A stretch of DNA of 64,000 nt from Pseudarthrobacter naphthalenicus (GTDB lineage Bacteria > Actinomycetota > Actinomycetes > Actinomycetales > Micrococcaceae). The stretch lies in contig NZ_JARESG010000017.1 in NCBI RefSeq assembly GCF_029076445.1, positions 1 through 64,000 of the forward strand, in the 5' to 3' direction. This document shows positions 1 to 64,000 of this stretch, piece after piece. A program made the translations under genes and the position numbers. The notes under the pieces are model-generated. The model saw only the letters and a list, made by a program, of their open reading frames with translations, was not told the origin of the DNA and ran no database searches. How positions within the stretch are numbered: position 1 is the stretch's first letter; every line of letters starts with the position of its first letter.

Positions 1-478
1 CCTGAGCCCATTCCCGGATTTCTGCCACCCAAACATCATCGCTCACCCGTCATGATTAACAGGATCCTGGGCCGAAGTCCGATTAAAACGCCGACAGCAC
101 TGAAAATAAACGCGACTGTAATACTAGGGGCCGGCAGCCCCGCCGAAGTGGCGCTCATCACCTTCAAATGGAGAAACCCCTTGTCAACGGGGCCGCCATC
201 CCATAGGTTCGATCTAGCTGCGCTGGAGTGGGTGGGCGGTCTCACCAGTCCTCACCAGTATCTAAGCGTCAACGGCCGTAGAGCCACGCCCGGATGCAAT
301 GACCAGCCGTTTACGGCCAGGGGCTTTGCGTTACCAGGCGTGGCTCTATTGCGTCCGCCCGCCAGCGGCCTGCGCCTCCTCCGCCAAGCGGGTGGTGGTT
401 TGCCGGTAGATTAGTACCCAGACTAATTGCCCGGCTGTCCTTCCCGGCAGCCATTCCCCCAGAAACGGATACCCGCCC
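1..478. other. Intergenic leader region upstream of proS
   Basis: No convincing gene was found here. Positions 1-160 are visibly less GC-rich than the rest of the window. On the minus strand a short frame (about 38-158) would encode a 40-residue peptide with one hydrophobic stretch, but it has no clear ribosome site and I do not call it. Positions 279-348 hold a perfect inverted repeat (listed separately). A possible proS promoter is TTGCCG at 400-405 with ACTAAT at 422-427. The region may also contain the 3' end of whatever lies before the window. Confidence 0.4.
279..348. repeat. 12-bp perfect inverted repeat, probable hairpin
   Basis: TAGAGCCACGCC at 279-290 is the exact reverse complement of 337-348, with a 46-nt interior. 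The interior has alternative pairings, for example GGCCGTA at 274-280 with TACGGCC at 312-318. The flanking decamers 291-300 and 348-357 are also near-inverted copies of each other. It may be a terminator for an upstream gene or a small palindromic element; the sequence alone does not decide. Confidence 0.5.
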
Positions 479-2287
479 GTGGTCACACGACTGTCCCAGC
501 TTTTCCTGCGCACACTCCGAGAAGATCCCGTCGACGCCGAAGTGGCCAGCCACCGGCTCCTGGTCCGGGCCGGCTACATCCGGCGCGCGGCGCCGGGCAT
601 CTACACCTGGCTTCCGCTCGGGCTCAGCGTGCTGCGCAAGGTTGAAGCGGTCATCCGTGAGGAGATGGCCGCGATCGGCGCCCAGGAAGTGCACTTTCCG
701 GCCCTTTTGCCCCGGGAACCCTACGAGGCCACCAACCGCTGGACGGAATACGGCGAAGGCCTGTTCCGGCTCCAGGACCGCAAGGGTGCCGACTACCTGC
801 TGGCGCCCACCCACGAGGAAATGTTCACCCTCCTGGTCAAGGACCTGTACTCCTCCTACAAGGACCTGCCGCTGAGCCTGTACCAGATCCAGAACAAGTA
901 CCGCGATGAGGCACGGCCGCGCGCAGGCCTGCTGCGCGGCCGCGAATTCATCATGAAGGACTCCTACTCCTTCGACATTGACGACGCCGGCCTGGACGCC
1001 AGCTACGCGGCCCACCGCGCCGCCTACATCCGCATCTTCGAGCGGCTGGGCCTTGAAGTCATCCCCGTGGCGGCCACCGCCGGCGCCATGGGCGGTTCCA
1101 AGAGCGAGGAATTCCTGCACCCCACCGAGGTGGGCGAGGACACCTTCGTTCGCTCCGCCGGCGGCTACGCTGCCAACGTTGAGGCCGTCACCACCGTGGT
1201 GCCCTCGGACATCGACTACAGCGGCGCCCCCGCCGCCGAGGTCTTGGACACCCCGGACACGCCCACCATCGACACCCTGGTGGCGTCCGCCAACCAGATC
1301 GCTCCCCGCTCCGAGGCCGACGGCGGCGCCTGGACCGGCGCCGACACGCTCAAGAACGTGGTCCTCGCCGTCACCCTGCCCACCGGGGAACGCCAGCTGG
1401 TCGTCATCGGCCTGCCGGGCGACCGGGGCGTGGACCTCAAGCGCGTGGAAGCCAACATCGGTTCCTTCCTGCCCATCGCCGGCGAGATCGGACTGGAAGC
1501 GGCCAACGACGAGGACCTCAAGAAGCAGCCGCTCATCGTCAAGGGCTACCTCGGCCCCGGCCTGACGCTCGACGAACCCCTGCTGGGCACCGAAAGCTCC
1601 ACCAAGCTCCTGTACCTCGTGGATCCCCGTGTGGTCAGCGGCAGCGCCTGGATCACCGGCGCCAACGAGGCCGGCAAGCACGTATTCGGCCTCGTGGCCG
1701 GCCGCGACTTCGGCTGGGACGGCGTGATTGAGTGCACCGACGTCCGCGAAGGCGACCCGGCTCCGGACGGCTCCGGCCCGCTGGAACTGGCCCGCGGCAT
1801 CGAAATGGGCCACATCTTCCAGCTCGGCCGCAAGTACGCCGAAGCCCTCGAGCTCAAGGTCCTGGACCAGAACGGCAAGCAGGTGGTGGTCACCATGGGC
1901 TCCTACGGCGTTGGCGTGACCCGCGCCGTTGCGGCCCTTGCTGAGTCCAACCACGACGACAAGGGCCTGACCTGGCCGCGTGCCGTCGCCCCCGCCGATG
2001 TCCATGTGGTGGCGGTGGGCCGCGGCGAGGAAATCTTCGCCGCCGCCGAGAAGCTGGCGCTGGACCTGGAAGCCGCCGGCCTGGACGTCATCTATGACGA
2101 CCGCCCCAAGGTTTCCCCAGGCGTCAAGTTCGGCGATGCCGAACTGGTGGGTGTCCCCACCATCCTGGCCGTCGGCCGGGGCCTGGTGGACGGCGTCGTC
2201 GAAATCAAGGACCGTCGGAGCGGCCAGGCGGAGAACATTGCCGTGGACAAGGCTGTGGACTACGTGGTCACTGCCGTCCGCAGCTGA
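479..2287 (+). CDS. proS: Prolyl-tRNA synthetase
   Basis: Charges tRNA-Pro with proline in the cytoplasm. The 602-residue length matches bacterial-type (long) ProRS. The class II core is clear: N-terminal motif 1 region ([20 protein letters not shown]), and a motif 2 region from about residue 142 ([16 protein letters not shown] followed by MKDSYSF). A large editing insertion lies at roughly residues 220-400, and the C-terminal anticodon-binding domain contains the [20 protein letters not shown] stretch. The GTG start is chosen because the protein aligns with family N-termini there; no strong Shine-Dalgarno is visible. A long antisense open frame over this gene is a codon-bias shadow. Confidence 0.97.
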
Positions 2288-2307
2288 TCCGCAGCTGATT
2301 TCGCACG

Positions 2308-3111
2308 GTGATATCCGGTTTCGAGTCGATCCAGCTCACCACGATCATCCTGATTGTGGTGGCTGGATTTGCTGCCGGCTGGGTGGACGCGGTGGTGGGC
2401 GGCGGCGGCCTGCTGCAGCTGCCTGCCCTGCTGCTGGTTCCCGGAATCACCCCGGTCCAGGCCCTCGCCACCAACAAGATGGGGTCGATTTTCGGGACTA
2501 CCACCAGCGCGGTCACCTACTACCGCCGGGTTAAACCGGACCTTCGGACCGCCATCCCCATGGCGCTGATCGCCCTGGCCGGCAGCTTCGGCGGTGCCGT
2601 GCTGGCGGCCACCTTGCCGGCCAGTGTCTTCAAGCCGATCATCGTGGCCGCGCTGGTCGCCGTCGCGCTTTTTACCGCGCTGAAGCCCAGCGTCGGCGAC
2701 ATCACTGTGCTGCGCCATGACGGCCACAAGCATTACCTCGTGGCCTGCCTGATCGGTGCCGTGATCGGTTTCTACGATGGCCTGATCGGTCCGGGCACCG
2801 GCTCGTTCCTCATCATCGCGCTGGTATCGGCCATGGGGTATGCCTTCCTGGAAGCCAGCGCGAAAGCCAAGATCGTGAACATGGCCACCAACGCCGGCGC
2901 CCTGATCTTCTTCCTGCCCCACGGCTCGCTCCTCTGGGGTGTTGGCCTGGTGCTGGGCCTGTCCAACATGGCAGGCGGCTATTTGGGGGCCAGGACTGCC
3001 GTGAAGCAGGGGAGCAGGTTCATCCGGGTGGTGTTCCTCCTGGTGGTGGGCGCCCTGATCATCAAACTCGGTATCGACGTCTGGCAGGAAAACTTCGCCC
3101 AAGCGGGGTAG
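2308..3111 (+). CDS. TauE/SafE family membrane permease
   Basis: A 267-residue, very hydrophobic protein with about eight predicted membrane segments. The hallmark N-terminal repeat of the TauE/SafE (formerly DUF81) family is present: GFAAGWVDAVVGGGGLLQLP followed by ATNKMGSIFG. A second matching half contains GFYDGLIGPGTGSFL. Members export sulfite/sulfoacetate or other organic anions, but the substrate here cannot be read from sequence. It lies 20 bp after proS on the same strand. The GTG start is the first in frame, with no strong ribosome site, so it could be co-transcribed with proS. Confidence 0.9.
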   Translation: MISGFESIQLTTIILIVVAGFAAGWVDAVVGGGGLLQLPALLLVPGITPVQALATNKMGSIFGTTTSAVTYYRRVKPDLRTAIPMALIALAGSFGGAVLAATLPASVFKPIIVAALVAVALFTALKPSVGDITVLRHDGHKHYLVACLIGAVIGFYDGLIGPGTGSFLIIALVSAMGYAFLEASAKAKIVNMATNAGALIFFLPHGSLLWGVGLVLGLSNMAGGYLGARTAVKQGSRFIRVVFLLVVGALIIKLGIDVWQENFAQAG

Positions 3112-3144
3112 GGGGAATCCTCGCAGGCCGTCCCTGCCCCGGCG

Positions 3145-3156
3145 TACCATGCAGGT
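3145..3156 (+). promoter_or_regulatory. Leaderless promoter -10 for the PLP decarboxylase
   Basis: TACCAT at 3145-3150 is followed by six bases and then the ATG at 3157. Transcription would be expected to start at or next to the A of the ATG, and there is no Shine-Dalgarno in the spacer that would suit a leadered mRNA. Confidence 0.55.
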
Positions 3157-4548
3157 ATGTCCGCAGGCGGGGAACCCTATTCGGAAGCATTGTCAGCCGC
3201 TGCCCGGCGGGCCGCCGCCTGGCTGGCGAGCCTGCAGGACCGTCACGTCGGGCCCACTCGAAGCGCCCACGACCTCGCGGCGGACTTCAACGGACCTCTC
3301 CCTGCCCAGGGCATGCCCGCCGCAGCGGTTGTGGAGTATCTCGCGGACAAGGCCGAGCCCGGGCTGATGGCCATGCCCTCCGGCCGCTTCTTCGGCTGGG
3401 TGATCGGCGGCACGCTGCCCGCCGCACTGGCTGCCGACTGGCTGGTGAGCGCCTGGGACCAGAACTCGGGCCTGCGCTACGCCACCCCTGCAATGGCCGC
3501 CATCGAAGAGGCAGCCGGTCACTGGCTGCTGGACCTCCTTGGCCTTCCCGCGGAGTCAGACGTGGGTTTCACCACCGGAGCGACCATGGCCAACTTCACC
3601 GGCCTGGCCGCTGCCCGGTGGCGGCTGATGGCCGATGCTGGCTGGGATCTCGACGGCGAGGGGCTTGCAGGTGCCCCGCGGATCCGGTGCTTCGTGGGCC
3701 AGGAACGTCACGAGACCATTGACCTCGGCCTGCGCTACCTCGGCCTGGGCCGGCCCGCTGCAGTACCGGCAGACGACCAGGGACGGTTGATCCCCGCGGA
3801 GCTGGACCGGCTGCTGTCCGAGGGGTCCGGGCCCGCGCTCGTCTGCCTCCAGGCCGGAAATCTCCACTCCGGCGCCTTCGACCCTTTCGAGGCTGCCATC
3901 GGGGTTGCCCGTCGGCACGGTGCCTGGGTCCACGTGGACGGCGCGTTTGGGCTGTGGGCCTCGGCGGTCCCCGAGCTCGCGCACCTTACGCAGGGCATGG
4001 CGCTGGCCGATTCGTGGGGGACCGATGCCCACAAAACCCTCAACGTTCCGTACGACTGCGGGATCGCCGTGGTCAGGGACAGCACCGCGCTGCGCAACGC
4101 CATGGGCCTGCACACCAGCTACCTGGTCCACGATGCCGAAGGCCCCGGCGACCCGTTCCAGAAGGTACCGGAACTGTCCCGCAGGGGCCGGGGCGTGCCT
4201 GTCTGGGCGGCACTCCGGTCGCTGGGGCGGGACGGTGTGGCGGGGCAGGTGCGCGGGCTTGCGGAGGCGGCTGCAAGCATCGGCCGCCGCCTTTCAGACG
4301 TGGACGGCGTCGAGGTGCTGAACAACGTGGACTATACCCAGGTTTCGCTGGCCTTCGGCGATGACGCCACCACCCGCGCGGTGACGGCCCGGGTGATCGA
4401 GGACGGAAAAGTGTGGATGTCGGGGTCACACTGGCAGGGCAGGGACGTGCTGCGCGTCTCGGTCAGTAACTGGAGCACAAACGCGGACGACGTCGGTACT
4501 GCCGTCGAGGCGGTCAGCTCGGCTCTTGCGGCGGTCCGGGCCGGTTGA
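3157..4548 (+). CDS. PLP-dependent group II decarboxylase family protein
   Basis: 463 residues of the aromatic-L-amino-acid/glutamate decarboxylase fold (group II PLP enzymes). Visible landmarks are the TTGATMANFTGLAAAR cofactor-binding region near residue 145, the HVDGAFGLW motif with the PLP-ring Asp, and TDAHKTLNVPYDCG, in which Lys293 is the predicted Schiff-base lysine. Substrate is not predictable: members act on tyrosine, DOPA, glutamate, 2,4-diaminobutyrate or cysteine sulfinate. It stands alone between a permease and a convergent kinase gene, so context gives no pathway. The start follows a leaderless-type -10 hexamer. Confidence 0.85.
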   Translation: MSAGGEPYSEALSAAARRAAAWLASLQDRHVGPTRSAHDLAADFNGPLPAQGMPAAAVVEYLADKAEPGLMAMPSGRFFGWVIGGTLPAALAADWLVSAWDQNSGLRYATPAMAAIEEAAGHWLLDLLGLPAESDVGFTTGATMANFTGLAAARWRLMADAGWDLDGEGLAGAPRIRCFVGQERHETIDLGLRYLGLGRPAAVPADDQGRLIPAELDRLLSEGSGPALVCLQAGNLHSGAFDPFEAAIGVARRHGAWVHVDGAFGLWASAVPELAHLTQGMALADSWGTDAHKTLNVPYDCGIAVVRDSTALRNAMGLHTSYLVHDAEGPGDPFQKVPELSRRGRGVPVWAALRSLGRDGVAGQVRGLAEAAASIGRRLSDVDGVEVLNNVDYTQVSLAFGDDATTRAVTARVIEDGKVWMSGSHWQGRDVLRVSVSNWSTNADDVGTAVEAVSSALAAVRAG

Positions 4549-4559
4549 AGTCGCTGGGT

Positions 4560-4598
4560 AAGGGGTCCCCGGGCGTCCGGCTTTGCGGCGGACCCTTT
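4560..4598. terminator. Candidate bidirectional terminator
   Basis: A 9-bp stem with one wobble pairs 4560-4568 with 4590-4598, ending in a short T-run. It lies in the 103-bp spacer between two convergent genes, where a terminator is expected. The loop is long (21 nt), so confidence is modest. Confidence 0.4.
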
Positions 4599-4651
4599 CG
4601 AGGGCGAGCGGCGAGCGGTGCACGGTGCGAGCGCTGCAGGGTGCACTGCGG

Positions 4652-5794
4652 TCAGGTCCCCGGTTCGGGCAGTTCGTGGGCGCCGGGAAGACCTTCGAGG
4701 GTATCTCCTGCGAGGGTACTGGCCACCCACAGCGACCTCGCCAGATCACCCTGATGGTCTGGGCTCGCGGCGTACCAAAGCGCATTGTCCACTTCACGCA
4801 CCACCGCCCACTGGCGTGCCGCTTCGGCATCAAGGCCCGCCGCGGCAGTGAAATCCCGGCAACGCTTCAGCAGCCCGGCGGCCGGATTCTCCCGCGGCAG
4901 GTCGCCCAGGCGGTTCCACAACAGCGGGGCCACCGCGAATTCGGGTTCACCGATCATGGGCTGCGGGTCGATGGCGACGAAGATCCGTCCGCCGGCGCCC
5001 AGAATGCCGCCGGCCACAAGGTCACCCATAACCCCGCCGCCCCCAACACCGCCCTCCGCAACAGCGCCACCCGCAACACTGCCATCTGCAAGAGCGCCGT
5101 CTGCAACAGCTTCACCTGCAACACCGGTGGTTTCGGGCCGGGCCAGGATGTTCAAGAAATGGAAGTCGGTGTGCACCAGGACGTCCCGGCCCGAGCGCCT
5201 GCCCACGGCACCGCGGACCTGGCAGACTTCCAGCGCAGCTTCGAGCAGCCACCGGGGAAAGGGCCGGCCTTGTTGTTCCCAGTCGGCGGGAAGATCATCA
5301 CTCCACTGTTCTGCCCTGGCCGCAATGTGGTCGAATTCCTGCCAGCCAGGTGTCTCCTCCGGTGCCAGGCTCAACTGCCCCATCAGCCCGCCCCAGACAA
5401 CCGCGGCTTCCGCCAGGGGGACGCCCTGAAGGGAGCAGCCCGGATCAAGGCGCTCCAGGAGCATGGCGCAAGTGCCGGCGTCGGCCTCGAGCAGTCGGAC
5501 GGCGCCCGCTCCGCCCCACAGTTCAAGCGCATGCCGCTCCGCACGTGCTTCGTCGTGGGGAAAGGCGATCTTGAGGGCGGCAGGCATCCGGTCCTTCCTG
5601 CGGACCGGAACCACCATGCCGCCGTGCCCGTGCCAGGGCAGCGCTCCCGCCGCCAGGTCCACCGACAGCTCCCAATGCTCCAGCCGTCCGTGCACCAGAC
5701 CCGGGAGAGCGGAGAGCCAGGCCCGTCCGGCGCTGCTGTTTCCGTAGCGCGCGCTGAGGGCCGGCGGGACAGCTACTTCTGTCCGAAGGCTCAC
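4652..5794 (-). CDS. Aminoglycoside/hydroxyurea phosphotransferase-like kinase (APH(6) family)
   Basis: 380 residues resembling the streptomycin 6-kinase/hydroxyurea kinase family (APH_6_hur). The kinase signature is present: Lys75 in an ALKI strand, catalytic loop HTDFHFLN at residues 208-215 with Asp210 as probable base, and IDPQP with Asp276 as the metal ligand. Chromosomal homologues are common in actinobacteria and do not by themselves imply clinical resistance. Odd feature: between the catalytic loop and the metal Asp lies a Gly/Ala-rich insert (about residues 225-268) built from pentapeptide repeats such as AVADG and ALADG, encoded by a 15-bp minisatellite. The start overlaps the stop of the upstream VIT gene by 4 bp, so the two are co-transcribed. 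Confidence 0.8.
   Translation of the reverse strand: MSLRTEVAVPPALSARYGNSSAGRAWLSALPGLVHGRLEHWELSVDLAAGALPWHGHGGMVVPVRRKDRMPAALKIAFPHDEARAERHALELWGGAGAVRLLEADAGTCAMLLERLDPGCSLQGVPLAEAAVVWGGLMGQLSLAPEETPGWQEFDHIAARAEQWSDDLPADWEQQGRPFPRWLLEAALEVCQVRGAVGRRSGRDVLVHTDFHFLNILARPETTGVAGEAVADGALADGSVAGGAVAEGGVGGGGVMGDLVAGGILGAGGRIFVAIDPQPMIGEPEFAVAPLLWNRLGDLPRENPAAGLLKRCRDFTAAAGLDAEAARQWAVVREVDNALWYAASPDHQGDLARSLWVASTLAGDTLEGLPGAHELPEPGT
5028..5132. repeat. 15-bp tandem repeat within the kinase gene
   Basis: About seven degenerate copies of a 15-bp unit. The six clearest copies begin at 5043, 5058, 5073, 5088, 5103 and 5118; the last five follow the pattern GCAASASNNNNNNCY. The unit length is a multiple of three, so copy-number change adds or removes whole pentapeptides without breaking the frame. 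Confidence 0.8.
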
Positions 5795-6519
5795 ACCACG
5801 CCGCTAGCCCCGAGCAGGTTGCCGATCAGGAACGTGGCCACGAGGGCCAGCGCGCCGCCCACCACCACACGCACCGCTGCACGCATCTTCGATCCGCCAC
5901 CGATCCAGGCTCCCAACGCGCCGGTGGCCGCAAGCGCCACCAGCACGGCAACGAAGGTCAGCGGGATTCTGACATCCGCGGGCGGCAGGAGGATCGCCAG
6001 CATGGGCAGGATCGCGCCGATCAGGAAGGCGACCGCTGAAGCGAAGGCGGCGTGCCAGGGGCTGACGATGTCCGTTTCATTAATGTTCAGTTCCGCGGAC
6101 AGGTGGGCGCCCAGGGCGTCGTGGGCTGTGAGTTCGCGGGCCACTGTGCCGGCGGTTTCAGCACTGAGTCCCTTGGCCTGGTAGATCGCGGCAAGTTCGG
6201 CCAGCTCCTCCTCCGGCTCTTCGAGGAGTTCCCGGCGCTCCTTTTCAATCAGGGCCTGCTGGCTGTCCTTCTGGCTGCTGACGGAGACGTATTCGCCCAG
6301 GGCCATCGAGATCGCGCCGCCAACCACGCCTGCAGCGCCGGCCACCAGGATCGGGCCAGGTTCGTTGGTTACTCCCGCGACGCCAACCACGATGGCTGCC
6401 ACGGATACGATTCCGTCGTTGGCGCCCAGCACACCGGCACGGAGCCAGTTGAGGCGGTGGGCGATGTCGTTGTGGTGCGGCTCGTTGTCGTGAAGAGCAG
6501 CTGCAGGTGCGTTGTCCAT
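5791..6519 (-). CDS. VIT1/CCC1 family iron/manganese transporter
   Basis: 242-residue membrane protein of the VIT/CCC1 family. Bacterial members are thought to move Fe2+ or Mn2+ out of the cytosol. An N-terminal membrane pair contains LRAGVLGANDGIVSVAAIV, a diagnostic family signature. A soluble acidic helical hairpin (about residues 75-125, rich in Glu, with KERRELLEEPEEELAELA) matches the metal-binding domain. Three C-terminal membrane segments follow. It is the first gene of a two-gene unit with the kinase. TTTGCT lies six bases upstream of the ATG, so a leaderless start is possible but weak. Confidence 0.88.
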   Translation of the reverse strand: MDNAPAAALHDNEPHHNDIAHRLNWLRAGVLGANDGIVSVAAIVVGVAGVTNEPGPILVAGAAGVVGGAISMALGEYVSVSSQKDSQQALIEKERRELLEEPEEELAELAAIYQAKGLSAETAGTVARELTAHDALGAHLSAELNINETDIVSPWHAAFASAVAFLIGAILPMLAILLPPADVRIPLTFVAVLVALAATGALGAWIGGGSKMRAAVRVVVGGALALVATFLIGNLLGASGVV

Positions 6520-6571
6520 GACTTCAGCAAACCATCCGGGGCCGGGGACTGGCCAGTGTGCTGAGGCTACG

Positions 6572-7801
6572 CTAAGGCGTTCCGGGGGCCGGGGTGCCGC
6601 CGGGGGAAGGCCGTCGGTCCGCGGCGGGAAGCTGGGGCAGGGCGGATTCGTCCAGGATCACGCCGGCAACCGGCCCGGGGGATGCACCCCAGAAGGCCGT
6701 TCTCCGCGCCGCTGTTTGAAGGGCGGCGAGCGCCCAGCCGCGCCCAGCTCCGGCGCTGAGGGCCACGAGGTCACCGTACGCGGGGAGCGCTCCGGCTTCC
6801 AGCACCCCCAGTGCAGCGGCCGGATCTGCCAGGAAAGCCGTATCCAGGGCATAACCGGCGGGCGTTGGAGGCAAGACGGCGCACTGGGCGGCCGCCGCGT
6901 CCCGGGCAGCGTGGCGCAGGTCCTCATGCTGCGTGAGGAAGTCCGACGCCGGAGCCAGGGATGCCGGTGGAAGCCGGGTCAGTGCCGCCTGGTAGGCGTA
7001 GACGAGTTCCTGCTCCGCGCCTACTACCGACGTCAGGGACGATGCCAGGTCAGCCCCGCCCTGAGTCCGCGTCGTGGTGCAGCTGGCCACCGGTGATCCG
7101 GTGCCGGGGCCGGCAGAAGAAGACGCCGCGGGGGAAGGCGGGACGGAGGAGGAGGAGAACCCCGGGAAGGCCCCGGGCAACGTGGTGCCCGGAAGCGTGG
7201 CCAGCGGGGTACCCGTCGCCGCCGCAAGCTCCTCGGCCGCCAGGACCTGGGTAATGCCGGTGCCGCCGAGGAGGCGGGCCATGCCGCCGTCGGCCTTTTC
7301 AGCGTCAGCGAGCCGCCGGGCGCCACTCTCGTGGAGAGCAGCGGCCAGCTCAGCGGCCGGGGACGGCGCCGGGGGCGGGGCGGACGACGAAGGAACCGCC
7401 GAAGAGGAAGCCGTGGCCGGGCTCGCCGAATTTGACGCGCCGGGTGGCGTCGGCGATGCTGCAGGGAGTGCCTCAGCCGGCAGCATCAACGCCCGCGCCT
7501 GCATAGTCAGCAAAGTCACAGCGCGCTGCGATGCGGCAGCCGCCGGTCCCTGCCCGGCCCGCCCGGCGGCATCGCCGGCGGCCAGCGCAAGTGCCCTCAG
7601 GCGTACGGTGTCCGCGAACGCCGCGGCCCTGGCCTGCTCCGATATCGGCGGCGGGGCGGGGGCCTCCGGCTCCCGGGGGATCAGGACAAAGCCGAGGCTG
7701 AGCACCACCGCTGCCGCCAGGGCAAAAACGGCGTACCGGAAATAGCTTCTGCGGGGGCCGGATCCGGTGGTGTCGTCGTTCACAACAGACCATGTTGTCA
7801 C
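6572..7801 (-). CDS. DUF4439 domain-containing membrane-anchored protein
   Basis: 409 residues. One membrane segment near residues 23-40 (YAVFALAAAVVLSLGFVLI) follows a short basic cytoplasmic tail. Then comes a helical Ala-rich region, a Ser/Pro/Ala low-complexity linker of about 60 residues, and a C-terminal DUF4439 domain (from about residue 255: SSLTSVVGAEQELVYAYQAALTRL) with a ferritin-like four-helix pattern. The domain's role is unknown. It is divergent from rimP, a common placement in Arthrobacter relatives. The start could instead be the GTG six codons downstream (7783), which gives VNDDTTGSG. Confidence 0.75.
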   Translation of the reverse strand: MTTWSVVNDDTTGSGPRRSYFRYAVFALAAAVVLSLGFVLIPREPEAPAPPPISEQARAAAFADTVRLRALALAAGDAAGRAGQGPAAAASQRAVTLLTMQARALMLPAEALPAASPTPPGASNSASPATASSSAVPSSSAPPPAPSPAAELAAALHESGARRLADAEKADGGMARLLGGTGITQVLAAEELAAATGTPLATLPGTTLPGAFPGFSSSSVPPSPAASSSAGPGTGSPVASCTTTRTQGGADLASSLTSVVGAEQELVYAYQAALTRLPPASLAPASDFLTQHEDLRHAARDAAAAQCAVLPPTPAGYALDTAFLADPAAALGVLEAGALPAYGDLVALSAGAGRGWALAALQTAARRTAFWGASPGPVAGVILDESALPQLPAADRRPSPGGTPAPGTP

Positions 7802-7889
7802 GGCCAGGGGGCGCCGTGGTGCACCACTGCGGCCGGAAAATCGCTAGTCTAGTAGTCACAACATCATCTATTGGAAGGCGGCCGGCATC

Positions 7890-8504
7890 GTGAGCAATGC
7901 AGAAGCCACGGCTTCATCAGACCCTACCGGATCGGGTACGGCTGAAGCTGCGCCCGCCTACAATCCGGAAGCTGCACGACTCCGTGCCCTGCTCGAACCG
8001 GCGGTCCAGGCCAACCGCCTCTACCTCGAAGACGTGTCCATCATTCCCGGCTCCCACCGGGTGGTCCACGTGGTGGTGGACCTGCCGCAGGAGGAAACCG
8101 GCGGCGTGAACCTCGATGTCATTGCCGATATTTCCAGGGTCCTTTCGGATGTCCTGGACAATGATCCCGCGGATGACGGCCGGCCCTACGACCTCGAAGT
8201 GTCCTCACCCGGCGTCGGGCGTCCGCTGACCGAACCGAGGCACTGGCACAGGGCCAAGGGCCGGATGGTCAAGGTCAACGTCATCCAGGGCGAAAACGTC
8301 ACCGGCAGGGTCCAGTCCGTGGACGAAACCGGCGTGACGATCATCCCGGAGATCGCCGTCAAGAAGGGCATGAAGCCCAAGCAGGGCGAGCCCCAAACAC
8401 TTCCTTTCGACAGGATCCGTAACGGAAAAGTCGAGATCGAATTCAGCCACCTTGAAGAAGCTGGTCTGGAACCTGAGCACAATGGACCTTCTGAGGAGGC
8501 CTGA
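7890..8504 (+). CDS. rimP: Ribosome maturation factor RimP
   Basis: 204 residues; needed for 30S subunit maturation. The N-terminal domain spans about residues 25-115, with the conserved [20 protein letters not shown] segment near residues 96-115. An SH3-like C-terminal domain follows. The acidic tail after residue 175 is an extension. GTG start with GGAAGG about 12 bases upstream. First gene of the rimP-nusA pair; its stop overlaps the nusA start by one base, indicating translational coupling. A possible -10 is TAGTCT at 7844-7849. Confidence 0.95.
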
Positions 8505-9484
8505 TGGATATTGACATGAGCGCACTGAGGCTTCTGGAACGTGAGCGCGAAATCCCGCTGGACCTCCTGATCCCCACCATCGAGCAGGCGCTCCTGGTGG
8601 CCTACCACAAGTCGCCCGGAGCCTTTGAGAAGGCCCGCGCCGAACTGGACCGCAAGAGCGGACACGTGACCATCTGGGCCGTGGAAATTGACGACGACGG
8701 CGCCCCCATCGGCGAGTTCGAGGACACCCCGGCCGGTTTCGGCCGGATCGCGGCAAGCACCGCCCGCCAGATCATCCTGCAGCGCCTGCGCGACGTCGAG
8801 GACGACAACATCCTCGGCGAGTTCAAGGGCCGCGAGGGCGAACTGGTGGCCGGCCTGATCCAGCAGGGCAACAACCCGCACATGATCCAGGTCAACCTGG
8901 GCACGGTGGAGGCCCTGCTGCCGCCGCCCGAACAGGTGCCGGGGGAGAAGTACACCCACGGCAACCGGCTCCGCGCCCTGGTCATCGATGTGCACCGCGG
9001 GACCAAGGGCCCGTCCGTCACGCTGTCCCGGTCACACCCGGGCCTGGTACGGAAGCTGTTCGAGCTGGAGGTCCCGGAAATCGCGGACCGTTCCGTGGAA
9101 ATCGTCGCCCTCGCCCGGGAAGCCGGTCACCGGACCAAGATCGCCGTCAAGGCCAACGCCGCCGGCATCAACGCCAAAGGTGCCTGCATCGGTGAAATGG
9201 GGTCGCGGGTCCGTGCGGTCATGACGGAACTGAACGACGAAAAGATCGACATCGTCGATTTCAGCGAGGACCCCGCCACGTTCATCGCCAGCGCCCTGTC
9301 CCCCTCACGGGTGAATTCGGTCACCATCATCGATGAAGCGACACGCTCCGCCCGCGTGGTGGTTCCCGACTACCAGCTCTCCCTGGCCATCGGCAAAGAG
9401 GGCCAGAATGCCCGCCTCGCAGCCAAGCTCACCGGGTGGCGGATCGACATCGTCTCGGACGCCGTCGCACCAACCCAAAGCTAG
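8504..9484 (+). CDS. nusA: Transcription termination/antitermination factor NusA
   Basis: 326 residues: an N-terminal RNA-polymerase-binding domain (about 1-110), an S1 RNA-binding domain (about 113-185), then two KH domains (about 190-320) with the [14 protein letters not shown] and [16 protein letters not shown] GxxG loops. It lacks the C-terminal acidic repeats of proteobacterial NusA, as is usual in actinobacteria. It modulates pausing, termination and antitermination. The ATG shares one base with the rimP stop. Confidence 0.97.
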
Positions 9485-9497
9485 GCCGTCCAAACTC

Positions 9498-9532
9498 GTC
9501 CGCCGGCCCGGGATCAGCCCGGGGCGGCGGAC
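9498..9532 (+). terminator. Strong GC hairpin after nusA
   Basis: GTCCGCCG at 9498-9505 pairs with CGGCGGAC at 9525-9532. Inside it CCCGGG (9507-9512) pairs with CCCGGG (9518-9523), with one G-G mismatch between the two helices. No T-run follows, so it may attenuate rather than end transcription between nusA and ylxR. Confidence 0.55.
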
Positions 9533-9561
9533 CCGTTTCGGGCAGAACGCCCCGGAGGGGC

Positions 9562-9572
9562 TAGAATAGACA
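9562..9572 (+). promoter_or_regulatory. Candidate promoter -10 between nusA and ylxR
   Basis: TAGAAT at 9562-9567 is a near-consensus -10. An ATG follows five bases later (9573) and opens a 66-codon frame overlapping the start of ylxR in another register. Either it is a promoter for ylxR-infB or it also drives a leaderless upstream ORF. Confidence 0.4.
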
Positions 9573-9657
9573 ATGACCGCGCCTAAGGGCCGGTATTCGT
9601 GTGCCCTGAGTGTTTCCGCTCCTCCGATTGGTGGAGCGAACCCCGGGGCCGGCAGAT

Positions 9658-10062
9658 ATGAACGTCAGGAAGATGCTCACCGTGGCAGAAGTGCTTCACA
9701 GCGCGAAACAGCACAGCGAGGATCAACCGCAGCGTACCTGCATCGGATGCCGGAAGAAGGCTCCGCGGTCTGAGTTACTCCGGCTCGTCGCCGAAGGCAG
9801 CGGTTCCACCGCGGTGCTGGTAGACGAACGACGCCGGATGGCTGGCAGGGGTGCATGGCTGCACCCCAGCGAATCGTGCCTGGCCCTGGCGGTCAAACGG
9901 CGAGCATTCGGAAGGGCCCTTAACGGCGCAACCGGGTCTGCCGCCGTCGAACGCTGGATGATGGCACGTCAGCAAACCGCCGGCCGGCTGCAGGAGTCAG
10001 AGCACATGCCTCTGGCAGATGCGGCAACAACCGTCCAACCTGAAAGCGGGTCAGAAAACTGA
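9658..10062 (+). CDS. YlxR family RNA-binding protein (DUF448)
   Basis: A small basic protein that sits between nusA and infB in most Gram-positive genomes. The family signature is clear: RTCIGCRKKAPRSELLRLV with the CxxC-like pair, then GRGAWLHPSESCLALAVKRRAFGRAL. Members are described as RNA- or DNA-binding regulators. The start is uncertain: ATG 9658 is given, GTG 9610 would add 16 residues, and GTG 9682 (preceded by AGGAAG at 9666-9671) would give a shorter and equally plausible protein. The C-terminal tail is low-complexity. Confidence 0.88.
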   Translation: MNVRKMLTVAEVLHSAKQHSEDQPQRTCIGCRKKAPRSELLRLVAEGSGSTAVLVDERRRMAGRGAWLHPSESCLALAVKRRAFGRALNGATGSAAVERWMMARQQTAGRLQESEHMPLADAATTVQPESGSEN

Positions 10063-10092
10063 TGGAAACCCGATGAGTTCCCAGCGATGAGT

Positions 10093-10202
10093 GCGCAACG
10101 ATGACAACTTTGTTGCGCTCTGCAATGGGCCTTTCAGCTGCAACCGCGGCTGGGGCCCGCAGTAAGAAGTAGACGGTTCGTGCCTGGCTCGGTGCGGACC
10201 GA
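10093..10202 (+). promoter_or_regulatory. Structured 5' leader of infB
   Basis: Two hairpins precede infB. GCGCAAC (10093-10099) pairs with GTTGCGC (10112-10118). CTCGGT (10187-10192) pairs with ACCGAG (10197-10202) around a GCGG tetraloop. The second ends a few bases before the AGGAG ribosome site (10206-10210), so it could affect initiation-factor synthesis. Confidence 0.4.
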
Positions 10203-10214
10203 GACAGGAGAAAT

Positions 10215-13142
10215 GTGGCCAAGGTCCGCGTACACGAGCTCGCTAAAGAGCTCGGTATTACTTCCAAAGATGCAGTGACAAAACTGCAGGAACTGGGCGA
10301 ATTCGTTCGCTCCGCCTCGTCAACGATTGAGGCCCCGGTGGTGCGGAAGCTCCGCAACGCCTACCCCGACGCCGCGGCAAAGGCTGCGGCCCCCGCAGCA
10401 GCGCCCAAGGCAGCTGCACCGTCGGCAGAATCACGTCCCGCAGCACCCGCTCCGGGTCCCGCAGCTCCCAAGGCTCCGGCAGCCCCTGCTGCTCCGGCGC
10501 CCGCTGCCGCCGCTCCCTCAGCACCGGCCGCCCCTGCTGCCGCAGCTCCCGCGGCGCCCGCAGCACCCGCTGCAGCAGCCCCGGCCGCAAGTGCCCCGTC
10601 CACCGGCGCCAAGCCCGGCGCCCGGCCCGCACCCAAGGCCGAAACCCCGGCCGCGCCCGCCCGTCAGGGTGGATCGGGCTCGCAGGGCGGCTCCGCTCCG
10701 CGTCCCGGCGGCCCCCGTCCGGGCAACAACCCGTTCGCCACGTCCCAGGGCATGCCCCGCGGCCGCGGCGGCGACGGAGAGCGTGCTCCGCGTCCGGGTA
10801 ACAACCCCTTCGCTCCCTCGCAGGGCATGCCCCGCGCTGGTGGCCGTCCCGACGGCGACCGTCCCGGTGGTCCGCGTCCCGCAGCCGGTGCAGGTGGCCC
10901 CCGTCCGGGTGGCGCTGGTGGTGCGCGTACCGCGCCTGGTGCAGGCGGGCCCCGTCCCGCTGCTGGCGCAGGTGGACCCCGCCCGGGTGCACCGCGTCCC
11001 GCGGGTGCCGGTGGAAACCGTCCTACTCCGGGCATGATGCCCAACCGCACTGAGCGTCCCGCACCCGCTGGTGCGGGACGTCCCGGCGGCGGAGCCCGTG
11101 GACCCGGACGTCCCGGTGGCGCTCCAGGCACCGGCGGCGCTCCCGGCACCGGTGGCGGCGCTCCCGCCGGCGGTGGCTTCGGCAAGGGCGGCCGCGGTCG
11201 CGGCGGCACCCAGGGTGCCTTCGGCAAGGGCGGCGCAGGCCGTGGCAAGCAGCGCAAGTCGAAGCGTGCCAAGCGCCAGGAACTCGAGCAGATGAGTGCT
11301 CCGTCGCTGGGTGGCGTGAGCGTACCCCGCGGCGACGGCAACACTGTTGTCCGGCTGCGCCGCGGTTCGTCCATCACGGACTTTGCCGACAAGATCGAGG
11401 CAAACCCCGCAGCACTGGTGACCGTGCTCTTCCACCTCGGCGAAATGGCTACGGCCACCCAGTCGCTGGATGAAGAAACGTTCGCACTGCTCGGTGAGGA
11501 GCTTGGCTACAAGCTCCAGGTTGTGTCCCCCGAGGACGAGGAGCGCGAGCTGCTCTCCGGGTTCGACATCGACTTCGACGCCGAACTGGAAGCCGAAGGC
11601 GACGAAGACCTCGAAGCCCGTCCTCCGGTTGTCACCGTCATGGGCCACGTTGACCACGGTAAAACCCGCCTGCTCGACGCCATCCGCAAGTCCGACGTTG
11701 TTGCGGGCGAACACGGCGGCATCACGCAGCACATCGGTGCTTACCAGGTCACCCACACCCACGAAGGCGAAGATCGCAAGATCACCTTCATCGATACTCC
11801 GGGCCACGAGGCGTTCACCGCCATGCGTGCCCGTGGTGCCAAGGTCACCGACATCGCCATCCTGGTGGTCGCAGCGGACGACGGCGTTATGCCGCAGACC
11901 GTTGAAGCCCTCAACCACGCACAGGCAGCCAATGTGCCGATCGTGGTTGCAGTGAACAAGATCGACAAGGAAGGCGCCAACCCGGACAAGGTCCGCGGCC
12001 AGCTGACCGAGTACGGCCTGGTTCCCGAGGAATACGGTGGCGACACCATGTTCGTGGAGGTCTCTGCCCGCCAGAACCTCAACATCGACGCCCTGCTCGA
12101 GGCCGTCCTGCTCACCGCAGACGCCGCCCTGGACATGCGCGCCAACCCGAACAAGGACGCCCGCGGTATTGCGATTGAAGCGAACCTGGACAAGGGCCGC
12201 GGTGCAGTTGCCACCGTCCTGGTGCAGTCCGGAACCTTGCGTGTCGGCGACACGATCGTGGCAGGCACGGCTCACGGCCGCGTCCGCGCCATGTTCGACG
12301 ACGACGGCAGTGCACTGACCGAGGCCGGCCCGTCCCGCCCCGTGCAGGTGCTGGGTCTGTCCAACGTGCCGCGCGCCGGTGACACCTTCTTTGTGACCGC
12401 TGACGAGCGCACCGCCCGCCAGATCGCCGAGAAGCGTGAAGCAGCCGACCGTAACGCCGCCCTGGCCAAGCGCCGCAAGCGCATCAGCCTCGAAGACTTC
12501 GACCAGGCCGTGGCCGATGGCAAGATCGACACCCTCAACCTCATCCTCAAGGGTGACGTTTCCGGTGCCGTGGAAGCCCTCGAAGACGCCCTGCTCAAGA
12601 TCGACGTTGGCGAAGGCGTGCAGCTGCGCGTCATCCACCGCGGTGTGGGTGCCATCACGCAGAATGACGTCAACCTGGCGACGGTCGACAGTGCCGTCAT
12701 CATCGGCTTCAACGTCAAGCCTGCCGAGCGGGTTGCCGAACTGGCAGACCGTGAAGGCGTGGACATGCGCTTCTACTCCGTCATCTACGGCGCAATCGAT
12801 GACATCGAGATGGCCCTCAAGGGCATGCTCAAGCCGGAGTACGAAGAGGTCCAGCTGGGCACCGCCGAGGTCCGCGAAGTGTTCCGTTCCTCCAAGTTCG
12901 GCAACATTGCAGGCTCCATCGTTCGCTCGGGCATCATCCGACGCAACACGAAGGCCCGCGTCAGCCGCGACGGCAAGGTCATCGGTGACAACCTCACCGT
13001 TGAGACGCTCAAGCGCTTCAAGGACGACGCCACCGAGGTCCGCACGGACTTCGAGTGTGGTATCGGTCTTGGTTCGTACAACGACATCAACGAAGGCGAC
13101 ATCATCGAGACCTTCGAGATGCGCGAAAAGCCGCGCGTCTAG
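10215..13142 (+). CDS. infB: Translation initiation factor IF-2
   Basis: 975-residue GTPase that brings fMet-tRNA to the 30S subunit. The N-terminal IF2_N helix domain (about 1-55) is followed by a very long Ala/Pro then Gly/Arg/Pro-rich disordered region (about 57-340), typical of actinobacterial IF-2. The GTPase core shows G1 GHVDHGKT at 477-484, DTPGHEAF near 527 and NKID at 581-584. IF2 domains II-IV follow to the C-terminus ([16 protein letters not shown]). GTG start with a good AGGAG site. The repetitive N-terminal DNA produces long false frames on the other strand. Confidence 0.98.
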
Positions 13143-13171
13143 TCGTTCTGGTTCAAAAGGTGCGGGGCTGC

Positions 13172-13282
13172 TGGATTTTTTCCGGCGGCCCCGCCCCTTC
13201 GCTGGGCGGCCTCCGTCTTACGACGTCGGCCGCCCAGCTTCGGCAGGCCCGATGCCACTCCCTGGCCGCCGGAAAAAATCCA
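13172..13282. repeat. 19-bp perfect inverted repeat enclosing a second hairpin (infB-rbfA spacer)
   Basis: TGGATTTTTTCCGGCGGCC at 13172-13190 is the exact reverse complement of 13264-13282. Inside, GCTGGGCGGCC at 13201-13211 pairs perfectly with 13228-13238. Either arm carries a run of six T or A bases, so the structure could terminate transcripts in either direction or act as a processing site between infB and rbfA. Confidence 0.75.
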
Positions 13283-13385
13283 ACGGGAGTCCATCGTTGA
13301 CTCGCCGTAGTGCGTGGCAGAAAACTGAAACGTACGACGCAGCCCGTCAGGCGCCGTCGTACATCCCAAATTTTTAGGAGTGGAA

Positions 13386-13895
13386 ATGGCTGATCCCGCA
13401 CGGGCTGCCAAGTTGGCGCAGCGGATCAAGGTTGTTGTTGCGGAGGCTCTGGGCCGGAAGGTTAAGGACCCCCGGCTGGAGGGCATTACCGTTACTGATG
13501 CCCGGGTGACCAATGATCTGCAGCATGCCACGATCTACTACACCGTCTTTGGTGACCAGGCTGTGCAGTCGGACGCTGCCAAGGGGCTGGAGAAAGCCAA
13601 GGGTGTCCTCCGGCAGGAAGTGGGCCGGAACGTTACCGTCCGGTTGACGCCCACCCTGGAATTCGTGGCCGACCAGATCCCTGTTGTTGCCTCCAACCTC
13701 GAGGAACTCCTGCGGGAAGCCAAGAAGCGTGACGCCGAGGTGGCCGCGTTGGCCGAGAACGCCAAGCACGCCGGCGACGCCGATCCCTACAAGAGCGATA
13801 CACCTGCCGACGTAGAGATCGACGAGGACGACTTCGACGAAGAGGACCTTGACCTCACCGACGACGAACGCCTCGACGAAGACGGCAACAAGTAG
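13386..13895 (+). CDS. rbfA: 30S ribosome-binding factor RbfA
   Basis: 169-residue cold-shock-type 30S maturation factor with a single KH-like fold (about residues 5-115, including VKDPRLEGITVTDARVTNDL and RLTPTLEFVAD). The highly acidic C-terminal tail (residues ~135-169) is common in actinobacteria. The ATG at 13386 is chosen because AGGAG at 13376-13380 is placed correctly for it; a GTG two codons upstream overlaps that site. Separated from infB by a large inverted repeat. Confidence 0.95.
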   Translation: MADPARAAKLAQRIKVVVAEALGRKVKDPRLEGITVTDARVTNDLQHATIYYTVFGDQAVQSDAAKGLEKAKGVLRQEVGRNVTVRLTPTLEFVADQIPVVASNLEELLREAKKRDAEVAALAENAKHAGDADPYKSDTPADVEIDEDDFDEEDLDLTDDERLDEDGNK

Positions 13896-13907
13896 ATCCT
13901 GACGCAT

Positions 13908-13944
13908 GAGGGCCCGGCCTGCAGCAACTGCAGACCGGGCCCTC
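13908..13944. terminator. Bidirectional terminator between rbfA and the ScyD/ScyE-like gene
   Basis: A 17-nt arm (13908-13924) pairs with 13928-13944 with one internal mismatch and a 3-nt loop. It sits between convergent genes. Confidence 0.85.
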
Positions 13945-13968
13945 CCGCGTATCCAGGCACCTGGGTGC

Positions 13969-15078
13969 CTAGTCGATGCTGACCTTTAGGACCGTGCCGG
14001 CAGGTGCCCCCGGGCCGAAACCGGCCGTGGCGTAGAGGGTGTCTCCGCTCAGTTCCACTGCTGCGGGGCCGTTGACGGCCAGGAACTGCGTCGCCTCGCG
14101 GCTCCGCGCATCGATTTTGACGATCTCATTGCCGAATATCGACGCCGCATAAACGTCGCCGTTGTCGGCCACCGCAATCCCCGTGGGGCTTAGGATGTCA
14201 TCTGCCCACAGGCGGGTGGCGCCGGTCCAGGGATTGACCTTGAAGATCGCACCCCTGGCTCCGAAGGACGGGTCCTCGGGGCCGCCAGGGAGTGTGGAAA
14301 CGTACAGCCAGCCGTCGGGGCCGATCTCGACGTCCGTTGGCACCGGTTCAAACGCATACTCGTGGCCAACAACGCAAGCAGGAGCCTCAACCGTCCCGCC
14401 CGCCATGTCGATCGGGATCCTGGCGCCGGCGGTGATGACGGCCGGCCGCGGCGGCAGCACGGCGAGGGTGGAGATGTCACCGGTCGCCGCATCGACTTCC
14501 AGGATGGCGTTGGCACCGGCGTCGGCGATGTAGAGGGTGTCACCCTCAACCGCCGTGGCATAGGGATGCGAGTCAACCACGCCTTCATACCGGGCCGGCG
14601 GGAAGGCGGGCCACCCCTTCAGGCAATCGGCGGAAACATCGTCACCGAACCCGTAGTGCTGATCGCCGTCCGGGTTGTTGGCACGTTCAAAGCCGGCGAG
14701 GTCGGCAATGGTTCGTACTTTGCCCGCCTGGTCGACGGACTTCACGTAGCCCTTGAGCGCAGCCGGGTTTCCGCCGCCGGCCCCCACGCTCTCCAGGAAG
14801 TAGGTGGTTCCGCCCCGGGTTTCGACGCCGGCTACGTCCCACTGCGCCTTGGTGTAAAGGTTGGTGAGCCCGCCGCCGTCCCTGACCCGGTCCAAGCGGC
14901 CGGCAAAATTCTGCGTGACGAGGACCGAATCGTTCTTGTCCACCGCAAGGCTCAATGGAGCAAGCAACCCGTGGGCGAGGGTTGCCGGCTCTGATGGCGT
15001 TCCAGCCACGGCCGGTGCCAAGGGAATAACTAACGCAGCCGCGATCAGGCACGCGGCGAGGGGAAACTTCTTCTTCAC
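13969..15078 (-). CDS. Secreted ScyD/ScyE-like NHL beta-propeller protein
   Basis: 369 residues starting with a Sec signal peptide (VKKKFPLAACLIAAALVIP, cleavage near AVAG). The mature part has repeated NHL/SMP-30-type blades such as PTDVEIGPDGWLYVSTLPGG and SPTGIAVADNGDVYAASIFGNEIVKID, matching the ScyD/ScyE family named after cyanobacterial scytonemin genes. In actinobacteria these are exported proteins of unknown substrate. The GTG start at 15078 is supported by a GGAGG five to six bases upstream; a longer open frame extends upstream but would bury the signal peptide. Monocistronic, convergent with rbfA. Confidence 0.82.
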   Translation of the reverse strand: MKKKFPLAACLIAAALVIPLAPAVAGTPSEPATLAHGLLAPLSLAVDKNDSVLVTQNFAGRLDRVRDGGGLTNLYTKAQWDVAGVETRGGTTYFLESVGAGGGNPAALKGYVKSVDQAGKVRTIADLAGFERANNPDGDQHYGFGDDVSADCLKGWPAFPPARYEGVVDSHPYATAVEGDTLYIADAGANAILEVDAATGDISTLAVLPPRPAVITAGARIPIDMAGGTVEAPACVVGHEYAFEPVPTDVEIGPDGWLYVSTLPGGPEDPSFGARGAIFKVNPWTGATRLWADDILSPTGIAVADNGDVYAASIFGNEIVKIDARSREATQFLAVNGPAAVELSGDTLYATAGFGPGAPAGTVLKVSID

Positions 15079-15252
15079 AGCATCCTCCGGATTGAGGCGC
15101 GCCACCCTGCAGACGGGGCGGGGCAATGAGACCAAAGTTGATGTGGACTTATATAACCCCCGGGCGCAAGAATAGTCCGCCGGGGCAGCGCCGTCGACTG
15201 AATTTCCCCCTCCGGTGCCCCCTCTTTTGCCCCCGGAGAGCCGCGTCATGGC

Positions 15253-15264
15253 TAGGATCGAGCT
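15253..15264 (+). promoter_or_regulatory. Leaderless promoter -10 for the deaminase
   Basis: TAGGAT at 15253-15258, six-base spacer, then ATG 15265. No Shine-Dalgarno in the spacer. Confidence 0.55.
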
Positions 15265-15750
15265 ATGAGCCAGGCGAGCGAGAACCACGATGCCACCCCG
15301 TACCTCCAACAGGCCATTCAGCTGGCCATCCGGAACGTCGAGGACGGGGGCGGTCCTTTCGGCGCACTGGTGGTGACACTGGACGGCAGCATCCATGAAG
15401 GCGTTAACCGGGTCACCCGCGACAACGACCCCACCGCCCATGCAGAAGTCGTGGCCATCCGGACCGCTGCCAGCTCCACGGCAACCTTCGATCTCAGCGG
15501 CGCGGTCCTTTACACCAGCTGCGAGCCCTGCCCGCTCTGCCTGTCGGCCGCGCTCTGGGCGCGGATTGACCGGGTTTACTTTGCGGCGGACCGCCATGGT
15601 GCAGCGGCAGCAGGTTTCGATGATGCGCTCTTCTACGACTATTTTGCGGGCACCCGGCCGGAACTGATGCCTGTGGCACACGAGGCCGTTCCGACGTCGG
15701 ACGCCCCTTTCGAAGCGTGGCGCGCCAATGCGCAACGGACCGAATACTGA
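15265..15750 (+). CDS. Nucleoside/guanine deaminase family protein
   Basis: 161-residue zinc-dependent deaminase of the cytidine deaminase-like superfamily, closest in layout to guanine deaminases (GuaD type) and tRNA-specific deaminases. HAE at 59-61 provides the zinc His and the proton-shuttle Glu. PCPLC at 88-92 provides the two zinc Cys. The C-terminal segment (DDALFYDYFAG) is typical of the GuaD-like group rather than TadA. Likely role is purine base salvage in the cytoplasm; exact substrate is inferred. Precedes thioredoxin by 14 bp. Confidence 0.83.
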   Translation: MSQASENHDATPYLQQAIQLAIRNVEDGGGPFGALVVTLDGSIHEGVNRVTRDNDPTAHAEVVAIRTAASSTATFDLSGAVLYTSCEPCPLCLSAALWARIDRVYFAADRHGAAAAGFDDALFYDYFAGTRPELMPVAHEAVPTSDAPFEAWRANAQRTEY

Positions 15751-15764
15751 ACCCGGAGGCACCC

Positions 15765-16199
15765 GTGGAACCTGCACTGATCAAATGTCCAAGTTGCGGA
15801 AAGACCAACCGGGTCCCGGCGGTTGCGTCCGGCCGCCCGCGTTGCGGAAACTGCAAGCAGGGGCTGCCCTGGATCACCACGGCGGGCGATGATGATTTCG
15901 CCGTCGTCGCAGAACAGTCCCCGGTCCCGGTGCTCGTGGACTTCTGGGCCGCCTGGTGCGGGCCCTGCCGGATGGTGAGCCCTGTCCTGGACCAGCTGGC
16001 CACGGAACGTGCCGGCGGCATCAAGCTCGTCAAGGTCGACGTTGACCGGGCGCCGCAGCTCTCCAGCCGGTTCGATGTCCAGGCCATCCCCACCCTGATG
16101 GTCATGGCCGGGGGCAAAGTGCTGGCGAAACAGGCCGGCGCGGCACCGGCTGCCACCATGCGCTCGTGGCTGGATTCGGCGCTGGCCGGCCAGTCCTGA
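15765..16199 (+). CDS. trxC: Thioredoxin 2 (TrxC-type, with zinc ribbon)
   Basis: 144 residues. An N-terminal zinc ribbon with Cys8/Cys11 and Cys27/Cys30 (CPSC...CGNC) is followed by a thioredoxin fold with the WCGPC active site at residues 64-68 and the cis-Pro in QAIPTLMV. This two-domain layout matches thioredoxin 2. Cytosolic disulfide reductant. GTG start chosen because GGAGG at 15755-15759 is placed correctly; an upstream ATG would overlap the deaminase gene and lacks a site. Confidence 0.9.
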   Translation: MEPALIKCPSCGKTNRVPAVASGRPRCGNCKQGLPWITTAGDDDFAVVAEQSPVPVLVDFWAAWCGPCRMVSPVLDQLATERAGGIKLVKVDVDRAPQLSSRFDVQAIPTLMVMAGGKVLAKQAGAAPAATMRSWLDSALAGQS

Positions 16200-16239
16200 G
16201 CGCAGCGGAGCTCCTCACCGGGAGCGCCGAATCAGTGGA

Positions 16240-17412
16240 CTATCCGCCGGCAGGCAGCCGGGCCAGTCCGTCAACGAGGTCCTGCCGGCTGCCGCACAGC
16301 GCAATCCGGACCCAGCCCTCGCCGATGCTGCCAAAGGCGGTGCCGGGTGCCAGTGCCACGCCGGAGTCAGCCAGGAATCGGTGCGTCCAGGCCCTGACGT
16401 CCCCGCCACTTGCGTGGGAGACATCAGCCCAAAGGTAAAAAGCGCCCTGCGCGCCCAGGTAGCGGATGCCTTTTGCCGCCAGCACAGCGGAGGCGGCGTC
16501 CCGATTGGCGCGGTAGTGCGCGTGGGCTGTGTCCACGTAGTCCTGCGGGCCGGTCAGGGCGGCAAGCGCTGCGTACTGGGAGGGCGAGGCCACGCAGGAG
16601 ACGATCGCTTCCATCACGTTGTTCATGGTCCGTTCCAAACCGGGCGGACAGATCAGCGCCCCGATCCTCAACCCCGTCAGCCCGTACGTCTTGGACAGGG
16701 TCAGGGAAGTGAAGACGCGCGCCTCGCCCGGGACGTCGCTGTCGAACCGTGCGGGGCTGACATGCGGAACGTCATAGGTGAAGGCCTCATAACACTCGTC
16801 AGAAATGATCCAGAGGTCATGCCTGCGCGCCAGTTCCACGAGTTGCCGGGTGAGGTCCTCGCCCAGGACCGCTCCCAACGGGTTGGACGGCGAGTTCAGG
16901 ATCAGCACGCGCGTCCGGTCGGTGATGAGCTCCTCAAGATCCTGGATCCTGGGCTGGAAGTCGTGGTCCGGATACAGCGGGTAGCCCACCGGGACGGCAT
17001 TCAGCAGCCCGGCAGTCATGGCGAAAGTGGGGTAGCCCGGATTAGGGATGAGCACTTCGTCGCCGGGGGAGAGGAGAAGACTCATGGCAAAGTGCAGGCC
17101 CTGTTGGGCGCCGTCCACGACGTAGACCCGCTCGGCTCCGAGGGAACCCTGGTCCAGCCCGGCGCGTTCCCGGAACCTGACCGCGAAGGCTTCGCGCAGA
17201 GCCGGGATGCCGGCATTCGGTGTGTAGTTGGTCTCATCCCGGTCCAGGCAGGCCATGCCGGCCTCCAGCACATGCCGGGGGAGCGGAAAACCGGGTTCGC
17301 CGATGCTGAGCACCATTGCTCCGGGTGTCCGCCACGCGGCCTCGGTGATTTCGCGGATCTGGTTAACGGGTACGTCTCGGGCGTGCACGGCAAGCTCAGG
17401 CATGCCTGCCAT
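16240..17412 (-). CDS. PLP-dependent class I/II aminotransferase
   Basis: 390-residue fold type I aminotransferase of the aspartate aminotransferase superfamily. It has GEPGFPLPRHV near residue 38 and NSPSNPLG at 173-180 for PLP phosphate/ring contacts. Lys241 in TSLTLSKTYGLTGLRIG is the Schiff-base lysine, and the C-terminal Arg for substrate carboxylate lies in GWVRIALCGS. The amino donor is not predictable. The start at 17412 is the first ATG; an ATG three codons downstream (17403, MPELAV) is an alternative. Monocistronic, divergent from truB. Confidence 0.88.
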   Translation of the reverse strand: MAGMPELAVHARDVPVNQIREITEAAWRTPGAMVLSIGEPGFPLPRHVLEAGMACLDRDETNYTPNAGIPALREAFAVRFRERAGLDQGSLGAERVYVVDGAQQGLHFAMSLLLSPGDEVLIPNPGYPTFAMTAGLLNAVPVGYPLYPDHDFQPRIQDLEELITDRTRVLILNSPSNPLGAVLGEDLTRQLVELARRHDLWIISDECYEAFTYDVPHVSPARFDSDVPGEARVFTSLTLSKTYGLTGLRIGALICPPGLERTMNNVMEAIVSCVASPSQYAALAALTGPQDYVDTAHAHYRANRDAASAVLAAKGIRYLGAQGAFYLWADVSHASGGDVRAWTHRFLADSGVALAPGTAFGSIGEGWVRIALCGSRQDLVDGLARLPAGG

Positions 17413-17516
17413 CCTAACCGGCGCTTCCCGGCACGCCCGGCGCGCCCCGTATCCTGACCCTCACCCGACCCCGAGGCGGGGTTCGACCCGTGGCCGGGGG
17501 CTGATGCCGGCGCCGA

Positions 17517-17529
17517 TATACTGGGGAGC
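17517..17529 (+). promoter_or_regulatory. Leaderless promoter -10 for truB
   Basis: TATACT at 17517-17522, seven-base spacer GGGGAGC, then GTG 17530. The spacer is purine-rich but too close to the start to act as a normal ribosome site. Confidence 0.55.
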
Positions 17530-18468
17530 GTGCTTTCTGGACTGGTGATAGTGGACAAACCGCAGGGATGGACCAGCCACGATGTGGTTGGTCGGATGCG
17601 GCGCATCGCCGGAACCCGGAAAGTGGGCCACGCCGGGACCCTGGACCCCATGGCAACGGGCGTGCTGGTAGTCGGGATCAACAAGGCCACGCGCCTGCTC
17701 ACCTACATTGTGGGCACCTCCAAGACCTATACGGCCACCATCCGCCTCGGCGAGTCCACCATCACGGATGACGCCGAAGGCGACGTTGTTGCCACCGTCA
17801 GTGCCGCCGTCGTCACCGATGAGGCAATTCACGACGGCGTGGCCGCGCTCACGGGCGAAATCCAGCAGGTGCCCAGCAGCGTCAGCGCCATCAAAGTGAA
17901 CGGCGAACGCGCCTACGCCAGGGTCCGGTCCGGCGAAGAAGTAAAGCTCGCGGCCCGTCCGGTCACCATCCACCGTTTCGATGTCCATGGCATCCGGCGG
18001 GAGCGGGGCGGGGAGGTCCTTGACATCGACGTCACCGTCGAATGCTCCTCCGGCACGTACATTCGGGCGCTTGCCCGTGACCTCGGCAACGGGCTGGGCG
18101 TAGGAGGACACCTCACGGCCCTCCGCCGGACCCACGTTGGCCCCTATTCACTGGACCAGGCCCGCACCCTCGAACAGCTGGCCGAAGAACTGACGGTCCT
18201 GGAAATGTCCCAGGCCGCCCGGGCCCTGATGCCCAACCGCGAACTGACTGTTGAGGAAACCACCGAGATATCCTTCGGCCGCCGGATCGCCGCCGGGGCG
18301 CCCGCAGGAAGTCCAGAGGCGGCGTCGGTAGAGCGTCCCGCGGCTGCTTTTGCACCGGACGGGAGCCTGGTGGCGCTGCTGGCCGATTCGGGTACTTATG
18401 CCAAACCGGTGCTCGTGTTCGCGCCAGGCAACGCCGCGTCCGCGGCGGTCACTGGCGGGGACGCCTAG
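17530..18468 (+). CDS. truB: tRNA pseudouridine(55) synthase
   Basis: 312 residues; makes pseudouridine 55 in the T-loop of tRNAs. The N-terminal SGLVIVDKPQGWTSHDVV and the catalytic motif HAGTLDPMATGVL with Asp39 are intact. A C-terminal actinobacterial extension replaces the PUA domain region. GTG start directly follows a leaderless-type -10. It probably leads a unit with the two small membrane proteins downstream (2-bp gap). Confidence 0.96.
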   Translation: MLSGLVIVDKPQGWTSHDVVGRMRRIAGTRKVGHAGTLDPMATGVLVVGINKATRLLTYIVGTSKTYTATIRLGESTITDDAEGDVVATVSAAVVTDEAIHDGVAALTGEIQQVPSSVSAIKVNGERAYARVRSGEEVKLAARPVTIHRFDVHGIRRERGGEVLDIDVTVECSSGTYIRALARDLGNGLGVGGHLTALRRTHVGPYSLDQARTLEQLAEELTVLEMSQAARALMPNRELTVEETTEISFGRRIAAGAPAGSPEAASVERPAAAFAPDGSLVALLADSGTYAKPVLVFAPGNAASAAVTGGDA

Positions 18469-18470
18469 GA

Positions 18471-18824
18471 ATGGACGCATTTTTCTACATCATTCTTGTG
18501 GTTGGCCTGCTCTCAAGTGGAACCTGCCTGGTGGCCGGCATCCTCAAGAAGGCACCCAACGACATCACCATTCTGTCGGTCGCGGCCGTGGAACTCGCCC
18601 TCGTGGTCTACCTCGTGGGCTCCATCGTAAGGGTGATCGCAGGCGAACCGATCGCCGGGGAAGCCTGGGAATTCTGGGGCTACCTGGCCACCGCCATGCT
18701 CCTGCCGCCGGCCGCCGTGTATTGGTCCATCCTTGAACGGACCCGCTGGAGCAATTTTGTCCTGGCCGCCGTCGGCGTCACCGCACTGGTGATGGCCGCC
18801 CGAATGAACCAGATCTGGTACTGA
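18471..18824 (+). CDS. Small integral membrane protein, unknown function
   Basis: 117 residues with four hydrophobic helices (about 3-25, 33-58, 66-86 and 92-112). No catalytic motif was recognised. It begins two bases after truB and is followed by another small membrane protein one base later, so the three are one transcription unit. No function is assigned. Confidence 0.75.
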   Translation: MDAFFYIILVVGLLSSGTCLVAGILKKAPNDITILSVAAVELALVVYLVGSIVRVIAGEPIAGEAWEFWGYLATAMLLPPAAVYWSILERTRWSNFVLAAVGVTALVMAARMNQIWY

Positions 18825-18825
18825 C

Positions 18826-19314
18826 ATGGAAGAAGCCCGCCACGTGAAAGCTCCTCATCCCGACGCGACGCCGAACCACGAATCGGCCAGGACCGATACC
18901 CGCAGTACCCGAAACACCGGGCCGGGCCGGCTTTTGATTGCTGTCTATGCCGTGTTTGCCATCTCAGCCACCGCGCGGGCCGGCTACCAGATCCTGACCA
19001 AGTTCTCGGATGCCCCGCTGGCCTACCTGCTGTCCGCTTTCGCCGCGGTGGTGTACCTCGTGGCCACCGTCTCCCTTGCCAAGGCAGGCACCACCTGGTT
19101 CAAGGTCTCGCTGGCCGCCGTGCTGGTGGAACTCATCGGAGTTCTTGTGGTGGGCGCCCTGAGTGTCTTCGATCCTGTCGCCTTCCCGCACGAAACGGTC
19201 TGGTCGCTCTTCGGCCGTGGCTACGCGTTCATTCCGCTGCTTCTCCCGATCCTTGGGCTTATCTGGCTGTACCGTCGCCGCCCGGGCAGGGGCGAAACGG
19301 TCGCGGGGGACTAG
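18826..19314 (+). CDS. Small integral membrane protein, unknown function
   Basis: 162 residues: a polar, charged N-terminus of about 30 residues, then four hydrophobic helices (starting LLIAVYAVFAISATARAGY), ending with a basic tail. The ATG starts one base after the previous stop. Not recognised; similar proteins follow truB in related genomes to the best of my knowledge. Convergent with the DUF937 gene. Confidence 0.75.
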   Translation: MEEARHVKAPHPDATPNHESARTDTRSTRNTGPGRLLIAVYAVFAISATARAGYQILTKFSDAPLAYLLSAFAAVVYLVATVSLAKAGTTWFKVSLAAVLVELIGVLVVGALSVFDPVAFPHETVWSLFGRGYAFIPLLLPILGLIWLYRRRPGRGETVAGD

Positions 19315-19336
19315 CTTCTCCTCCTGGGTGAGATGC

Positions 19337-19939
19337 CTATCTCTTGCCGAAAAGGCCGCCCAGCCCGCCCAGGACGCTGTCCAACACCGAACCCTGCCCC
19401 GCCCCGGCGCTTCCGCCTGCCCCTGCCCCCGCGCCAAGGATTCCGCCCAAAATGCCGCCCAGGTCGATGCCGCCGGCCTGTCCTCCTCCGGCCCCCGTCC
19501 CGCCGGTTTGGGCAGCCTGACCGCTGCCGCCCTGCCCGAAGATCTTCTTGGCGAGGTAGGACATCACGATCGGTGCCAGGATCGGCAAGGCCTTCCGGAT
19601 AAGGTCACCGCCCACACCGCCCAGCCCGGCAGTGCCCGCCAGCTGCGCGGCCACCTGGTCCTGCTGGCCGCCAAACACGTGGCCAACAATCTTTTCGCCG
19701 TCGGACGCATCAACCTGGCTGACGTCAACGCCGCCGTCCAGCAGGCCGTCCTGGTGCTGGCCGAGAGCCGATTGAAGCGAGGCGGCGCCGTCGGGAGCCT
19801 GCGCATTGTGGTGCATGCCTGCCAGCAGGGTGGGCAGCGCCGCTTCCACGGCGGTCTGTGCGGAGGCCGGATCGGTCCCCAGCACGGACGCCACTTGATT
19901 GACGTCAATCTGGTTCAGGAGCTCTTGAATCTCGGTCAT
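19337..19939 (-). CDS. DUF937 domain-containing protein
   Basis: 200 residues. The N-terminal DUF937 helical domain (about 1-125) has the typical LLNQIDVNQVASVLG start and GGDLIRKALPILAPIVMSYL segment. The C-terminal 75 residues are Gly/Ala-rich with a [16 protein letters not shown] glycine-zipper pattern, ending GGLFGKR. The domain's function is unknown. AAGGGG is placed correctly before the ATG. Monocistronic. Confidence 0.85.
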   Translation of the reverse strand: MTEIQELLNQIDVNQVASVLGTDPASAQTAVEAALPTLLAGMHHNAQAPDGAASLQSALGQHQDGLLDGGVDVSQVDASDGEKIVGHVFGGQQDQVAAQLAGTAGLGGVGGDLIRKALPILAPIVMSYLAKKIFGQGGSGQAAQTGGTGAGGGQAGGIDLGGILGGILGAGAGAGGSAGAGQGSVLDSVLGGLGGLFGKR

Positions 19940-20189
19940 GAGGTACCCCTTCAGCGCCGCGACGGTTCGCGGACATGGTTATTTGTGGCACGCGCGGTGT
20001 GGAATAGGAGGATTGCCCTTGCATCGTAGTCCCGGCGCCCGGCCTGCCACTAGGGGACGGCCGCGTGAAATAGCGGCTGCCGGCCGGCCCAGGGCCGCGT
20101 CAGGAGGGCATGCTGAATGCGGGTAATCTTAGAGAGTTCCGGCGCCGGCGCGTTCGGATAGATGTCAGTGCAGGCAGTAAAAGGCGAGG
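19940..20189. other. 250-bp divergent spacer between the DUF937 gene and ribF
   Basis: Holds the promoters of two divergent genes. A candidate -10 for ribF is TAATCT within GCGGGTAATCTTAGAG near 20120-20125. I looked for an FMN riboswitch (RFN) and did not see its conserved core. Confidence 0.3.
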
Positions 20190-20192
20190 GTG

Positions 20193-21176
20193 ATGGTCTA
20201 CATCTGGAACGATCCGTCCGAGGTCCCGGCGGACTTTGGTTCTTCAGTGGTCACTTTCGGCAACTTCGACGGCGTCCACCGGGGCCACCAACAGGTGCTC
20301 TCCGAGCTCATCCGGTCCGCGCGCCTCCACGGGACCAAAGCCGTGGCCGTCACCTTTGATCCGCACCCGGCCCTGATCCACCGGCCGGAGACTGCACCCG
20401 AGATGATCATGGGCCTGGAGGACAAACTGGTGGCCATGGGCGAGCTGGGCCTGGACGGCATTCTGGTGATGAAGTACTCACTGAACCTGGCGAGCCTGAC
20501 CCCGGAGGAATTTGTGGGCCAGGTCCTGGTGGACACCCTCCACGCCAGCCACGTGGTCATTGGCCACGACGCGCGGTTTGGCCGGGGAAACTCCGGCGAC
20601 CTCGACACCATGAAGCAGCTCGGCGAAAAGTTCAACTTCGACGTTCAGGTGATCAGCGAGTTCGGCTCCGAAGGGTACCCGCTGCATAACGACGGCGGCA
20701 CAGACCGCCGTTGTTCCTCCACGTGGGTGCGGGAGGCCTTGCAGGAGGGCGATGTCGCCACCGCTGCAGAAGTATTGGGACGCCCCCACCGGATGCGTGG
20801 GGAAGTGGTGCACGGCGCTGCCCGCGGACGTGCCCTGGGATTCCCGACGGCCAACCTCTCCCACGAGGCAAGCGGGTTTGTGCCGGCGGATGGAATCTAC
20901 GCAGGCTGGCTGGTGGACCAGGCGGGAAAGCGCTGGCCGGCCGCAATCTCGGTGGGCTCCAACCCCACGTTCGACGGGGTGAGCCGCCAGGTCGAGGCCC
21001 ATGTGATTGACCGTCCGAATGAAGACGTGGAGGACTTCGATCTGTACGGCCAGACAGTAGTGGTCGAATTTGTGGCGCGGCTGCGGGGCATGGTGGCTTA
21101 CCGTGGGCCTGAGGCCCTCGTTGACCAAATGCGGCTGGACGTCATCCAGGCCCACGAACTCCTGGCAAAGCGCTGA
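20193..21176 (+). CDS. ribF: Bifunctional riboflavin kinase/FAD synthetase
   Basis: About 327 residues. The N-terminal FAD synthetase (nucleotidyltransferase) domain carries VTFGNFDGVHRGHQ and the STWVREAL loop. The C-terminal riboflavin kinase domain begins near residue 185, with GRALGFPTANL and the NPTFDG motif. Makes FMN and FAD from riboflavin. ATG 20193 is preceded by GCGAGG; the adjacent GTG at 20190 would add one residue. kynA follows after 67 bp. Confidence 0.95.
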   Translation: MVYIWNDPSEVPADFGSSVVTFGNFDGVHRGHQQVLSELIRSARLHGTKAVAVTFDPHPALIHRPETAPEMIMGLEDKLVAMGELGLDGILVMKYSLNLASLTPEEFVGQVLVDTLHASHVVIGHDARFGRGNSGDLDTMKQLGEKFNFDVQVISEFGSEGYPLHNDGGTDRRCSSTWVREALQEGDVATAAEVLGRPHRMRGEVVHGAARGRALGFPTANLSHEASGFVPADGIYAGWLVDQAGKRWPAAISVGSNPTFDGVSRQVEAHVIDRPNEDVEDFDLYGQTVVVEFVARLRGMVAYRGPEALVDQMRLDVIQAHELLAKR

Positions 21177-21243
21177 CCCGGGGCCGCCATCACGGATGGC
21201 GGCGCAGCAACAGGCAGGCCGTAGCAGGGAGAAAGGCAGCGCA

Positions 21244-22098
21244 GTGACGATAGAGAAGAACACCCGCAAGCTGGACAAAGGAATTGTCCGCGATTTCAGT
21301 TCCCGGATGAGCTACGCCTCTTACCTCCAGCTGCCCACGCTTCTCAGCGCCCAGCAGCCTGTCAGCGAGCCTGAGCACCACGACGAAATGCTGTTTATCA
21401 TCCAGCACCAGACCACGGAGCTGTGGCTGAAGCTGGTGCTGCACGAGCTCCGCAGTGCCGCTGCCCGGCTCCGCGCCGATGATCTTGGTTCCGCGCTCAA
21501 GGGCATCGCCCGGGTGAAACACATCCAGAAGACGCTCACCGAACAGTGGTCAGTACTCGCCACGCTGACGCCCACGGAATACTCCCAGTTCCGAAGCTTC
21601 CTGGGGAATTCTTCCGGCTTCCAGTCCAGCCAGTACCGCGCCGTGGAGTTTGTCCTCGGCAACAAGAACCGCAAGATGCTGCCGGTGTTCGAATCGGATC
21701 CGGCTGCCCACTCCATGCTGACGGAACTGCTCAACGCACCCAGCATCTACGACGAGTTCCTCTCGTACCTCGACCGGCAGGGCTACAGCGTGCCCCAAAC
21801 CGTGTTGGCGCGGGATGTCACCAAGGCCCACGAATTCTGCCCCGAACTGGTGCCGCTCTTCAAACACATCTACGAGAACGCCGCAGAGAACTGGGGCGCT
21901 TACGAGGCCTGCGAGGAACTTGTCGACCTTGAAGACAACTTCCAGCTGTGGCGTTTCCGGCACCTGCGTACGGTTCAGCGGACCATCGGCATGAAATCCG
22001 GAACCGGCGGATCCAGTGGCGCCGCGTTCCTGCAAAAAGCCTTGGAGCTCACCTTTTTCCCGGAACTTTTCGCCGTACGGACGGAGATCGGCCAATGA
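21244..22098 (+). CDS. kynA: Tryptophan 2,3-dioxygenase
   Basis: 284-residue heme dioxygenase converting L-tryptophan to N-formylkynurenine. Diagnostic segments: MLFIIQHQTTELWLKLVLHEL (substrate/heme pocket), FLGNSSGFQSSQYRAVEF, and WRFRHLRTVQRTIGMKSGTG with the proximal heme His and the GTGG loop. GTG start with GGGAG upstream. Its last bases overlap the kynU start (ATGA), so the pair is translationally coupled. No kynurenine formamidase gene is adjacent. Confidence 0.96.
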   Translation: MTIEKNTRKLDKGIVRDFSSRMSYASYLQLPTLLSAQQPVSEPEHHDEMLFIIQHQTTELWLKLVLHELRSAAARLRADDLGSALKGIARVKHIQKTLTEQWSVLATLTPTEYSQFRSFLGNSSGFQSSQYRAVEFVLGNKNRKMLPVFESDPAAHSMLTELLNAPSIYDEFLSYLDRQGYSVPQTVLARDVTKAHEFCPELVPLFKHIYENAAENWGAYEACEELVDLEDNFQLWRFRHLRTVQRTIGMKSGTGGSSGAAFLQKALELTFFPELFAVRTEIGQ

Positions 22099-23354
22099 GC
22101 AGCACTACGGATGCGCGGATGGAAAATCACGACGCCGCGGCCCTGCTGGCCCGGGCTGAACACCTTGACGGCATGGACCCGCTGGCCCGCTGCCGCGACC
22201 TGTTCATCGGCACGGACACGGACCTGTCCTACCTCGATGGCAACTCCCTTGGCCGCCCCCTGAAAAGGACGGTTAACGACATCGGCACCTTCATCCAGGA
22301 CGGGTGGGGCGGGCGGCTGATCCGCGGCTGGGACGAGGAATGGCTGGACCTGCCGCAGGCCATCGGCGACCAACTGGGACGGACAGTGCTCGGCGCCGCG
22401 CCGGGCCAGACCATTATCGCCGACTCCACCACCGTGGTGCTCTACAAGCTGATCCGTGCCGCCCTGGCTGTCGTGACGGACCCTGCCCGGACCGAGATCG
22501 TCCTGGACACCGAGAACTTCCCCACTGACCGCTACCTCGTTGAGGGCATCGCCCGCGAGGAAGGACTGAGCCTCCGGTGGATCGAAGCCGATCCGGCGGC
22601 AGGGGTGACCCCGGACCAGGTGCGGGACGCAACCGGAGCGGCCACCGCCGTCGTACTTTTGAGCCATGTGGCGTACCGCTCCGGGTTCCTGGCCGATCTG
22701 CCGGCCATCACGGAGATCGCGCACAGCGCGGGGGCCCTTGTGGTCTGGGACCTTTGCCATTCCGCCGGCTCCGTGGAACTGGACCTCGATGGCGCGGGTG
22801 TGGATTTTGCTGCCGGGTGCACCTACAAGTACCTCAACGGAGGACCGGGTTCGCCGGCCTTTGCGTATGTCAACGCGCGTCACCTGCCCGGTCTCCGTCA
22901 GCCGATCTGGGGCTGGATGGGGCGCAAGGACGCGTTCGAGATGGCTGCAGGCTACGAGCCCGCACCCGGCATCCGGGGTTTCCTCAGCGGCACACCGGCC
23001 ATTTTCGGAATGCTGGCCATGCGCGGAAGCCTGGATCTCATCGAGGAAACCGGCATGGCGGCCATCAGGCGGAAATCGCTGCAACTGACCGCGTTCGCCG
23101 TGGAGCTTTTCGACGCGTGGCTCAAACCGCTGGGGGTGGAACTGGCGACACCGCGGGAACCGGAGCGGCGGGGGAGCCACGTCACCCTGGACCATCCGGC
23201 CTTCCGGAACGTGACCGCTGCGCTGTGGGAACGCGATGTCATCCCGGATTTCCGGGCACCCCACGGCATCCGGATTGGACTGTCGCCGCTGAGCACCAGC
23301 TTCGCCGAGGTGCACCGGGGAATGGCCGCCGTGCGGGATCTCCTGCAGCCGTAA
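22095..23354 (+). CDS. kynU: Kynureninase
   Basis: 419-residue PLP enzyme that cleaves kynurenine to anthranilate and alanine. LDGNSLGRP near the N-terminus, the VWDLCHSAGSVELDLDG cofactor-Asp region and CTYKYLNGGPGSPAF with Lys245 as Schiff-base lysine are diagnostic. Overlaps kynA by 4 bp. With kynA it gives a tryptophan-to-anthranilate route that needs a formamidase encoded elsewhere. Confidence 0.95.
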   Translation: MSSTTDARMENHDAAALLARAEHLDGMDPLARCRDLFIGTDTDLSYLDGNSLGRPLKRTVNDIGTFIQDGWGGRLIRGWDEEWLDLPQAIGDQLGRTVLGAAPGQTIIADSTTVVLYKLIRAALAVVTDPARTEIVLDTENFPTDRYLVEGIAREEGLSLRWIEADPAAGVTPDQVRDATGAATAVVLLSHVAYRSGFLADLPAITEIAHSAGALVVWDLCHSAGSVELDLDGAGVDFAAGCTYKYLNGGPGSPAFAYVNARHLPGLRQPIWGWMGRKDAFEMAAGYEPAPGIRGFLSGTPAIFGMLAMRGSLDLIEETGMAAIRRKSLQLTAFAVELFDAWLKPLGVELATPREPERRGSHVTLDHPAFRNVTAALWERDVIPDFRAPHGIRIGLSPLSTSFAEVHRGMAAVRDLLQP

Positions 23355-23379
23355 CTGTCCGCCGCGGGGTCCGTACGTT

Positions 23380-23408
23380 CCGCCGCACTTTCTGCGCCGG
23401 AGCGGCGG
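23380..23408 (+). terminator. Weak hairpin after kynU
   Basis: CCGCCGC at 23380-23386 pairs with GCGGCGG at 23402-23408 and is followed by TTTCG. It precedes the rpsO promoter, where the end of the kyn transcript is expected. Confidence 0.4.
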
Positions 23409-23410
23409 TT

Positions 23411-23440
23411 TCGACAAGTCTGTGGCCCTGCCGGTAAACT
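23411..23440 (+). promoter_or_regulatory. Promoter of rpsO
   Basis: TCGACA at 23411-23416 and TAAACT at 23435-23440 with an 18-bp spacer. It leaves a leader of about 135 nt before rpsO, long enough for the S15 feedback structures known in other bacteria. Confidence 0.5.
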
Positions 23441-23581
23441 GAACGTTGGATCTGGCTGCAGTCCGTGGCGGCTGGTTCCTGCCATGCGTGGAAAAATCCT
23501 GATTTACAGGGAGTTCCTGCGCGGGCAGACCCGGCAGTGAGTTACTGATTCGGGCCTCACGGCACATCTCTAGGAGTTATT

Positions 23582-23851
23582 GTGGCACTTGACGTCGCTG
23601 TAAAGCAGTCCATCATCAAGGATTTCGCAACGTCTGAGGGCGATACCGGTTCACCGGAGGTCCAGGTTGCAGTCCTGACCCAGCGGATCAAGGATCTGAC
23701 TGAGCACATGAAGGAGCACAAGCACGATTACCACACCCAGCGCGGTCTGCTGGCCATGGTTGGTCGTCGCAAGCGCATGCTTTCTTACCTCAAGAAGACT
23801 GACATCACCCGCTACCGTGCGCTCATCGAGCGCCTCGGCCTGCGTCGCTAG
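23582..23851 (+). CDS. rpsO: 30S ribosomal protein S15
   Basis: 89 residues, the normal S15 length. Conserved segments: [29 protein letters not shown] and [12 protein letters not shown]. Binds the central domain of 16S rRNA. GTG start with AGGAG upstream. Followed by a hairpin and pnp, the usual rpsO-pnp order. Confidence 0.98.
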
Positions 23852-23863
23852 TCAGGTATTAGG

Positions 23864-23893
23864 GGCGGCCCTTTCCTTACGGATCGGGCCGCC
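23864..23893 (+). terminator. rpsO-pnp intergenic hairpin
   Basis: GGCGGCCC at 23864-23871 pairs with GGGCCGCC at 23886-23893, followed by TTCTTC. It is a partial terminator or processing site between rpsO and pnp. Confidence 0.7.
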
Positions 23894-24024
23894 TTCTTCA
23901 GAAGAAAACTAAACAGGAGGATCAACCGCATCACGCATTCGCGGTCCTCGGTAGTGATCTCCGGGAACGGCTTCCACGAGGGAAGCCCCGGCCCGTGGGT
24001 CTCGATCGATGACCGGGTGCAGTG

Positions 24025-24050
24025 CAGGCCAGTAGACAGATGCTGGCCTG
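24025..24050 (+). promoter_or_regulatory. Stem-loop in the pnp 5' leader
   Basis: CAGGCCAG at 24025-24032 pairs perfectly with CTGGCCTG at 24043-24050 around a 10-nt loop, about 48 nt before the pnp start. In E. coli a leader hairpin is the target of RNase III and PNPase autoregulation; by analogy this could serve the same purpose here. Confidence 0.45.
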
Positions 24051-24097
24051 GGTTGATGCGGCTGGGCTCCGTTAATCAGGAAACGGAGGTGACTCTC

Positions 24098-26362
24098 TTG
24101 GAGGGTCCCGAAATCCAGTTCTCAGAAGCAGTCATTGACAATGGCCGCTTTGGCAAGCGTGTAATCCGCTTTGAAACCGGCCGACTTGCCAAGCAGGCAG
24201 CCGGCGCAGCAATGGTGTACATCGACGAAGACACCGCGCTGCTGTCCGCCACCACCGCCGGCAAGCACCCGCGCGAAGGCTTCGACTTCTTCCCGCTCAC
24301 GGTTGACGTCGAAGAGCGCATGTACGCCGCCGGCCGCATCCCGGGCTCGTTCTTCCGCCGTGAAGGCCGTCCGTCCACCGAAGCCATCCTGGCTTGCCGC
24401 CTCATGGACCGCCCGCTGCGTCCGGCCTTCGTCAAGGGCCTGCGCAACGAGGTCCAGATCGTGGTGACCGTCCTGGCCATCAACCCCGACGAGCTCTACG
24501 ACGTGGTGGCCATCAACGCCTCCTCCATGTCCACCCAGCTCTCCGGCCTTCCGTTCTCCGGCCCCATCGGCGGCGTCCGCGTTGCCCTCGTTGCCGACGA
24601 GAACGGCTCGCAGTGGGTTGCCTTCCCCAAGCACTCCCAGCTTGAGAAGTCCGTGTTCAACATGGTTGTAGCCGGCCGTACTGTGTCCGGTCCGGACGGG
24701 GACGACGTCGCCATCATGATGGTCGAAGCCGAAGCGACCGACAACTCCTGGAACCTCATCAAGGAACAGGGCGCCACGGCCCCCACCGAAGAGGTTGTCT
24801 CCGAGGGCCTCGAGGCTGCCAAGCCGTTCATCAAGGCGCTGTGCGACGCACAGGCTGACCTGGCTGCTCGCGCTGCCAAGCCCACCGTGGAGTTCCCGGT
24901 CTTCCTGGACTACCAGGACGACGTCTACTCAGCTGTTGAGGCCGCCGCCGCCGAGAAGCTGGCCGCTGTCTTCCAGATCGCGGACAAGCAGGACCGCGAT
25001 GTCGCATCGGACGAACTGAAGGACGAGGTCACCTCTTCCCTCGCCGGCCAGTTCGAGGGCCGCGAGAAGGAGCTGTCCGCAGCATTCCGCTCGGTCACCA
25101 AGCAGGTTGTGCGCCAGCGCATCCTCAAGGACCAGATCCGCATCGACGGCCGTGGCCTGACGGACATCCGCCAGCTCACTGCCGAGGTTGAGGTTCTGCC
25201 CCGCGTGCACGGTTCGGCGATCTTCGAGCGTGGTGAAACCCAGATCCTGGGCGTCACCACGCTGAACATGCTGAAGATGGAACAGCAGATCGACTCGCTG
25301 TCACCCGTCACGCGCAAGCGCTACATGCACAACTACAACTTCCCGCCGTACTCCACCGGTGAGACCGGCCGCGTGGGCTCACCCAAGCGCCGCGAAATCG
25401 GCCACGGTGCCCTGGCAGAACGCGCCCTCGTGCCCGTGCTGCCGTCCCGCGAGGAGTTCCCGTACGCCATCCGCCAGGTGTCTGAGGCTCTCAGCTCCAA
25501 CGGTTCGACGTCGATGGGTTCAGTCTGTGCCTCCACGCTATCCATGCTCAACGCTGGTGTGCCGCTGAAGGCAGCTGTTGCAGGTATCGCCATGGGCCTG
25601 GTCTCCGACCAGGTTGACGGCCAGACCCGCTACGCAGCCCTCACTGACATCCTGGGCGCCGAAGATGCTTTCGGCGACATGGACTTCAAGGTTGCCGGCA
25701 CGTCCGAGTTCGTCACGGCCATCCAGCTGGACACCAAGCTGGACGGCATCCCCGCTTCCGTACTGGCAGCAGCACTGAAGCAGGCCCGTGAAGCCCGCCT
25801 GCACATCCTGGATGTCATCAACTCCGCGATCGACACCCCGGATGAGCTCTCCGAGTTCGCGCCGCGCGTCATCGCGGTCAAGATCCCGGTTGACAAGATC
25901 GGCGAGGTCATTGGGCCCAAGGGCAAGATGATCAACCAGATCCAGGAAGACACCGGCGCTGACATCTCCATCGAGGATGACGGCACGGTCTACATTGGCG
26001 CCACCAACGGTCCGTCTGCAGATGCAGCACGCTCCGCGATCAACGCCATTGCCAACCCGCAGATCCCGGAAATCGGCGAGCGTTACCTGGGTACGGTCGT
26101 CAAGACCACCACCTTCGGTGCCTTCATCTCCCTGACCCCGGGCAAGGACGGCCTCCTGCACATCTCCGAACTGCGCAAGCTCGCCAACGGCAAGCGCGTG
26201 GACAACGTGGATGACGTGGTTTCCGTCGGCCAGAAGATTCAGGTGGAAATCACCAAGATCGACGACCGTGGCAAGCTGTCGCTTTCTCCCGTAGTGGCTG
26301 AAGAGGAAGGCGCTGGCGACAGCGTTGACGCTTCCGTTGCCGAGGCTGTCGAAGCGGAGTAG
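24098..26362 (+). CDS. pnp: Polyribonucleotide nucleotidyltransferase (PNPase)
   Basis: 754 residues. 3'-5' phosphorolytic exoribonuclease, also involved in RNA tailing. Two RNase PH domains flank an all-helical domain; the second PH domain carries the conserved [27 protein letters not shown] domain with [13 protein letters not shown] and an S1 domain with [17 protein letters not shown] follow. The TTG at 24098 is chosen: GGAGG at 24085-24089 is eight bases upstream and the protein then starts MEGPEIQ as in relatives. A longer frame open to 23954 contains the leader hairpin and is not believed. Confidence 0.95.
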
Positions 26363-26368
26363 CCCACT

Positions 26369-26439
26369 GACGCCGAGTAACATGCTCCGGCGTCTCAGCA
26401 TGAATCGGCGGGGCCGGTGGATGATCCACCGGCCCCGCC
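26369..26439 (+). terminator. Tandem hairpin terminator of pnp
   Basis: Two successive hairpins. GACGCCG (26369-26375) pairs with CGGCGTC (26388-26394). A perfect 15-bp stem then pairs 26407-26421 with 26425-26439 around a 3-nt loop. No long T-run follows, as is common in high-GC actinobacteria. Confidence 0.8.
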
Positions 26440-26488
26440 GCTGTTACGATGGCAGCCAGATCCGGCTGCCGCTCCTGAAAGGCTTCAA

Positions 26489-27832
26489 TTGACTGTTGTA
26501 CCCCTGCCGCTTGAGCAGAACCAGCCCGGCGATACCCTGGTCCACGGCTCCGACGGCGGCTCTGTTGTCCGGCGTTCGGTGTTGCCCGGTGGCGTGCGGG
26601 TACTCACCGAAGCGATGCCGGGCCAGCGCTCGGCAACCATCGGGTTTTGGGTAGGGGTAGGCTCACGCGACGAGGCGCCGGGCCAGCACGGCTCCACGCA
26701 CTTCCTGGAGCACCTCCTGTTCAAGGGCACCAAGCGCCGGACCGCCCTGGAAATCGCCTCGGCGTTCGACGAGGTGGGCGGAGAGTCCAATGCCGCCACG
26801 GCCAAGGAGAGCACCTGCTACTTCGCCCGGGTGCTGGACACCGACCTGCCGATGGCCATTGACGTGATCGCGGACATGATCACCGGGGCCGTTCTTGACC
26901 CGGCCGAGATGGAGCAGGAACGCGACGTCATCCTCGAAGAGATCGCCATGGACAGCGACGACCCCACAGATGTGGCGCACGAAAACTTTGTTGCCGCCGT
27001 GCTCGGCACGCACCCCCTGGGCCGGCCCATCGGTGGCACCCCGGACGCGATCCGGGCTGTCGCCCGTGACTCGGTCTGGGATCATTACCGGCGCTACTAC
27101 CGCCCGGACGAGCTGGTGATCACCGCCGCGGGCGGCCTGGAGCACGACGTCGTCTGCAACCTCGTGGTGGATGCGCTCCACAGCGCAGGGTGGTCCCTTG
27201 AGTCCACGGCAGCACCCGTGGAGCGGCGTTCCACCGAGCGTGCCGAGATCGTTGGCACTGCCGGGCTGCACGTGGTCAAGCGTGCCGTGGAGCAGGCCAA
27301 CATCATCATGGGGTGTCCCACCATCGTGGCCACCGATGATCGCCGTTATGTCATGAGTGTCCTCAACGCTGTCCTGGGCGGCGGGATGTCCTCACGGCTG
27401 TTCCAGGAAATCCGCGAGAAGCGCGGGCTTGTCTACTCCACCTACTCGTTCGCCTCGTCCTACGCAGACGCCGGCTACTTCGGGATGTACGCCGGGTGCA
27501 CCCCGTCCAAGGTCCGCCAGGTGCTGGATCTGCTGGGGCGGGAGCTGGACAAGCTCGCCGAAGGCGGGATCTCCGATGACGAACTCCGCAAAGCCGTCGG
27601 CCAGCTCTGCGGCGGCATCGTCCTGGCCCTCGAGGACACCGGTTCCCGCATGTCCCGCCTGGGCCGTGCCGAGCTCGTCTCCGGTGAGTACCAGGACATT
27701 GACGAAACCCTCCGGCTCATCAAGTCAGTCACCGTTCAGGAGGTCCAGGACCTGGCCCGGGAACTGGCGGCCGCGCCACGCACTGTCACTGTCGTGGGGC
27801 CGTTCGAGGAAACCGAGACTTTCGGCCTCTGA
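26489..27832 (+). CDS. M16 family zinc metallopeptidase
   Basis: 447 residues of the pitrilysin/processing-peptidase family. The inverted zinc motif HxxEH is intact (HFLEH, residues 71-75), with the distal Glu in the ESNAATAKEST region. The second half has the non-catalytic domain with the RY...GGGMSSRLFQEIREKRGLVYS segment. Usually follows pnp in Gram-positives; the substrate is unknown. The TTG start at 26489 has GAAAGG six bases upstream; starting earlier would run into the pnp terminator. A -10 (TACGAT at 26445-26450) suggests its own promoter. Confidence 0.9.
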   Translation: MTVVPLPLEQNQPGDTLVHGSDGGSVVRRSVLPGGVRVLTEAMPGQRSATIGFWVGVGSRDEAPGQHGSTHFLEHLLFKGTKRRTALEIASAFDEVGGESNAATAKESTCYFARVLDTDLPMAIDVIADMITGAVLDPAEMEQERDVILEEIAMDSDDPTDVAHENFVAAVLGTHPLGRPIGGTPDAIRAVARDSVWDHYRRYYRPDELVITAAGGLEHDVVCNLVVDALHSAGWSLESTAAPVERRSTERAEIVGTAGLHVVKRAVEQANIIMGCPTIVATDDRRYVMSVLNAVLGGGMSSRLFQEIREKRGLVYSTYSFASSYADAGYFGMYAGCTPSKVRQVLDLLGRELDKLAEGGISDDELRKAVGQLCGGIVLALEDTGSRMSRLGRAELVSGEYQDIDETLRLIKSVTVQEVQDLARELAAAPRTVTVVGPFEETETFGL

Positions 27833-27873
27833 CAAGGAGCGCTGCGCGGCTAACGGGAACGGTGGCGGCCCGC

Positions 27874-27885
27874 CATAATGTAGCC
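27874..27885 (+). promoter_or_regulatory. Leaderless promoter -10 for the DUF1579-like gene
   Basis: CATAAT at 27874-27879, six-base spacer, ATG 27886. No ribosome site is present. Confidence 0.55.
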
Positions 27886-28347
27886 ATGACGCATCCTCAG
27901 CCCGGCACTGTGCACGCCGTGCTTGAAGACTTTCTGGGGCGCTGGCGGGGCACCACGCGGATTGCAGCTTCCGCGTGGGCTCCTGAACATACGGCGTCGG
28001 CTGAGGTGAATTACACCCGCGCCGCCGGCGGCTACGCCGTGGTGCAGAGCTACCGGCATACCGAACCTGACGGCAGCCACTTTGAAGGCCACGGCGTGTT
28101 TACTGTCGACCCTGACCATAACGACGTTCTCTGGTACTACGTGGACAGCCTCGGCCAAACGCCCGCGGCGCCCTCGCGGTGCATGTGGCAGGACGGTGTT
28201 CTCCGGGTGGAGCGCCGCAGCGACCGGGGAACGGCCCGCCATACTTTTCGTGTGGACGACGGAGTGCTGACCCACACCGCCGAGCTGCGGTTCGGCGATA
28301 GTGCCGGCTTCATCCCGTTCATGACCTCAGAGTGCCGCCGCGCCTGA
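27886..28347 (+). CDS. DUF1579-like small beta-barrel protein
   Basis: 153 residues resembling the DUF1579/lipocalin-like group, with an N-terminal LEDFLGRWRGTTRI motif, several beta strands with alternating hydrophobics (GVFTVDPDHNDVLWYYVDS) and a FIPFMTSECRR end. No catalytic residues are recognised; function unknown. The ATG at 27886 is preferred to an upstream in-frame codon because a -10 hexamer sits exactly six bases before it. Convergent with the following small gene. Confidence 0.72.
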   Translation: MTHPQPGTVHAVLEDFLGRWRGTTRIAASAWAPEHTASAEVNYTRAAGGYAVVQSYRHTEPDGSHFEGHGVFTVDPDHNDVLWYYVDSLGQTPAAPSRCMWQDGVLRVERRSDRGTARHTFRVDDGVLTHTAELRFGDSAGFIPFMTSECRRA

Positions 28348-28424
28348 GACGCTGCCGACCCGGCTCGCTTGTTCGGGCAGACTCAGTGTTGCCCTGCCGG
28401 TGCCCTCCCACGCTGGCTGCCGCC

Positions 28425-28706
28425 TCAGCCCACGGTTTCCAGGATCCGGGTCTGCGGGGCCCCGTGCAAAGCAGGAGAAGCGGCGGATGAGTTCCATACC
28501 TTGGTTTGAAGATTCGACAGCACTTCCTCGGCCTGGTTGAGGTTAGCGAAGTCAAGCTCCACCACGACGTAGTGGGAGTCGTCCACCGGCCGGGAAATCC
28601 TGTGGCGGACCACCCCGGAGGCTGCCCGGTCCAACGGGTCCCGGTCGAAGGCCTGTTTCCACAGGCCGAAGTCCCTGATCCCGTGCTCTATGTGAAGGGT
28701 GTACAT
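28425..28706 (-). CDS. Small dimeric alpha-beta barrel-like protein, unknown function
   Basis: 93 residues. The beta-alpha-beta pattern (MYTLHIEHGIRDFGLWKQAFD, then HYVVVELDFANLNQAEEVLSNL) resembles ferredoxin-like dimeric alpha/beta barrels such as antibiotic biosynthesis monooxygenase or EthD-type domains, but no family is certain. AAGGAG lies at a good distance before the ATG, and the coding bias matches neighbouring genes. Divergent from the LuxR-type gene. Confidence 0.7.
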   Translation of the reverse strand: MYTLHIEHGIRDFGLWKQAFDRDPLDRAASGVVRHRISRPVDDSHYVVVELDFANLNQAEEVLSNLQTKVWNSSAASPALHGAPQTRILETVG

Positions 28707-28895
28707 AACAGACTCTCCTTAGGTGTGCGGCAGCGTTCCCGGGCCCCTGCAGTTACCGGTGTATTCCTCGAGGGGTTTTCTCACCGTAGATGTCCGTCAC
28801 ACAGGGATCCATCCCAGAAATCTGGGGGTCTGGCCGGGAAGCGGCAGCGAGGTTCCACGTCGGCACTGTTCCCGCGGAGAGTGCTGTCCTGGCTG

Positions 28896-28907
28896 CATAC
28901 TGAGTGA
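28896..28907 (+). promoter_or_regulatory. Leaderless promoter -10 for the LuxR-type gene
   Basis: CATACT at 28896-28901, six-base spacer, ATG 28908 (a second ATG follows directly). Confidence 0.5.
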
Positions 28908-30125
28908 ATGATGACCGGAGCGTCCCGGAAGCGGAGCCTGGAACGGATCAGCCTCCTTGGTGACTTGATTCCGGACCATCACGCGCTGCGTGCCGGTGTG
29001 CTGTCCGAGCTGGGCCGCGTCATTCCTTTCAGCGCCTTCGTCTGGCCACTTTCAGACCCTGCCACGGGAACGGGAATTTCCCCCATGGCCCGGATTCCAT
29101 GCCCGGAGGATCTGCCGCTGCTGATCCGGCTGAAGTATCTGACGACGGTAGGACGCTGGACCACTCTTGCGGGCAGGGGATCGCCGGTGACAACGCTGTT
29201 GAGTGAAACTGGCGGCAATCCCTCGCAGAGCCTTGTCTGGGATATTTTGCTGAACCGCTACGGGGTGGTGGACGTTTTGTATGCGGGCTTCGCCGACAAA
29301 TATGGCTACTGGGGCTGGCTCGATTTGTGGCGGACGGCTGAGCAAGGCGCTTTCACTGCCGACGAGGTTCGATATGTGGCGGCAGCAGTCAGCAGAGTGA
29401 CTCCGGCACTTCGCCGGTCAGTTTCCAGACAGTTTTTCAGAGCGGGGCCAGTTCCCCCACCCGCAGACGCACCCGACGACAGCCGTCCGCGAGGGAGCGG
29501 CCCTTCGGACGTTGGCGGAACCCCGGGTGTTGGCGGAACCCCGGATGTTGGCAGAACCCCGGATGTTGGCGGAACCCGGAAAGTGGACCTGCCCCAACAG
29601 GGCGTCCTGACCCTCAGCGAGGACATGGCGGTGCTGGGCGGCACGGTTTCCATTGACGAATGGCTCGGACTGCTCCAGCCTGGGCCCGAGCCCTACCAAC
29701 ATGTTCCGGCCGAGGTTTTGAACGTCGCCGCCCAACTACTGGCTCTGGAGGCGGGAGTGGATCGCCACCCTGCGTGGTCCCGGGTGTATTTGGGGGCGGG
29801 TCGATGGGCCATGCTGAGGGCCAGCCGGATGGGCCCCGCCGCTCCAGCAACTTCGCATCGGGAGGCGACGCCTCCGCTGGCGGTCACGATCCAGGCGTGT
29901 CCTCCTGAGGAACGGCTGGATATTTTCGCCCGTAGCTTTGGTCTGACACCACGGCAAAGGCAGTTGCTGGAGTTGGCCGCGGGCGGCAGGGACACCGTTG
30001 CAATGGCTAAAACCTTGGGAATCAGCACCTACACCGTACAAGATCAGTTCAAACAGATATTTGATGCCTGTGCAGTGCATACCCGGGCGGCCCTACTGGC
30101 CATGGCACTGGGCACAGCCCTATGA
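28908..30125 (+). CDS. LuxR-type HTH transcriptional regulator
   Basis: 405 residues. An N-terminal GAF/PAS-like sensor region (about 1-165) has no recognised ligand motif. A linker of about 50 residues contains VGGTPD-type hexapeptide repeats. A middle alpha/beta region follows, and a C-terminal LuxR/FixJ helix-turn-helix (about 340-400: FGLTPRQRQLLELAAGGRDT, then MAKTLGISTYTVQDQFKQIF). The recognition helix is intact. Target genes are unknown; it is divergent from a small barrel protein and faces a DUF222 gene. Slightly lower GC than neighbours suggests accessory origin. Confidence 0.82.
   Translation: MMTGASRKRSLERISLLGDLIPDHHALRAGVLSELGRVIPFSAFVWPLSDPATGTGISPMARIPCPEDLPLLIRLKYLTTVGRWTTLAGRGSPVTTLLSETGGNPSQSLVWDILLNRYGVVDVLYAGFADKYGYWGWLDLWRTAEQGAFTADEVRYVAAAVSRVTPALRRSVSRQFFRAGPVPPPADAPDDSRPRGSGPSDVGGTPGVGGTPDVGRTPDVGGTRKVDLPQQGVLTLSEDMAVLGGTVSIDEWLGLLQPGPEPYQHVPAEVLNVAAQLLALEAGVDRHPAWSRVYLGAGRWAMLRASRMGPAAPATSHREATPPLAVTIQACPPEERLDIFARSFGLTPRQRQLLELAAGGRDTVAMAKTLGISTYTVQDQFKQIFDACAVHTRAALLAMALGTAL
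29508..29579 (+). repeat. 18-bp tandem repeat (4 copies) in the LuxR-type gene
   Basis: Four consecutive 18-bp units start at 29508, 29526, 29544 and 29562. The consensus is GATGTTGGCGGAACCCCG, with one to three changes per copy. Each encodes a VGGTPD-like hexapeptide, so copy number can vary in frame. Confidence 0.85.
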
Positions 30126-30172
30126 ACAGGGGCGAGGCAAACTGGGGCAACCACAGCTCCTCAGGGCGTCCA

Positions 30173-30186
30173 GGCAGACGTCTGCC
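30173..30186. repeat. 14-bp perfect palindrome between convergent genes
   Basis: GGCAGACGTCTGCC reads the same on both strands. It sits eight bases past the stop of the DUF222/HNH gene. It is either a regulator-binding palindrome or a small hairpin with an ACGT loop. Confidence 0.4.
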
Positions 30187-30193
30187 GGGGCCT

Positions 30194-31696
30194 TTAGCGA
30201 TCGTCCGGGAAGTCGCGGCCGTCCGGTTGCCCCGGCTGGTGGGCAGGGTCGCCGCAGTCCAGGAGATCGGACTCGACACCATTGGACAGGAGTTCTGGCT
30301 GCTTTTCTGGCCAGTGGGGTGGTTCCCAGTCCGGGTGTTCGCTTTGGTAGTGGCGTCCGGCCGGTGAGTTCCAGCCGGGTGGTTCGTTCTGCGTGGGCTG
30401 GGTGGGTGTCCAGGCGGAGGTATGCCGGAGCCGGTGATGACGCCGGCAAGGATGACCCAAATTGCTGATCCCGGTGGTGCCGCCGTCGGCCCAGGCCAGG
30501 ACGTGGTCCGCGTCGTTGTCCAGGGACTGGTTGCTGCAGCCGGGGAACGGGCACTTCGCATCCCGAAGCCGGAGCCATTGGCGAAGGGCCTTGGTGATCC
30601 GGTAGCTGGTCCGGCCGATCTCCAGGGGCGCTCCGTCCCGGGGGTCGATCAGGACGCGGTGGAACGACTCAGCACCGTCGGCAATCAGCCGGCGGGCCAT
30701 GGACGGCGGGATGGGCCCGTACCCGTCGAGGGTGGCGGGCTCCTCGGTGAGGCCCATCAGCGCGAACACGGGCACCGTCACCAGAACCTGGGCCTTCGGT
30801 GACGGAACCCGGCCAGCACACCCCGCTCCGGCGCCGGCCAACTCACCTGCCCCATCCGTGGTCCCGTCCGTGTGAAGGTCGGCGGCGAGGAGTAAGCCGG
30901 CGAGGACGTCGGCGCGTAGCTGGCTGAGGGTCCGGATCTCGGTAGGGCCCTGGAGGGCGCGGGCGTCCGCGGTGGTTCGCGCCCAGATCCCGGAGGCCTG
31001 ATCGGCGGGCAGGTAGGCAGAGATCCAGGCCATCCCGTCCCGGTCCGGGCAGTACTCCACCCGCCGGTCCGCAACGCCCTTGGTGTGGCGTTGTTCGATG
31101 CTGTCCGGGTGGTGGCGTTCGCGCCAGGTCCGGGCTTTGGCGCGGAACCGGCCGGGGGTCATCTCCCCGGCCGGGCAACCGCGGGCGGGGTTGGGGTCGT
31201 CCGGGTCCAGGAAGTGTGCCTCCAGCGCAGCCGCGGCGGCCGGGTCCAGGTTGAGGGTTTCGTCCACCACGACCCGGGCGTGCTGCCACGAAATCGCGCC
31301 TAGTTCAAGCGCTGCCAGGGTCAGCGGCAGAACAGAACGCAAGCGGTGTGCTTCGCCCAGGAGCGCGCTGCCGTTGCGTTCGCTCACCGTCAGGGCACAG
31401 GACACCTCGGCCACGATACTCATCTCTTGGGCGGTGTGCTCCTCCGGCGACACAGGAGGTCCCAACAAGGCCTCCGCTGCGCCGACGTACCGTCCAGCCA
31501 GATGGATTCGCACGGCGGCCACTTGGGCATCAATCCGGCTGACCTGAGCGAGCCCGTCCAGGAAATCATCCGCTGACTGCCGCAGCGGATCCGCCGTACC
31601 GGAGCCGGGCGATTCTTCAGCCCGCAATGAGGCAACCAGCGCGGAGGCAGAGGCCGCTAATGCCTCTGCCGCCTTCACCGCCGCTCCGCGCTCCAT
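30194..31696 (-). CDS. DUF222/HNH endonuclease family protein (13E12-repeat-like)
   Basis: 500 residues. An N-terminal DUF222 helical domain (about 40-330) is followed by a C-terminal HNH nuclease motif (about 385-430): CPFPGC, then DADHVLAWADGG with the catalytic His pair, SNLGHPC and CRRHHRLRH. The family is multicopy in actinobacteria, includes the mycobacterial 13E12 repeat proteins, and its role is unclear (mobile or stress-linked nuclease). The C-terminal 60 residues are Pro/Gln-rich. Unlike the fragment at 40445, no SOS box precedes it. GATGCT lies six bases before the ATG, so a leaderless start is possible. Confidence 0.85.
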   Translation of the reverse strand: MERGAAVKAAEALAASASALVASLRAEESPGSGTADPLRQSADDFLDGLAQVSRIDAQVAAVRIHLAGRYVGAAEALLGPPVSPEEHTAQEMSIVAEVSCALTVSERNGSALLGEAHRLRSVLPLTLAALELGAISWQHARVVVDETLNLDPAAAAALEAHFLDPDDPNPARGCPAGEMTPGRFRAKARTWRERHHPDSIEQRHTKGVADRRVEYCPDRDGMAWISAYLPADQASGIWARTTADARALQGPTEIRTLSQLRADVLAGLLLAADLHTDGTTDGAGELAGAGAGCAGRVPSPKAQVLVTVPVFALMGLTEEPATLDGYGPIPPSMARRLIADGAESFHRVLIDPRDGAPLEIGRTSYRITKALRQWLRLRDAKCPFPGCSNQSLDNDADHVLAWADGGTTGISNLGHPCRRHHRLRHTSAWTPTQPTQNEPPGWNSPAGRHYQSEHPDWEPPHWPEKQPELLSNGVESDLLDCGDPAHQPGQPDGRDFPDDR

Positions 31697-31747
31697 ACCT
31701 CAAGCATCACAGACAGGTCCGACAAAAACCGCGGAGCTAAGCGGCTA

Positions 31748-31756
31748 TGTGGATAA
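31748..31756 (-). promoter_or_regulatory. Consensus DnaA box
   Basis: TGTGGATAA, the reverse complement of the perfect DnaA box TTATCCACA, lies in the 73-bp spacer upstream of the DUF222/HNH gene and downstream of moaD. A single box; it is not an origin. Confidence 0.45.
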
Positions 31757-31769
31757 CCTGAAGAGTCGC

Positions 31770-32036
31770 TTATCCGCCGGCGAACGGCGGTAACACGTCC
31801 ACGACGTCGCCCGGGTTCAACACTGTGGAGCGGTCCCTCACGGCCACTTCGTTCAGGAGGAAACTGCTCCGGCCCAGGAGACGTTCCAGGGGCGGGGTGC
31901 CAACAGGCGGTTCGGCGCGTTCCACGGCCAGGACAGCCTGCAGCAAGTCAGCGACGGTCGCCCCCGGGGCCAGGTTGAAACCCTCTTCTTCCACACCGGC
32001 GGCGGCGCGCGCGGCAGCGAAGTAACGTACGTTCAC
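31770..32036 (-). CDS. moaD: Molybdopterin synthase small subunit (MoaD/ThiS family)
   Basis: 88 residues with a ubiquitin-like fold, ending in the diagnostic diglycine (LPPFAGG) that is activated and carries the sulfur for molybdopterin synthesis. NVRYFAAARAAAG and FLLNEVAVRDRSTVLNPGDVVDVLPP fit the family. The GTG at 32036 is chosen because GGAGG lies nine bases upstream, at the end of moaA. It works with MoaE, encoded at 37289. Confidence 0.92.
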   Translation of the reverse strand: MNVRYFAAARAAAGVEEEGFNLAPGATVADLLQAVLAVERAEPPVGTPPLERLLGRSSFLLNEVAVRDRSTVLNPGDVVDVLPPFAGG

Positions 32037-32041
32037 GAAAG

Positions 32042-33190
32042 TCAGCCTCCGATGGCGCTCATGCTGCGGTCCGGCTGGACGAAGTCCGCCGCACCGAGAC
32101 CCGTATGGTCCATTCCGTGCGCCTTGGGCTTGACCCACATGGCGTCCTGCCAGCGTTCGGCCAAGGCTTCATCGCCGGCCCCCTGGCGAAGAAGACCAAG
32201 CAAATCGAACTCTTCCCGCGAGAACAGGCAACTCATGATCTTGCCCTCGGCGGTGATCCGGGTACGCCGGCAGTCCGCGCAGAACGGCTCGGTAACTGAG
32301 GCGATGATCCCCACGGTACCCAGCACCGGACCCTCAGCGCCAAGCTGCTCCGAACCAGAATCAACCGGACCCGCAACACCAGCCACCCGGCGTCGTACTT
32401 CAAACCGCTCGGCGGGGGCGCCGTCCCGGGCGCGCGGGTCCGGGCTCAGGACGTAGTCCACGGACAGCAGCGAACGGATTTCAGCCGCCGTGATCATGTT
32501 CCGGCGGGTCCAGCCATGGTCGGCGTCCAGTGGCATCTGTTCGATAAAGCGCAGCTCATAGCCGCGGTCCAGCGCCCAGGCGAGCAGGGCCGGGGATTCC
32601 GCATCGTTGATGCCGCGCATCAGGACGGCGTTGAGCTTGACGGGGCCCAGCCCCGCTGCCCACGCGGCGTCCACTCCGGCGAGCACGCGGTCCAGGAACG
32701 GGCGGCGGGTGAGTTTGGTGAACGTCTCTTCATGGAGCGAGTCCAGGGACACGTTGATGCGGGTGAGGCCCGCAGCCTTAAGCGCCGCGGCTTTCTTATC
32801 CAGCCCCACCCCGTTGGTGGTCATGGAGATCGGCAGGTCCGGATGGTTGCTCCGGAGCGCGGCGATGATATCCACCAGGTCCGCCCTGACCAACGGCTCC
32901 CCGCCCGTCAGCCGAAGTTCCCGGACACCTAGCAGCTCCACGCCGATCCGGACAATCCGTACGATCTCGTCGGCGGTCATCACAGCCTGCTTGGCGAGCC
33001 ACTCAAGACCTTCGGCCGGCATGCAGTAGGTACAGCGCAGATTGCACTTGTCCGTCAGCGATAACCGCATATCGGTGGCGCGGCGGCCAAACCGGTCAGC
33101 GAGCCCCGCCGGCGCGTCCGCCGGCCGGGCGGGCGGCAGGCCGGGGCCAGTACCGTCCCGGGGTTCTGGCATGCCTAGCTGAACGCTCAT
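32042..33190 (-). CDS. moaA: GTP 3',8-cyclase (radical SAM, molybdenum cofactor)
   Basis: 382 residues; first step of molybdopterin synthesis from GTP with MoaC. The radical SAM cluster CNLRCTYC and GGEP motif are present. The C-terminal second [4Fe-4S] site is visible as FCADCRRTRITAEGKIMSCLF, and the essential C-terminal GG is present (SAIGG). Between them lies a short low-complexity insert (about residues 255-290). The start follows a leaderless -10. moaD lies five bases downstream, so moaA-moaD is an operon divergent from the Mo-oxidoreductase operon. Confidence 0.96.
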   Translation of the reverse strand: MSVQLGMPEPRDGTGPGLPPARPADAPAGLADRFGRRATDMRLSLTDKCNLRCTYCMPAEGLEWLAKQAVMTADEIVRIVRIGVELLGVRELRLTGGEPLVRADLVDIIAALRSNHPDLPISMTTNGVGLDKKAAALKAAGLTRINVSLDSLHEETFTKLTRRPFLDRVLAGVDAAWAAGLGPVKLNAVLMRGINDAESPALLAWALDRGYELRFIEQMPLDADHGWTRRNMITAAEIRSLLSVDYVLSPDPRARDGAPAERFEVRRRVAGVAGPVDSGSEQLGAEGPVLGTVGIIASVTEPFCADCRRTRITAEGKIMSCLFSREEFDLLGLLRQGAGDEALAERWQDAMWVKPKAHGMDHTGLGAADFVQPDRSMSAIGG

Positions 33191-33196
33191 GAATTC

Positions 33197-33202
33197 AGGC
33201 TA
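33197..33202 (-). promoter_or_regulatory. Leaderless promoter -10 for moaA
   Basis: On the minus strand TAGCCT is followed by six bases (GAATTC) and the moaA ATG at 33190. Confidence 0.55.
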
Positions 33203-33324
33203 CGCCACCGGAGGCCCGAGCATCACGTCCGTGTCGCCGGCGCTCGATTGCGGCGTCGGGAACGCGGCCGCCACCCCTGCTCCGATATGCAGCAGACTCC
33301 GGTGCCGCACGGCCGCCGCGAACC

Positions 33325-33336
33325 TATGCTGGAGGA
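33325..33336 (+). promoter_or_regulatory. Promoter -10 for the Mo-oxidoreductase operon
   Basis: TATGCT at 33325-33330, then GGAGGA, then GTG 33337. The spacer is itself a Shine-Dalgarno sequence but touches the start codon, so on a leaderless transcript it would be lost. Confidence 0.5.
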
Positions 33337-34956
33337 GTGAAGAGGTCACAGCCACCGCAGGAAACGGCCGACGACGGCGTGAACTTCGGAATGCGGCCCG
33401 GCAGCCCCCGTTCCGCTCGAGGCAGCCGGCGCCGGGCAGGTGCGGCGGGCCTGGTATCCGCGGTGGCGGCCGTGGTGGCCGGCGAGCTGCTCGCCGGAGC
33501 GCTGAGCCCCTCCCTGTCACCGCTGACGGCAGTGGGCGGGGCTTTGATCGACGCCCTTCCGCCGGGGGTGAAGGAGTGGGCCGTCAGTCTGTTTGGCACG
33601 TCCGACAAAGCCGTCTTCGTCACGGGCATGCTGATCGTCATCTCGACCGTCGGCGCTGTCGCAGGAGTCCTGGAGCAACGCAAACGATTTGCCGGGGCAG
33701 CCGTGATTGCCGTCTTTGGGCTGGTGGGGCTCGCCGCCGTCCTGTCCCGCGCACAGCTGACTCCCGGTGCCGTGCCGGTGCCGCTGGCCGCAGCGGCTGC
33801 CGGCGTACTCCTGTTGCGATTCCTTATCCGCAGGCTTCACGAGGACTCTTCAGCTGACAGTCTGGCCCCGGAGGAAGCGCGCGGCACCGGGCGACGCACG
33901 TTCCTGCAGGCCCTGGCCGCCACGGCAGCGGTGACATCCGTCGGCGGGCTCGTTGCCGGCGTTTGGCGTGGCGCGGCCGCGGGCATCAGCACCGCCCGGG
34001 AGAAGCTGAAACTGCCCGCTCCGGCTTCTGCAGCGCCGGCGATTCCGGCGGGTGCTCAGGTGGGTCTGGGCGGCATGGTTCCACTGGTGACGCCAAGCAG
34101 GGATTTCTACCGCATCGACACCGCCCTGATCGTCCCGGTCATTGACCCCTCGACGTGGACCCTGCGCGTCACGGGGATGGTAGACCAGGAGATCGAACTC
34201 AACCTGGCCGGCCTGCTGGCCAAACCATTGATTGAACGGCATGTCACCATCGCCTGCGTGTCCAACGAAGTGGGCGGGGACCTGATCGGCAACGCCCGCT
34301 GGCTTGGGTGGCCGGTGCGGGAACTGCTCGCCATGGCACGCCCGCAACCCGGTGCGGACATGGTGCTGTCCCGAAGTTCCGACGGCTGGACGGCCGGCAC
34401 CCCGCTGGAAGTCCTCACCGATGACAGGGACGCCATGCTCGCAGTGGGAATGAACGGCGAGCCACTGCCGCTGGAACACGGTTTCCCGGTGCGGATGATG
34501 GTGCCCGGCCTCTACGGCTATGTCTCGGCCACCAAATGGCTTACGGAACTCAAAGTAACCAGGTTCGCCAACGACGAAGGCTATTGGACACCCCGCGGCT
34601 GGTCCGAACGCGGCCCGATCAAGACAGCATCCCGGATCGATGTACCGCGCAGCGGCAGGGGAGTGCGGGCGGGCCGGGTGATGTTCGGGGGTGTGGCCTG
34701 GGCGCAGCACAGGGGCATCGCCAAAGTGGAGCTGCGTGTCAACCGCGGCCCGTGGCAGCAGGCCGACCTCGCCCCTGGCATCTCCCTGGATACCTGGTAC
34801 CAGTGGCAGCTGGGCATCGACCTGACTCCCGGCCAGTACGAGGTCCAGGTCCGCGCCACGGATAACAACGGTGACCCGCAGGCTGAGGAACCCCGGCCGG
34901 TTGTGCCGGACGGGGCCACCGGCTTCCACACCATTAGAGTTGACGTGAATCCATGA
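33337..34956 (+). CDS. Membrane-anchored molybdopterin-dependent oxidoreductase (sulfite oxidase fold)
   Basis: 539 residues. Four to five N-terminal membrane helices (about 28-165) are followed by an internal twin-arginine-like motif (GRRTFLQALAATAAVTSVGG, residues ~187-206) heading another hydrophobic helix. The Mo-binding domain (about 230-430) has the Mo-ligand Cys in HVTIACVSNEVGGDLIGNARWLG. A C-terminal dimerisation/immunoglobulin-like domain follows (VELRVNRGPWQQADL). Probably an extracytoplasmic oxidoreductase; the substrate is unknown. Overlaps moeA by 4 bp, consistent with a dedicated cofactor supply operon. Confidence 0.88.
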   Translation: MKRSQPPQETADDGVNFGMRPGSPRSARGSRRRAGAAGLVSAVAAVVAGELLAGALSPSLSPLTAVGGALIDALPPGVKEWAVSLFGTSDKAVFVTGMLIVISTVGAVAGVLEQRKRFAGAAVIAVFGLVGLAAVLSRAQLTPGAVPVPLAAAAAGVLLLRFLIRRLHEDSSADSLAPEEARGTGRRTFLQALAATAAVTSVGGLVAGVWRGAAAGISTAREKLKLPAPASAAPAIPAGAQVGLGGMVPLVTPSRDFYRIDTALIVPVIDPSTWTLRVTGMVDQEIELNLAGLLAKPLIERHVTIACVSNEVGGDLIGNARWLGWPVRELLAMARPQPGADMVLSRSSDGWTAGTPLEVLTDDRDAMLAVGMNGEPLPLEHGFPVRMMVPGLYGYVSATKWLTELKVTRFANDEGYWTPRGWSERGPIKTASRIDVPRSGRGVRAGRVMFGGVAWAQHRGIAKVELRVNRGPWQQADLAPGISLDTWYQWQLGIDLTPGQYEVQVRATDNNGDPQAEEPRPVVPDGATGFHTIRVDVNP

Positions 34957-36239
34957 CGGCGTCCACCGAAGGCAGGATCATGCACAGCCCCCCGCACCCG
35001 CACGGCGGTGCCCCAAACGGCGGCGCCCCGCACCAGGCACGGTCCGTTGCCCGGCACCGCGACGCGGTCACCGAACTGCTTGCGCCGCTGCTGGCCGAGG
35101 GCAAGACCGAGTCCTTGCCGCTCCGTGACGCGCTGGGCAGGGGGCTCGCCCAGGACCTGGCCGCGCCCCTGAGCCTCCCGCCGTTCGCGAACTCCCAAAT
35201 GGACGGCTTCGCCATCAACAGCGCAGACCTGCCCGACGGCGGGGCGGAGCTCAGGGTGGTTGACCCCGTTCCGGCTGGTGCCACACCCGCAGCCCTTGAC
35301 CGCGGCTGCGCCGCCCCCATCATGACCGGTGCCGTGATCCCTTCCGGGGCCGACGCCGTCGTGCCCGTGGAACGTGCGGCTCCGGACCGGTTCCCGGCTC
35401 CCGGGGTGAGGAGCACGGTGTGGTTGCCCGCGACGGCGGAGGGAACCTTCGTGCGCGCCGCAGGCAGCGACATTGCGGCGGGGGAGCGTGCGCTGGCGGC
35501 CGGAACGTTCCTGGGGCCGGCGCAGCTGGGACTGCTCGCGGCCCTCGGCATTGGGGAAGTGACGGTACACCGGACACTCACGGTTCTGCTGGCCACCACC
35601 GGGGACGAAGTGGTTGAGCCAGGGCGTCCCCTGCCGGCAGGGAAGATCTACGACTCCAACGGCACCCTCCTCGAAAGCGCCATGCGCCAGGCCGGGCTGA
35701 CCGTGGTGCGTACGGCCATCTCCTCCGACCGGCCGGAAGAACTCCGGGCCCTGCTGCGCAGCCACATCGGAGCCGTGGACCTGATCGTCACCACCGGCGG
35801 GGTCAGCAAGGGAGCCTACGAAGTGGTCCGGCAGGCGATGGACGGGCAGCCGGCCGAGTTTGTGCACGTGGCCATGCAGCCCGGCGGTCCGCAGGGCATT
35901 GGCCAATTCGAGGGCGTCCCCTTCCTGGGATTCCCCGGAAACCCGGTGAGCTGCCTGGTGTCCTTTGAAATGTTCCTGCGGCCGGTGCTGTCCGACATGT
36001 TTGGCTCACCCACCCGCCGGATCTCGCTTCCGGCGCGGCTGGCGCACGGCCTCACGTCACCGGAACACAAACACCAGGTCCGGCGGGGAAGCTTCCGCAG
36101 TGACGGCACCGTCCGTCTGGAGGGTGGGGACAGCTCCCACCTCATGCATGCCCTGGCGGGCTCCAATGCGCTCGTTCATGTCCCGGTGGGAGTCTCGGCG
36201 CTCGCAGAGGGCGACGAGGTGGAAGTATGGATGTCGTGA
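34953..36239 (+). CDS. moeA: Molybdopterin molybdotransferase
   Basis: 428 residues; inserts molybdate into molybdopterin-AMP. Family motifs: [49 protein letters not shown] and [17 protein letters not shown]. An N-terminal Pro/His-rich extension of about 25 residues is unusual but short. The ATG overlaps the stop of the oxidoreductase gene. Confidence 0.96.
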
Positions 36240-36721
36240 ATCCAGAACAAAGCCCGTCGGCACTGACCCATCTTCGCCAGGACGGCAGCGCCCAGATGGT
36301 GGACGTGTCCAACAAGGCCGAAACCACCCGGGAAGCCACCGCCACGGCCACCGTCCGCACCACCCGTGAAGTGCTGGGCCTGCTCGGCTCCGGCGGCCTG
36401 CCCAAGGGTGACGCCCTCGCCGTGGCACGGGTAGCCGGGATCATGGCCGCCAAGAAGACCCCGGAACTCGTTCCGCTCTGCCACCCGCTGCCCCTCTCCA
36501 AGGTCACCGTCGACTTCGAGCTCGGCCCGGAATCCGTGGGCATCCTTGCCACGGTCAAGACCCGCGGTGTCACGGGAGTCGAAATGGAGGCGCTGACGGC
36601 GGCGTCCGTCGCCGCGCTCAGTGTTTACGACATGATCAAGGCCGTGGACAAGCATGCAGTACTGACAGACATCAAAGTGCTGGCGAAAAGCGGCGGCAAG
36701 AGCGGGGACTGGACACTATGA
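36227..36721 (+). CDS. moaC: Cyclic pyranopterin monophosphate synthase
   Basis: 164 residues; acts after Moa[38 protein letters not shown] and [28 protein letters not shown] are diagnostic. Overlaps moeA by 13 bp; the GTG at 36236, which forms a GTGA overlap with the moeA stop, is an alternative start. Confidence 0.96.
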
Positions 36722-37299
36722 ACGCAAGCACCGGTAGCACCGAAAACACCGATGGCACCCTCGTGACGGAGCCGCAGGCACCTGAGCCGCATCCGCACGC
36801 GAACCACACTCACGGCGACGTGCAGGGCCGGAGGGCCGGGGTTGTCATCGCCTCCACCCGGGCCGCGGCCGGCCTGTACGAGGATGAGACCGGCCCGGTG
36901 ATCATTGACTGGCTGACGGAACACGGCTTCGAGGCCTACCCCGCCATGGTGGTGCCGGATGGTGAGCCCGTAGGCGCGGCCATCCGGGCGCTCCTCACCC
37001 AGCACCCCGCCGTCGTTATTACCAGCGGCGGCACCGGGCTCAGCCCCGATGACCGGACGCCGGACATGACCCTGCCCCTGCTGGACCGGGAGATCCCGGG
37101 CATCATGGAGGCCATCAGGCGGGCGGGGGCGGCCAAAACGCCGCTTGCCGCGCTGAGCCGCGGTTATGCGGGCGCTGCCGGCGGCACGTTCATCGTCAAC
37201 CTGCCAGGTTCGCCCAAGGGCGTGATGGACGGGCTTTCCGTCCTGGATCCCGTGATCGGGCACCTGTGTGACCAGTTGGAGGGCCGCAATGGGCACTGA
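36718..37299 (+). CDS. mog: Molybdopterin adenylyltransferase (MogA/MoaB family)
   Basis: 193 residues; adenylylates molybdopterin before MoeA acts. [19 protein letters not shown] and the [15 protein letters not shown] nucleotide-binding loop mark the MogA/MoaB fold, and LPGSPKGV is present near the C-terminus. The N-terminus has a His-rich extension of about 35 residues. Overlaps moaC (ATGA) and moaE. Confidence 0.93.
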
Positions 37300-37750
37300 A
37301 TCAGTTTTCGAAGTGGTCCACGCCGTATTGAGTGCGGAGCCGATCTCCGTGGACCAGGCCATCGCCGCCGTCGAGTCGGACACCGCCGGGGCTGTTGTCA
37401 GCTTCAGCGGAGTGGTCAGGAATCACGACGGCGGCCGGCCCGTTGAGCGCTTAAGTTACAGCGCGCACCCCACGGCGCACCAGGTGATGGCCGACGTCGT
37501 CGCCCGGCTGGTTGCCGAGCACTCCGCAGGCGAACCCGGCACGCAGCCCGTCCGGATCTGGGCCGCGCACCGCATCGGCATGCTGGAAATTGGTGACCCT
37601 GCGCTGGTCTGTGCCGTCTCAGCCGCCCACCGCGGCCAGGCGTTTGCCGTGTGCTCCGAACTGGTGGACCGGATCAAGGACCAGGTTCCCATTTGGAAGG
37701 AACAGTTCTTCACGGACGGCACCGTCGAGTGGGTGGGCGCGGGCGGCTGA
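37289..37750 (+). CDS. moaE: Molybdopterin synthase catalytic subunit
   Basis: 153 residues. Transfers sulfur from MoaD thiocarboxylate to precursor Z. Conserved GAVVSFSGVVRNHDGGRPVERLSY, the AAHRIGMLEIGDPAL segment, and KDQVPIWKEQFF with the catalytic Lys residues are all present. ATG 37289 is chosen for the GGAGG six bases upstream; it overlaps mog by 11 bp. Confidence 0.95.
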   Translation: MGTESVFEVVHAVLSAEPISVDQAIAAVESDTAGAVVSFSGVVRNHDGGRPVERLSYSAHPTAHQVMADVVARLVAEHSAGEPGTQPVRIWAAHRIGMLEIGDPALVCAVSAAHRGQAFAVCSELVDRIKDQVPIWKEQFFTDGTVEWVGAGG

Positions 37751-37831
37751 CTCTGCCGCTTGCGTAGGGCGGTTGCCTAGGGCCGGCTGCCTCGGGGCGG
37801 CATTGATTCTGTCCCGTACCCGGCCCGACGG

Positions 37832-37844
37832 TAGGGTTAACGGC
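37832..37844 (+). promoter_or_regulatory. Leaderless promoter -10 for dapB
   Basis: TAGGGT at 37832-37837, seven-base spacer, ATG 37845. Confidence 0.5.
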
Positions 37845-38615
37845 ATGACCGAACAACATTCCGCTCCCGGCCGGGTGGCTGTCCTTGGCGCCAACGGGCG
37901 CATGGGCGCCGAAGCCGTCAAGGCCGTCGAAGCCGCCACCGATCTGACCCTCGTAGCCGCCCTGGGGCGTGGCGATTCGCTGGATCAGCTGGCCGCTGCC
38001 GGAGCCGAATACGTCGTGGACCTCACCGTTCCTGAAAGCACCGAAGCGAACGTGCGTTACGCCGTCGAGCACGGCATGCACGCGGTGGTGGGAACCACGG
38101 GATGGGATGCCGCCCGGCTCGCCGCCCTCGAAGCCCTCCTCGCGGAGCACCCGGAAACCGGCGTACTGATCGCGCCCAACTTTGCCCTCGGGTCAGTACT
38201 CGCCTCGGCATTCGCCGCGAAAGCCGCCCGCTACTTTGAATCCGTGGAAATCGTCGAACTGCACCATCCCGAGAAAGTGGATGCACCCTCCGGAACCGCC
38301 GTCCGCACCGCACAACTTATTGCCGCGGAACGAACAGCGGCTAACGTGCCCGCCAGCCCGGACGCAACCACCAGCGAACTCGCCGGCGCGCGCGGCTGCG
38401 ACGTCGACGGAGTGCGCGTCCACAGCGTCAGGCTGCGCGGGCTCGTGGCCCACCAGGAGGTCCTGCTCGGCGGCCCGGGAGAGCAGCTGACCATCCGGCA
38501 CGACTCCTTTGACCGTGCCTCTTTTATGCCCGGCGTGCTGCTGGGAGTCCGCAACGTCGCGGCACATCCGGGCCTGACGGTGGGCCTGGACGGCTACCTG
38601 GACCTGGGACTCTAG
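37845..38615 (+). CDS. dapB: 4-hydroxy-tetrahydrodipicolinate reductase
   Basis: 256 residues; second step specific to lysine/diaminopimelate synthesis. An N-terminal Rossmann fold (VAVLGANGRMGAEAVKAV) and the C-terminal substrate domain (ELHHPEKVDAPSGTA, with the catalytic His pair and Lys) are intact. A longer open frame extends upstream through moaE in another register and is not used. A -10 sits seven bases before the ATG. dapA lies 3.1 kb downstream. Confidence 0.96.
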   Translation: MTEQHSAPGRVAVLGANGRMGAEAVKAVEAATDLTLVAALGRGDSLDQLAAAGAEYVVDLTVPESTEANVRYAVEHGMHAVVGTTGWDAARLAALEALLAEHPETGVLIAPNFALGSVLASAFAAKAARYFESVEIVELHHPEKVDAPSGTAVRTAQLIAAERTAANVPASPDATTSELAGARGCDVDGVRVHSVRLRGLVAHQEVLLGGPGEQLTIRHDSFDRASFMPGVLLGVRNVAAHPGLTVGLDGYLDLGL

Positions 38616-38618
38616 GCC

Positions 38619-39098
38619 GTGGGCGCTTTCCTCGCTGCATTCCGGACGAACCGCACCAAGATCTGGGTGGGGGCCGTTACGCTCCTTTTGGTCTTCTACC
38701 TTGTGGTTTCGTTCCAGCGCTCCATCCTGCTGCTTACGGACAACAACCTCGCCGCCAAAGCAATCGGAGCCGCGTATCTGGTGCTGCCAATCGTCGGCGC
38801 CTGGGCGCTGATCCGGGAGCTCATGTTCGGGGCCCGCACCGAGAAGATGGCCCGCATCCTGGAAGCCGAGGGCGGGCTGCCCGTGGACGACCTTCCCCGG
38901 ACTCCCGCGGGCCGTATTATCCGGGCGGCCGCTGACCAGGAATTCGAGAAGTACAAGGCCGAAGCCGAAGCCGCACCCGACGACTGGCGCTCCTGGTTCC
39001 GCCTCAGCTGCGCCTACGACGCCGCCGGGGACCGGAAACGCGCCCGCGCCTCCATGCGGGACGCCGGCCGCCTCTTCCGCGGCAACGTTCCGGCCTAG
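38619..39098 (+). CDS. Membrane protein with C-terminal helical (TPR-like) tail, unknown function
   Basis: 159 residues. Two N-terminal membrane helices (about 14-33 and 45-63), then a cytosolic helical tail rich in Ala/Glu/Arg whose last 60 residues (DDWRSWFRLSCAYDAAGDRKRARASM) look like one or two TPR-like helices. It starts three bases after dapB, so is co-transcribed. The end overlaps the stop of the convergent acyltransferase gene. No function is assigned. Confidence 0.75.
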   Translation: MGAFLAAFRTNRTKIWVGAVTLLLVFYLVVSFQRSILLLTDNNLAAKAIGAAYLVLPIVGAWALIRELMFGARTEKMARILEAEGGLPVDDLPRTPAGRIIRAAADQEFEKYKAEAEAAPDDWRSWFRLSCAYDAAGDRKRARASMRDAGRLFRGNVPA

Positions 39099-40330
39099 AC
39101 GGCACCTATCCGTCCGTTGTGGCCAAGCTGGTTGGCCGCGTGGCCCGCGTATTCCAGCGGCCCCCGCCACTTCAGGAGGACAAAAGCCGTTCCCACCATG
39201 ATGGCCAGCGCGGCGTGCGCAAAGAACATACCGTCCTGGGTCCAGCCGGCCGGCAGCGGCTTCAGGTAAGACGCCGACACCACCCAGATGTGCACCGAGT
39301 AGAGCGTCAGGGTCATGGCGCCCGCTCCCCGCAGTGGCAGCAGGAGGTCCAGGTCCAGCCACTCCGCCAGTCTGCCGAGGAGGAGGCACGCGCCCACCAC
39401 CGCCGCAGCCACCCCTGAGGTGTGTGCCAGGTCCAGGGGTGTGGCGGAATGCGGTGCAGCGGAGGCCAGCCACCACCACGATCCTTCCTGCCGGATTCCC
39501 GTGAGGTTGACCTGGAGCACGCTGTCCAGCGGGTAGCCGGGGGAGTTCAGCACCTGCTCCAGCGCGGCCCGGCCGCCCCAGTTCTCCATGGCCGCCGTCC
39601 CCAGCCCCTTGGCCAGGGCGGCCACGGCTGTGCCGCCGGTCAGCAACAGGATCTGCACTATGGCCTTGGTCAGTGCCAGCCGGCCAATCACCAGGCCGAC
39701 CAGCAGATAGGCCAACCATTGGAAGACGGGGTAATAGCCGGTCAGGAACAGCTCACCCAGGAGCGGGAGCGGGGTGGACAGGTCCTCCCAGGACGGGTTG
39801 CGGCCCAGGTGAAGGGGCGGTTCAGCCGCCATCAGCCAGGGGCGGAGCAGGTAGGCGAGCACGGGTGAGAGCACCAGCCAGCCCGCCGCCCAGGCACAGA
39901 GTGCTTTCAGTTTCAGTCCCAGGAACGGCAGGACGCACAGAAACAGCAGCGCGTAGTGGACCAGGATGATGGCAACGTTGACTTCCAGTCCGCCGAGGGA
40001 GAGTCCGACGGCGGCAATCAGCAGCGCGCGCAGGGTTACGCCGCGGCGGGCAGCGTTGAGGGCGGTAGCCTCCGGCGGCACCTGCCTGCCGGTGGAGAGT
40101 GCCAGTCCGATGCCCGCGAGTACGGCGAAAAGAGCGGCCGCACGGCCGGAGAACGTCAGGCCGATCCAGGTGGGCGTGAGGTCTGCGTTGGGCTCGAACG
40201 TGGGCAACAGATGCGTGGCCATCATGCCGAGGAGCGCAAGGCCCCGGGCAGCGTCGATTCCCCGGAGCCGGCTGGCAGGGGAGGAGGGCCGTCGCGCCCG
40301 AGAGGGTCTTGCTGTGGCTCGGGACGTCAT
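39095..40330 (-). CDS. Heparan-alpha-glucosaminide N-acetyltransferase-like membrane protein
   Basis: 411 residues with about ten membrane helices. The N-terminal RGIDAARGLALLGMMATHLLP segment matches the DUF1624/HGSNAT-like domain (membrane acyltransferases that use a conserved His). YSVHIWVVSASYL lies near the C-terminus, as in the DUF418/HGSNAT group. The acyl acceptor is unknown. Convergent with the preceding gene (4-bp overlap of stops). No ribosome site is obvious; GAACAT lies six bases upstream of the ATG. Confidence 0.78.
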   Translation of the reverse strand: MTSRATARPSRARRPSSPASRLRGIDAARGLALLGMMATHLLPTFEPNADLTPTWIGLTFSGRAAALFAVLAGIGLALSTGRQVPPEATALNAARRGVTLRALLIAAVGLSLGGLEVNVAIILVHYALLFLCVLPFLGLKLKALCAWAAGWLVLSPVLAYLLRPWLMAAEPPLHLGRNPSWEDLSTPLPLLGELFLTGYYPVFQWLAYLLVGLVIGRLALTKAIVQILLLTGGTAVAALAKGLGTAAMENWGGRAALEQVLNSPGYPLDSVLQVNLTGIRQEGSWWWLASAAPHSATPLDLAHTSGVAAAVVGACLLLGRLAEWLDLDLLLPLRGAGAMTLTLYSVHIWVVSASYLKPLPAGWTQDGMFFAHAALAIMVGTAFVLLKWRGPLEYAGHAANQLGHNGRIGAV

Positions 40331-40422
40331 CAGGCGATGTTCTCACATCGAACCTTCCGCCCCCAGTCAACAGGCCACCAACGGGCCCGGCCGGGACAAA
40401 AACGGCCCGGCAGGCACTTGTA

Positions 40423-40440
40423 TTCGAATATATGTTCGAA
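40423..40440 (+). promoter_or_regulatory. LexA (SOS) box upstream of a DUF222 fragment
   Basis: TTCGAATATATGTTCGAA: a near-perfect palindrome matching the actinobacterial SOS consensus TCGAACATATGTTCGA at 15 of 16 core positions. It ends four bases before the ATG at 40445, so a bound LexA would block transcription start. Confidence 0.8.
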
Positions 40441-40444
40441 TAAC

Positions 40445-40879
40445 ATGGGCGCTATGCACACTCCATTTGAGCCGCAGCAGTTCCCGGAACCTCCAGCTTG
40501 TGGCGGCCACCCGGTACCCGGATCTGACGCGGGCGCGGCTCCGCCGACGGGGCTGATGAAGGCCATGAGCCCGGGGGTGGTGGACTTCCTCTTCCGCCAA
40601 CTCGTGGCAGGACGTTCTGCGGAAGACATCCAGTGGCAGGAGGAAGGCATTTCCCTGACCGCACAGCCACCGGGAGCCGAGCTGGCACGCCGGTTGGGCG
40701 AAACCGACCTTGATGCGCTCACGCCCACGGAGCTGTTTCACTATGTCCGGTCCGCTCAGCGGCTGGCGGCCTGGGCCGAAGGGCTGCGCGAGGCTGCGGT
40801 GGAGAGGTATTGCCAGCCTGGCGGGCGCGGGAGGTCAACGCTGCCTGATGCGCGCCTGCAGGGCGGTTGCCTAGGATGA
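40445..40879 (+). CDS. Truncated DUF222-type protein under SOS control
   Basis: 144 residues. Residues ~36-125 (AMSPGVVDFLFRQLVAGRSAEDIQWQ; DLDALTPTELFHYVRSAQRLAAWAEGL) resemble the N-terminal part of DUF222/HNH proteins, which normally run to about 500 residues. The rest, including the nuclease, is absent; the frame ends GGRGRSTLPDARLQGGCLG and runs into the next gene's promoter. Either a decayed remnant or an independent small protein. A LexA box directly upstream agrees with the SOS control known for some mycobacterial 13E12 family genes. Confidence 0.65.
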   Translation: MGAMHTPFEPQQFPEPPACGGHPVPGSDAGAAPPTGLMKAMSPGVVDFLFRQLVAGRSAEDIQWQEEGISLTAQPPGAELARRLGETDLDALTPTELFHYVRSAQRLAAWAEGLREAAVERYCQPGGRGRSTLPDARLQGGCLG

Positions 40880-40883
40880 AGGG
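40872..40883 (+). promoter_or_regulatory. Leaderless promoter -10 for the nitrilase-like gene
   Basis: TAGGAT at 40872-40877, spacer GAAGGG, GTG 40884. It overlaps the stop codon of the DUF222 fragment. Confidence 0.5.
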
Positions 40884-41630
40884 GTGACCGACGCACTGAC
40901 CATTTCCGCCATCCAGTACCAGGCCCTGGCTGGCGGCATCGCGCCGAATGTTGAGGAACATGTCCGGCTGATCGAAGATGCCGAATCGCACGGCGCGAGG
41001 CTGGTGGTCTTTCCGGAACTGTCCCTCACCGGCTACAACCTGGCGTTGCTGTCCGCCGACGAAGCCTGGCTCCGGCCCGATGATGCCCGGCTGGGTGATC
41101 TCCGTGAAATCTGCCGAAGGACAGGGATCACTGCGGTGGCCGGGGCTGCGTACCGCGAACCTGACGGCACGCCCCGGCTGGCGGGCCTTGCCATCCACCC
41201 GGGCGGTTCCATCGATTTCGGGTTTAAGACGCACCTGCAGGGGCCGGAAAAGGACCTCTTTACCGAAGGCGACGGTGCCCTCCTCATCGAAGTGGATGGC
41301 TGGACGGCTGCGCTGGCCATTGGGGCCGACCTTTCAGTCCCGGCGCACTCCACCGAGGCGGCGCTGGCCGGGGCCGACGTCTATGCGGTCTCTGCCGTCT
41401 ACACCACGGAGGACGACAAGCGGCTTCCCCTGCACCTGGGCGCCAGGGCCATGGAGCACCGGATGTTCGGCGTTCTGGCGAACCTGGGCGGAGACACTCC
41501 GTTAGGGCGTTCCTGCGGGCTGAGCGGGTTCTGGGGGCCCGACGGGCACCGGATGGAACATGCGGTGGGGGTCGGAACAGAGGTAGTCACTGCGGTTCTG
41601 CAGCGCGGGGCTTTACGCAGATTGCGCTGA
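40884..41630 (+). CDS. Nitrilase-fold protein lacking the catalytic cysteine
   Basis: 248 residues of the carbon-nitrogen hydrolase superfamily. Glu45 (FPELSLTGY) and Lys115 (GFKTHLQGPEK) of the Glu-Lys-Cys triad are in place. At the nucleophile elbow, where active members have the pattern hhICYDxxFPE, this protein reads LAIGADLSVPA: Gly147-Ala148 replaces the Cys-containing pair. The codons (ATT GGG GCC GAC) are unambiguous. It should therefore not hydrolyse amides by the usual mechanism. It may be a regulatory or binding protein, or a decaying enzyme. Directly upstream of dapA. Confidence 0.82.
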   Translation: MTDALTISAIQYQALAGGIAPNVEEHVRLIEDAESHGARLVVFPELSLTGYNLALLSADEAWLRPDDARLGDLREICRRTGITAVAGAAYREPDGTPRLAGLAIHPGGSIDFGFKTHLQGPEKDLFTEGDGALLIEVDGWTAALAIGADLSVPAHSTEAALAGADVYAVSAVYTTEDDKRLPLHLGARAMEHRMFGVLANLGGDTPLGRSCGLSGFWGPDGHRMEHAVGVGTEVVTAVLQRGALRRLR

Positions 41631-41692
41631 TGCCGGCAGCTATTTGACGCGTATCACCCCTGCGTCATTGTCCTAACCGGCGGCTGACAGGG

Positions 41693-41705
41693 TAACGTTT
41701 TTTCC
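41693..41705 (+). promoter_or_regulatory. Leaderless promoter for dapA
   Basis: TAACGT at 41693-41698, then seven bases (six T/C-rich), ATG 41706. TTGTCC at 41668-41673 is a possible -35 with a long (19-bp) spacer. Confidence 0.5.
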
Positions 41706-42614
41706 ATGCCTCACAAATCCGCCACCATCCCTGCCCTTGGTACGCTCCTCACCGCCATGGTCACGCCCTTCACCAAGGACGGCACCGTGGACTATCGGCA
41801 GGCGGCGGAGCTGGCCACCAAGCTTGTGGACGACGGCTGCGACGGCCTCGTCGTCACCGGCACCACCGGGGAAACCTCCACCCTGTCGGATGAGGAAAAC
41901 CTTGGCATGTTCCGCGCCGTCATGGAGGCCGTAGGGGATCGGGCCGCCATTATTGCCGGTACCGGTACCAACGACACCGCGCACTCGGTGCACCTCTCCC
42001 AACAGGCGGCCGCGCTTGGCGTCGACGGTCTGCTGCTCGTCACGCCTTACTACAACAAGCCCAGCCAGGCCGGCGTCCGGGCACACTTTGAAACGGTCGC
42101 ATCGTCCACGGACGTGCCGGTCATGCTCTATGACATTCCCGGGCGGTCCTCCATCCCCATCGAGCCCGAAACCATGATCCGGCTGGCGCAGCACCCGAAC
42201 ATCGTCGCGGTCAAGGATGCCAAAGCGGATTTCATGGCGGCCAGCCGCGTCATGGCAGAAACGGATCTGGACTTCTACTCGGGAGATGACGGACTCATCC
42301 TGCCCTGGATGGCCCTGGGCGCCGTCGGACTGGTGGGTGTGACAACGCATGTTGCCACCCGGCGCTTCCGTGATCTGATCGACGCTGTCAACGCGAACGA
42401 CATGGAAACCGCCCGCAAGATCAACTTCGAGCTGCTGCCCGTGGTCCGGGCCACGATGACCCGCGTCCAAGGCGCCGTCGCAGCCAAACAAATTCTTAAA
42501 TGGCAGGGAGTCCTGCCCAACTCGATTGTCCGTTTGCCCCTCGTGGAGCCGGACGAAGCCGAGATCGAAACCATCCGCGAGGACTTGGCGGAAGCGGGGC
42601 TGGTCTTTTCCTGA
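41706..42614 (+). CDS. dapA: 4-hydroxy-tetrahydrodipicolinate synthase
   Basis: 302 residues; TIM-barrel aldolase that condenses pyruvate with aspartate semialdehyde in lysine/DAP synthesis. VVTGTTGETSTLSDEE, the Tyr-containing LLVTPYYNKPSQAG and IVAVKDAKAD with the Schiff-base Lys are conserved. Followed by rnj after 41 bp, the standard actinobacterial dapA-rnj order. Confidence 0.97.
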   Translation: MPHKSATIPALGTLLTAMVTPFTKDGTVDYRQAAELATKLVDDGCDGLVVTGTTGETSTLSDEENLGMFRAVMEAVGDRAAIIAGTGTNDTAHSVHLSQQAAALGVDGLLLVTPYYNKPSQAGVRAHFETVASSTDVPVMLYDIPGRSSIPIEPETMIRLAQHPNIVAVKDAKADFMAASRVMAETDLDFYSGDDGLILPWMALGAVGLVGVTTHVATRRFRDLIDAVNANDMETARKINFELLPVVRATMTRVQGAVAAKQILKWQGVLPNSIVRLPLVEPDEAEIETIREDLAEAGLVFS

Positions 42615-42655
42615 GGGCTAAGACCAGCACCCTTCCGCCTGGAAAGTAGTGCACT

Positions 42656-44347
42656 ATGACCCAAACCGCCCTTCCCGGCCTTGTCACGCCCCCACGCCTG
42701 CCGCAAGGCACCCTTCGCATTGTCCCGCTTGGCGGGCTGGGGGAGATCGGCCGGAACATGGCCGTCTTCGAGATCGACGGGAAGCTGCTCATCGTCGACT
42801 GCGGTGTCCTCTTCCCTGAGGAGACCCAGCCTGGCGTCGACCTGATCCTGCCCGATTTCTCCTACATCGAGGACCGGCTGGACGATATCGCGGCCGTGAT
42901 CCTGACCCACGGTCACGAGGACCATATCGGCGCTGTTCCCTACCTCCTGCGGCTCCGTGCCGACATCCCGCTGGTGGGTTCGCAGCTGACGCTTGCCCTG
43001 ATCGAGGCCAAGCTGCAGGAACACCGGATCCGTCCGTACACCCTGACCGTTGAAGAGGGCCAGGTTGAAAAGTTCGGCCCCTTCGAGTGCGAATTCGTCG
43101 CCGTCAACCACTCCATCCCCGACGCCCTGGCAGTCTTCATCCGCACCGCCGCCGGCACTGTCCTGCATACGGGCGACTTCAAGATGGACCAGTTGCCCCT
43201 TGACGGCCGGATCACCGACCTCCGCCACTTTGCCAAGCTGGGCGAAGAGGGCGTGGACCTCTTTATGTCGGATTCGACCAACGCTGACGTGCCCGGCTTC
43301 ACCACTGCCGAAAAGGAGATCGGGCCCACCCTGGAACGGCTCTTCGGCCAGGCCACCAAGCGGATCATCGTCGCTTCCTTCTCCTCGCACGTCCACCGCG
43401 TCCAGCAGGTCCTCGACGCCGCCGGCAAGCACAACCGGAAGGTGGCATTCGTTGGCCGCTCCATGGTGCGCAACATGGCCATCGCGGAAAAGCTCGGCTA
43501 CCTCGACGTGCCCCCCGGCCTCGTCGTGGACATCAAGAACATCGACAACCTTCCGGACAACCGCGTGGTGCTCATGTCCACTGGCTCGCAGGGCGAGCCG
43601 ATGGCTGCGCTCTCCCGCATGGCCAACGGCGACCATCGCGTGGTGGTCGGCGACGGCGACACCGTGATCCTTGCCTCCAGCCTGATTCCGGGCAACGAGA
43701 ACGCGGTGTTCCGGATCATCAACGGCCTGCTGAAGCTCGGCGCGGACGTCATCCACAAGGGCAACGCCAAGGTGCACGTCTCCGGCCACGCAGCTGCCGG
43801 TGAGCTGCTGTACTGCTACAACATCCTTGAGCCGCTCAATGCCATGCCCGTTCACGGCGAGACCCGCCACCTGATCGCCAACGGCAAGATCGCCATCGAG
43901 TCCGGTGTGCCGGAAGCCAGCGTGATCCTTGCGGACAACGGCACCGTCATCGACCTCAGGGATCACCGCGCCGACGTGGTGGGCCAGGTCGAAGTGGGCT
44001 TCGTCTACGTGGACGGCTCCAGCGTCGGCGAGGTCACCGAAGCTGACCTCAAGGACCGCCAGACGCTCGGGGACGAGGGATTCATTTCCATCATCACGGT
44101 CATCCATCGCGCCACCGGCAAGGTGGTCTCGGGACCGGAAATCCACGCCCGCGGCGTAGCCGAGGACGATTCAGTCTTTGACGAAATCATTCCCAAGATC
44201 AACGCCGCGCTGGAGGAAGCCGTGCTCAACCGCACGGACCACACCACGCACCAGCTCCAGCAGGTTGTCCGGCGCGTAGTGGGCACGTGGGTCAACCGCA
44301 AGCTGCGCCGCAAGCCGATGATCATCCCGGTGGTCCTCGAGGCGTAG
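42656..44347 (+). CDS. rnj: Ribonuclease J
   Basis: 563 residues. Metallo-beta-lactamase/beta-CASP nuclease with 5'-3' exo- and endonuclease activity on mRNA and rRNA. The zinc motif HGHEDHIGAVPYLL (residues ~84-97), TGDFKMD, the beta-CASP segment with VHVSGHAAAGEL, and the C-terminal domain are all present. Likely partner of PNPase in RNA turnover. GGAAAG upstream of the ATG is a plausible ribosome site. Ends in a strong UUCG-capped terminator. Confidence 0.96.
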   Translation: MTQTALPGLVTPPRLPQGTLRIVPLGGLGEIGRNMAVFEIDGKLLIVDCGVLFPEETQPGVDLILPDFSYIEDRLDDIAAVILTHGHEDHIGAVPYLLRLRADIPLVGSQLTLALIEAKLQEHRIRPYTLTVEEGQVEKFGPFECEFVAVNHSIPDALAVFIRTAAGTVLHTGDFKMDQLPLDGRITDLRHFAKLGEEGVDLFMSDSTNADVPGFTTAEKEIGPTLERLFGQATKRIIVASFSSHVHRVQQVLDAAGKHNRKVAFVGRSMVRNMAIAEKLGYLDVPPGLVVDIKNIDNLPDNRVVLMSTGSQGEPMAALSRMANGDHRVVVGDGDTVILASSLIPGNENAVFRIINGLLKLGADVIHKGNAKVHVSGHAAAGELLYCYNILEPLNAMPVHGETRHLIANGKIAIESGVPEASVILADNGTVIDLRDHRADVVGQVEVGFVYVDGSSVGEVTEADLKDRQTLGDEGFISIITVIHRATGKVVSGPEIHARGVAEDDSVFDEIIPKINAALEEAVLNRTDHTTHQLQQVVRRVVGTWVNRKLRRKPMIIPVVLEA

Positions 44348-44372
44348 TAGCGCCACGACCCACGGCGGACGC

Positions 44373-44404
44373 GAAAGGCCCGGTTCTTCGGAACCGGGCC
44401 TTTC
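44373..44404 (+). terminator. Terminator of rnj
   Basis: A perfect 14-bp stem (44373-44386 with 44391-44404) capped by a TTCG tetraloop, followed by ACGTTTC. Confidence 0.9.
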
Positions 44405-44494
44405 ACGTTTCAAAGTAGGGTGGCGCAGGCGGCGGCAGGCAACATGGAAGCCCCCTGGCAGGCGGAAATCCGCGGAATAACGGACCGGTTCCGG

Positions 44495-44507
44495 TACCGT
44501 GGCACGT
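44495..44507 (+). promoter_or_regulatory. Leaderless promoter -10 for ftsK
   Basis: TACCGT at 44495-44500, seven-base spacer, ATG 44508. This also argues against the GTG start three codons upstream, which overlaps the hexamer. Confidence 0.5.
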
Positions 44508-47435
44508 ATGGCCACACGTACTACTCCCGCGCCCAAAGGCACCGCCCGAGGCGCGAACACCGCCAAATCCGGGAGCTCCGCGGGCCGCGGCGCAGGATCG
44601 TCGGGCTCCAAAGCCGGCGCCGGCGGAAGGACGGGATCCTCCACCGGTGCTGCCCGCACGCGCCAGCTTCCCGCCGTCGAACAGCGGCAGCCGTGGCTCC
44701 TGCGCGTGGTGGGCGGCGCATGGCTGGCCATCGGACACCTCGTGGGCGGAGGAGTCCGCCGGATCGGTTCCGACGTCAGCGACCTGCCGGCGGAGGACCG
44801 CCGCGACGGAGCTGCCCTGTTTAATCTCGCGCTCGGAACCTTCATCGCCACCTTCGCCTGGTGGGGCCTCACGGGCTGGTTCCCCGACGCCGTGTACAGC
44901 GTGGTCAACGGAACCTTCGGCTGGGTGTCGCTGGTCTTGCCGCTGATGCTTTTTGCCTGCGCCTTCCGGCTCTTCCGGCAGCCCGATGACGGCCGCGGAA
45001 ACAACCGGGTGGGCATCGGCTTCCTCATCATGACGTTCGCGGGCTGCGGGCTCGCGCACGTGCTGGGCGGCCAGCCCACGGTCGCCGAAGGCTTCGATGG
45101 CCTCCGCCAGGCCGGCGGCATGCTTGGCTTCCTGGCGGCGTCCCCGCTGGCAGCCATCCACCCTGCGGTGCCCGTTGTCCTGTATGGCGTTCTGGCCTTC
45201 ATCTCCTTGCTGATCATCACGGCCACACCCTTCGGCGCCATTCCCCGCCGGCTCCGGGCAGCCTACGAACACCTCATGGGCCTTGACCTGCAGGAACCCG
45301 GCGAGGCAGCCGACCGCCACGACCGCAGCTATCTTGAGCAGACGCGCGCCGCCGTGGCCCCGCGCAAGAAGAAGCGCCGTTTCTTCGGCAGGAATGAAGA
45401 CTCCGACGCCGGGCTGGAAGGCTATGTGGGTGACGAGGCCTTTGAGCACGCGGTCATCGATGACGAGGACGCCGAGGCCGACAAATCAGGCCGCGGACCC
45501 CGTCCTGCGCCCGGTGTGCGGCGCCCCACGCAGGCTGAGATGGCCGTCGAAAAGATCAAGGCGGCCCAGGGCCTGGGGGCAGCAGGAAACAGTCCGGCGG
45601 AGAACGCCACCGAGGCCATTCCGCTCGTCACCCCGGGCATGGTGGCCGCCGGCTCGCTCAACCCGGCTGCCGGCGCCATCCCTCAGGTGCCGGCCAAACC
45701 CGTCACTCCGGTGCCGCTGCCCACGCCCATCCCGCAACGGACCGAACAGCTCTCCCTGGCGGGCGACGTCACCTATACCCTGCCGTCGTCCGACGTGCTG
45801 ACTCCGGGCTCCATCCCCAAGGAGCGCACTGAGGCCAATGACGCCGTCGTCGCCGCCCTCACGGACACCCTCCAGCAGTTCAACGTGGATGCCACGGTGA
45901 CCGGCTTCAGCCGCGGCCCCACCGTGACCCGCTACGAAATTGAACTGGCCTCCGGAACCAAGGTGGAACGGGTCACCGCCCTGTCCAAGAACATTTCCTA
46001 CGCCGTGGCCTCCAGCGACGTCCGCATCCTGAGCCCGATTCCGGGTAAGTCCGCCATCGGCATTGAAATCCCCAACACTGACCGCGAAACCGTTTCGCTC
46101 GGCGACGTCCTCCGCAGCCAGAACGCACGCCGGACCGAACACCCGATGGTGATGGGTGTGGGCAAAGACGTCGAAGGCGGCTACGTCGTGGCGAACCTGG
46201 CCAAGATGCCCCACCTGCTGGTGGCGGGAGCCACGGGCGCTGGTAAGTCATCGTTCGTGAACTCCATGATCACCTCCATCCTGATGCGAGCCACCCCGGA
46301 CGAGGTCCGCATGGTCATGGTGGACCCCAAACGCGTGGAACTGACCGCCTACGAAGGTGTGCCGCACCTCATCACACCCATCATCACCAATCCGAAGAAG
46401 GCCGCCGAGGCCCTGCAGTGGGTGGTCCGGGAAATGGACGCCCGGTACGATGACCTGGCCAACTACGGGTTCAAACACATCGACGACTTCAACAAGGCGG
46501 TCCGGGCCGGCAAGGTGATCCCGCCCGAGGGTTCCAAGCGGGTCATCCGTCCGTACCCGTACCTGCTGGTGATCGTTGACGAGCTGGCCGACCTCATGAT
46601 GGTGGCTCCGCGCGACGTGGAGGATTCGATTGTCCGCATCACGCAGCTCGCGCGTGCGGCCGGCATCCACCTGGTCCTGGCAACGCAGCGGCCCTCCGTG
46701 GATGTGGTGACCGGTCTGATCAAGGCCAATGTCCCCTCCCGCATGGCGTTTGCCACGTCTTCGGTCACGGACTCACGCGTGGTCCTCGACCAGCCCGGTG
46801 CGGAGAAACTCATTGGCCAGGGCGATGCCCTGTTCCTGCCGATGGGCGCCTCCAAAGCCATGCGCGTCCAGGGCGCCTGGGTCACTGAATCCGAAATCCA
46901 CAAGGTTGTCGAGCACGTCAAGGGCCAGCTGAAGGCCGTGTACCGTGACGACGTCGCCCCTGAGGCGCAGAAGAAGCAGATCGACGACGACATCGGGGAC
47001 GACCTCGAAGTCCTGCTGCAGGCCACGGAACTGGTGGTCACCACCCAGTTCGGCTCAACCTCCATGCTCCAGCGCAAACTCCGCGTCGGATTCGCCAAGG
47101 CCGGACGGCTCATGGACCTCCTGGAGTCGCGGGGAGTGGTAGGCCCGTCAGAAGGTTCCAAAGCACGCGACGTCCTGGTCAAGCCGGACGATCTCGCCGC
47201 CGTGCTTGCCGCCATGAAGGGTCAGGACGCGCCCGCGGTTGCCGATTCCCAGACCGCCGCCCTCAGTGAGAACGCCAACGCCAACATCGCCCAGGGCGGC
47301 TACGCGGAAGACCTGGTCCAGGCGGACCTGGACCAGCGCAGCCAGAGCGTCGAATACTTCGACGGCGCAGATACGAGCTCCGGTGACGATGATGAAGACG
47401 GGTCCGAAGACGCCTGGTCGCTCACCGGACGGTAG
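44508..47435 (+). CDS. ftsK: FtsK/SpoIIIE family DNA translocase
   Basis: 975 residues. A Ser/Gly/Ala-rich basic N-terminus (about 1-55) is followed by four to five membrane helices (about 100-250), an acidic/Pro linker, and the motor domain: alpha (VTGFSRGPTVTRYEIEL), RecA-like with Walker A GATGAGKSS near residue 577 and Walker B LLVIVDELADLMM. A C-terminal gamma winged helix (SMLQRKLRVGFAKAGRLMDLLE) recognises KOPS-like DNA. Moves chromosome ends at the septum. Confidence 0.96.
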   Translation: MATRTTPAPKGTARGANTAKSGSSAGRGAGSSGSKAGAGGRTGSSTGAARTRQLPAVEQRQPWLLRVVGGAWLAIGHLVGGGVRRIGSDVSDLPAEDRRDGAALFNLALGTFIATFAWWGLTGWFPDAVYSVVNGTFGWVSLVLPLMLFACAFRLFRQPDDGRGNNRVGIGFLIMTFAGCGLAHVLGGQPTVAEGFDGLRQAGGMLGFLAASPLAAIHPAVPVVLYGVLAFISLLIITATPFGAIPRRLRAAYEHLMGLDLQEPGEAADRHDRSYLEQTRAAVAPRKKKRRFFGRNEDSDAGLEGYVGDEAFEHAVIDDEDAEADKSGRGPRPAPGVRRPTQAEMAVEKIKAAQGLGAAGNSPAENATEAIPLVTPGMVAAGSLNPAAGAIPQVPAKPVTPVPLPTPIPQRTEQLSLAGDVTYTLPSSDVLTPGSIPKERTEANDAVVAALTDTLQQFNVDATVTGFSRGPTVTRYEIELASGTKVERVTALSKNISYAVASSDVRILSPIPGKSAIGIEIPNTDRETVSLGDVLRSQNARRTEHPMVMGVGKDVEGGYVVANLAKMPHLLVAGATGAGKSSFVNSMITSILMRATPDEVRMVMVDPKRVELTAYEGVPHLITPIITNPKKAAEALQWVVREMDARYDDLANYGFKHIDDFNKAVRAGKVIPPEGSKRVIRPYPYLLVIVDELADLMMVAPRDVEDSIVRITQLARAAGIHLVLATQRPSVDVVTGLIKANVPSRMAFATSSVTDSRVVLDQPGAEKLIGQGDALFLPMGASKAMRVQGAWVTESEIHKVVEHVKGQLKAVYRDDVAPEAQKKQIDDDIGDDLEVLLQATELVVTTQFGSTSMLQRKLRVGFAKAGRLMDLLESRGVVGPSEGSKARDVLVKPDDLAAVLAAMKGQDAPAVADSQTAALSENANANIAQGGYAEDLVQADLDQRSQSVEYFDGADTSSGDDDEDGSEDAWSLTGR

Positions 47436-47444
47436 CCTAGGAGG
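47433..47444 (+). promoter_or_regulatory. Promoter -10/RBS overlap at pgsA
   Basis: TAGCCT at 47433-47438, then AGGAGG, then GTG 47445. A transcript starting at the GTG would discard the AGGAGG; read-through from ftsK would use it only at very short spacing. Confidence 0.45.
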
Positions 47445-48092
47445 GTGACTAGCACCGAAGCAACTGCCGCAGGCTCCAGCAGCCGCGGGATTTGGAATCT
47501 CCCCAACATCCTGACCATGCTGCGTATTGCGCTCGTGCCGTTCTTCGTCTGGTTCCTCCTCCTCGATGCCCCCGGGCTGCGCAGCGAGTCCGGCCCGTGG
47601 CGCTGGGCGGCGGTACTGGGATTCGCCGTCGCCATCTACACGGACAAGCTCGACGGCGACATCGCCAGGAGCCGCGGGCTCGTCACCAATTTCGGCAAGA
47701 TCGCCGATCCCATCGCCGATAAGCTCCTGATCGGCTCCGCGCTGGTCATGTTGTGCGTCCTCGGTGAGCTGCCGTGGTGGGTCACCATCGTGATCCTCAT
47801 TCGGGAGTGGGGCATCACCGCTCTTCGCTTCTTTGTCATCCGCTATGGCGTCATTCCGGCCTCGCGCGGCGGCAAGCTCAAGACCGTGGTGCAGACGGCG
47901 GCCATCTTCCTGTACCTTCTGCCGTTGGGCGCGCTGGCACCCTGGCTGGTGTGGGTGGCCTTCGCGGTCATGATGGTGGCGGTACTCATCACCGTGTGGA
48001 CCGGCGTCGAATACGTGGTGGAAGCCCTTCGCCTCCGGGCACGGGGAAAGCGGTCCCGGAACCCAGAACCAGACCCCCAGGAGCAGCCATGA
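47445..48092 (+). CDS. pgsA: CDP-diacylglycerol-glycerol-3-phosphate 3-phosphatidyltransferase
   Basis: 215-residue membrane enzyme of phosphatidylglycerol synthesis. The full CDP-alcohol phosphotransferase signature is present: D-x2-D-G-x2-A-R-x8-G-x3-D-x3-D in YTDKLDGDIARSRG and NFGKIADPIADKL. About six membrane helices; a polar, basic C-terminus. The stop overlaps the next gene's ATG by 4 bp. Confidence 0.95.
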   Translation: MTSTEATAAGSSSRGIWNLPNILTMLRIALVPFFVWFLLLDAPGLRSESGPWRWAAVLGFAVAIYTDKLDGDIARSRGLVTNFGKIADPIADKLLIGSALVMLCVLGELPWWVTIVILIREWGITALRFFVIRYGVIPASRGGKLKTVVQTAAIFLYLLPLGALAPWLVWVAFAVMMVAVLITVWTGVEYVVEALRLRARGKRSRNPEPDPQEQP

Positions 48093-48568
48093 CAAATCTT
48101 CACCATCTGGCCGAACAGGCAGTCCGTAATGCCCTGGACGCGGGCCGCACCGTTGCCGCCGCTGAATCCCTGACGGCCGGGATGGTCACCGCTGTCCTGG
48201 CAGATACCGCCGGCGCCTCGGGGATGCTTCAGGGCGGCGTGGTGGCTTACCAGAACTCCGTGAAAGTTGACATCCTGGGCGTTTCAGCCGAGCTCCTGGC
48301 CGCCGTCGGCTCGGTGGATGGCGACGTCGCCGCCGCGATGGCAAGGGGTGTCCGGTCGGCACTGGGTGCGGACATCGGCGTTGCCACCACCGGTGTTGCC
48401 GGACCGGAGGAACACGACGGCAAAGCCGTGGGCACCGTCTTCATTGGAATTGCCACTGCCGAAGGCGCCTCGGCTTTCCCCTACAGCTTCACCGGGAACC
48501 GCGCCGATATCCGCGGGCAGGCGTGCGGTGCGGCGCTGGAACGGCTGCTCACGGTCCTGCCTTCCTGA
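48089..48568 (+). CDS. pncC: CinA family nicotinamide-nucleotide amidohydrolase (PncC-like)
   Basis: 159 residues, the C-terminal CinA domain alone. Conserved VAAAESLTAGMVTAVLAD, the Tyr-containing GGVVAYQNSVKVDILGV and ATTGVAGPEEHDGKAVGTVFIGI match nicotinamide mononucleotide deamidases. Likely recycles NMN. CAGGAG precedes the ATG within pgsA, so the two are coupled; pgsA-cinA-recA linkage is common in Gram-positives. Confidence 0.92.
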   Translation: MTNLHHLAEQAVRNALDAGRTVAAAESLTAGMVTAVLADTAGASGMLQGGVVAYQNSVKVDILGVSAELLAAVGSVDGDVAAAMARGVRSALGADIGVATTGVAGPEEHDGKAVGTVFIGIATAEGASAFPYSFTGNRADIRGQACGAALERLLTVLPS

Positions 48569-48649
48569 GGGCCTATGCCTTTGAAGCTACCGGGCGTAAA
48601 GTTGCCGGGAACAAATCCCCGAACGTATTAGTTATTACATTGTGTCGCT

Positions 48650-48677
48650 TTGGCAGAGCCGGGGCGCCTAGGATAAA
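48650..48677 (+). promoter_or_regulatory. Candidate promoter of the ClgR-like gene
   Basis: TTGGCA at 48650-48655 and GATAAA at 48672-48677 with a 16-bp spacer. The region is markedly AT-richer than its surroundings. Confidence 0.45.
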
Positions 48678-48730
48678 TATCAACTTCGGTTTCATATGGA
48701 CCGGACTTATGAAGGAGCAAGGCGATACAG

Positions 48731-49171
48731 ATGGTAAAGCAGCCCGTATCCGTAAACGGCGTTGTCCGCTGGAAGGATGTGGGCCTCGCCGATCAGGCTA
48801 AGAGCGAACAGAAGGAGCGCAAAATGGTAGTACTTCGCCACGAAATCGGTGATGTCCTGCGCGATGTCCGCCAGCGCCAGGGTCGTACGCTCCGCGAAGT
48901 TTCGCACAGTGCCCGTGTATCCCTCGGCTACCTCAGCGAAGTGGAACGGGGTCAGAAGGAAGCCTCGTCAGAGCTCCTGTCGTCGATCTGCTCCGCCTTG
49001 GACGTGCCGTTGTCCAGCATGCTCCGTGAAGTCAGCGACCGCGTAGCCGTCGCCGAAGGCGTTGCCGTTCCAGACACCGTTCCGCAGGAATTCTCCCAGC
49101 GCTACGGCCGCGACCTTGACCGCGAAATCAACAACGAACTTTCCACCGGCCTGCTTTCCGGCGCACGGTAA
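48731..49171 (+). CDS. clgR: ClgR-like XRE-family transcriptional regulator
   Basis: 146 residues. The helix-turn-helix ([43 protein letters not shown]) closely matches ClgR, which activates clp protease genes in actinobacteria. The C-terminus is an acidic tail. Two starts are plausible: ATG 48731 (given) with a weakly placed AAGGAG, or ATG 48824 with GAAGGAG at ideal distance, giving [15 protein letters not shown], which is where known ClgR proteins begin. Located between pncC and recA as in Streptomyces and Corynebacterium. Confidence 0.88.
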
Positions 49172-49190
49172 GCAAGCCTGCACTACTCAT

Positions 49191-49225
49191 AACGAAGCCT
49201 CCGGTCATTGGCCGGAGGCTTCGTT
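49191..49225. terminator. Bidirectional terminator (clgR/MarR)
   Basis: A perfect 14-bp stem: 49191-49204 with 49212-49225, 7-nt loop. Between convergent genes; ends in GTT on the plus strand. Confidence 0.85.
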
Positions 49226-49245
49226 GCGCTTGGTCCCCGCTTTGT

Positions 49246-49812
49246 CTACCTGGAAGCGTTGCCCGCCCGGTGCGTTGCCGCCGCGTCTTTGCCGATGACG
49301 TCAAGATCAAAGATGGAGTTGAGCTTGGCCATGTATTCGGCCAGCGTCTGCAGTTCCTCCACCGGCCATTCCCCCAACCGCTCCCGGAAGTCCTGCCGGC
49401 GCGCATCCTGGACCTGGTGCATCTTCTCCTCACCCTTTTCGGTGAGACGGATCGACTGCGCCCGCCCGTCGAGCGGATCGGCCTCTTTGGAGACCAAACC
49501 GATGCTTTCAAGGAAGGCGATCTGGCGGCTCACCGACGGCTTGCCCACGCCAATGTTCTGCGCAAGGTCCGTCAGGCGGATGGGACCCTCACGCCGAATA
49601 ACCGCCAACAGGCCGTAGGCCGATGGCTCCATGTCCGGATGGACCTGGCGCGAAAGCTGCTGGGAAATGGAACGCGAACGGCGCCAAAAAAGGCTGATTT
49701 GATGTTCCACCGTGTTGAGCGTTTCGTCGAGGCTGTCCCCGCTTGAAACGGAATCCGGCGCGCCTGCGTCAGCACGTGCTCCCCGCTGGCGGCCATCGGC
49801 TGGATTGCTCAT
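49246..49812 (-). CDS. MarR family transcriptional regulator
   Basis: 188 residues. Winged helix-turn-helix with LTDLAQNIGVGKPSVSRQIAFLESIGLVSKEADPLDGRAQSIRLTEKG, the typical MarR recognition helix and wing with DxRxxxxxLT. The N-terminal 25 residues are disordered. Start at the ATG 49812 because a -10 hexamer lies seven bases upstream; an upstream frame to 49839 would overlap that promoter. Ligand and targets unknown. Confidence 0.87.
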   Translation of the reverse strand: MSNPADGRQRGARADAGAPDSVSSGDSLDETLNTVEHQISLFWRRSRSISQQLSRQVHPDMEPSAYGLLAVIRREGPIRLTDLAQNIGVGKPSVSRQIAFLESIGLVSKEADPLDGRAQSIRLTEKGEEKMHQVQDARRQDFRERLGEWPVEELQTLAEYMAKLNSIFDLDVIGKDAAATHRAGNASR

Positions 49813-49819
49813 GCCAACA

Positions 49820-49825
49820 ATTCTA
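49820..49825 (-). promoter_or_regulatory. Leaderless promoter -10 for the MarR gene
   Basis: On the minus strand TAGAAT is followed by seven bases and the ATG at 49812. Confidence 0.55.
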
Positions 49826-49853
49826 GGGTCCCGGAACATGAGAGACTCTATTG

Positions 49854-50075
49854 GTGCGGATCAGTGACTATTGGCGGCTTATGGACGACGAATTCGGGGC
49901 AGGCTACTCAAGGGTCCTCAGCAGCACCCTGGTCCTGGCAGGCGTTGGGGGACGCACCGCGGACGAAGCACTCAAGGCCGGCGTGAGCCCTCGAAGCGTA
50001 TGGCTCGCCATGTGTGAGGTGCAGGACGTTCCGCCCGAGCGGCGCCTGGGCCGTGACGTGAAGCCCCGGGACTAA
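49854..50075 (+). CDS. DUF3046 protein
   Basis: 73 residues: MRISDYWRLMDDEFGAGYSRVLSSTL, then LAGVGGRTADEALKAGVSPRSVWLAMC. This small helical family lies upstream of recA across actinobacteria and has no known function. GTG 49854 is chosen over the TTG one codon earlier because relatives begin MRxSxYWxLM. No ribosome site is visible. Confidence 0.88.
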   Translation: MRISDYWRLMDDEFGAGYSRVLSSTLVLAGVGGRTADEALKAGVSPRSVWLAMCEVQDVPPERRLGRDVKPRD

Positions 50076-50108
50076 CGGGCACGCTCCTTCCTTCCGGCTG
50101 ACACGCCG

Positions 50109-50134
50109 TCGAATCTGTTCGAATATCTGTTCGG
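50109..50134 (+). promoter_or_regulatory. SOS (LexA) box of recA
   Basis: TCGAATATCTGTTCGG at 50119-50134 matches the actinobacterial LexA consensus TCGAACATATGTTCGA at 13 of 16 positions. A second overlapping palindrome, TCGAATCTGTTCGA at 50109-50122, lies immediately upstream. Confidence 0.75.
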
Positions 50135-50147
50135 GTAAAGCTATGAT
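50118..50147 (+). promoter_or_regulatory. Promoter of recA
   Basis: TTCGAA at 50118-50123 and TATGAT at 50142-50147 with an 18-bp spacer. The -35 overlaps the SOS box, so LexA would block polymerase. The leader to the ATG is about 125 nt. Confidence 0.6.
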
Positions 50148-50159
50148 TTTTCCAGTGGG

Positions 50160-50168
50160 TTATCCACA
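50160..50168 (+). promoter_or_regulatory. Consensus DnaA box in the recA leader
   Basis: TTATCCACA, a perfect match to the DnaA box consensus, 12 bases after the recA -10. Confidence 0.45.
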
Positions 50169-50277
50169 TACGCGATGTCGCCCGGCTTGAATGTCAGAGG
50201 GTGCCATTAGCGTCAGAGATGACCAATAACGGCCGCTGAGGCCACTCCAAAGCGAGAAAGCATTAGAGGTGTGAACC

Positions 50278-51333
50278 ATGGCGGCAGCCCCGGATCGTGA
50301 AAAAGCGCTGGAAGCAGCGCTGGCCCAGATTGACAAGCAGTTCGGCAAGGGATCGGTCATGCGGCTGGGGGATGAAGTCCGTGCCCCCATCGAAGTCATT
50401 CCCACCGGCTCCATCGCCCTGGACGTCGCCCTGGGCATTGGCGGTTTGCCCCGCGGCCGCGTTGTGGAGATCTACGGCCCGGAATCCTCGGGTAAAACCA
50501 CGGTGGCCCTGCACGCGGTCGCAAACGCTCAGCGTCTGGGCGGCATTGCTGCCTTCATCGACGCCGAGCACGCCCTGGACCCGGAATACGCTGCCAAGCT
50601 GGGCGTCGATACCGACGCCCTCCTGGTCTCCCAGCCGGACACCGGCGAGCAGGCACTGGAAATCATGGACATGCTGATCGGGTCCGGTTCCCTGGACGTC
50701 ATCGTCATCGACTCCGTGGCAGCCCTGGTGCCGCGTGCGGAAATCGAAGGCGACATGGGAGACAGCCACGTTGGCCTGCAGGCCCGCCTGATGAGCCAGG
50801 CGCTGCGTAAGATCACCGGCCGCCTGAGCCAGACCAAGACCACTGCCATCTTCATCAACCAGCTCCGTGAAAAGATCGGCGTGTTCTTCGGCTCCCCGGA
50901 GACCACCACCGGTGGTAAGGCCCTGAAGTTCTACGCCTCCATCCGCATCGACGTCCGCCGGATCCAGACGTTGAAGGAAGGCGCGGACTCGGTCGGTAAC
51001 CGCACCAAAGCCAAGATCGTCAAGAACAAAATGGCGCCGCCCTTCAAGATCGCCGAGTTTGACATCATCTACGGCCAGGGCATTTCCCGTGAGGGCGGCA
51101 TCATCGACATGGGTGTTGAACACGGCCTCATCAAGAAGTCCGGTTCATGGTTCACGTACGACGGCGACCAGCTGGGCCAGGGCATGGAGAACTCCCGCCG
51201 TTTCCTGCGCGACAACCCCGAACTGGCCGCCGAGCTGGAGCGCCTCATCAAGGAGAAGCTGGGGGTGGGTGTTAAGCCCGCCGCCGACGAGTCCAAGGAT
51301 TCGCCCAAGCTGAAGGCCGTTGACGGCTTCTAG
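50278..51333 (+). CDS. recA: Recombinase RecA
   Basis: 351 residues; strand exchange and SOS co-protease. Walker [10 protein letters not shown] at 67-75, the [10 protein letters not shown] region, Walker [15 protein letters not shown], loops L1/L2 ([22 protein letters not shown] and [18 protein letters not shown]) and the C-terminal domain are all intact. No intein is present. Its promoter carries a LexA box. recX follows. Confidence 0.99.
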
Positions 51334-51388
51334 GTTGACGGGCCATTGGGCCGCATGTCCTGCCGAGCGTTTGAGGGGCCGGGAAATT

Positions 51389-52054
51389 ATGGGTGAATGG
51401 GAGTCCGGGGGAGGACCCGGGCGGCGTAAGGGTGCCGGCAGCCGGCGCAGGTCAGGCTGGGCCGGCAGTGCGGGCCAGGACGGGCCCGACCCTGAGTCGT
51501 CCGTCGCCTCGGACCCCGAACCCGACCCCGCCTCGGTTGCCCGCGCCATAGTCCTGCGGCAGCTGACCAGTTCGGCGAAAAGCCGATTGCAGCTGTCCCG
51601 CAAGCTCGCGGAACGGAACATCCCCGAGGACGTGGCCGAAGACGTCCTGGACCGGTTCCAGGAAGTCCGCCTGATCGACGACGCCGAGTTTGCCGACATG
51701 TGGGTGCGCAGCCGGTCCCAGTCGCGGAAGCTGGCGAAGGGGGCCCTCCGGCGCGAGTTGTCGGACAAGGGCATTGACGCCGATACTGCCGGCGCCGCAC
51801 TGGAGCAACTCTCCGACGCCGATGAAGAAGCTGCCGCCCGGGTACTGGTGGAACGCAAGCTGCGTTCCGGTGCGGACCTCTCCGACAGGGCCGAACGGGA
51901 CAAGACCACCCGACGCCTCGCCTCCATGCTCGCCCGGAAGGGCTACCAGCCTGCCCAGGCCTTCAGGGTGGTGGGCGAGGTCATTGATGCCCGGCTGGGC
52001 GGCGAGGCAGGCGGCTACGGGCCCGGCCACGACAGCTACGGCCCCGGCCTGTAG
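51389..52054 (+). CDS. recX: RecA regulatory protein RecX
   Basis: 221 residues. An N-terminal Gly/Arg-rich extension (about 50) is followed by three helical RecX repeats: LRQLTSSAKSRLQLSRKLAERNIPEDVAEDVLDRFQEVRLIDDAEFADMW and two more. It caps or disassembles RecA filaments. ATG 51389 is preferred; an in-frame TTG at 51320 would overlap recA. The C-terminal tail is a GYGPGHDSYGPGL low-complexity end. Confidence 0.92.
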   Translation: MGEWESGGGPGRRKGAGSRRRSGWAGSAGQDGPDPESSVASDPEPDPASVARAIVLRQLTSSAKSRLQLSRKLAERNIPEDVAEDVLDRFQEVRLIDDAEFADMWVRSRSQSRKLAKGALRRELSDKGIDADTAGAALEQLSDADEEAAARVLVERKLRSGADLSDRAERDKTTRRLASMLARKGYQPAQAFRVVGEVIDARLGGEAGGYGPGHDSYGPGL

Positions 52055-52084
52055 GCCGCCGGGGCGGAGCCTCCGCTGAGCCGG

Positions 52085-52096
52085 TACCCTTAACAG
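52085..52096 (+). promoter_or_regulatory. Leaderless promoter -10 for miaB
   Basis: TACCCT at 52085-52090, six-base spacer, GTG 52097. Confidence 0.5.
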
Positions 52097-53686
52097 GTGA
52101 GTTTGACCATTCCTTCCCCCGCATCCGGCACCGTCCCTTCCGCAGCCTCCGGCGCGCCGCACGAAACAGGCGCAATGCCCGTTGCAGGCGCTCCGCAGCC
52201 GCGTACCTATCAGGTGCGCACCTTTGGCTGCCAGATGAACGTCCATGATTCGGAGCGGATGGCCGGCATGCTCGAGGCGGCAGGCTACGTCGCCGCCCAA
52301 GGTGAGCAGGCCGACGTCGTCGTCTTCAACACCTGCGCGGTGCGTGAGAACGCGGACAACAAGCTCTACGGCAACCTGGGCATGCTGGCGCCGGTGAAGG
52401 CCGCCAACCCGGGAATGCAGATCGCCGTCGGCGGCTGCCTGGCGCAGAAGGACCGCGAAGCCATCCTCAGGAAGGCTCCCTGGGTGGACGCCGTGTTCGG
52501 AACCCACAATGTGGGCGCGTTGCCGGCGCTGCTGGACCGGGCCCGGCATAACAACGAAGCCCAGTTGGAGATCCTCGAATCCCTGGACGTTTTCCCCTCC
52601 ACCCTGCCCACCAAGCGGGACTCGGTCTACTCGGGATGGGTCTCCATCTCTGTGGGCTGCAACAACACCTGCACGTTCTGCATCGTTCCCGCCCTTCGCG
52701 GCAAGGAGAAGGACCGCCGCCCCGGCGACATCCTCGCTGAAATCCAGGCGCTCGTGGACGATGGTGCGATCGAAGTCACCCTCCTCGGGCAAAACGTGAA
52801 CTCCTATGGCGTGGAATTCGGCGACCGGCAGGCTTTCTCCAAACTCCTGCGCGCCTGCGGCGAAATCGAGGGCCTCGAGCGGGTCCGGTTCACCAGTCCG
52901 CACCCGGCTGCGTTCACCGACGACGTCATTGATGCCATGGCCGAGACCCCAAACGTTATGCCGCAGCTGCACATGCCGCTGCAGTCCGGATCGGACAAGG
53001 TCCTGAAAGACATGAAGCGGTCCTACCGGTCCACCAAGTTCCTTGGCATCCTGGACAAGGTGCGGGAGAAGATTCCGCACGCCGCCATCTCCACCGACAT
53101 CATTGTGGGCTTCCCGGGGGAGACGGAGGAGGACTTCCAGGCCACCCTGGATGTGGTGGAGAAATCGCGTTTCGCCACTGCTTTCACATTCCAGTACTCC
53201 AAGCGGCCGGGCACCCCCGCGGCAGAGCTGCCCGATCAGCTGCCCAAGGCCGTGGTGCAGGAGCGCTTTGAACGACTGACCGCCCTGCAGGACAGGATTG
53301 CCGCAGAAGAAAATGCCAAGCAGCTGGGCCGGCGGGTGGAAGTCATGGTTACCGCCCAGTCCGGCCGGAAGTCTGAAGAGACGCACCGGCTCTCGGGCAG
53401 GTCCCGGGACCAGCGGCTGGTGCACTTCTCGGTTCCCGCTGGCGCCGAATCACCCCGCCCCGGTGACCTGGTCACCGTCACCATCACCGAGGCCGCCGCC
53501 TTCCACCTCGTCGCGGACACGGCACTGGAGGACTACAGCCTGCGGCGGTCCCGAGCCGGCGATGCCTGGGACCGGTCGCAAGCGGACTCCTGCGGCGCTC
53601 CCGTCCCGGGCGCCGGAGCCGGCGCGGGCGGTGCCCGGACCGGCGTCCTGCTGGGCATGCCGACCCTGCCGGTCCGGAGCCGCTGA
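52097..53686 (+). CDS. miaB: tRNA-2-methylthio-N6-dimethylallyladenosine synthase
   Basis: 529 residues; radical SAM methylthiotransferase acting on A37 of tRNAs after MiaA. The UPF0004 domain has three cluster Cys ([24 protein letters not shown]). The radical SAM motif is CNNTCTFC, and a TRAM domain follows near residues 410-475. The N-terminus (about 35 residues) and the C-terminal 45 residues are low-complexity extensions. miaA follows after 3 bp. Confidence 0.96.
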
Positions 53687-53689
53687 CCG

Positions 53690-54646
53690 GTGGCCCGGCC
53701 TCCGGTCATCGCCGTCGTCGGTCCCACCGGCTCAGGCAAGTCCGATCTTGCGGTCAGCCTTGCACTCGAACTGGGTGGCGAGGTGATCAATGCCGACGCC
53801 ATGCAGTTCTACCGCGGCATGGACATCGGCACGGCCAAGATCACCCTGGCCGAACGGCGCGGCGTGCCCCATCACCTGCTGGACACCCTGGACGTCACCG
53901 AGGAAGCCAGCGTTTCCGATTTCCAGCAGCAGGCACGGGAGGTCATCCGCGGCATTCACGCCCGCGGTAAGCGCGCCATCGTGGCGGGCGGGTCCGGCCT
54001 CTACGTGCGGGCTGTCCTGGACGTCCTTGAGTTCCCGGGGACCGACCCGGCAGTGCGCCGCACCCTGGAAGCCGAGCTCGAACAATCCGGACCCGAAGCC
54101 CTCCTTGCCCGGCTCCGGGACGTGGATCCCGTCTCCGCAGGCAGGGTCAGCGATGCCCGTCGCATCGTCAGGGCACTGGAGGTGCACCAGCTCACCGGCC
54201 GGCCCTTCAGCTCCTTTATGCCCCAGCGCGAGTACTTCCAGCCGGCCGTGCAGATCGGGCTGGCCGTGGACCGCGAAGCCCTCCGGGAACGGCTGGGCCT
54301 GCGGGTACACAGGATGGTTGACAACGGCCTGCTTGCGGAAGTGCGCCGACTCGATGCGGCCGGACTGCGCAGCGGCAAAACCGCGCCCCGGGCACTGGGC
54401 TATGCCCAGTTTTTAAAGGTGCTCGACGGCGCCGCAACCGTCGCCGAGGCAACTGAGGACACCATCGTGGCCACCCGGCAATTCGCCCGGCGCCAGCTCA
54501 CCTGGTTCCGGGCGGATCCCCGCATCAGCTGGCTGGACTGGCATGCCCCGCACCTTGTGGCCCAGGCCGCCGCCCTGGCCGGCTCACCGCCGCCCTGGCC
54601 GGCTCACAGCCGGCCAGCTGACGCCGGCCCAGGACCGGCCACCTGA
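53690..54646 (+). CDS. miaA: tRNA dimethylallyltransferase
   Basis: 318 residues; adds the isopentenyl group to A37. P-loop [11 protein letters not shown] (residues 7-17), [32 protein letters not shown] and the C-terminal [13 protein letters not shown] segment are intact. The last residues ([19 protein letters not shown]) arise from a 20-bp tandem duplication at 54567-54606; with one copy the protein would end LAGSQPAS at the TGA 54619-54621. The catalytic core lies upstream and is unaffected. GTG start, probably coupled to miaB. Confidence 0.95.
54567..54606. repeat. Perfect 20-bp tandem duplication at the miaA 3' end
   Basis: CCGCCGCCCTGGCCGGCTCA occurs twice in a row (54567-54586 and 54587-54606). 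Twenty is not a multiple of three, so the second copy shifts the frame of everything downstream within miaA. Confidence 0.95.
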
Positions 54647-54701
54647 CGCCGGCACGCCTCCCGCCGTCGTCGGACGTTTTAGCCGATCCAGGCCGGGCCG
54701 G

Positions 54702-54713
54702 TAACCTTGGATC
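54702..54713 (+). promoter_or_regulatory. Leaderless promoter -10 for dapF
   Basis: TAACCT at 54702-54707, six-base spacer, ATG 54714. Confidence 0.55.
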
Positions 54714-55658
54714 ATGGACGCAACCCCCGCAGAGACCACCGAGCCCGCCTACCGTCCGCTGGGCGGTCTTCGCTTCTCCAAGGGCCACGGTACGGGAAAT
54801 GACTTTGTGCTCATCGCCGACCCTGACGGCGTCCACACCATTGACGCCGCGCAGGTTGCCGCGCTGTGCGACCGGCACCGCGGCATCGGCGGGGATGGCC
54901 TGATCAGGGCTGTTCCGTCCCGCTACCTGTCCGAGGGCCGCGAGTTGCTGCAAACCAGTCCCGAGGCGGAATGGTTCATGGACTACCGCAACGGAGACGG
55001 GTCCCTTTCAGAAATGTGTGGAAACGGCGTCCGCGTTTTTGTCCATTTCCTGCGCGCTGAAGGCCTGGTCAACCTGCCCGACGGCGGGTCGCTGACCGTT
55101 GGAACGCGCGGCGGGCCCAAGACCGTAGTCCGCACCGGCGACACGTACGCCGTGGATATGGGGCCGTGGGAGTTCATCTTCCCCGGGGAGGCGACCGCCA
55201 AAGCCATGGACTCCCTCGTGACGGCGGACGGGCTCGAAGTTCCCCGCCCGGCCCTGTCCGTCAGCATGGGCAATCCCCACACCGTGGTGGCCCTGGCGGA
55301 ACTGTCCGAGCTTGAAGCCACCAGGCTCTTCACCGCACCGGTGGTGGATCCGCTGCCGGCCAACGGCACCAACGTCGAATTTGTGGTGCCCGCCGAGCCG
55401 CTGGTCCACGACGGGGTTGGCACTGTCACCATGCGTGTCCATGAACGGGGCGTCGGCGAAACGCAGTCCTGCGGCACCGGCGCCTGCGCCGCAGCGGTGG
55501 CCACCAGGCACTGGGCAGGGGCCGAGGCGCCGGACTCCTGGCTGGTCAACGTGCCCGGCGGCGTCGTCGGCGTGAAGTTCTTCTCAGGCGCGGCAGGCCA
55601 CGAGCACGTCGAACTCAGCGGCCCGGCAGTGATCGTGGCTAGCGGGACGCTTTCCTGA
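54714..55658 (+). CDS. dapF: Diaminopimelate epimerase
   Basis: 314 residues; converts LL- to meso-diaminopimelate for lysine and peptidoglycan. The two catalytic Cys are in SEMCGNGVRVFVHF and SCGTGACAAAVATRHW; KGHGTGNDFVLI lies near the N-terminus. The ends of dapF and the convergent methyltransferase gene overlap by 20 bp on opposite strands. Confidence 0.96.
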   Translation: MDATPAETTEPAYRPLGGLRFSKGHGTGNDFVLIADPDGVHTIDAAQVAALCDRHRGIGGDGLIRAVPSRYLSEGRELLQTSPEAEWFMDYRNGDGSLSEMCGNGVRVFVHFLRAEGLVNLPDGGSLTVGTRGGPKTVVRTGDTYAVDMGPWEFIFPGEATAKAMDSLVTADGLEVPRPALSVSMGNPHTVVALAELSELEATRLFTAPVVDPLPANGTNVEFVVPAEPLVHDGVGTVTMRVHERGVGETQSCGTGACAAAVATRHWAGAEAPDSWLVNVPGGVVGVKFFSGAAGHEHVELSGPAVIVASGTLS

Positions 55659-56253
55659 CCCGCAGGATCCGGAAGGATTTTGCCGTGCTTTCACGCGTGA
55701 CGGTGAAGGTCTCGTCCAGCTCCGCGGACAGCCAGCGCTGGAGCGAGTCAGAGCCGAGGTTCTTCTGCACCACCAGCCACGCTGAGCCGCCGGGGGCCAG
55801 CCGGGGGAGCCACAGCCTGAGCAGGCCGTGCAGTTCATCTTTGCCGATCCGGATGGGCGGGTTGGACCAGATGGTGTCGAAGCGCAGGCCGGGATCCACC
55901 GCGTCCGGGGTGCTTGCCACGACATTGTCCAGGCCCAGCAGGGCAGCGTTTTCATTGGTCAGGGTGATGCAGCGCTCGTTGACATCCACGGCGTAAACCC
56001 GGGCATGGGGAGCCCGCAGGGCAAGCGTCAGCGCAATGGGTCCCCACCCGCAGCCGATGTCCAGCAGGTTCCCTGTGGGCGACGGCGCAGGAGCTTCAGC
56101 CAGGAGGACCGCCGTTCCCTTGTCAATCCCGTCCGGGCTGAAAATTCCTGCCGAGGTCTGCAGCGTGCGCTTTGCCCCGGCCAACTCCACCGTGAGGGGC
56201 TTGCGGGTGAACGGCCCGGCGGGCGATGCGCTGAAATAGTGTGCGGACTCCAT
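55639..56253 (-). CDS. Class I SAM methyltransferase, RsmC-like
   Basis: 204 residues. SAM-binding motif LLDIGCGWGPIALTLAL, then YAVDVNERCITLTNENA and the NPP(I/F)R signature (IWSNPPIRIGKDELH) of small-subunit rRNA guanine-N2 methyltransferases (RsmC/RlmG fold). The usual N-terminal RsmC domain is reduced, as in many actinobacterial homologues. The start at the ATG 56253 gives MESAHYFSASPAG, which aligns with relatives; the open frame continues upstream over the hflX promoter and is not used. TAATCT lies eight bases upstream. Confidence 0.82.
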   Translation of the reverse strand: MESAHYFSASPAGPFTRKPLTVELAGAKRTLQTSAGIFSPDGIDKGTAVLLAEAPAPSPTGNLLDIGCGWGPIALTLALRAPHARVYAVDVNERCITLTNENAALLGLDNVVASTPDAVDPGLRFDTIWSNPPIRIGKDELHGLLRLWLPRLAPGGSAWLVVQKNLGSDSLQRWLSAELDETFTVTRESTAKSFRILRVRKASR

Positions 56254-56325
56254 AACTGGCCAGATTAGTGGGCGATGCTGGACAAAGCGAAACGTACCGG
56301 GGAAAATCGCGGCCACCCCTTCTGC

Positions 56326-56331
56326 TAATCT
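56326..56331 (+). promoter_or_regulatory. Leaderless promoter -10 for the hflX leader ORF
   Basis: TAATCT at 56326-56331, seven bases, then ATG 56339 of a six-codon ORF. Confidence 0.55.
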
Positions 56332-56338
56332 TGAACCC

Positions 56339-56359
56339 ATGTTCCTGATCTTCGAGTAG
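56339..56359 (+). CDS. Six-codon leaderless leader peptide (MFLIFE) upstream of hflX
   Basis: ATG TTC CTG ATC TTC GAG TAG. It starts seven bases after a near-consensus -10, so it should be translated from a leaderless mRNA. The base after its stop codon begins a 10-bp long-range stem. Position and structure suggest a regulatory leader peptide for hflX. Short ORFs arise by chance, but the exact promoter spacing and the abutting stem make this one worth attention. Confidence 0.55.
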   Translation: MFLIFE

Positions 56360-56511
56360 CCGGCACGGGTCTGCGCTGTCCATAGCCGCCCGTCCCCAAG
56401 CCAGTGCCCCACAGCGACGCAGGTATCAGCCTTCCGTTTGTGCGCCACAGGGCAGGTCTTCCGTACCTGCCCTGCCGCAGGGCCAGACTCGAGTGATCAG
56501 CCCCGTGCCGG
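56360..56511 (+). promoter_or_regulatory. Candidate attenuator in the hflX leader
   Basis: CCGGCACGGG at 56360-56369 pairs perfectly with CCCGTGCCGG at 56502-56511. Inside are two hairpins that cannot form together: A, 56450-56457 with 56465-56472; and B, 56469-56474 with 56478-56483. A ribosome stalled on the MFLIFE ORF would cover the 5' arm of the long stem and could change which structure forms. Confidence 0.5.
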
Positions 56512-56712
56512 TCCCTGTTCTGACATTGCCTGCGCCACTTCCCTCACCCGTGCATCAGCAATGATGTGACCACCTCCGCGACGCCGCTTCAACCAGGCCG
56601 TGGAGCAGACCAGGAGGCCAGGATGACTGCAAGCCGTCAGCCCAGCGCGAATACTTCACCAGAGACCAACAAACGGCACTATTCTGAAATTGCCGACCCT
56701 TCAAAGGAGAAC

Positions 56713-58278
56713 ATGACCAGCCAGCCCAACACCGGTTCCGATCCAGCAGCCCAGGATATGAGTCCTGAGGAAATCCAAGCTGTCATCGACCGGATTCTCG
56801 CCAAGGATGTCCCGGCCAGGAACGTCAAAGCCACCGACGGCGAGAAGGCCGTGCTTGGCAGGGCCCAGGCCATTTCCCGCCAGGAAGACGAACACACAAG
56901 CTACGACGGCGACCAGCAGGATCTCGACGAACGCCGCGCGCTGCGGCGCGTGGCCGGCCTCTCCACCGAACTCGAAGACGTCACCGAAGTCGAATACCGG
57001 CAGCTGCGGCTCGAAAGGGTGGTGCTGGCCGGGCTTTGGTCCGAAGGCACCCTGGCGGACGCCGAGAATTCCCTCCGCGAGCTCGCGGCTCTCGCCGAGA
57101 CTGCAGGTTCGGAAGTCCTTGACGGGTTGGTGCAGCGCCGCGCCAAGCCGGACCCGGGCACGTTCCTGGGTTCCGGCAAGGCACAGGAGCTCAAGGACAT
57201 CGTTATGGCCACCGGCGCGGACACCGTGGTGGTCGACGCCGAACTGGCGCCGTCCCAGCGGCGTAGCCTGGAGGACATCGTCAAGGTCAAGGTCATTGAC
57301 CGCACGGCCCTGATCCTGGATATCTTCGCCCAGCACGCCAAGAGCCGTGAAGGCAAGGCCCAGGTTGAGCTGGCACAGCTGGAATACCTCCTGCCGCGCC
57401 TGCGTGGCTGGGGTGAATCGATGTCCCGGCAGGCGGGTGGCCAGGTGGGTGGTGCCGGTGCCGGCATGGGCTCGCGCGGACCCGGTGAAACCAAGATTGA
57501 GCTGGACCGCCGCCGGATCCGCACGCGCATGGCCAAGCTGCGGCGCGAGATCGCCGCCATGAAGCCGGCACGGGAAACCAAGCGGGCCAACCGCCGTCGT
57601 AATTCTGTGCCTTCCGTGGCGATCGCAGGATACACCAACGCCGGAAAGTCATCCCTGCTCAACAGGCTCACGGACGCCGGCGTGCTGGTGGAGAATGCCC
57701 TGTTCGCCACCCTGGATCCCACTGTGCGGAAGGCTGAGACCTCCGACGGGCTGGGTTACACGCTGGCGGACACCGTGGGCTTCGTCCGGTCCCTGCCCAC
57801 CCAGCTGGTGGAGGCGTTCCGCTCCACGCTGGAGGAAGTGGCCGACTCCGATCTGATCCTGCATGTGGTGGATGTGTCGCACCCGGATCCTGAAGGCCAA
57901 ATAGCTGCCGTCCGCAAGGTATTCAGCGAGGTGGACGCCCGGAAGGTGCCCGAGATCATCGTGCTCAACAAAGCCGATGCCGCGGACCCGTTTGTGGTGG
58001 AGCGCCTCAAGCAGCGCGAGCCCCGCCACGTGGTGGTGTCCGCACGGACCGGCCAGGGGATTGCCGAACTCCTCAAGGCCATCAGTGACGGCATTCCCCG
58101 GCCAAGCGTCAAACTGGAGCTGCTGATCCCGTACGACCGGGGTGACCTCATCAGCAAGCTGCACGAGACTGATGCCGAGATCCTCAGCCTGGATCACGGC
58201 GAACACGGCACACGCGTGCTGGTCATGGTCCGGGAAGGCCTGGCGGCTGAACTGGAACCGTTTATCAACCATGACTGA
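56713..58278 (+). CDS. hflX: GTPase HflX
   Basis: 521 residues from the chosen start. Ribosome-associated GTPase that splits stalled or hibernating ribosomes. The N-terminal HflX domain has FLGSGKAQEL and the coiled QLEYLLPRLRGWG region; the MGSRGPGETKIELDRR motif follows. The G domain has GYTNAGKSSLLN, DTVGFVRSLP and LNKAD. ATG 56713 has AAAGGAG at ideal distance; ATG 56623 (with GGAGG) and GTG 56566 are longer alternatives. Downstream DinG-like gene overlaps by 8 bp. Preceded by a structured leader with a leaderless mini-ORF. Confidence 0.93.
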   Translation: MTSQPNTGSDPAAQDMSPEEIQAVIDRILAKDVPARNVKATDGEKAVLGRAQAISRQEDEHTSYDGDQQDLDERRALRRVAGLSTELEDVTEVEYRQLRLERVVLAGLWSEGTLADAENSLRELAALAETAGSEVLDGLVQRRAKPDPGTFLGSGKAQELKDIVMATGADTVVVDAELAPSQRRSLEDIVKVKVIDRTALILDIFAQHAKSREGKAQVELAQLEYLLPRLRGWGESMSRQAGGQVGGAGAGMGSRGPGETKIELDRRRIRTRMAKLRREIAAMKPARETKRANRRRNSVPSVAIAGYTNAGKSSLLNRLTDAGVLVENALFATLDPTVRKAETSDGLGYTLADTVGFVRSLPTQLVEAFRSTLEEVADSDLILHVVDVSHPDPEGQIAAVRKVFSEVDARKVPEIIVLNKADAADPFVVERLKQREPRHVVVSARTGQGIAELLKAISDGIPRPSVKLELLIPYDRGDLISKLHETDAEILSLDHGEHGTRVLVMVREGLAAELEPFINHD

Positions 58279-60328
58279 GCTCGTGGCAGGGGAAATTTCC
58301 GGTACGGCCGGCGAGCAGTTCGTCCTCGAACTGCTCGACCGTGCCGTCGCCGGAATGGGTGGCCAGAGCCGGGCCGGTCAGCACGAAATGGCCCGGCAGG
58401 TGGCGAAAGCCATCGAAACCGGCGATCACCTCCTGGTTCAGGCCGGCACCGGCACGGGAAAGTCCCTGGCCTATCTGATTCCCCTTATTGCGCATTCCCT
58501 CGTCAGCGACAAGCCCACGCTGGTTTCCACTGCAACCCTGGCCCTGCAAACCCAGATCGTGGGCCGGGATCTGCCCCGGCTGCTGAAAACCATTACCCCG
58601 GCCCTGGACCGCCCCGTCAAGGTGGCACTGGTCAAGGGCCGCTCCAACTACGTCTGCCGGCACAAACTCGAAGGCGGGTTCCCGTCCGAGGAGCCTGCCG
58701 AGGGTCAGCTGTTCTCCCTCGGCGAAGACACCAGTGTGCCGCATTTCGCCGCCGCCCTCGGCGGACCGTCGTCGCAGCTGGGCAAGGAAGTGGTGCGGCT
58801 GCGCGAGTGGGCGGAAAAAACCACCACCGGAGACCGGGACGAGCTCCTTCCCGGCGTCACGGACCGGGCCTGGCGGCAGGTCTCGGTAACCTCGATGGAA
58901 TGCCTGGGCGCGCAGAAGTGCCCCATGGCGGCCGAGTGTTTCAGCGAACTGGCCCGCCACGATGCCGCCGAGGCTGACGTCGTGGTCACCAACCACGCCA
59001 TGCTGGCCGTCAGCGCGTTCGAGGGCCTGGCCGTGCTGCCCGAATACGACGTTGTGGTGGTGGATGAGGCCCACGAGCTCCAGGACAGGGTGACCGGTGC
59101 CGTGTCCGGCCAGCTTTCCGTGGCCATGGTCCACGCCGCGGCGGCCGGCGCCCGGAAGCACACCGCCATCACGGTTGACGCCCTCAATGCTGCCGCCGCC
59201 AACCTCGAACTTGCGCTGGCCGGGGTTCCGAACGGGCTCCTTCCCAATGGCCTCAATGACGAACAGCTGGACTGTGTGGATCAGCTGCGGGAGGCCTGCC
59301 GGGCAGCCCTGTCAGATTCCAAAGGTGACGGCAGCCAAACGGCCGACGGCGGGCGGCAGCTTGCCCGCTCGCGGCTGATGCTGATCCTTGAACTGTGTGA
59401 ACGCCTCCTGATTGCCCGCGAGAACCGTGAAGTGGTCTGGTTTTCCCGCGCCAGTTCCTTCGATCCACAGCAGGGTTATTCGCAGCCGGACGAGACGGCG
59501 CCGGCATTGATCAACATCGCGCCGCTCAGTGTTGCCGGGAAGTTGCGGGAGGGGCTGTTCGCCGGCCACACCGTGGTGCTCACATCGGCGACCCTGGCCA
59601 TCGGCTCAGCCTTCGAACCGGCCGCGGGAGGCCTGGGCCTGGTAGGGGAGGGCGCACCGAGCTGGACCGGCATCGACGTCGGCTCGCCCTTCGACTACCC
59701 CAAGCAGGGAATCCTCTACGTCGCCGGACATCTGCCCAAGCCCGGCCGCGGCGCGTCACCGGAGTCACTGGACGAGCTGGAGGCCCTGATCCGGGCCTCA
59801 GGCGGCGGTGCCCTGTGCCTCTTCTCATCGCGCCGTGCAGCCGAAGAGGCGGCGGAAGCGATGCGCCCGCGGCTCGGCCTGAGCATTCTCTGCCAGGGCG
59901 ATTCCACCATGACGGCGCTCGTGAAGCAGTTCGCTGATGAGCCCGACACCTGCCTCTTCGGCACCATGTCCCTGTGGCAGGGGGTTGACGTTCCCGGCGG
60001 GTCGTGCCGGCTGGTGGTGATCGACCGCATTCCGTTCCCGCGGCCTGACGATCCACTCATGACGGCCCGGTCCCGCGCCGTGGCCCAGGCCGGTGGCAAC
60101 GGTTTTATGGCGGTCTCAGCCACGCACGCAGCTATCCGCCTCGCCCAGGGCGCAGGCCGGCTGATCCGTTCGACGGGGGACAAGGGCGTCGTGGCCGTAC
60201 TGGATTCGCGTCTTGCCACGGAACGCTACGCCGGCTTCCTTCGTGCTGCGCTCCCGCCGTTCTGGCCCACGACAGACCGCAAGACAGCTTTTGCAGCCCT
60301 TGAGCGGCTGGCGGGCAAAGGCGCCTGA
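58271..60328 (+). CDS. DinG/XPD-family ATP-dependent helicase
   Basis: 685 residues. Walker A QAGTGTGKSLAYLIP; an iron-sulfur cluster set with Cys in NYVCRHKLEGGF and CLGAQKCPMAAEC; DEAH box VVVDEAHEL; C-terminal helicase motifs (LWQGVDVPGG, IDRIPFPRPDDPL, QGAGRLIRS). An Fe-S DNA helicase of the DinG/YoaA type. The ATG lies inside the hflX end (8-bp overlap). It converges on lexA with only two bases between stops. Confidence 0.92.
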   Translation: MTELVAGEISGTAGEQFVLELLDRAVAGMGGQSRAGQHEMARQVAKAIETGDHLLVQAGTGTGKSLAYLIPLIAHSLVSDKPTLVSTATLALQTQIVGRDLPRLLKTITPALDRPVKVALVKGRSNYVCRHKLEGGFPSEEPAEGQLFSLGEDTSVPHFAAALGGPSSQLGKEVVRLREWAEKTTTGDRDELLPGVTDRAWRQVSVTSMECLGAQKCPMAAECFSELARHDAAEADVVVTNHAMLAVSAFEGLAVLPEYDVVVVDEAHELQDRVTGAVSGQLSVAMVHAAAAGARKHTAITVDALNAAAANLELALAGVPNGLLPNGLNDEQLDCVDQLREACRAALSDSKGDGSQTADGGRQLARSRLMLILELCERLLIARENREVVWFSRASSFDPQQGYSQPDETAPALINIAPLSVAGKLREGLFAGHTVVLTSATLAIGSAFEPAAGGLGLVGEGAPSWTGIDVGSPFDYPKQGILYVAGHLPKPGRGASPESLDELEALIRASGGGALCLFSSRRAAEEAAEAMRPRLGLSILCQGDSTMTALVKQFADEPDTCLFGTMSLWQGVDVPGGSCRLVVIDRIPFPRPDDPLMTARSRAVAQAGGNGFMAVSATHAAIRLAQGAGRLIRSTGDKGVVAVLDSRLATERYAGFLRAALPPFWPTTDRKTAFAALERLAGKGA

Positions 60329-60330
60329 GG

Positions 60331-61077
60331 CTACAGCGATCGAAGGACCGAGACCACTTTTCCCATGATGGTGGCGTGGTCCCCGAGAATCGGCTCGTAC
60401 TGCGTGTTCTGGGGCAGGAGCCAGGTGTGGCCATCACGCTGCCGGAAGGTCTTGACGGTGGCTTCATCGTCCAACAGCGCCGCCACAATGTCTCCGTTTG
60501 CGGCGTCGGCCTGCCGTCGGACTACCACCCAGTCGCCGTCGCAGATGGCGGCGTCCACCATGGAGTCGCCGGCGACCCGCAGCATGAACAGCTCACCCTG
60601 CCCCACCAGCTGACGGGGAAGCGGCATAACGTCCTCCACCACCTGGTCCGCGAGGATCGGTCCACCGGCCGCGATGCGCCCAACCAGCGGCACCATGGCG
60701 GTGTCCATGGCGGTGGGAAGTTCGGTGACTGTGCCGCCGGGGCCGTGCAGGGACGCGGGTTTGGCCGAAGCGCCGCTTTTGCCGGTTCCGCCGTCCAGTG
60801 TCAGGGGCATCAGAACTTCCATGGCGCGCGGCCGTTTGGGGTCCCGGCGGAGGTAACCCAGCTTTTCGAGTTGCGAAAGCTGGTGGGTGACGCTTGAAAG
60901 GCTGGCCAGCCCCACGGTGTCGCCAATTTCCCGCATGGACGGCGGGTAGCCGTTGTCATTCACGGAACGCTGGATGGTTTCGAGGATCTTCTTCTGGCGG
61001 GCAGTGAGCCCCTTGGGGGTTCTCTGGGGCTGGCGGCCCTGGGGAGTCGCCTTGCCCTCGGCGGCTGGTGCTGCCAT
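60331..61077 (-). CDS. lexA: SOS repressor LexA
   Basis: 248 residues. The N-terminal winged helix ([44 protein letters not shown]) binds SOS boxes. The C-terminal S24 autoprotease has cleavage site Ala137-Gly138, Ser172 in GDSMVDA and Lys209 in [11 protein letters not shown] 61077 is chosen; an in-frame TTG at 61086 would add three residues. Divergent from a LysM gene, with two LexA-box-like sequences in between implying autoregulation. Confidence 0.97.
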
Positions 61078-61222
61078 GTTCGCCAATGCCTTTCGGTTGT
61101 CCCGGTTCCGGTCCGGCGTTTACGTGCCGGAAGGCCCGGGCTGCTTTGAATGTCAGACCCTGCTGGTCAACTACTGGAGTGGTTGATTCTTGACTCAAAC
61201 GTAGGCCAGCCACAGGGCTTTT

Positions 61223-61238
61223 TCAAACATTTGTTCTA
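61223..61238 (-). promoter_or_regulatory. LexA box near lexA
   Basis: TCAAACATTTGTTCTA matches TCGAACATATGTTCGA at 13 of 16 positions, 145 bases upstream of the lexA ATG. Probably the autoregulatory operator. Confidence 0.7.
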
Positions 61239-61289
61239 GCGAGTCTCGACAATGTTCGTTGATAAGTGCTAAAACTGAAGAAGCAAAGT

Positions 61290-61305
61290 TCGAATATGTG
61301 TTCTA
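61290..61305 (+). promoter_or_regulatory. LexA box near the LysM gene
   Basis: TCGAATATGTGTTCTA matches the consensus at 13 of 16 positions and lies on the LysM-gene side of the divergent region. A further half-site (TTCGAAT) occurs near 61320. Confidence 0.7.
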
Positions 61306-61416
61306 CTCGTTGCCAGTGGATTCGAATATCCGCCCCACACTGAGGCTTGGCGTCAGTGCATGGGCAACGTGGAGGCCACGCCGGGCAGCACAGTATGGTC
61401 CAGGAGGGCTCATCTC

Positions 61417-61815
61417 ATGTCAGCTATATCCGCATCACAGGATTCCCGTCCCCCGTTCGTTTCCGTCGCGCAGCTGACGTCGGCCCGGCGGAAGGAATCC
61501 CTGCCGCCGCTCCGTCTTACCCGCAGGGGCAAGATTGTCCTCATTGGCATCCCGCTGGTGCTCCTGGCGGCGCTCCTTCTTTCCCTGGCCGGGTTTCTCA
61601 CCTCGCCGGCGAAGGCCTCGGATTCCGTATCCGATCTCTCCGTCACGCCCACCATGACCGTGACGGTCCAGCCGGGGCAGTCCCTCTGGGCTATTGCCGG
61701 CACCACTGCACCCCAACGTGATGCCCGCGACGTCATTGCGGACATCGTTCAGCTGAACAACCTCACCGGTGGCGGTGTAGTGCCCGGCCAGCAGCTCTTT
61801 GTCCCCACCCGTTAG
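61417..61815 (+). CDS. LysM-domain membrane protein, probable SOS-induced cell-division inhibitor
   Basis: 132 residues. A basic N-terminus, one membrane helix (about 48-66, IVLIGIPLVLLAALLLSLAGF), then a single extracellular LysM domain (MTVTVQPGQSLWAIAG, ending VVPGQQLFVPT). This architecture and the divergent placement next to lexA match YneA (Bacillus) and ChiZ/DivS (Mycobacterium, Corynebacterium), which block division during SOS. The ATG has AGGAGG nine bases upstream. Function is inferred from synteny and domain layout. Confidence 0.82.
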   Translation: MSAISASQDSRPPFVSVAQLTSARRKESLPPLRLTRRGKIVLIGIPLVLLAALLLSLAGFLTSPAKASDSVSDLSVTPTMTVTVQPGQSLWAIAGTTAPQRDARDVIADIVQLNNLTGGGVVPGQQLFVPTR

Positions 61816-61915
61816 CAGCCGGCTTGTTCCGGCCCCGCGCGCCGCAACCGGGGGCGGCATACCGGGTTCCAGGCCGCCGGCAGCCGTCACATTTTTCGGC
61901 CGCCTGCTTCGGAAC

Positions 61916-61927
61916 TAAACTGTTCAG
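61916..61927 (+). promoter_or_regulatory. Leaderless promoter -10 for hisC
   Basis: TAAACT at 61916-61921, six-base spacer, GTG 61928. Confidence 0.6.
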
Positions 61928-63046
61928 GTGAATGACCAGCTAGAGCGCCTGAACCGACTTCCCCTCCGGACCAACCTTCGTGGCCTTGCGCCGTACGGTG
62001 CGCCGCAGTTGGATGTCCCCATCCTGCTGAACGTTAATGAGAACACTCATGGCGTTCCGGCGGATGTCCAGGCCGCCATCGCCGCAGCGGTAACGGAGGC
62101 CGCAGCCGGTCTCAACCGCTATCCGGACCGTGAGTTCACCGAACTCCGGGAGGCGCTGGCCGAATACCTCGGCCACGGACTCGACGCCGCCAACATCTGG
62201 GCAGCCAATGGCTCCAACGAGGTTCTCCAGCAGATCCTGCAGGCATTCGGCGGACCCGGCCGGAAGGCTCTCGGCTTCCCGCCCACGTATTCGATGTACC
62301 CACTGCTGGCAAGCGGCACCGACACCGAATACATCGTCGGCCAGCGCGCAGAGGGGTACGGCCTGAGCGCCGAATCGGCGGCGGCCCAGGTCAAGGACCT
62401 CCAGCCGAACATCGTCTTCCTGTGTTCGCCCAACAACCCCACCGGCACGGGCCTCGGCCTGGATGTGGTGGAGGCCGTCTACGCGGCCGGCGAGGCCAGC
62501 CAGACCATCGTGATCGTCGACGAGGCGTACCACGAGTTTGCCCATGACGGAACGCCCAGCGCGCTTACCCTGCTGCCGGGCAGGGAACGCCTGATTGTCT
62601 CGCGCACCATGAGCAAGGCATTCGCCCTCGCCGGGGCACGCCTGGGCTACATGGCTGCCGCGCCCGAGGTGACGGACGCCCTGCGCCTGGTCCGGTTGCC
62701 GTACCACCTCTCCGCCATTACCCAGGCGACGGCGCTGGCCGCGCTCCAGCACCGGACAGCCTTAATGGCAGACGTCCGGGACATCAAGGAGCAGCGGGAC
62801 CGCATTGTCACCGAGCTGACCCGGATGGGACTCAAGCCGGCGGCCTCGGATTCCAACTATGTCTTCTTCGGCGGCTTGGAAAGCCCGCACCAGGTCTGGC
62901 AGCAATTGCTGGACGAGGGCGTGCTGATCCGGGACGTCGGGATCCCCGGCCACCTGCGGGTCACGGCGGGAACTGAGAGGGAAACCACAGCCTTCCTCAC
63001 CTCCCTGGAAGCCATCCTGGCCACCCAGGCGAAGCTCCCCGCCTAG
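61928..63046 (+). CDS. hisC: Histidinol-phosphate aminotransferase
   Basis: 372 residues, fold type I PLP enzyme of histidine synthesis. AANGSNEVLQQILQAFGGPGR, LCSPNNPTGTG, VDEAYHEFA and VSRTMSKAFALAGARLGY with the Schiff-base Lys identify HisC. GTG start coupled to a -10; no ribosome site. First gene of the his cluster in this window. Confidence 0.95.
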   Translation: MNDQLERLNRLPLRTNLRGLAPYGAPQLDVPILLNVNENTHGVPADVQAAIAAAVTEAAAGLNRYPDREFTELREALAEYLGHGLDAANIWAANGSNEVLQQILQAFGGPGRKALGFPPTYSMYPLLASGTDTEYIVGQRAEGYGLSAESAAAQVKDLQPNIVFLCSPNNPTGTGLGLDVVEAVYAAGEASQTIVIVDEAYHEFAHDGTPSALTLLPGRERLIVSRTMSKAFALAGARLGYMAAAPEVTDALRLVRLPYHLSAITQATALAALQHRTALMADVRDIKEQRDRIVTELTRMGLKPAASDSNYVFFGGLESPHQVWQQLLDEGVLIRDVGIPGHLRVTAGTERETTAFLTSLEAILATQAKLPA

Positions 63047-63106
63047 ACTTGAAGTACCGGCGCCTCAGCGCGCCCCACCACTCCTGCGCTAAAGGACCAG
63101 ATAATC

Positions 63107-63733
63107 ATGAGTTCCACCGGATCGAACGCTGCCGAAACCCGGACCGCACGCATGGAGCGTGCCACCAGTGAATCGTCAGTGCTCGTGGAGATCAACCTTG
63201 ACGGCACCGGCGTATCGGACATCGACACGTCAGTTCCGTTCTACGACCACATGCTGACGGCGCTGTGCAAGCACTCGCTCATCGACATGACAGTCAAGGC
63301 GACCGGTGACACCCACATTGATGTCCACCACACGGTGGAGGACGTCGCCATCACCTTCGGTGAGGTTTTGCGCACGGCGCTGGGCAACAAAGCCGGCATC
63401 CGCAGGTTCGGCGAGGCCACCGTGCCCCTTGACGAAGCCCTCGCGAACGCCGTTGTGGATGTCTCCGGCCGCCCGTATCTGGTTCACGGCGGTGAACCCG
63501 CCGGGCAGGAATACCACCTCATCGGCGGCCACTTCACCGGCTCGCTGACCCGTCACGTCTTTGAGGCCATCACGCTGCACGCGGGCATCTGCCTGCACAT
63601 GAACGTCATCGCCGGCCGCGACCCGCACCACATTGTCGAAGCACAGTTCAAGGCGTTCGCCCGTGCCCTGCGTGCCGCCATCGAACCCGATCCGCGGGTT
63701 GAGGGGATTCCGTCCACCAAGGGTGCCCTGTGA
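63107..63733 (+). CDS. hisB: Imidazoleglycerol-phosphate dehydratase
   Basis: 208 residues. Metal-binding histidines are in the paired motifs [41 protein letters not shown] and [19 protein letters not shown]. Stand-alone dehydratase without the phosphatase domain, as in actinobacteria. AAAGGA about ten bases before the ATG. The stop overlaps the hisH start (GTGA). Confidence 0.97.
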
Positions 63734-64000
63734 CCGGCCAGATTCTTCGTGACGGCGCGGTCATCGATCCCGCCACACTGAAGAAGCCAGTATCGGCCGA
63801 GGGCAAACCCACCGTCACCGTTCTTGACTATGGTTCAGGCAATGTCCGCTCGGCCGTGCGTGCCCTCGAACGCGCCGGTGCGGAGGTCATCCTGAGCTCC
63901 AAGCCCGAGGATGTTCTGAACGCGGACGGCCTGGTGGTACCCGGCGTCGGGGCCTTCGAAACTGTGATGCGCGAGCTCAAAGCCGTGGACGGCATCCGGC
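63730..64000 (+). CDS. hisH: Imidazole glycerol phosphate synthase, glutaminase subunit (partial)
   Basis: The 5' 90 codons only; the gene runs off the window. After an N-terminal extension of about 27 residues ([18 protein letters not shown]) comes [26 protein letters not shown] and [16 protein letters not shown], the start of the class I glutaminase domain with the oxyanion-strand PGVGAF motif. The catalytic Cys lies beyond the edge. The extension is long for HisH, but the GTGA overlap with hisB supports this start. Confidence 0.9.

Follow-up and report, generated by a model that had tools for sequence, protein, structure and literature searches.

A conserved mini-ORF at the predicted start of hflX mRNA in Arthrobacter relatives and its probable role in drug-responsive attenuation

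The 64,000-nucleotide stretch of Pseudarthrobacter naphthalenicus DNA analysed here (the window) carries hflX, the sole strong HflX match in its genome; the next match has an E value of 2.4e-7, and the weaker matches are taken, by their weakness, for other GTPases. Upstream lies a six-codon open reading frame, placed so close to a promoter-like element that translation could begin at the first nucleotide of the mRNA. Does a ribosome on this mini-ORF control hflX? An original prediction proposed that slowing of such a ribosome would release a long stem and change hflX expression. Conservation of the ORF, synonymous change within it and a compensated RNA helix uphold the idea of a ribosome-sensing attenuator, but the parts proposed for the switch itself were wrong.

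The start of the leader is arranged as first described, with TAATCT (56326–56331), the seven bases TGAACCC (56332–56338), an ATG, six codons and TAG (Table 1). The predicted transcription start site of this distal promoter is the A of the mini-ORF ATG, which would make the mRNA leaderless. By eye, many leaders of the genus also carry a GGGAAACC(G) motif 5′ of the distal −10 element, at a variable distance of about −30 to −55 from the mini-ORF; one leader (L078) has several copies.

Table 1. Features of the hflX leader in the window
Feature	Position	Strand	Basis or remark
Extended −10, TGC TAATCT	56323..56331	+	TG-N-TANNNT pattern in genus
Predicted leaderless mini-ORF ATGTTCCTGATCTTCGAGTAG, MFLIFE*	56339..56359	+	Also 5′ arm of long-range helix
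P1 hairpin, ACGGG 56365–56369 with CCCGT 56389–56393	56365..56393	+	Fold; directly after stop
P3 hairpin, GCG-AYGC-AGG ... CCT-TC-CGC, conserved internal loop	56414..56437	+	Strict motif in 73/90 leaders
Hairpin A	56448..56474	+	Kept with base changes in seven near relatives (by eye)
Anti-ORF segment ACTCGAGTGATCAG	56487..56500	+	Pairs with 56345–56357 (codons 3 to stop)
C/U-rich stretch after anti-ORF, candidate termination site	56501..56610	+	Pyrimidine content, no U-tract
AGGAGG Shine-Dalgarno-like site 56612–56617 and upstream ATG 56623	56612..56625	+	In frame with hflX
Box 1 CGTCAGCCCAGCGCGAA	56635..56651	+	85–100% per position, 89 sequences; 5′ of proximal promoter
Box 2 CACTATTCTG, −10-like TATTCT 56680–56685	56677..56686	+	Nine of ten positions 99–100%, one 93% (89 sequences)
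hflX Shine-Dalgarno AAGGAG	56704..56709	+	100% in 89 sequences
hflX, ribosome-splitting GTPase HflX, ATG 56713	56713..58278	+	TIGR03156 GTP_HflX, 438 bits, cut-off 217

For the window's genus (g1), which judged by named records includes Pseudarthrobacter, Paenarthrobacter and Arthrobacter strains, two overlapping draws of genomes yielded the hflX locus from 61 of 61 and 24 of 24. The mini-ORF is present at all 95 loci collected (78 from genomes and 17 from named records, partly of the same strains). A regular expression free of promoter terms recovered 94 of these, giving 88 distinct leaders; the other, MFLVFE in L098, was missed by the expression and identified separately. With no promoter filter applied, all 88 leaders nonetheless carry TG-N-TANNNT ending 6–7 nucleotides 5′ of the ATG and a C at position −1. 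Among the 59 genomes searched, the mini-ORF pattern occurs exactly once in 36 of 37 belonging to the genus, the exception (G014) carrying MFLNFR, and never in 22 from other families; the reversed pattern, used as a control, has no match in the 59. A LIF-type pattern, searched for in 39 genomes, matches in 20, each time at the hflX locus.

An attenuator leader is expected to open with a short ORF that is conserved as coding sequence, and this one is. The peptide is MFLIFE in 68 of the 88 distinct leaders; rarer forms are MILNFK (4), MFLNSK (3), MFLNFK (3) and MILISK (2), with MFLTFK, MFMIFE, MFIILV, MILIFK, MFLNFR, MILNFQ, MILIFQ and a truncated MFLI found once each. L3 is kept in 86 leaders, F5 in 81 and I4 in 75, position 4 being Asn or Thr in 13, and the stop codon is UAG in 70 and UAA in 17. 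The three most variable bases are all silent (CTG/TTG at codon 3, TTC/TTT at codon 5 and TAG/TAA at the stop), followed by those behind E/K and I/N changes. Codons 2 and 6 are nearly constant at their third bases despite the degeneracy there. In the truncated form (L077, MFLI*), apparently the product of a 2-nucleotide loss, the ORF strand still pairs downstream. The mini-ORF with its leader is real and strongly conserved, and the conserved leader is very probably functional.

A second hallmark of an attenuator is a helix that a stalled ribosome would prevent, and by comparison of leaders the mini-ORF RNA is one arm of such a conserved helix. Across the genus, the partner of codons 3 to stop, the anti-ORF, lies about 95–190 nucleotides downstream. 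When the downstream region is dinucleotide-shuffled 200 times for comparison, the duplex reaches p ≤ 0.05 in 59 of 90 leaders (a set that includes one g52 leader, L054) and roughly 0.01 in 41. The cognate duplex has an energy of −12.3 kcal/mol, compared with −10.5 ± 0.2 kcal/mol when regions are swapped between leaders, and 0 of 2,000 permutations reach the cognate value (88 of 89 g1 leaders; L003, in which the anchor motif is absent, was dropped). Both tests were made without pre-selection for the duplex. With a longer ORF arm and 500 shuffles, 7 of 11 leaders of the genus reach p ≤ 0.05; in L013 and L042 the best longer-arm partner lies near the upstream Shine-Dalgarno site, not at the anti-ORF.

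In an alignment of 51 leaders, pairing amounts to 90% in one part of the helix and 86% in the other, figures that are biased towards the helix because the leaders derive from 69 pre-chosen for a fair duplex (energy ≤ −10.5, position 95–165), with 18, mostly Paenarthrobacter-type and short leaders aligning badly, left out. Columns 16/209 change from G-C to A-U in 8 leaders and to G-U in 5, and columns 11/214 change from U-G to A-U in 8. The covariation score of the whole named structure is 0.172, against 0.133 for shuffles and 0.02–0.07 for slid versions of the structure; none of the 500 shuffles or the slid versions comes up to the real structure in this score, in paired cells or in doubly changed cells. 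Counts of doubly changed pairs and of further pair types are not above shuffles (reached in 168 and 147 of 500, respectively), and single pairs are often unformed, that at the third base of codon 4 in 31 and the outermost in 22 of the 51 leaders. We give the swap and shuffle tests more weight than these figures, because the 51 leaders are pre-selected and related.

Compensatory changes, which the original prediction proposed to seek in its stems, are found in the ORF:anti-ORF helix. The 10-bp stem exists where it was placed (56360–56369, CCGGCACGGG, is the exact reverse complement of 56502–56511), but it is private, matching perfectly in 1 of 90 leaders; an 8-base part occurs in 5, the window included. 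The window leader has two perfect 10-bp inverted repeats, and at least one arises in 5% of 300 dinucleotide shuffles. With its match in a single leader, we rejected this stem as a conserved switch. The stem crosses the helix, so the two could coexist only as a pseudoknot. The two exclusive hairpins postulated inside it also exist, sharing bases 56470–56474 rather than 56469–56472 (hairpin A pairs 56448–56457 with 56465–56474, and hairpin B spans 56470–56482, counted on the window sequence), but a conserved switch between them is not borne out, B being lost in four of seven near relatives. Hairpin A has mismatches in some of the seven (by eye).

Two other hairpins, P1 straight after the stop codon and P3, lie within the domain closed by the ORF:anti-ORF helix. 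In the 51 aligned leaders, 84% of the lettered cells of P1 are paired, two of its pairs are changed on both sides and gaps occur in 2–14 leaders; a ribosome that stalled at the stop codon would have the 5′ arm of P1 within its footprint. The P3 helices are 99.3% and 97.5% paired in the same leaders, with U-A/C-G exchange, and P3 is the only structure found by RNAalifold on a MAFFT alignment of 74 leaders. The window's own P3 fails the strict motif, and its outermost pair is G-U. The conserved internal loop (AYGC/UC) suggests that P3 may be more than a spacer, perhaps a protein-binding or rRNA-like element. Compared with 4,227 curated Rfam models at E values up to 1, the leader has no match.

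Mini-ORFs also precede hflX in other genera. From 66 non-g1 genomes with hflX located, 60 loci of the family were surveyed for an ORF of at most 15 codons that follows TANNNT-N6-7 with an ATG within about 520 nucleotides upstream of hflX. Such an ORF occurs at 27 of the 60 loci, and 15 of 29 genera are positive; dinucleotide shuffles give a mean of 0.7 and a maximum of 2, and the reverse strand gives 1 of 60. ORFs of no more than seven codons are found at 22 loci, the shuffled figure being 0.4 and the reverse-strand figure 0. A looser scan (NTG starts, N5-8, up to 20 codons) matched the reverse strand at 6 of the 60. Among 63 more distant named loci (L102–L165 without L156), the strict pattern is present at eight (L117, L121, L122, L126, L127, L128, L130 and L131) and absent from the other 55, so the feature is patchy. 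One of the records (L107) is titled Vibrio cholerae strain 35D, although its hflX is 81% identical to the window's and falls among Arthrobacter hits; it is probably contamination or wrongly labelled.

The Glutamicibacter-type start pattern matches in 30 of 295 family genomes, and all 20 matching loci that were fetched lie before hflX. Peptides of this type include MTFIFV, MTFVFV, MTLIYS, MTLIFV, MTLIFL, MTLFFV, MTYLFFV, MTYL and MTFL; elsewhere there are MILIFV (L054), MFLMYL (Micrococcus lylae), MRLFK (Sinomonas), MWIYLR, MLSFL, MKNK and others. The LIF at residues 3–5 thus appears in g52 and g51 as well (MILIFV, MTLIFV, MTLIFL), and some survey peptides (MKNK, MKK, MFTS) are unlike macrolide sensors. 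These findings bear on whether start and stop codons are incidental, with selection maintaining a promoter and an RNA domain whose 5′ strand reads as an ORF by chance. A role as the 5′ arm of a compensated helix, and the near-constant degenerate bases of codons 2 and 6, would suit that account, which we nevertheless regard as very improbable: the most frequent changes in the ORF are silent, LIF is found again in genera whose RNA sequence differs, and ORFs of seven codons or fewer greatly outnumber their shuffled and reverse-strand counterparts in other genera.

One way in which pairing of the ORF could turn hflX off is seen in the Glutamicibacter-type leaders (g52 and the named Glutamicibacter loci, n = 14). 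Pairing begins at nucleotides 1–3, for example ATGACTTTCGTATTCGTCTAA with GTAGACTGCGAAGTCAT in L200, and the ORF duplex reaches p ≤ 0.05 against shuffles in 12 of the 14. Straight after the helix, nine have 7–9 T in 10 nucleotides (L193, L194, L196, L198, L200, L201, L127, L247 and L054), and the remaining five have 3–5. When nucleotides 1–125 of nine leaders are folded, the ORF stem closes two or more hairpins and adjoins the U-tract where there is one. As modelled, helix and U-tract together make up an intrinsic terminator with the mini-ORF as its 5′ arm, on the principle reported for MsrDL. Outside the genus more broadly, a test of the ORF alone within 220 nucleotides gave p ≤ 0.05 in 17 of 46 leaders, 6 of them at 0.01; this set omits three of the survey loci and some further probable repeats. 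With a longer ORF arm, 7 of 53 leaders, probable duplicates included, passed p ≤ 0.05 against 500 shuffles.

The off-switch could alternatively act on translation, as in ErmC, with the mini-ORF RNA sequestering the hflX ribosome-binding site until a stalled ribosome frees it. Indeed, at a g39 locus (L257, MTYMFFL) the ORF pairs with the hflX Shine-Dalgarno sequence and AUG (p = 0.004 and 0.017 in two tests), and blocking the ORF there lifts the unpaired probability of the ribosome-binding site from 0.0 to about 0.3; at the two other g39-type loci covered, L253 and L128, such pairing does not go beyond shuffles. In the window, AUGUUC has a pairing partner, GAACAU, where hflX starts, and blocking the ORF raises accessibility at SD2 from 0.32 to 0.67, but the A that this pairing requires is C in 79 of 89 sequences. 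L013, L025, L036 and L093 show a large accessibility change at one of two ribosome-binding sites. Averaged over 45 of the 90 leaders (44 g1, one g52), access is essentially unchanged by ORF blocking (0.32 to 0.33 and 0.51 to 0.53). Simple exposure of the ribosome-binding site is unsupported on average in the genus (90 leaders with a span limit of 250; every second leader without limit), and we consider translational control unlikely as the main mode at this locus.

No U-tract occurs in the window or, on average, in the genus, and a scan of the window for short-loop intrinsic terminators, which is blind to long-range stems, returned none. With neither a U-tract nor a consistent effect on the ribosome-binding site in the genus, transcription attenuation was chosen for the window, where termination may proceed through Rho or a U-poor terminator. 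Across 73 leaders of the genus, the 40 nucleotides after the anti-ORF are 66% pyrimidine, versus 58% before it and 59% further on, and T makes up 25% of the first 15 nucleotides, versus 17% in the leader. A part of the leader further on (56586–56611) matches other places in relatives and is unique in its own genome.

The reading that we favour, and hold to be probable from comparison of the sequences, is a drug-responsive (macrolide-type), ribosome-mediated transcription attenuation of hflX by the leaderless mini-ORF. A transcript from the distal promoter would begin at the AUG of the six-codon ORF. In the absence of drug, a ribosome would translate MFLIFE and depart at once, and the freed ORF RNA would pair with the anti-ORF about 130 nucleotides downstream, closing the folded leader domain, with transcription presumably ending shortly after that point. 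In the presence of a macrolide-type drug, translation would be arrested near the stop codon, as it is by erythromycin on MYLIFM. With the ORF covered by the arrested ribosome, the closing helix could not form, so that RNA polymerase would read into hflX, whose product would then split stalled ribosomes.

The case for a drug as the signal lies in the peptide. MFLIFE is the MsrDL leader peptide MYLIFM with two substitutions, F for Y at residue 2 and E for M at residue 6, and since an ORF at the predicted mRNA start so resembles a macrolide-sensing peptide, hflX is probably switched on by antibiotic stalling. Several findings weigh against this: position 4 is Asn or Thr in 13 of the 88 leaders although I4 is essential in MsrDL, one ORF (L077) is truncated, UAG outnumbers UAA as the stop codon, and the peptides of some genera are not known to match any sensor. 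A leader that senses general translation stress, such as amino-acid shortage or slow ribosomes, would account for peptides that vary between genera (MKNK, MWIYLR, MTYL), and whiB7 is also induced by drug-free stress (PMC10727445). Against this, the g1 ORF has no run of codons for one amino acid, its LIF core is the same as that of MsrDL, ORFs of 4–7 codons would make poor aminoacyl-tRNA sensors, and the target gene encodes a ribosome-splitting GTPase; general stress therefore seems to us quite unlikely to be the signal.

Beyond the candidate termination region, the leader holds further conserved elements. At the upstream Shine-Dalgarno-like site the commonest base is present in 80–98% of 89 sequences at 56612–56616 and in 58% at 56617, and the T and G of the upstream NTG are each present in 82 of the 89. 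Use of the upstream ATG would extend HflX by 30 residues in frame, and its frame to hflX differs in L050, L081, L083, L084 and L099. Box 1 has a single exact copy in the genome; by eye, the reverse complement of its core (TTCGCGCTGGG) stands 5′ of hflX in L106, a locus without a mini-ORF. Both boxes are near-invariant and have a fixed spacing before hflX, where a transcription factor site is possible. Box 2 is the probable proximal, basal promoter of hflX, and in the attenuation model its −10 element would supply the basal hflX transcript. With at most one mismatch, it recurs at about −36 to −27 relative to hflX in L054, L057, L058, L117, L121, L122, L126, L127 and L131, and is present at only 6 of the 60 survey loci of other genera, all six of which have a mini-ORF. 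Two relatives without a mini-ORF (L109 and L112) have ACTACCATGG at the Box 2 place (by eye).

The window's genome, which is 99.97% complete, contains two matches to the WhiB domain. WhiB7 has an AT-hook, and neither match has an AT-hook-like motif, so the sensor for hflX appears to sit in cis. We tentatively extend this picture, as a reading that is plausible but short of probable, to a class of leaderless attenuators that would span the family of Arthrobacter relatives. In such a class a short drug-sensing ORF, mostly of 4–7 codons, would itself form the 5′ arm of the off-switch almost from nucleotide 1; the off-switch would be a terminator, a U-poor terminator or a clamp on the ribosome-binding site; and diversified peptides would control hflX in cis without WhiB7. 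Divergence of the peptides between genera perhaps reflects the sensing of different ribosome inhibitors.

If correct, these proposals would set another type of hflX attenuator alongside rli80 and uORFC-6-1, would mean that common soil actinobacteria have an MsrDL-like sensor and would suggest a mode of HflX control without WhiB7. They would also supply dozens of natural short peptides for mapping drug-specific stalling on leaderless mRNA. Among open-licence PMC papers we found no report of a leaderless mini-ORF attenuator of hflX of this kind, nor another hflX attenuator in which a leaderless ORF is a terminator arm. Published work credits HflX with protection from macrolides or lincosamides in Listeria, Streptomyces and Mycobacterium abscessus.

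The closest known sensor is MsrDL of mefA/msrD, which shares the six codons plus stop, identical M1, L3, I4 and F5 and an aromatic residue 2. According to PMC10314930, L3A and I4A abolish induction and Y2 is least needed; erythromycin or azithromycin stalls the ribosome at the stop codon with codon 6 in the P site, and the stalled ribosome covers the first half of the terminator hairpin, much as it would cover the 5′ part of the off-switch helix here. The window peptide MFLIFE* is likewise a hexapeptide with L3, I4 and a stop at codon 7. The same paper reports that a UAG stop lowered MsrDL induction; UAA is the preferred stop there, whereas UAG prevails in g1. Unlike MsrDL, the window ORF is predicted to be leaderless, is actinobacterial, precedes hflX and serves as an arm of the long-range stem itself, and its stalling is proposed by analogy.

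Among regulators of hflX-type genes, rli80 of Listeria hflXr resembles the present leader in having a small ORF and exclusive RNA structures and, as described in PMC6310831, shows ribosome-dependent induction by lincomycin and erythromycin. It differs in encoding a 14-residue peptide with an RLR motif before a second hflX copy; the leaders described here have mostly 4–7 codons, lack RLR and are predicted to be leaderless, and the window's hflX is the sole strong HflX match of its genome. No RLR occurs among the mini-ORF peptides listed for g1 and the other genera, the nearest being MRLFK, in Sinomonas (L117) and in L058. Likewise, uORFC-6-1 of Bacillales hflX couples an upstream ORF with covarying RNA found by comparison, but according to PMC8632094 its peptide contains Arg-Leu-Arg, its structure lies wholly 3′ of the uORF start codon and it has 51 representatives; the motif is distinct from the present one. 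The whiB7/wblC upstream ORFs (PMC10727445, PMC7157823) provide an actinobacterial precedent for attenuation by ribosome-targeting drugs, and in Streptomyces and M. abscessus the WblC/WhiB7 regulon includes hflX; there, in contrast to the cis arrangement proposed here, hflX is controlled in trans by WhiB7/WblC.
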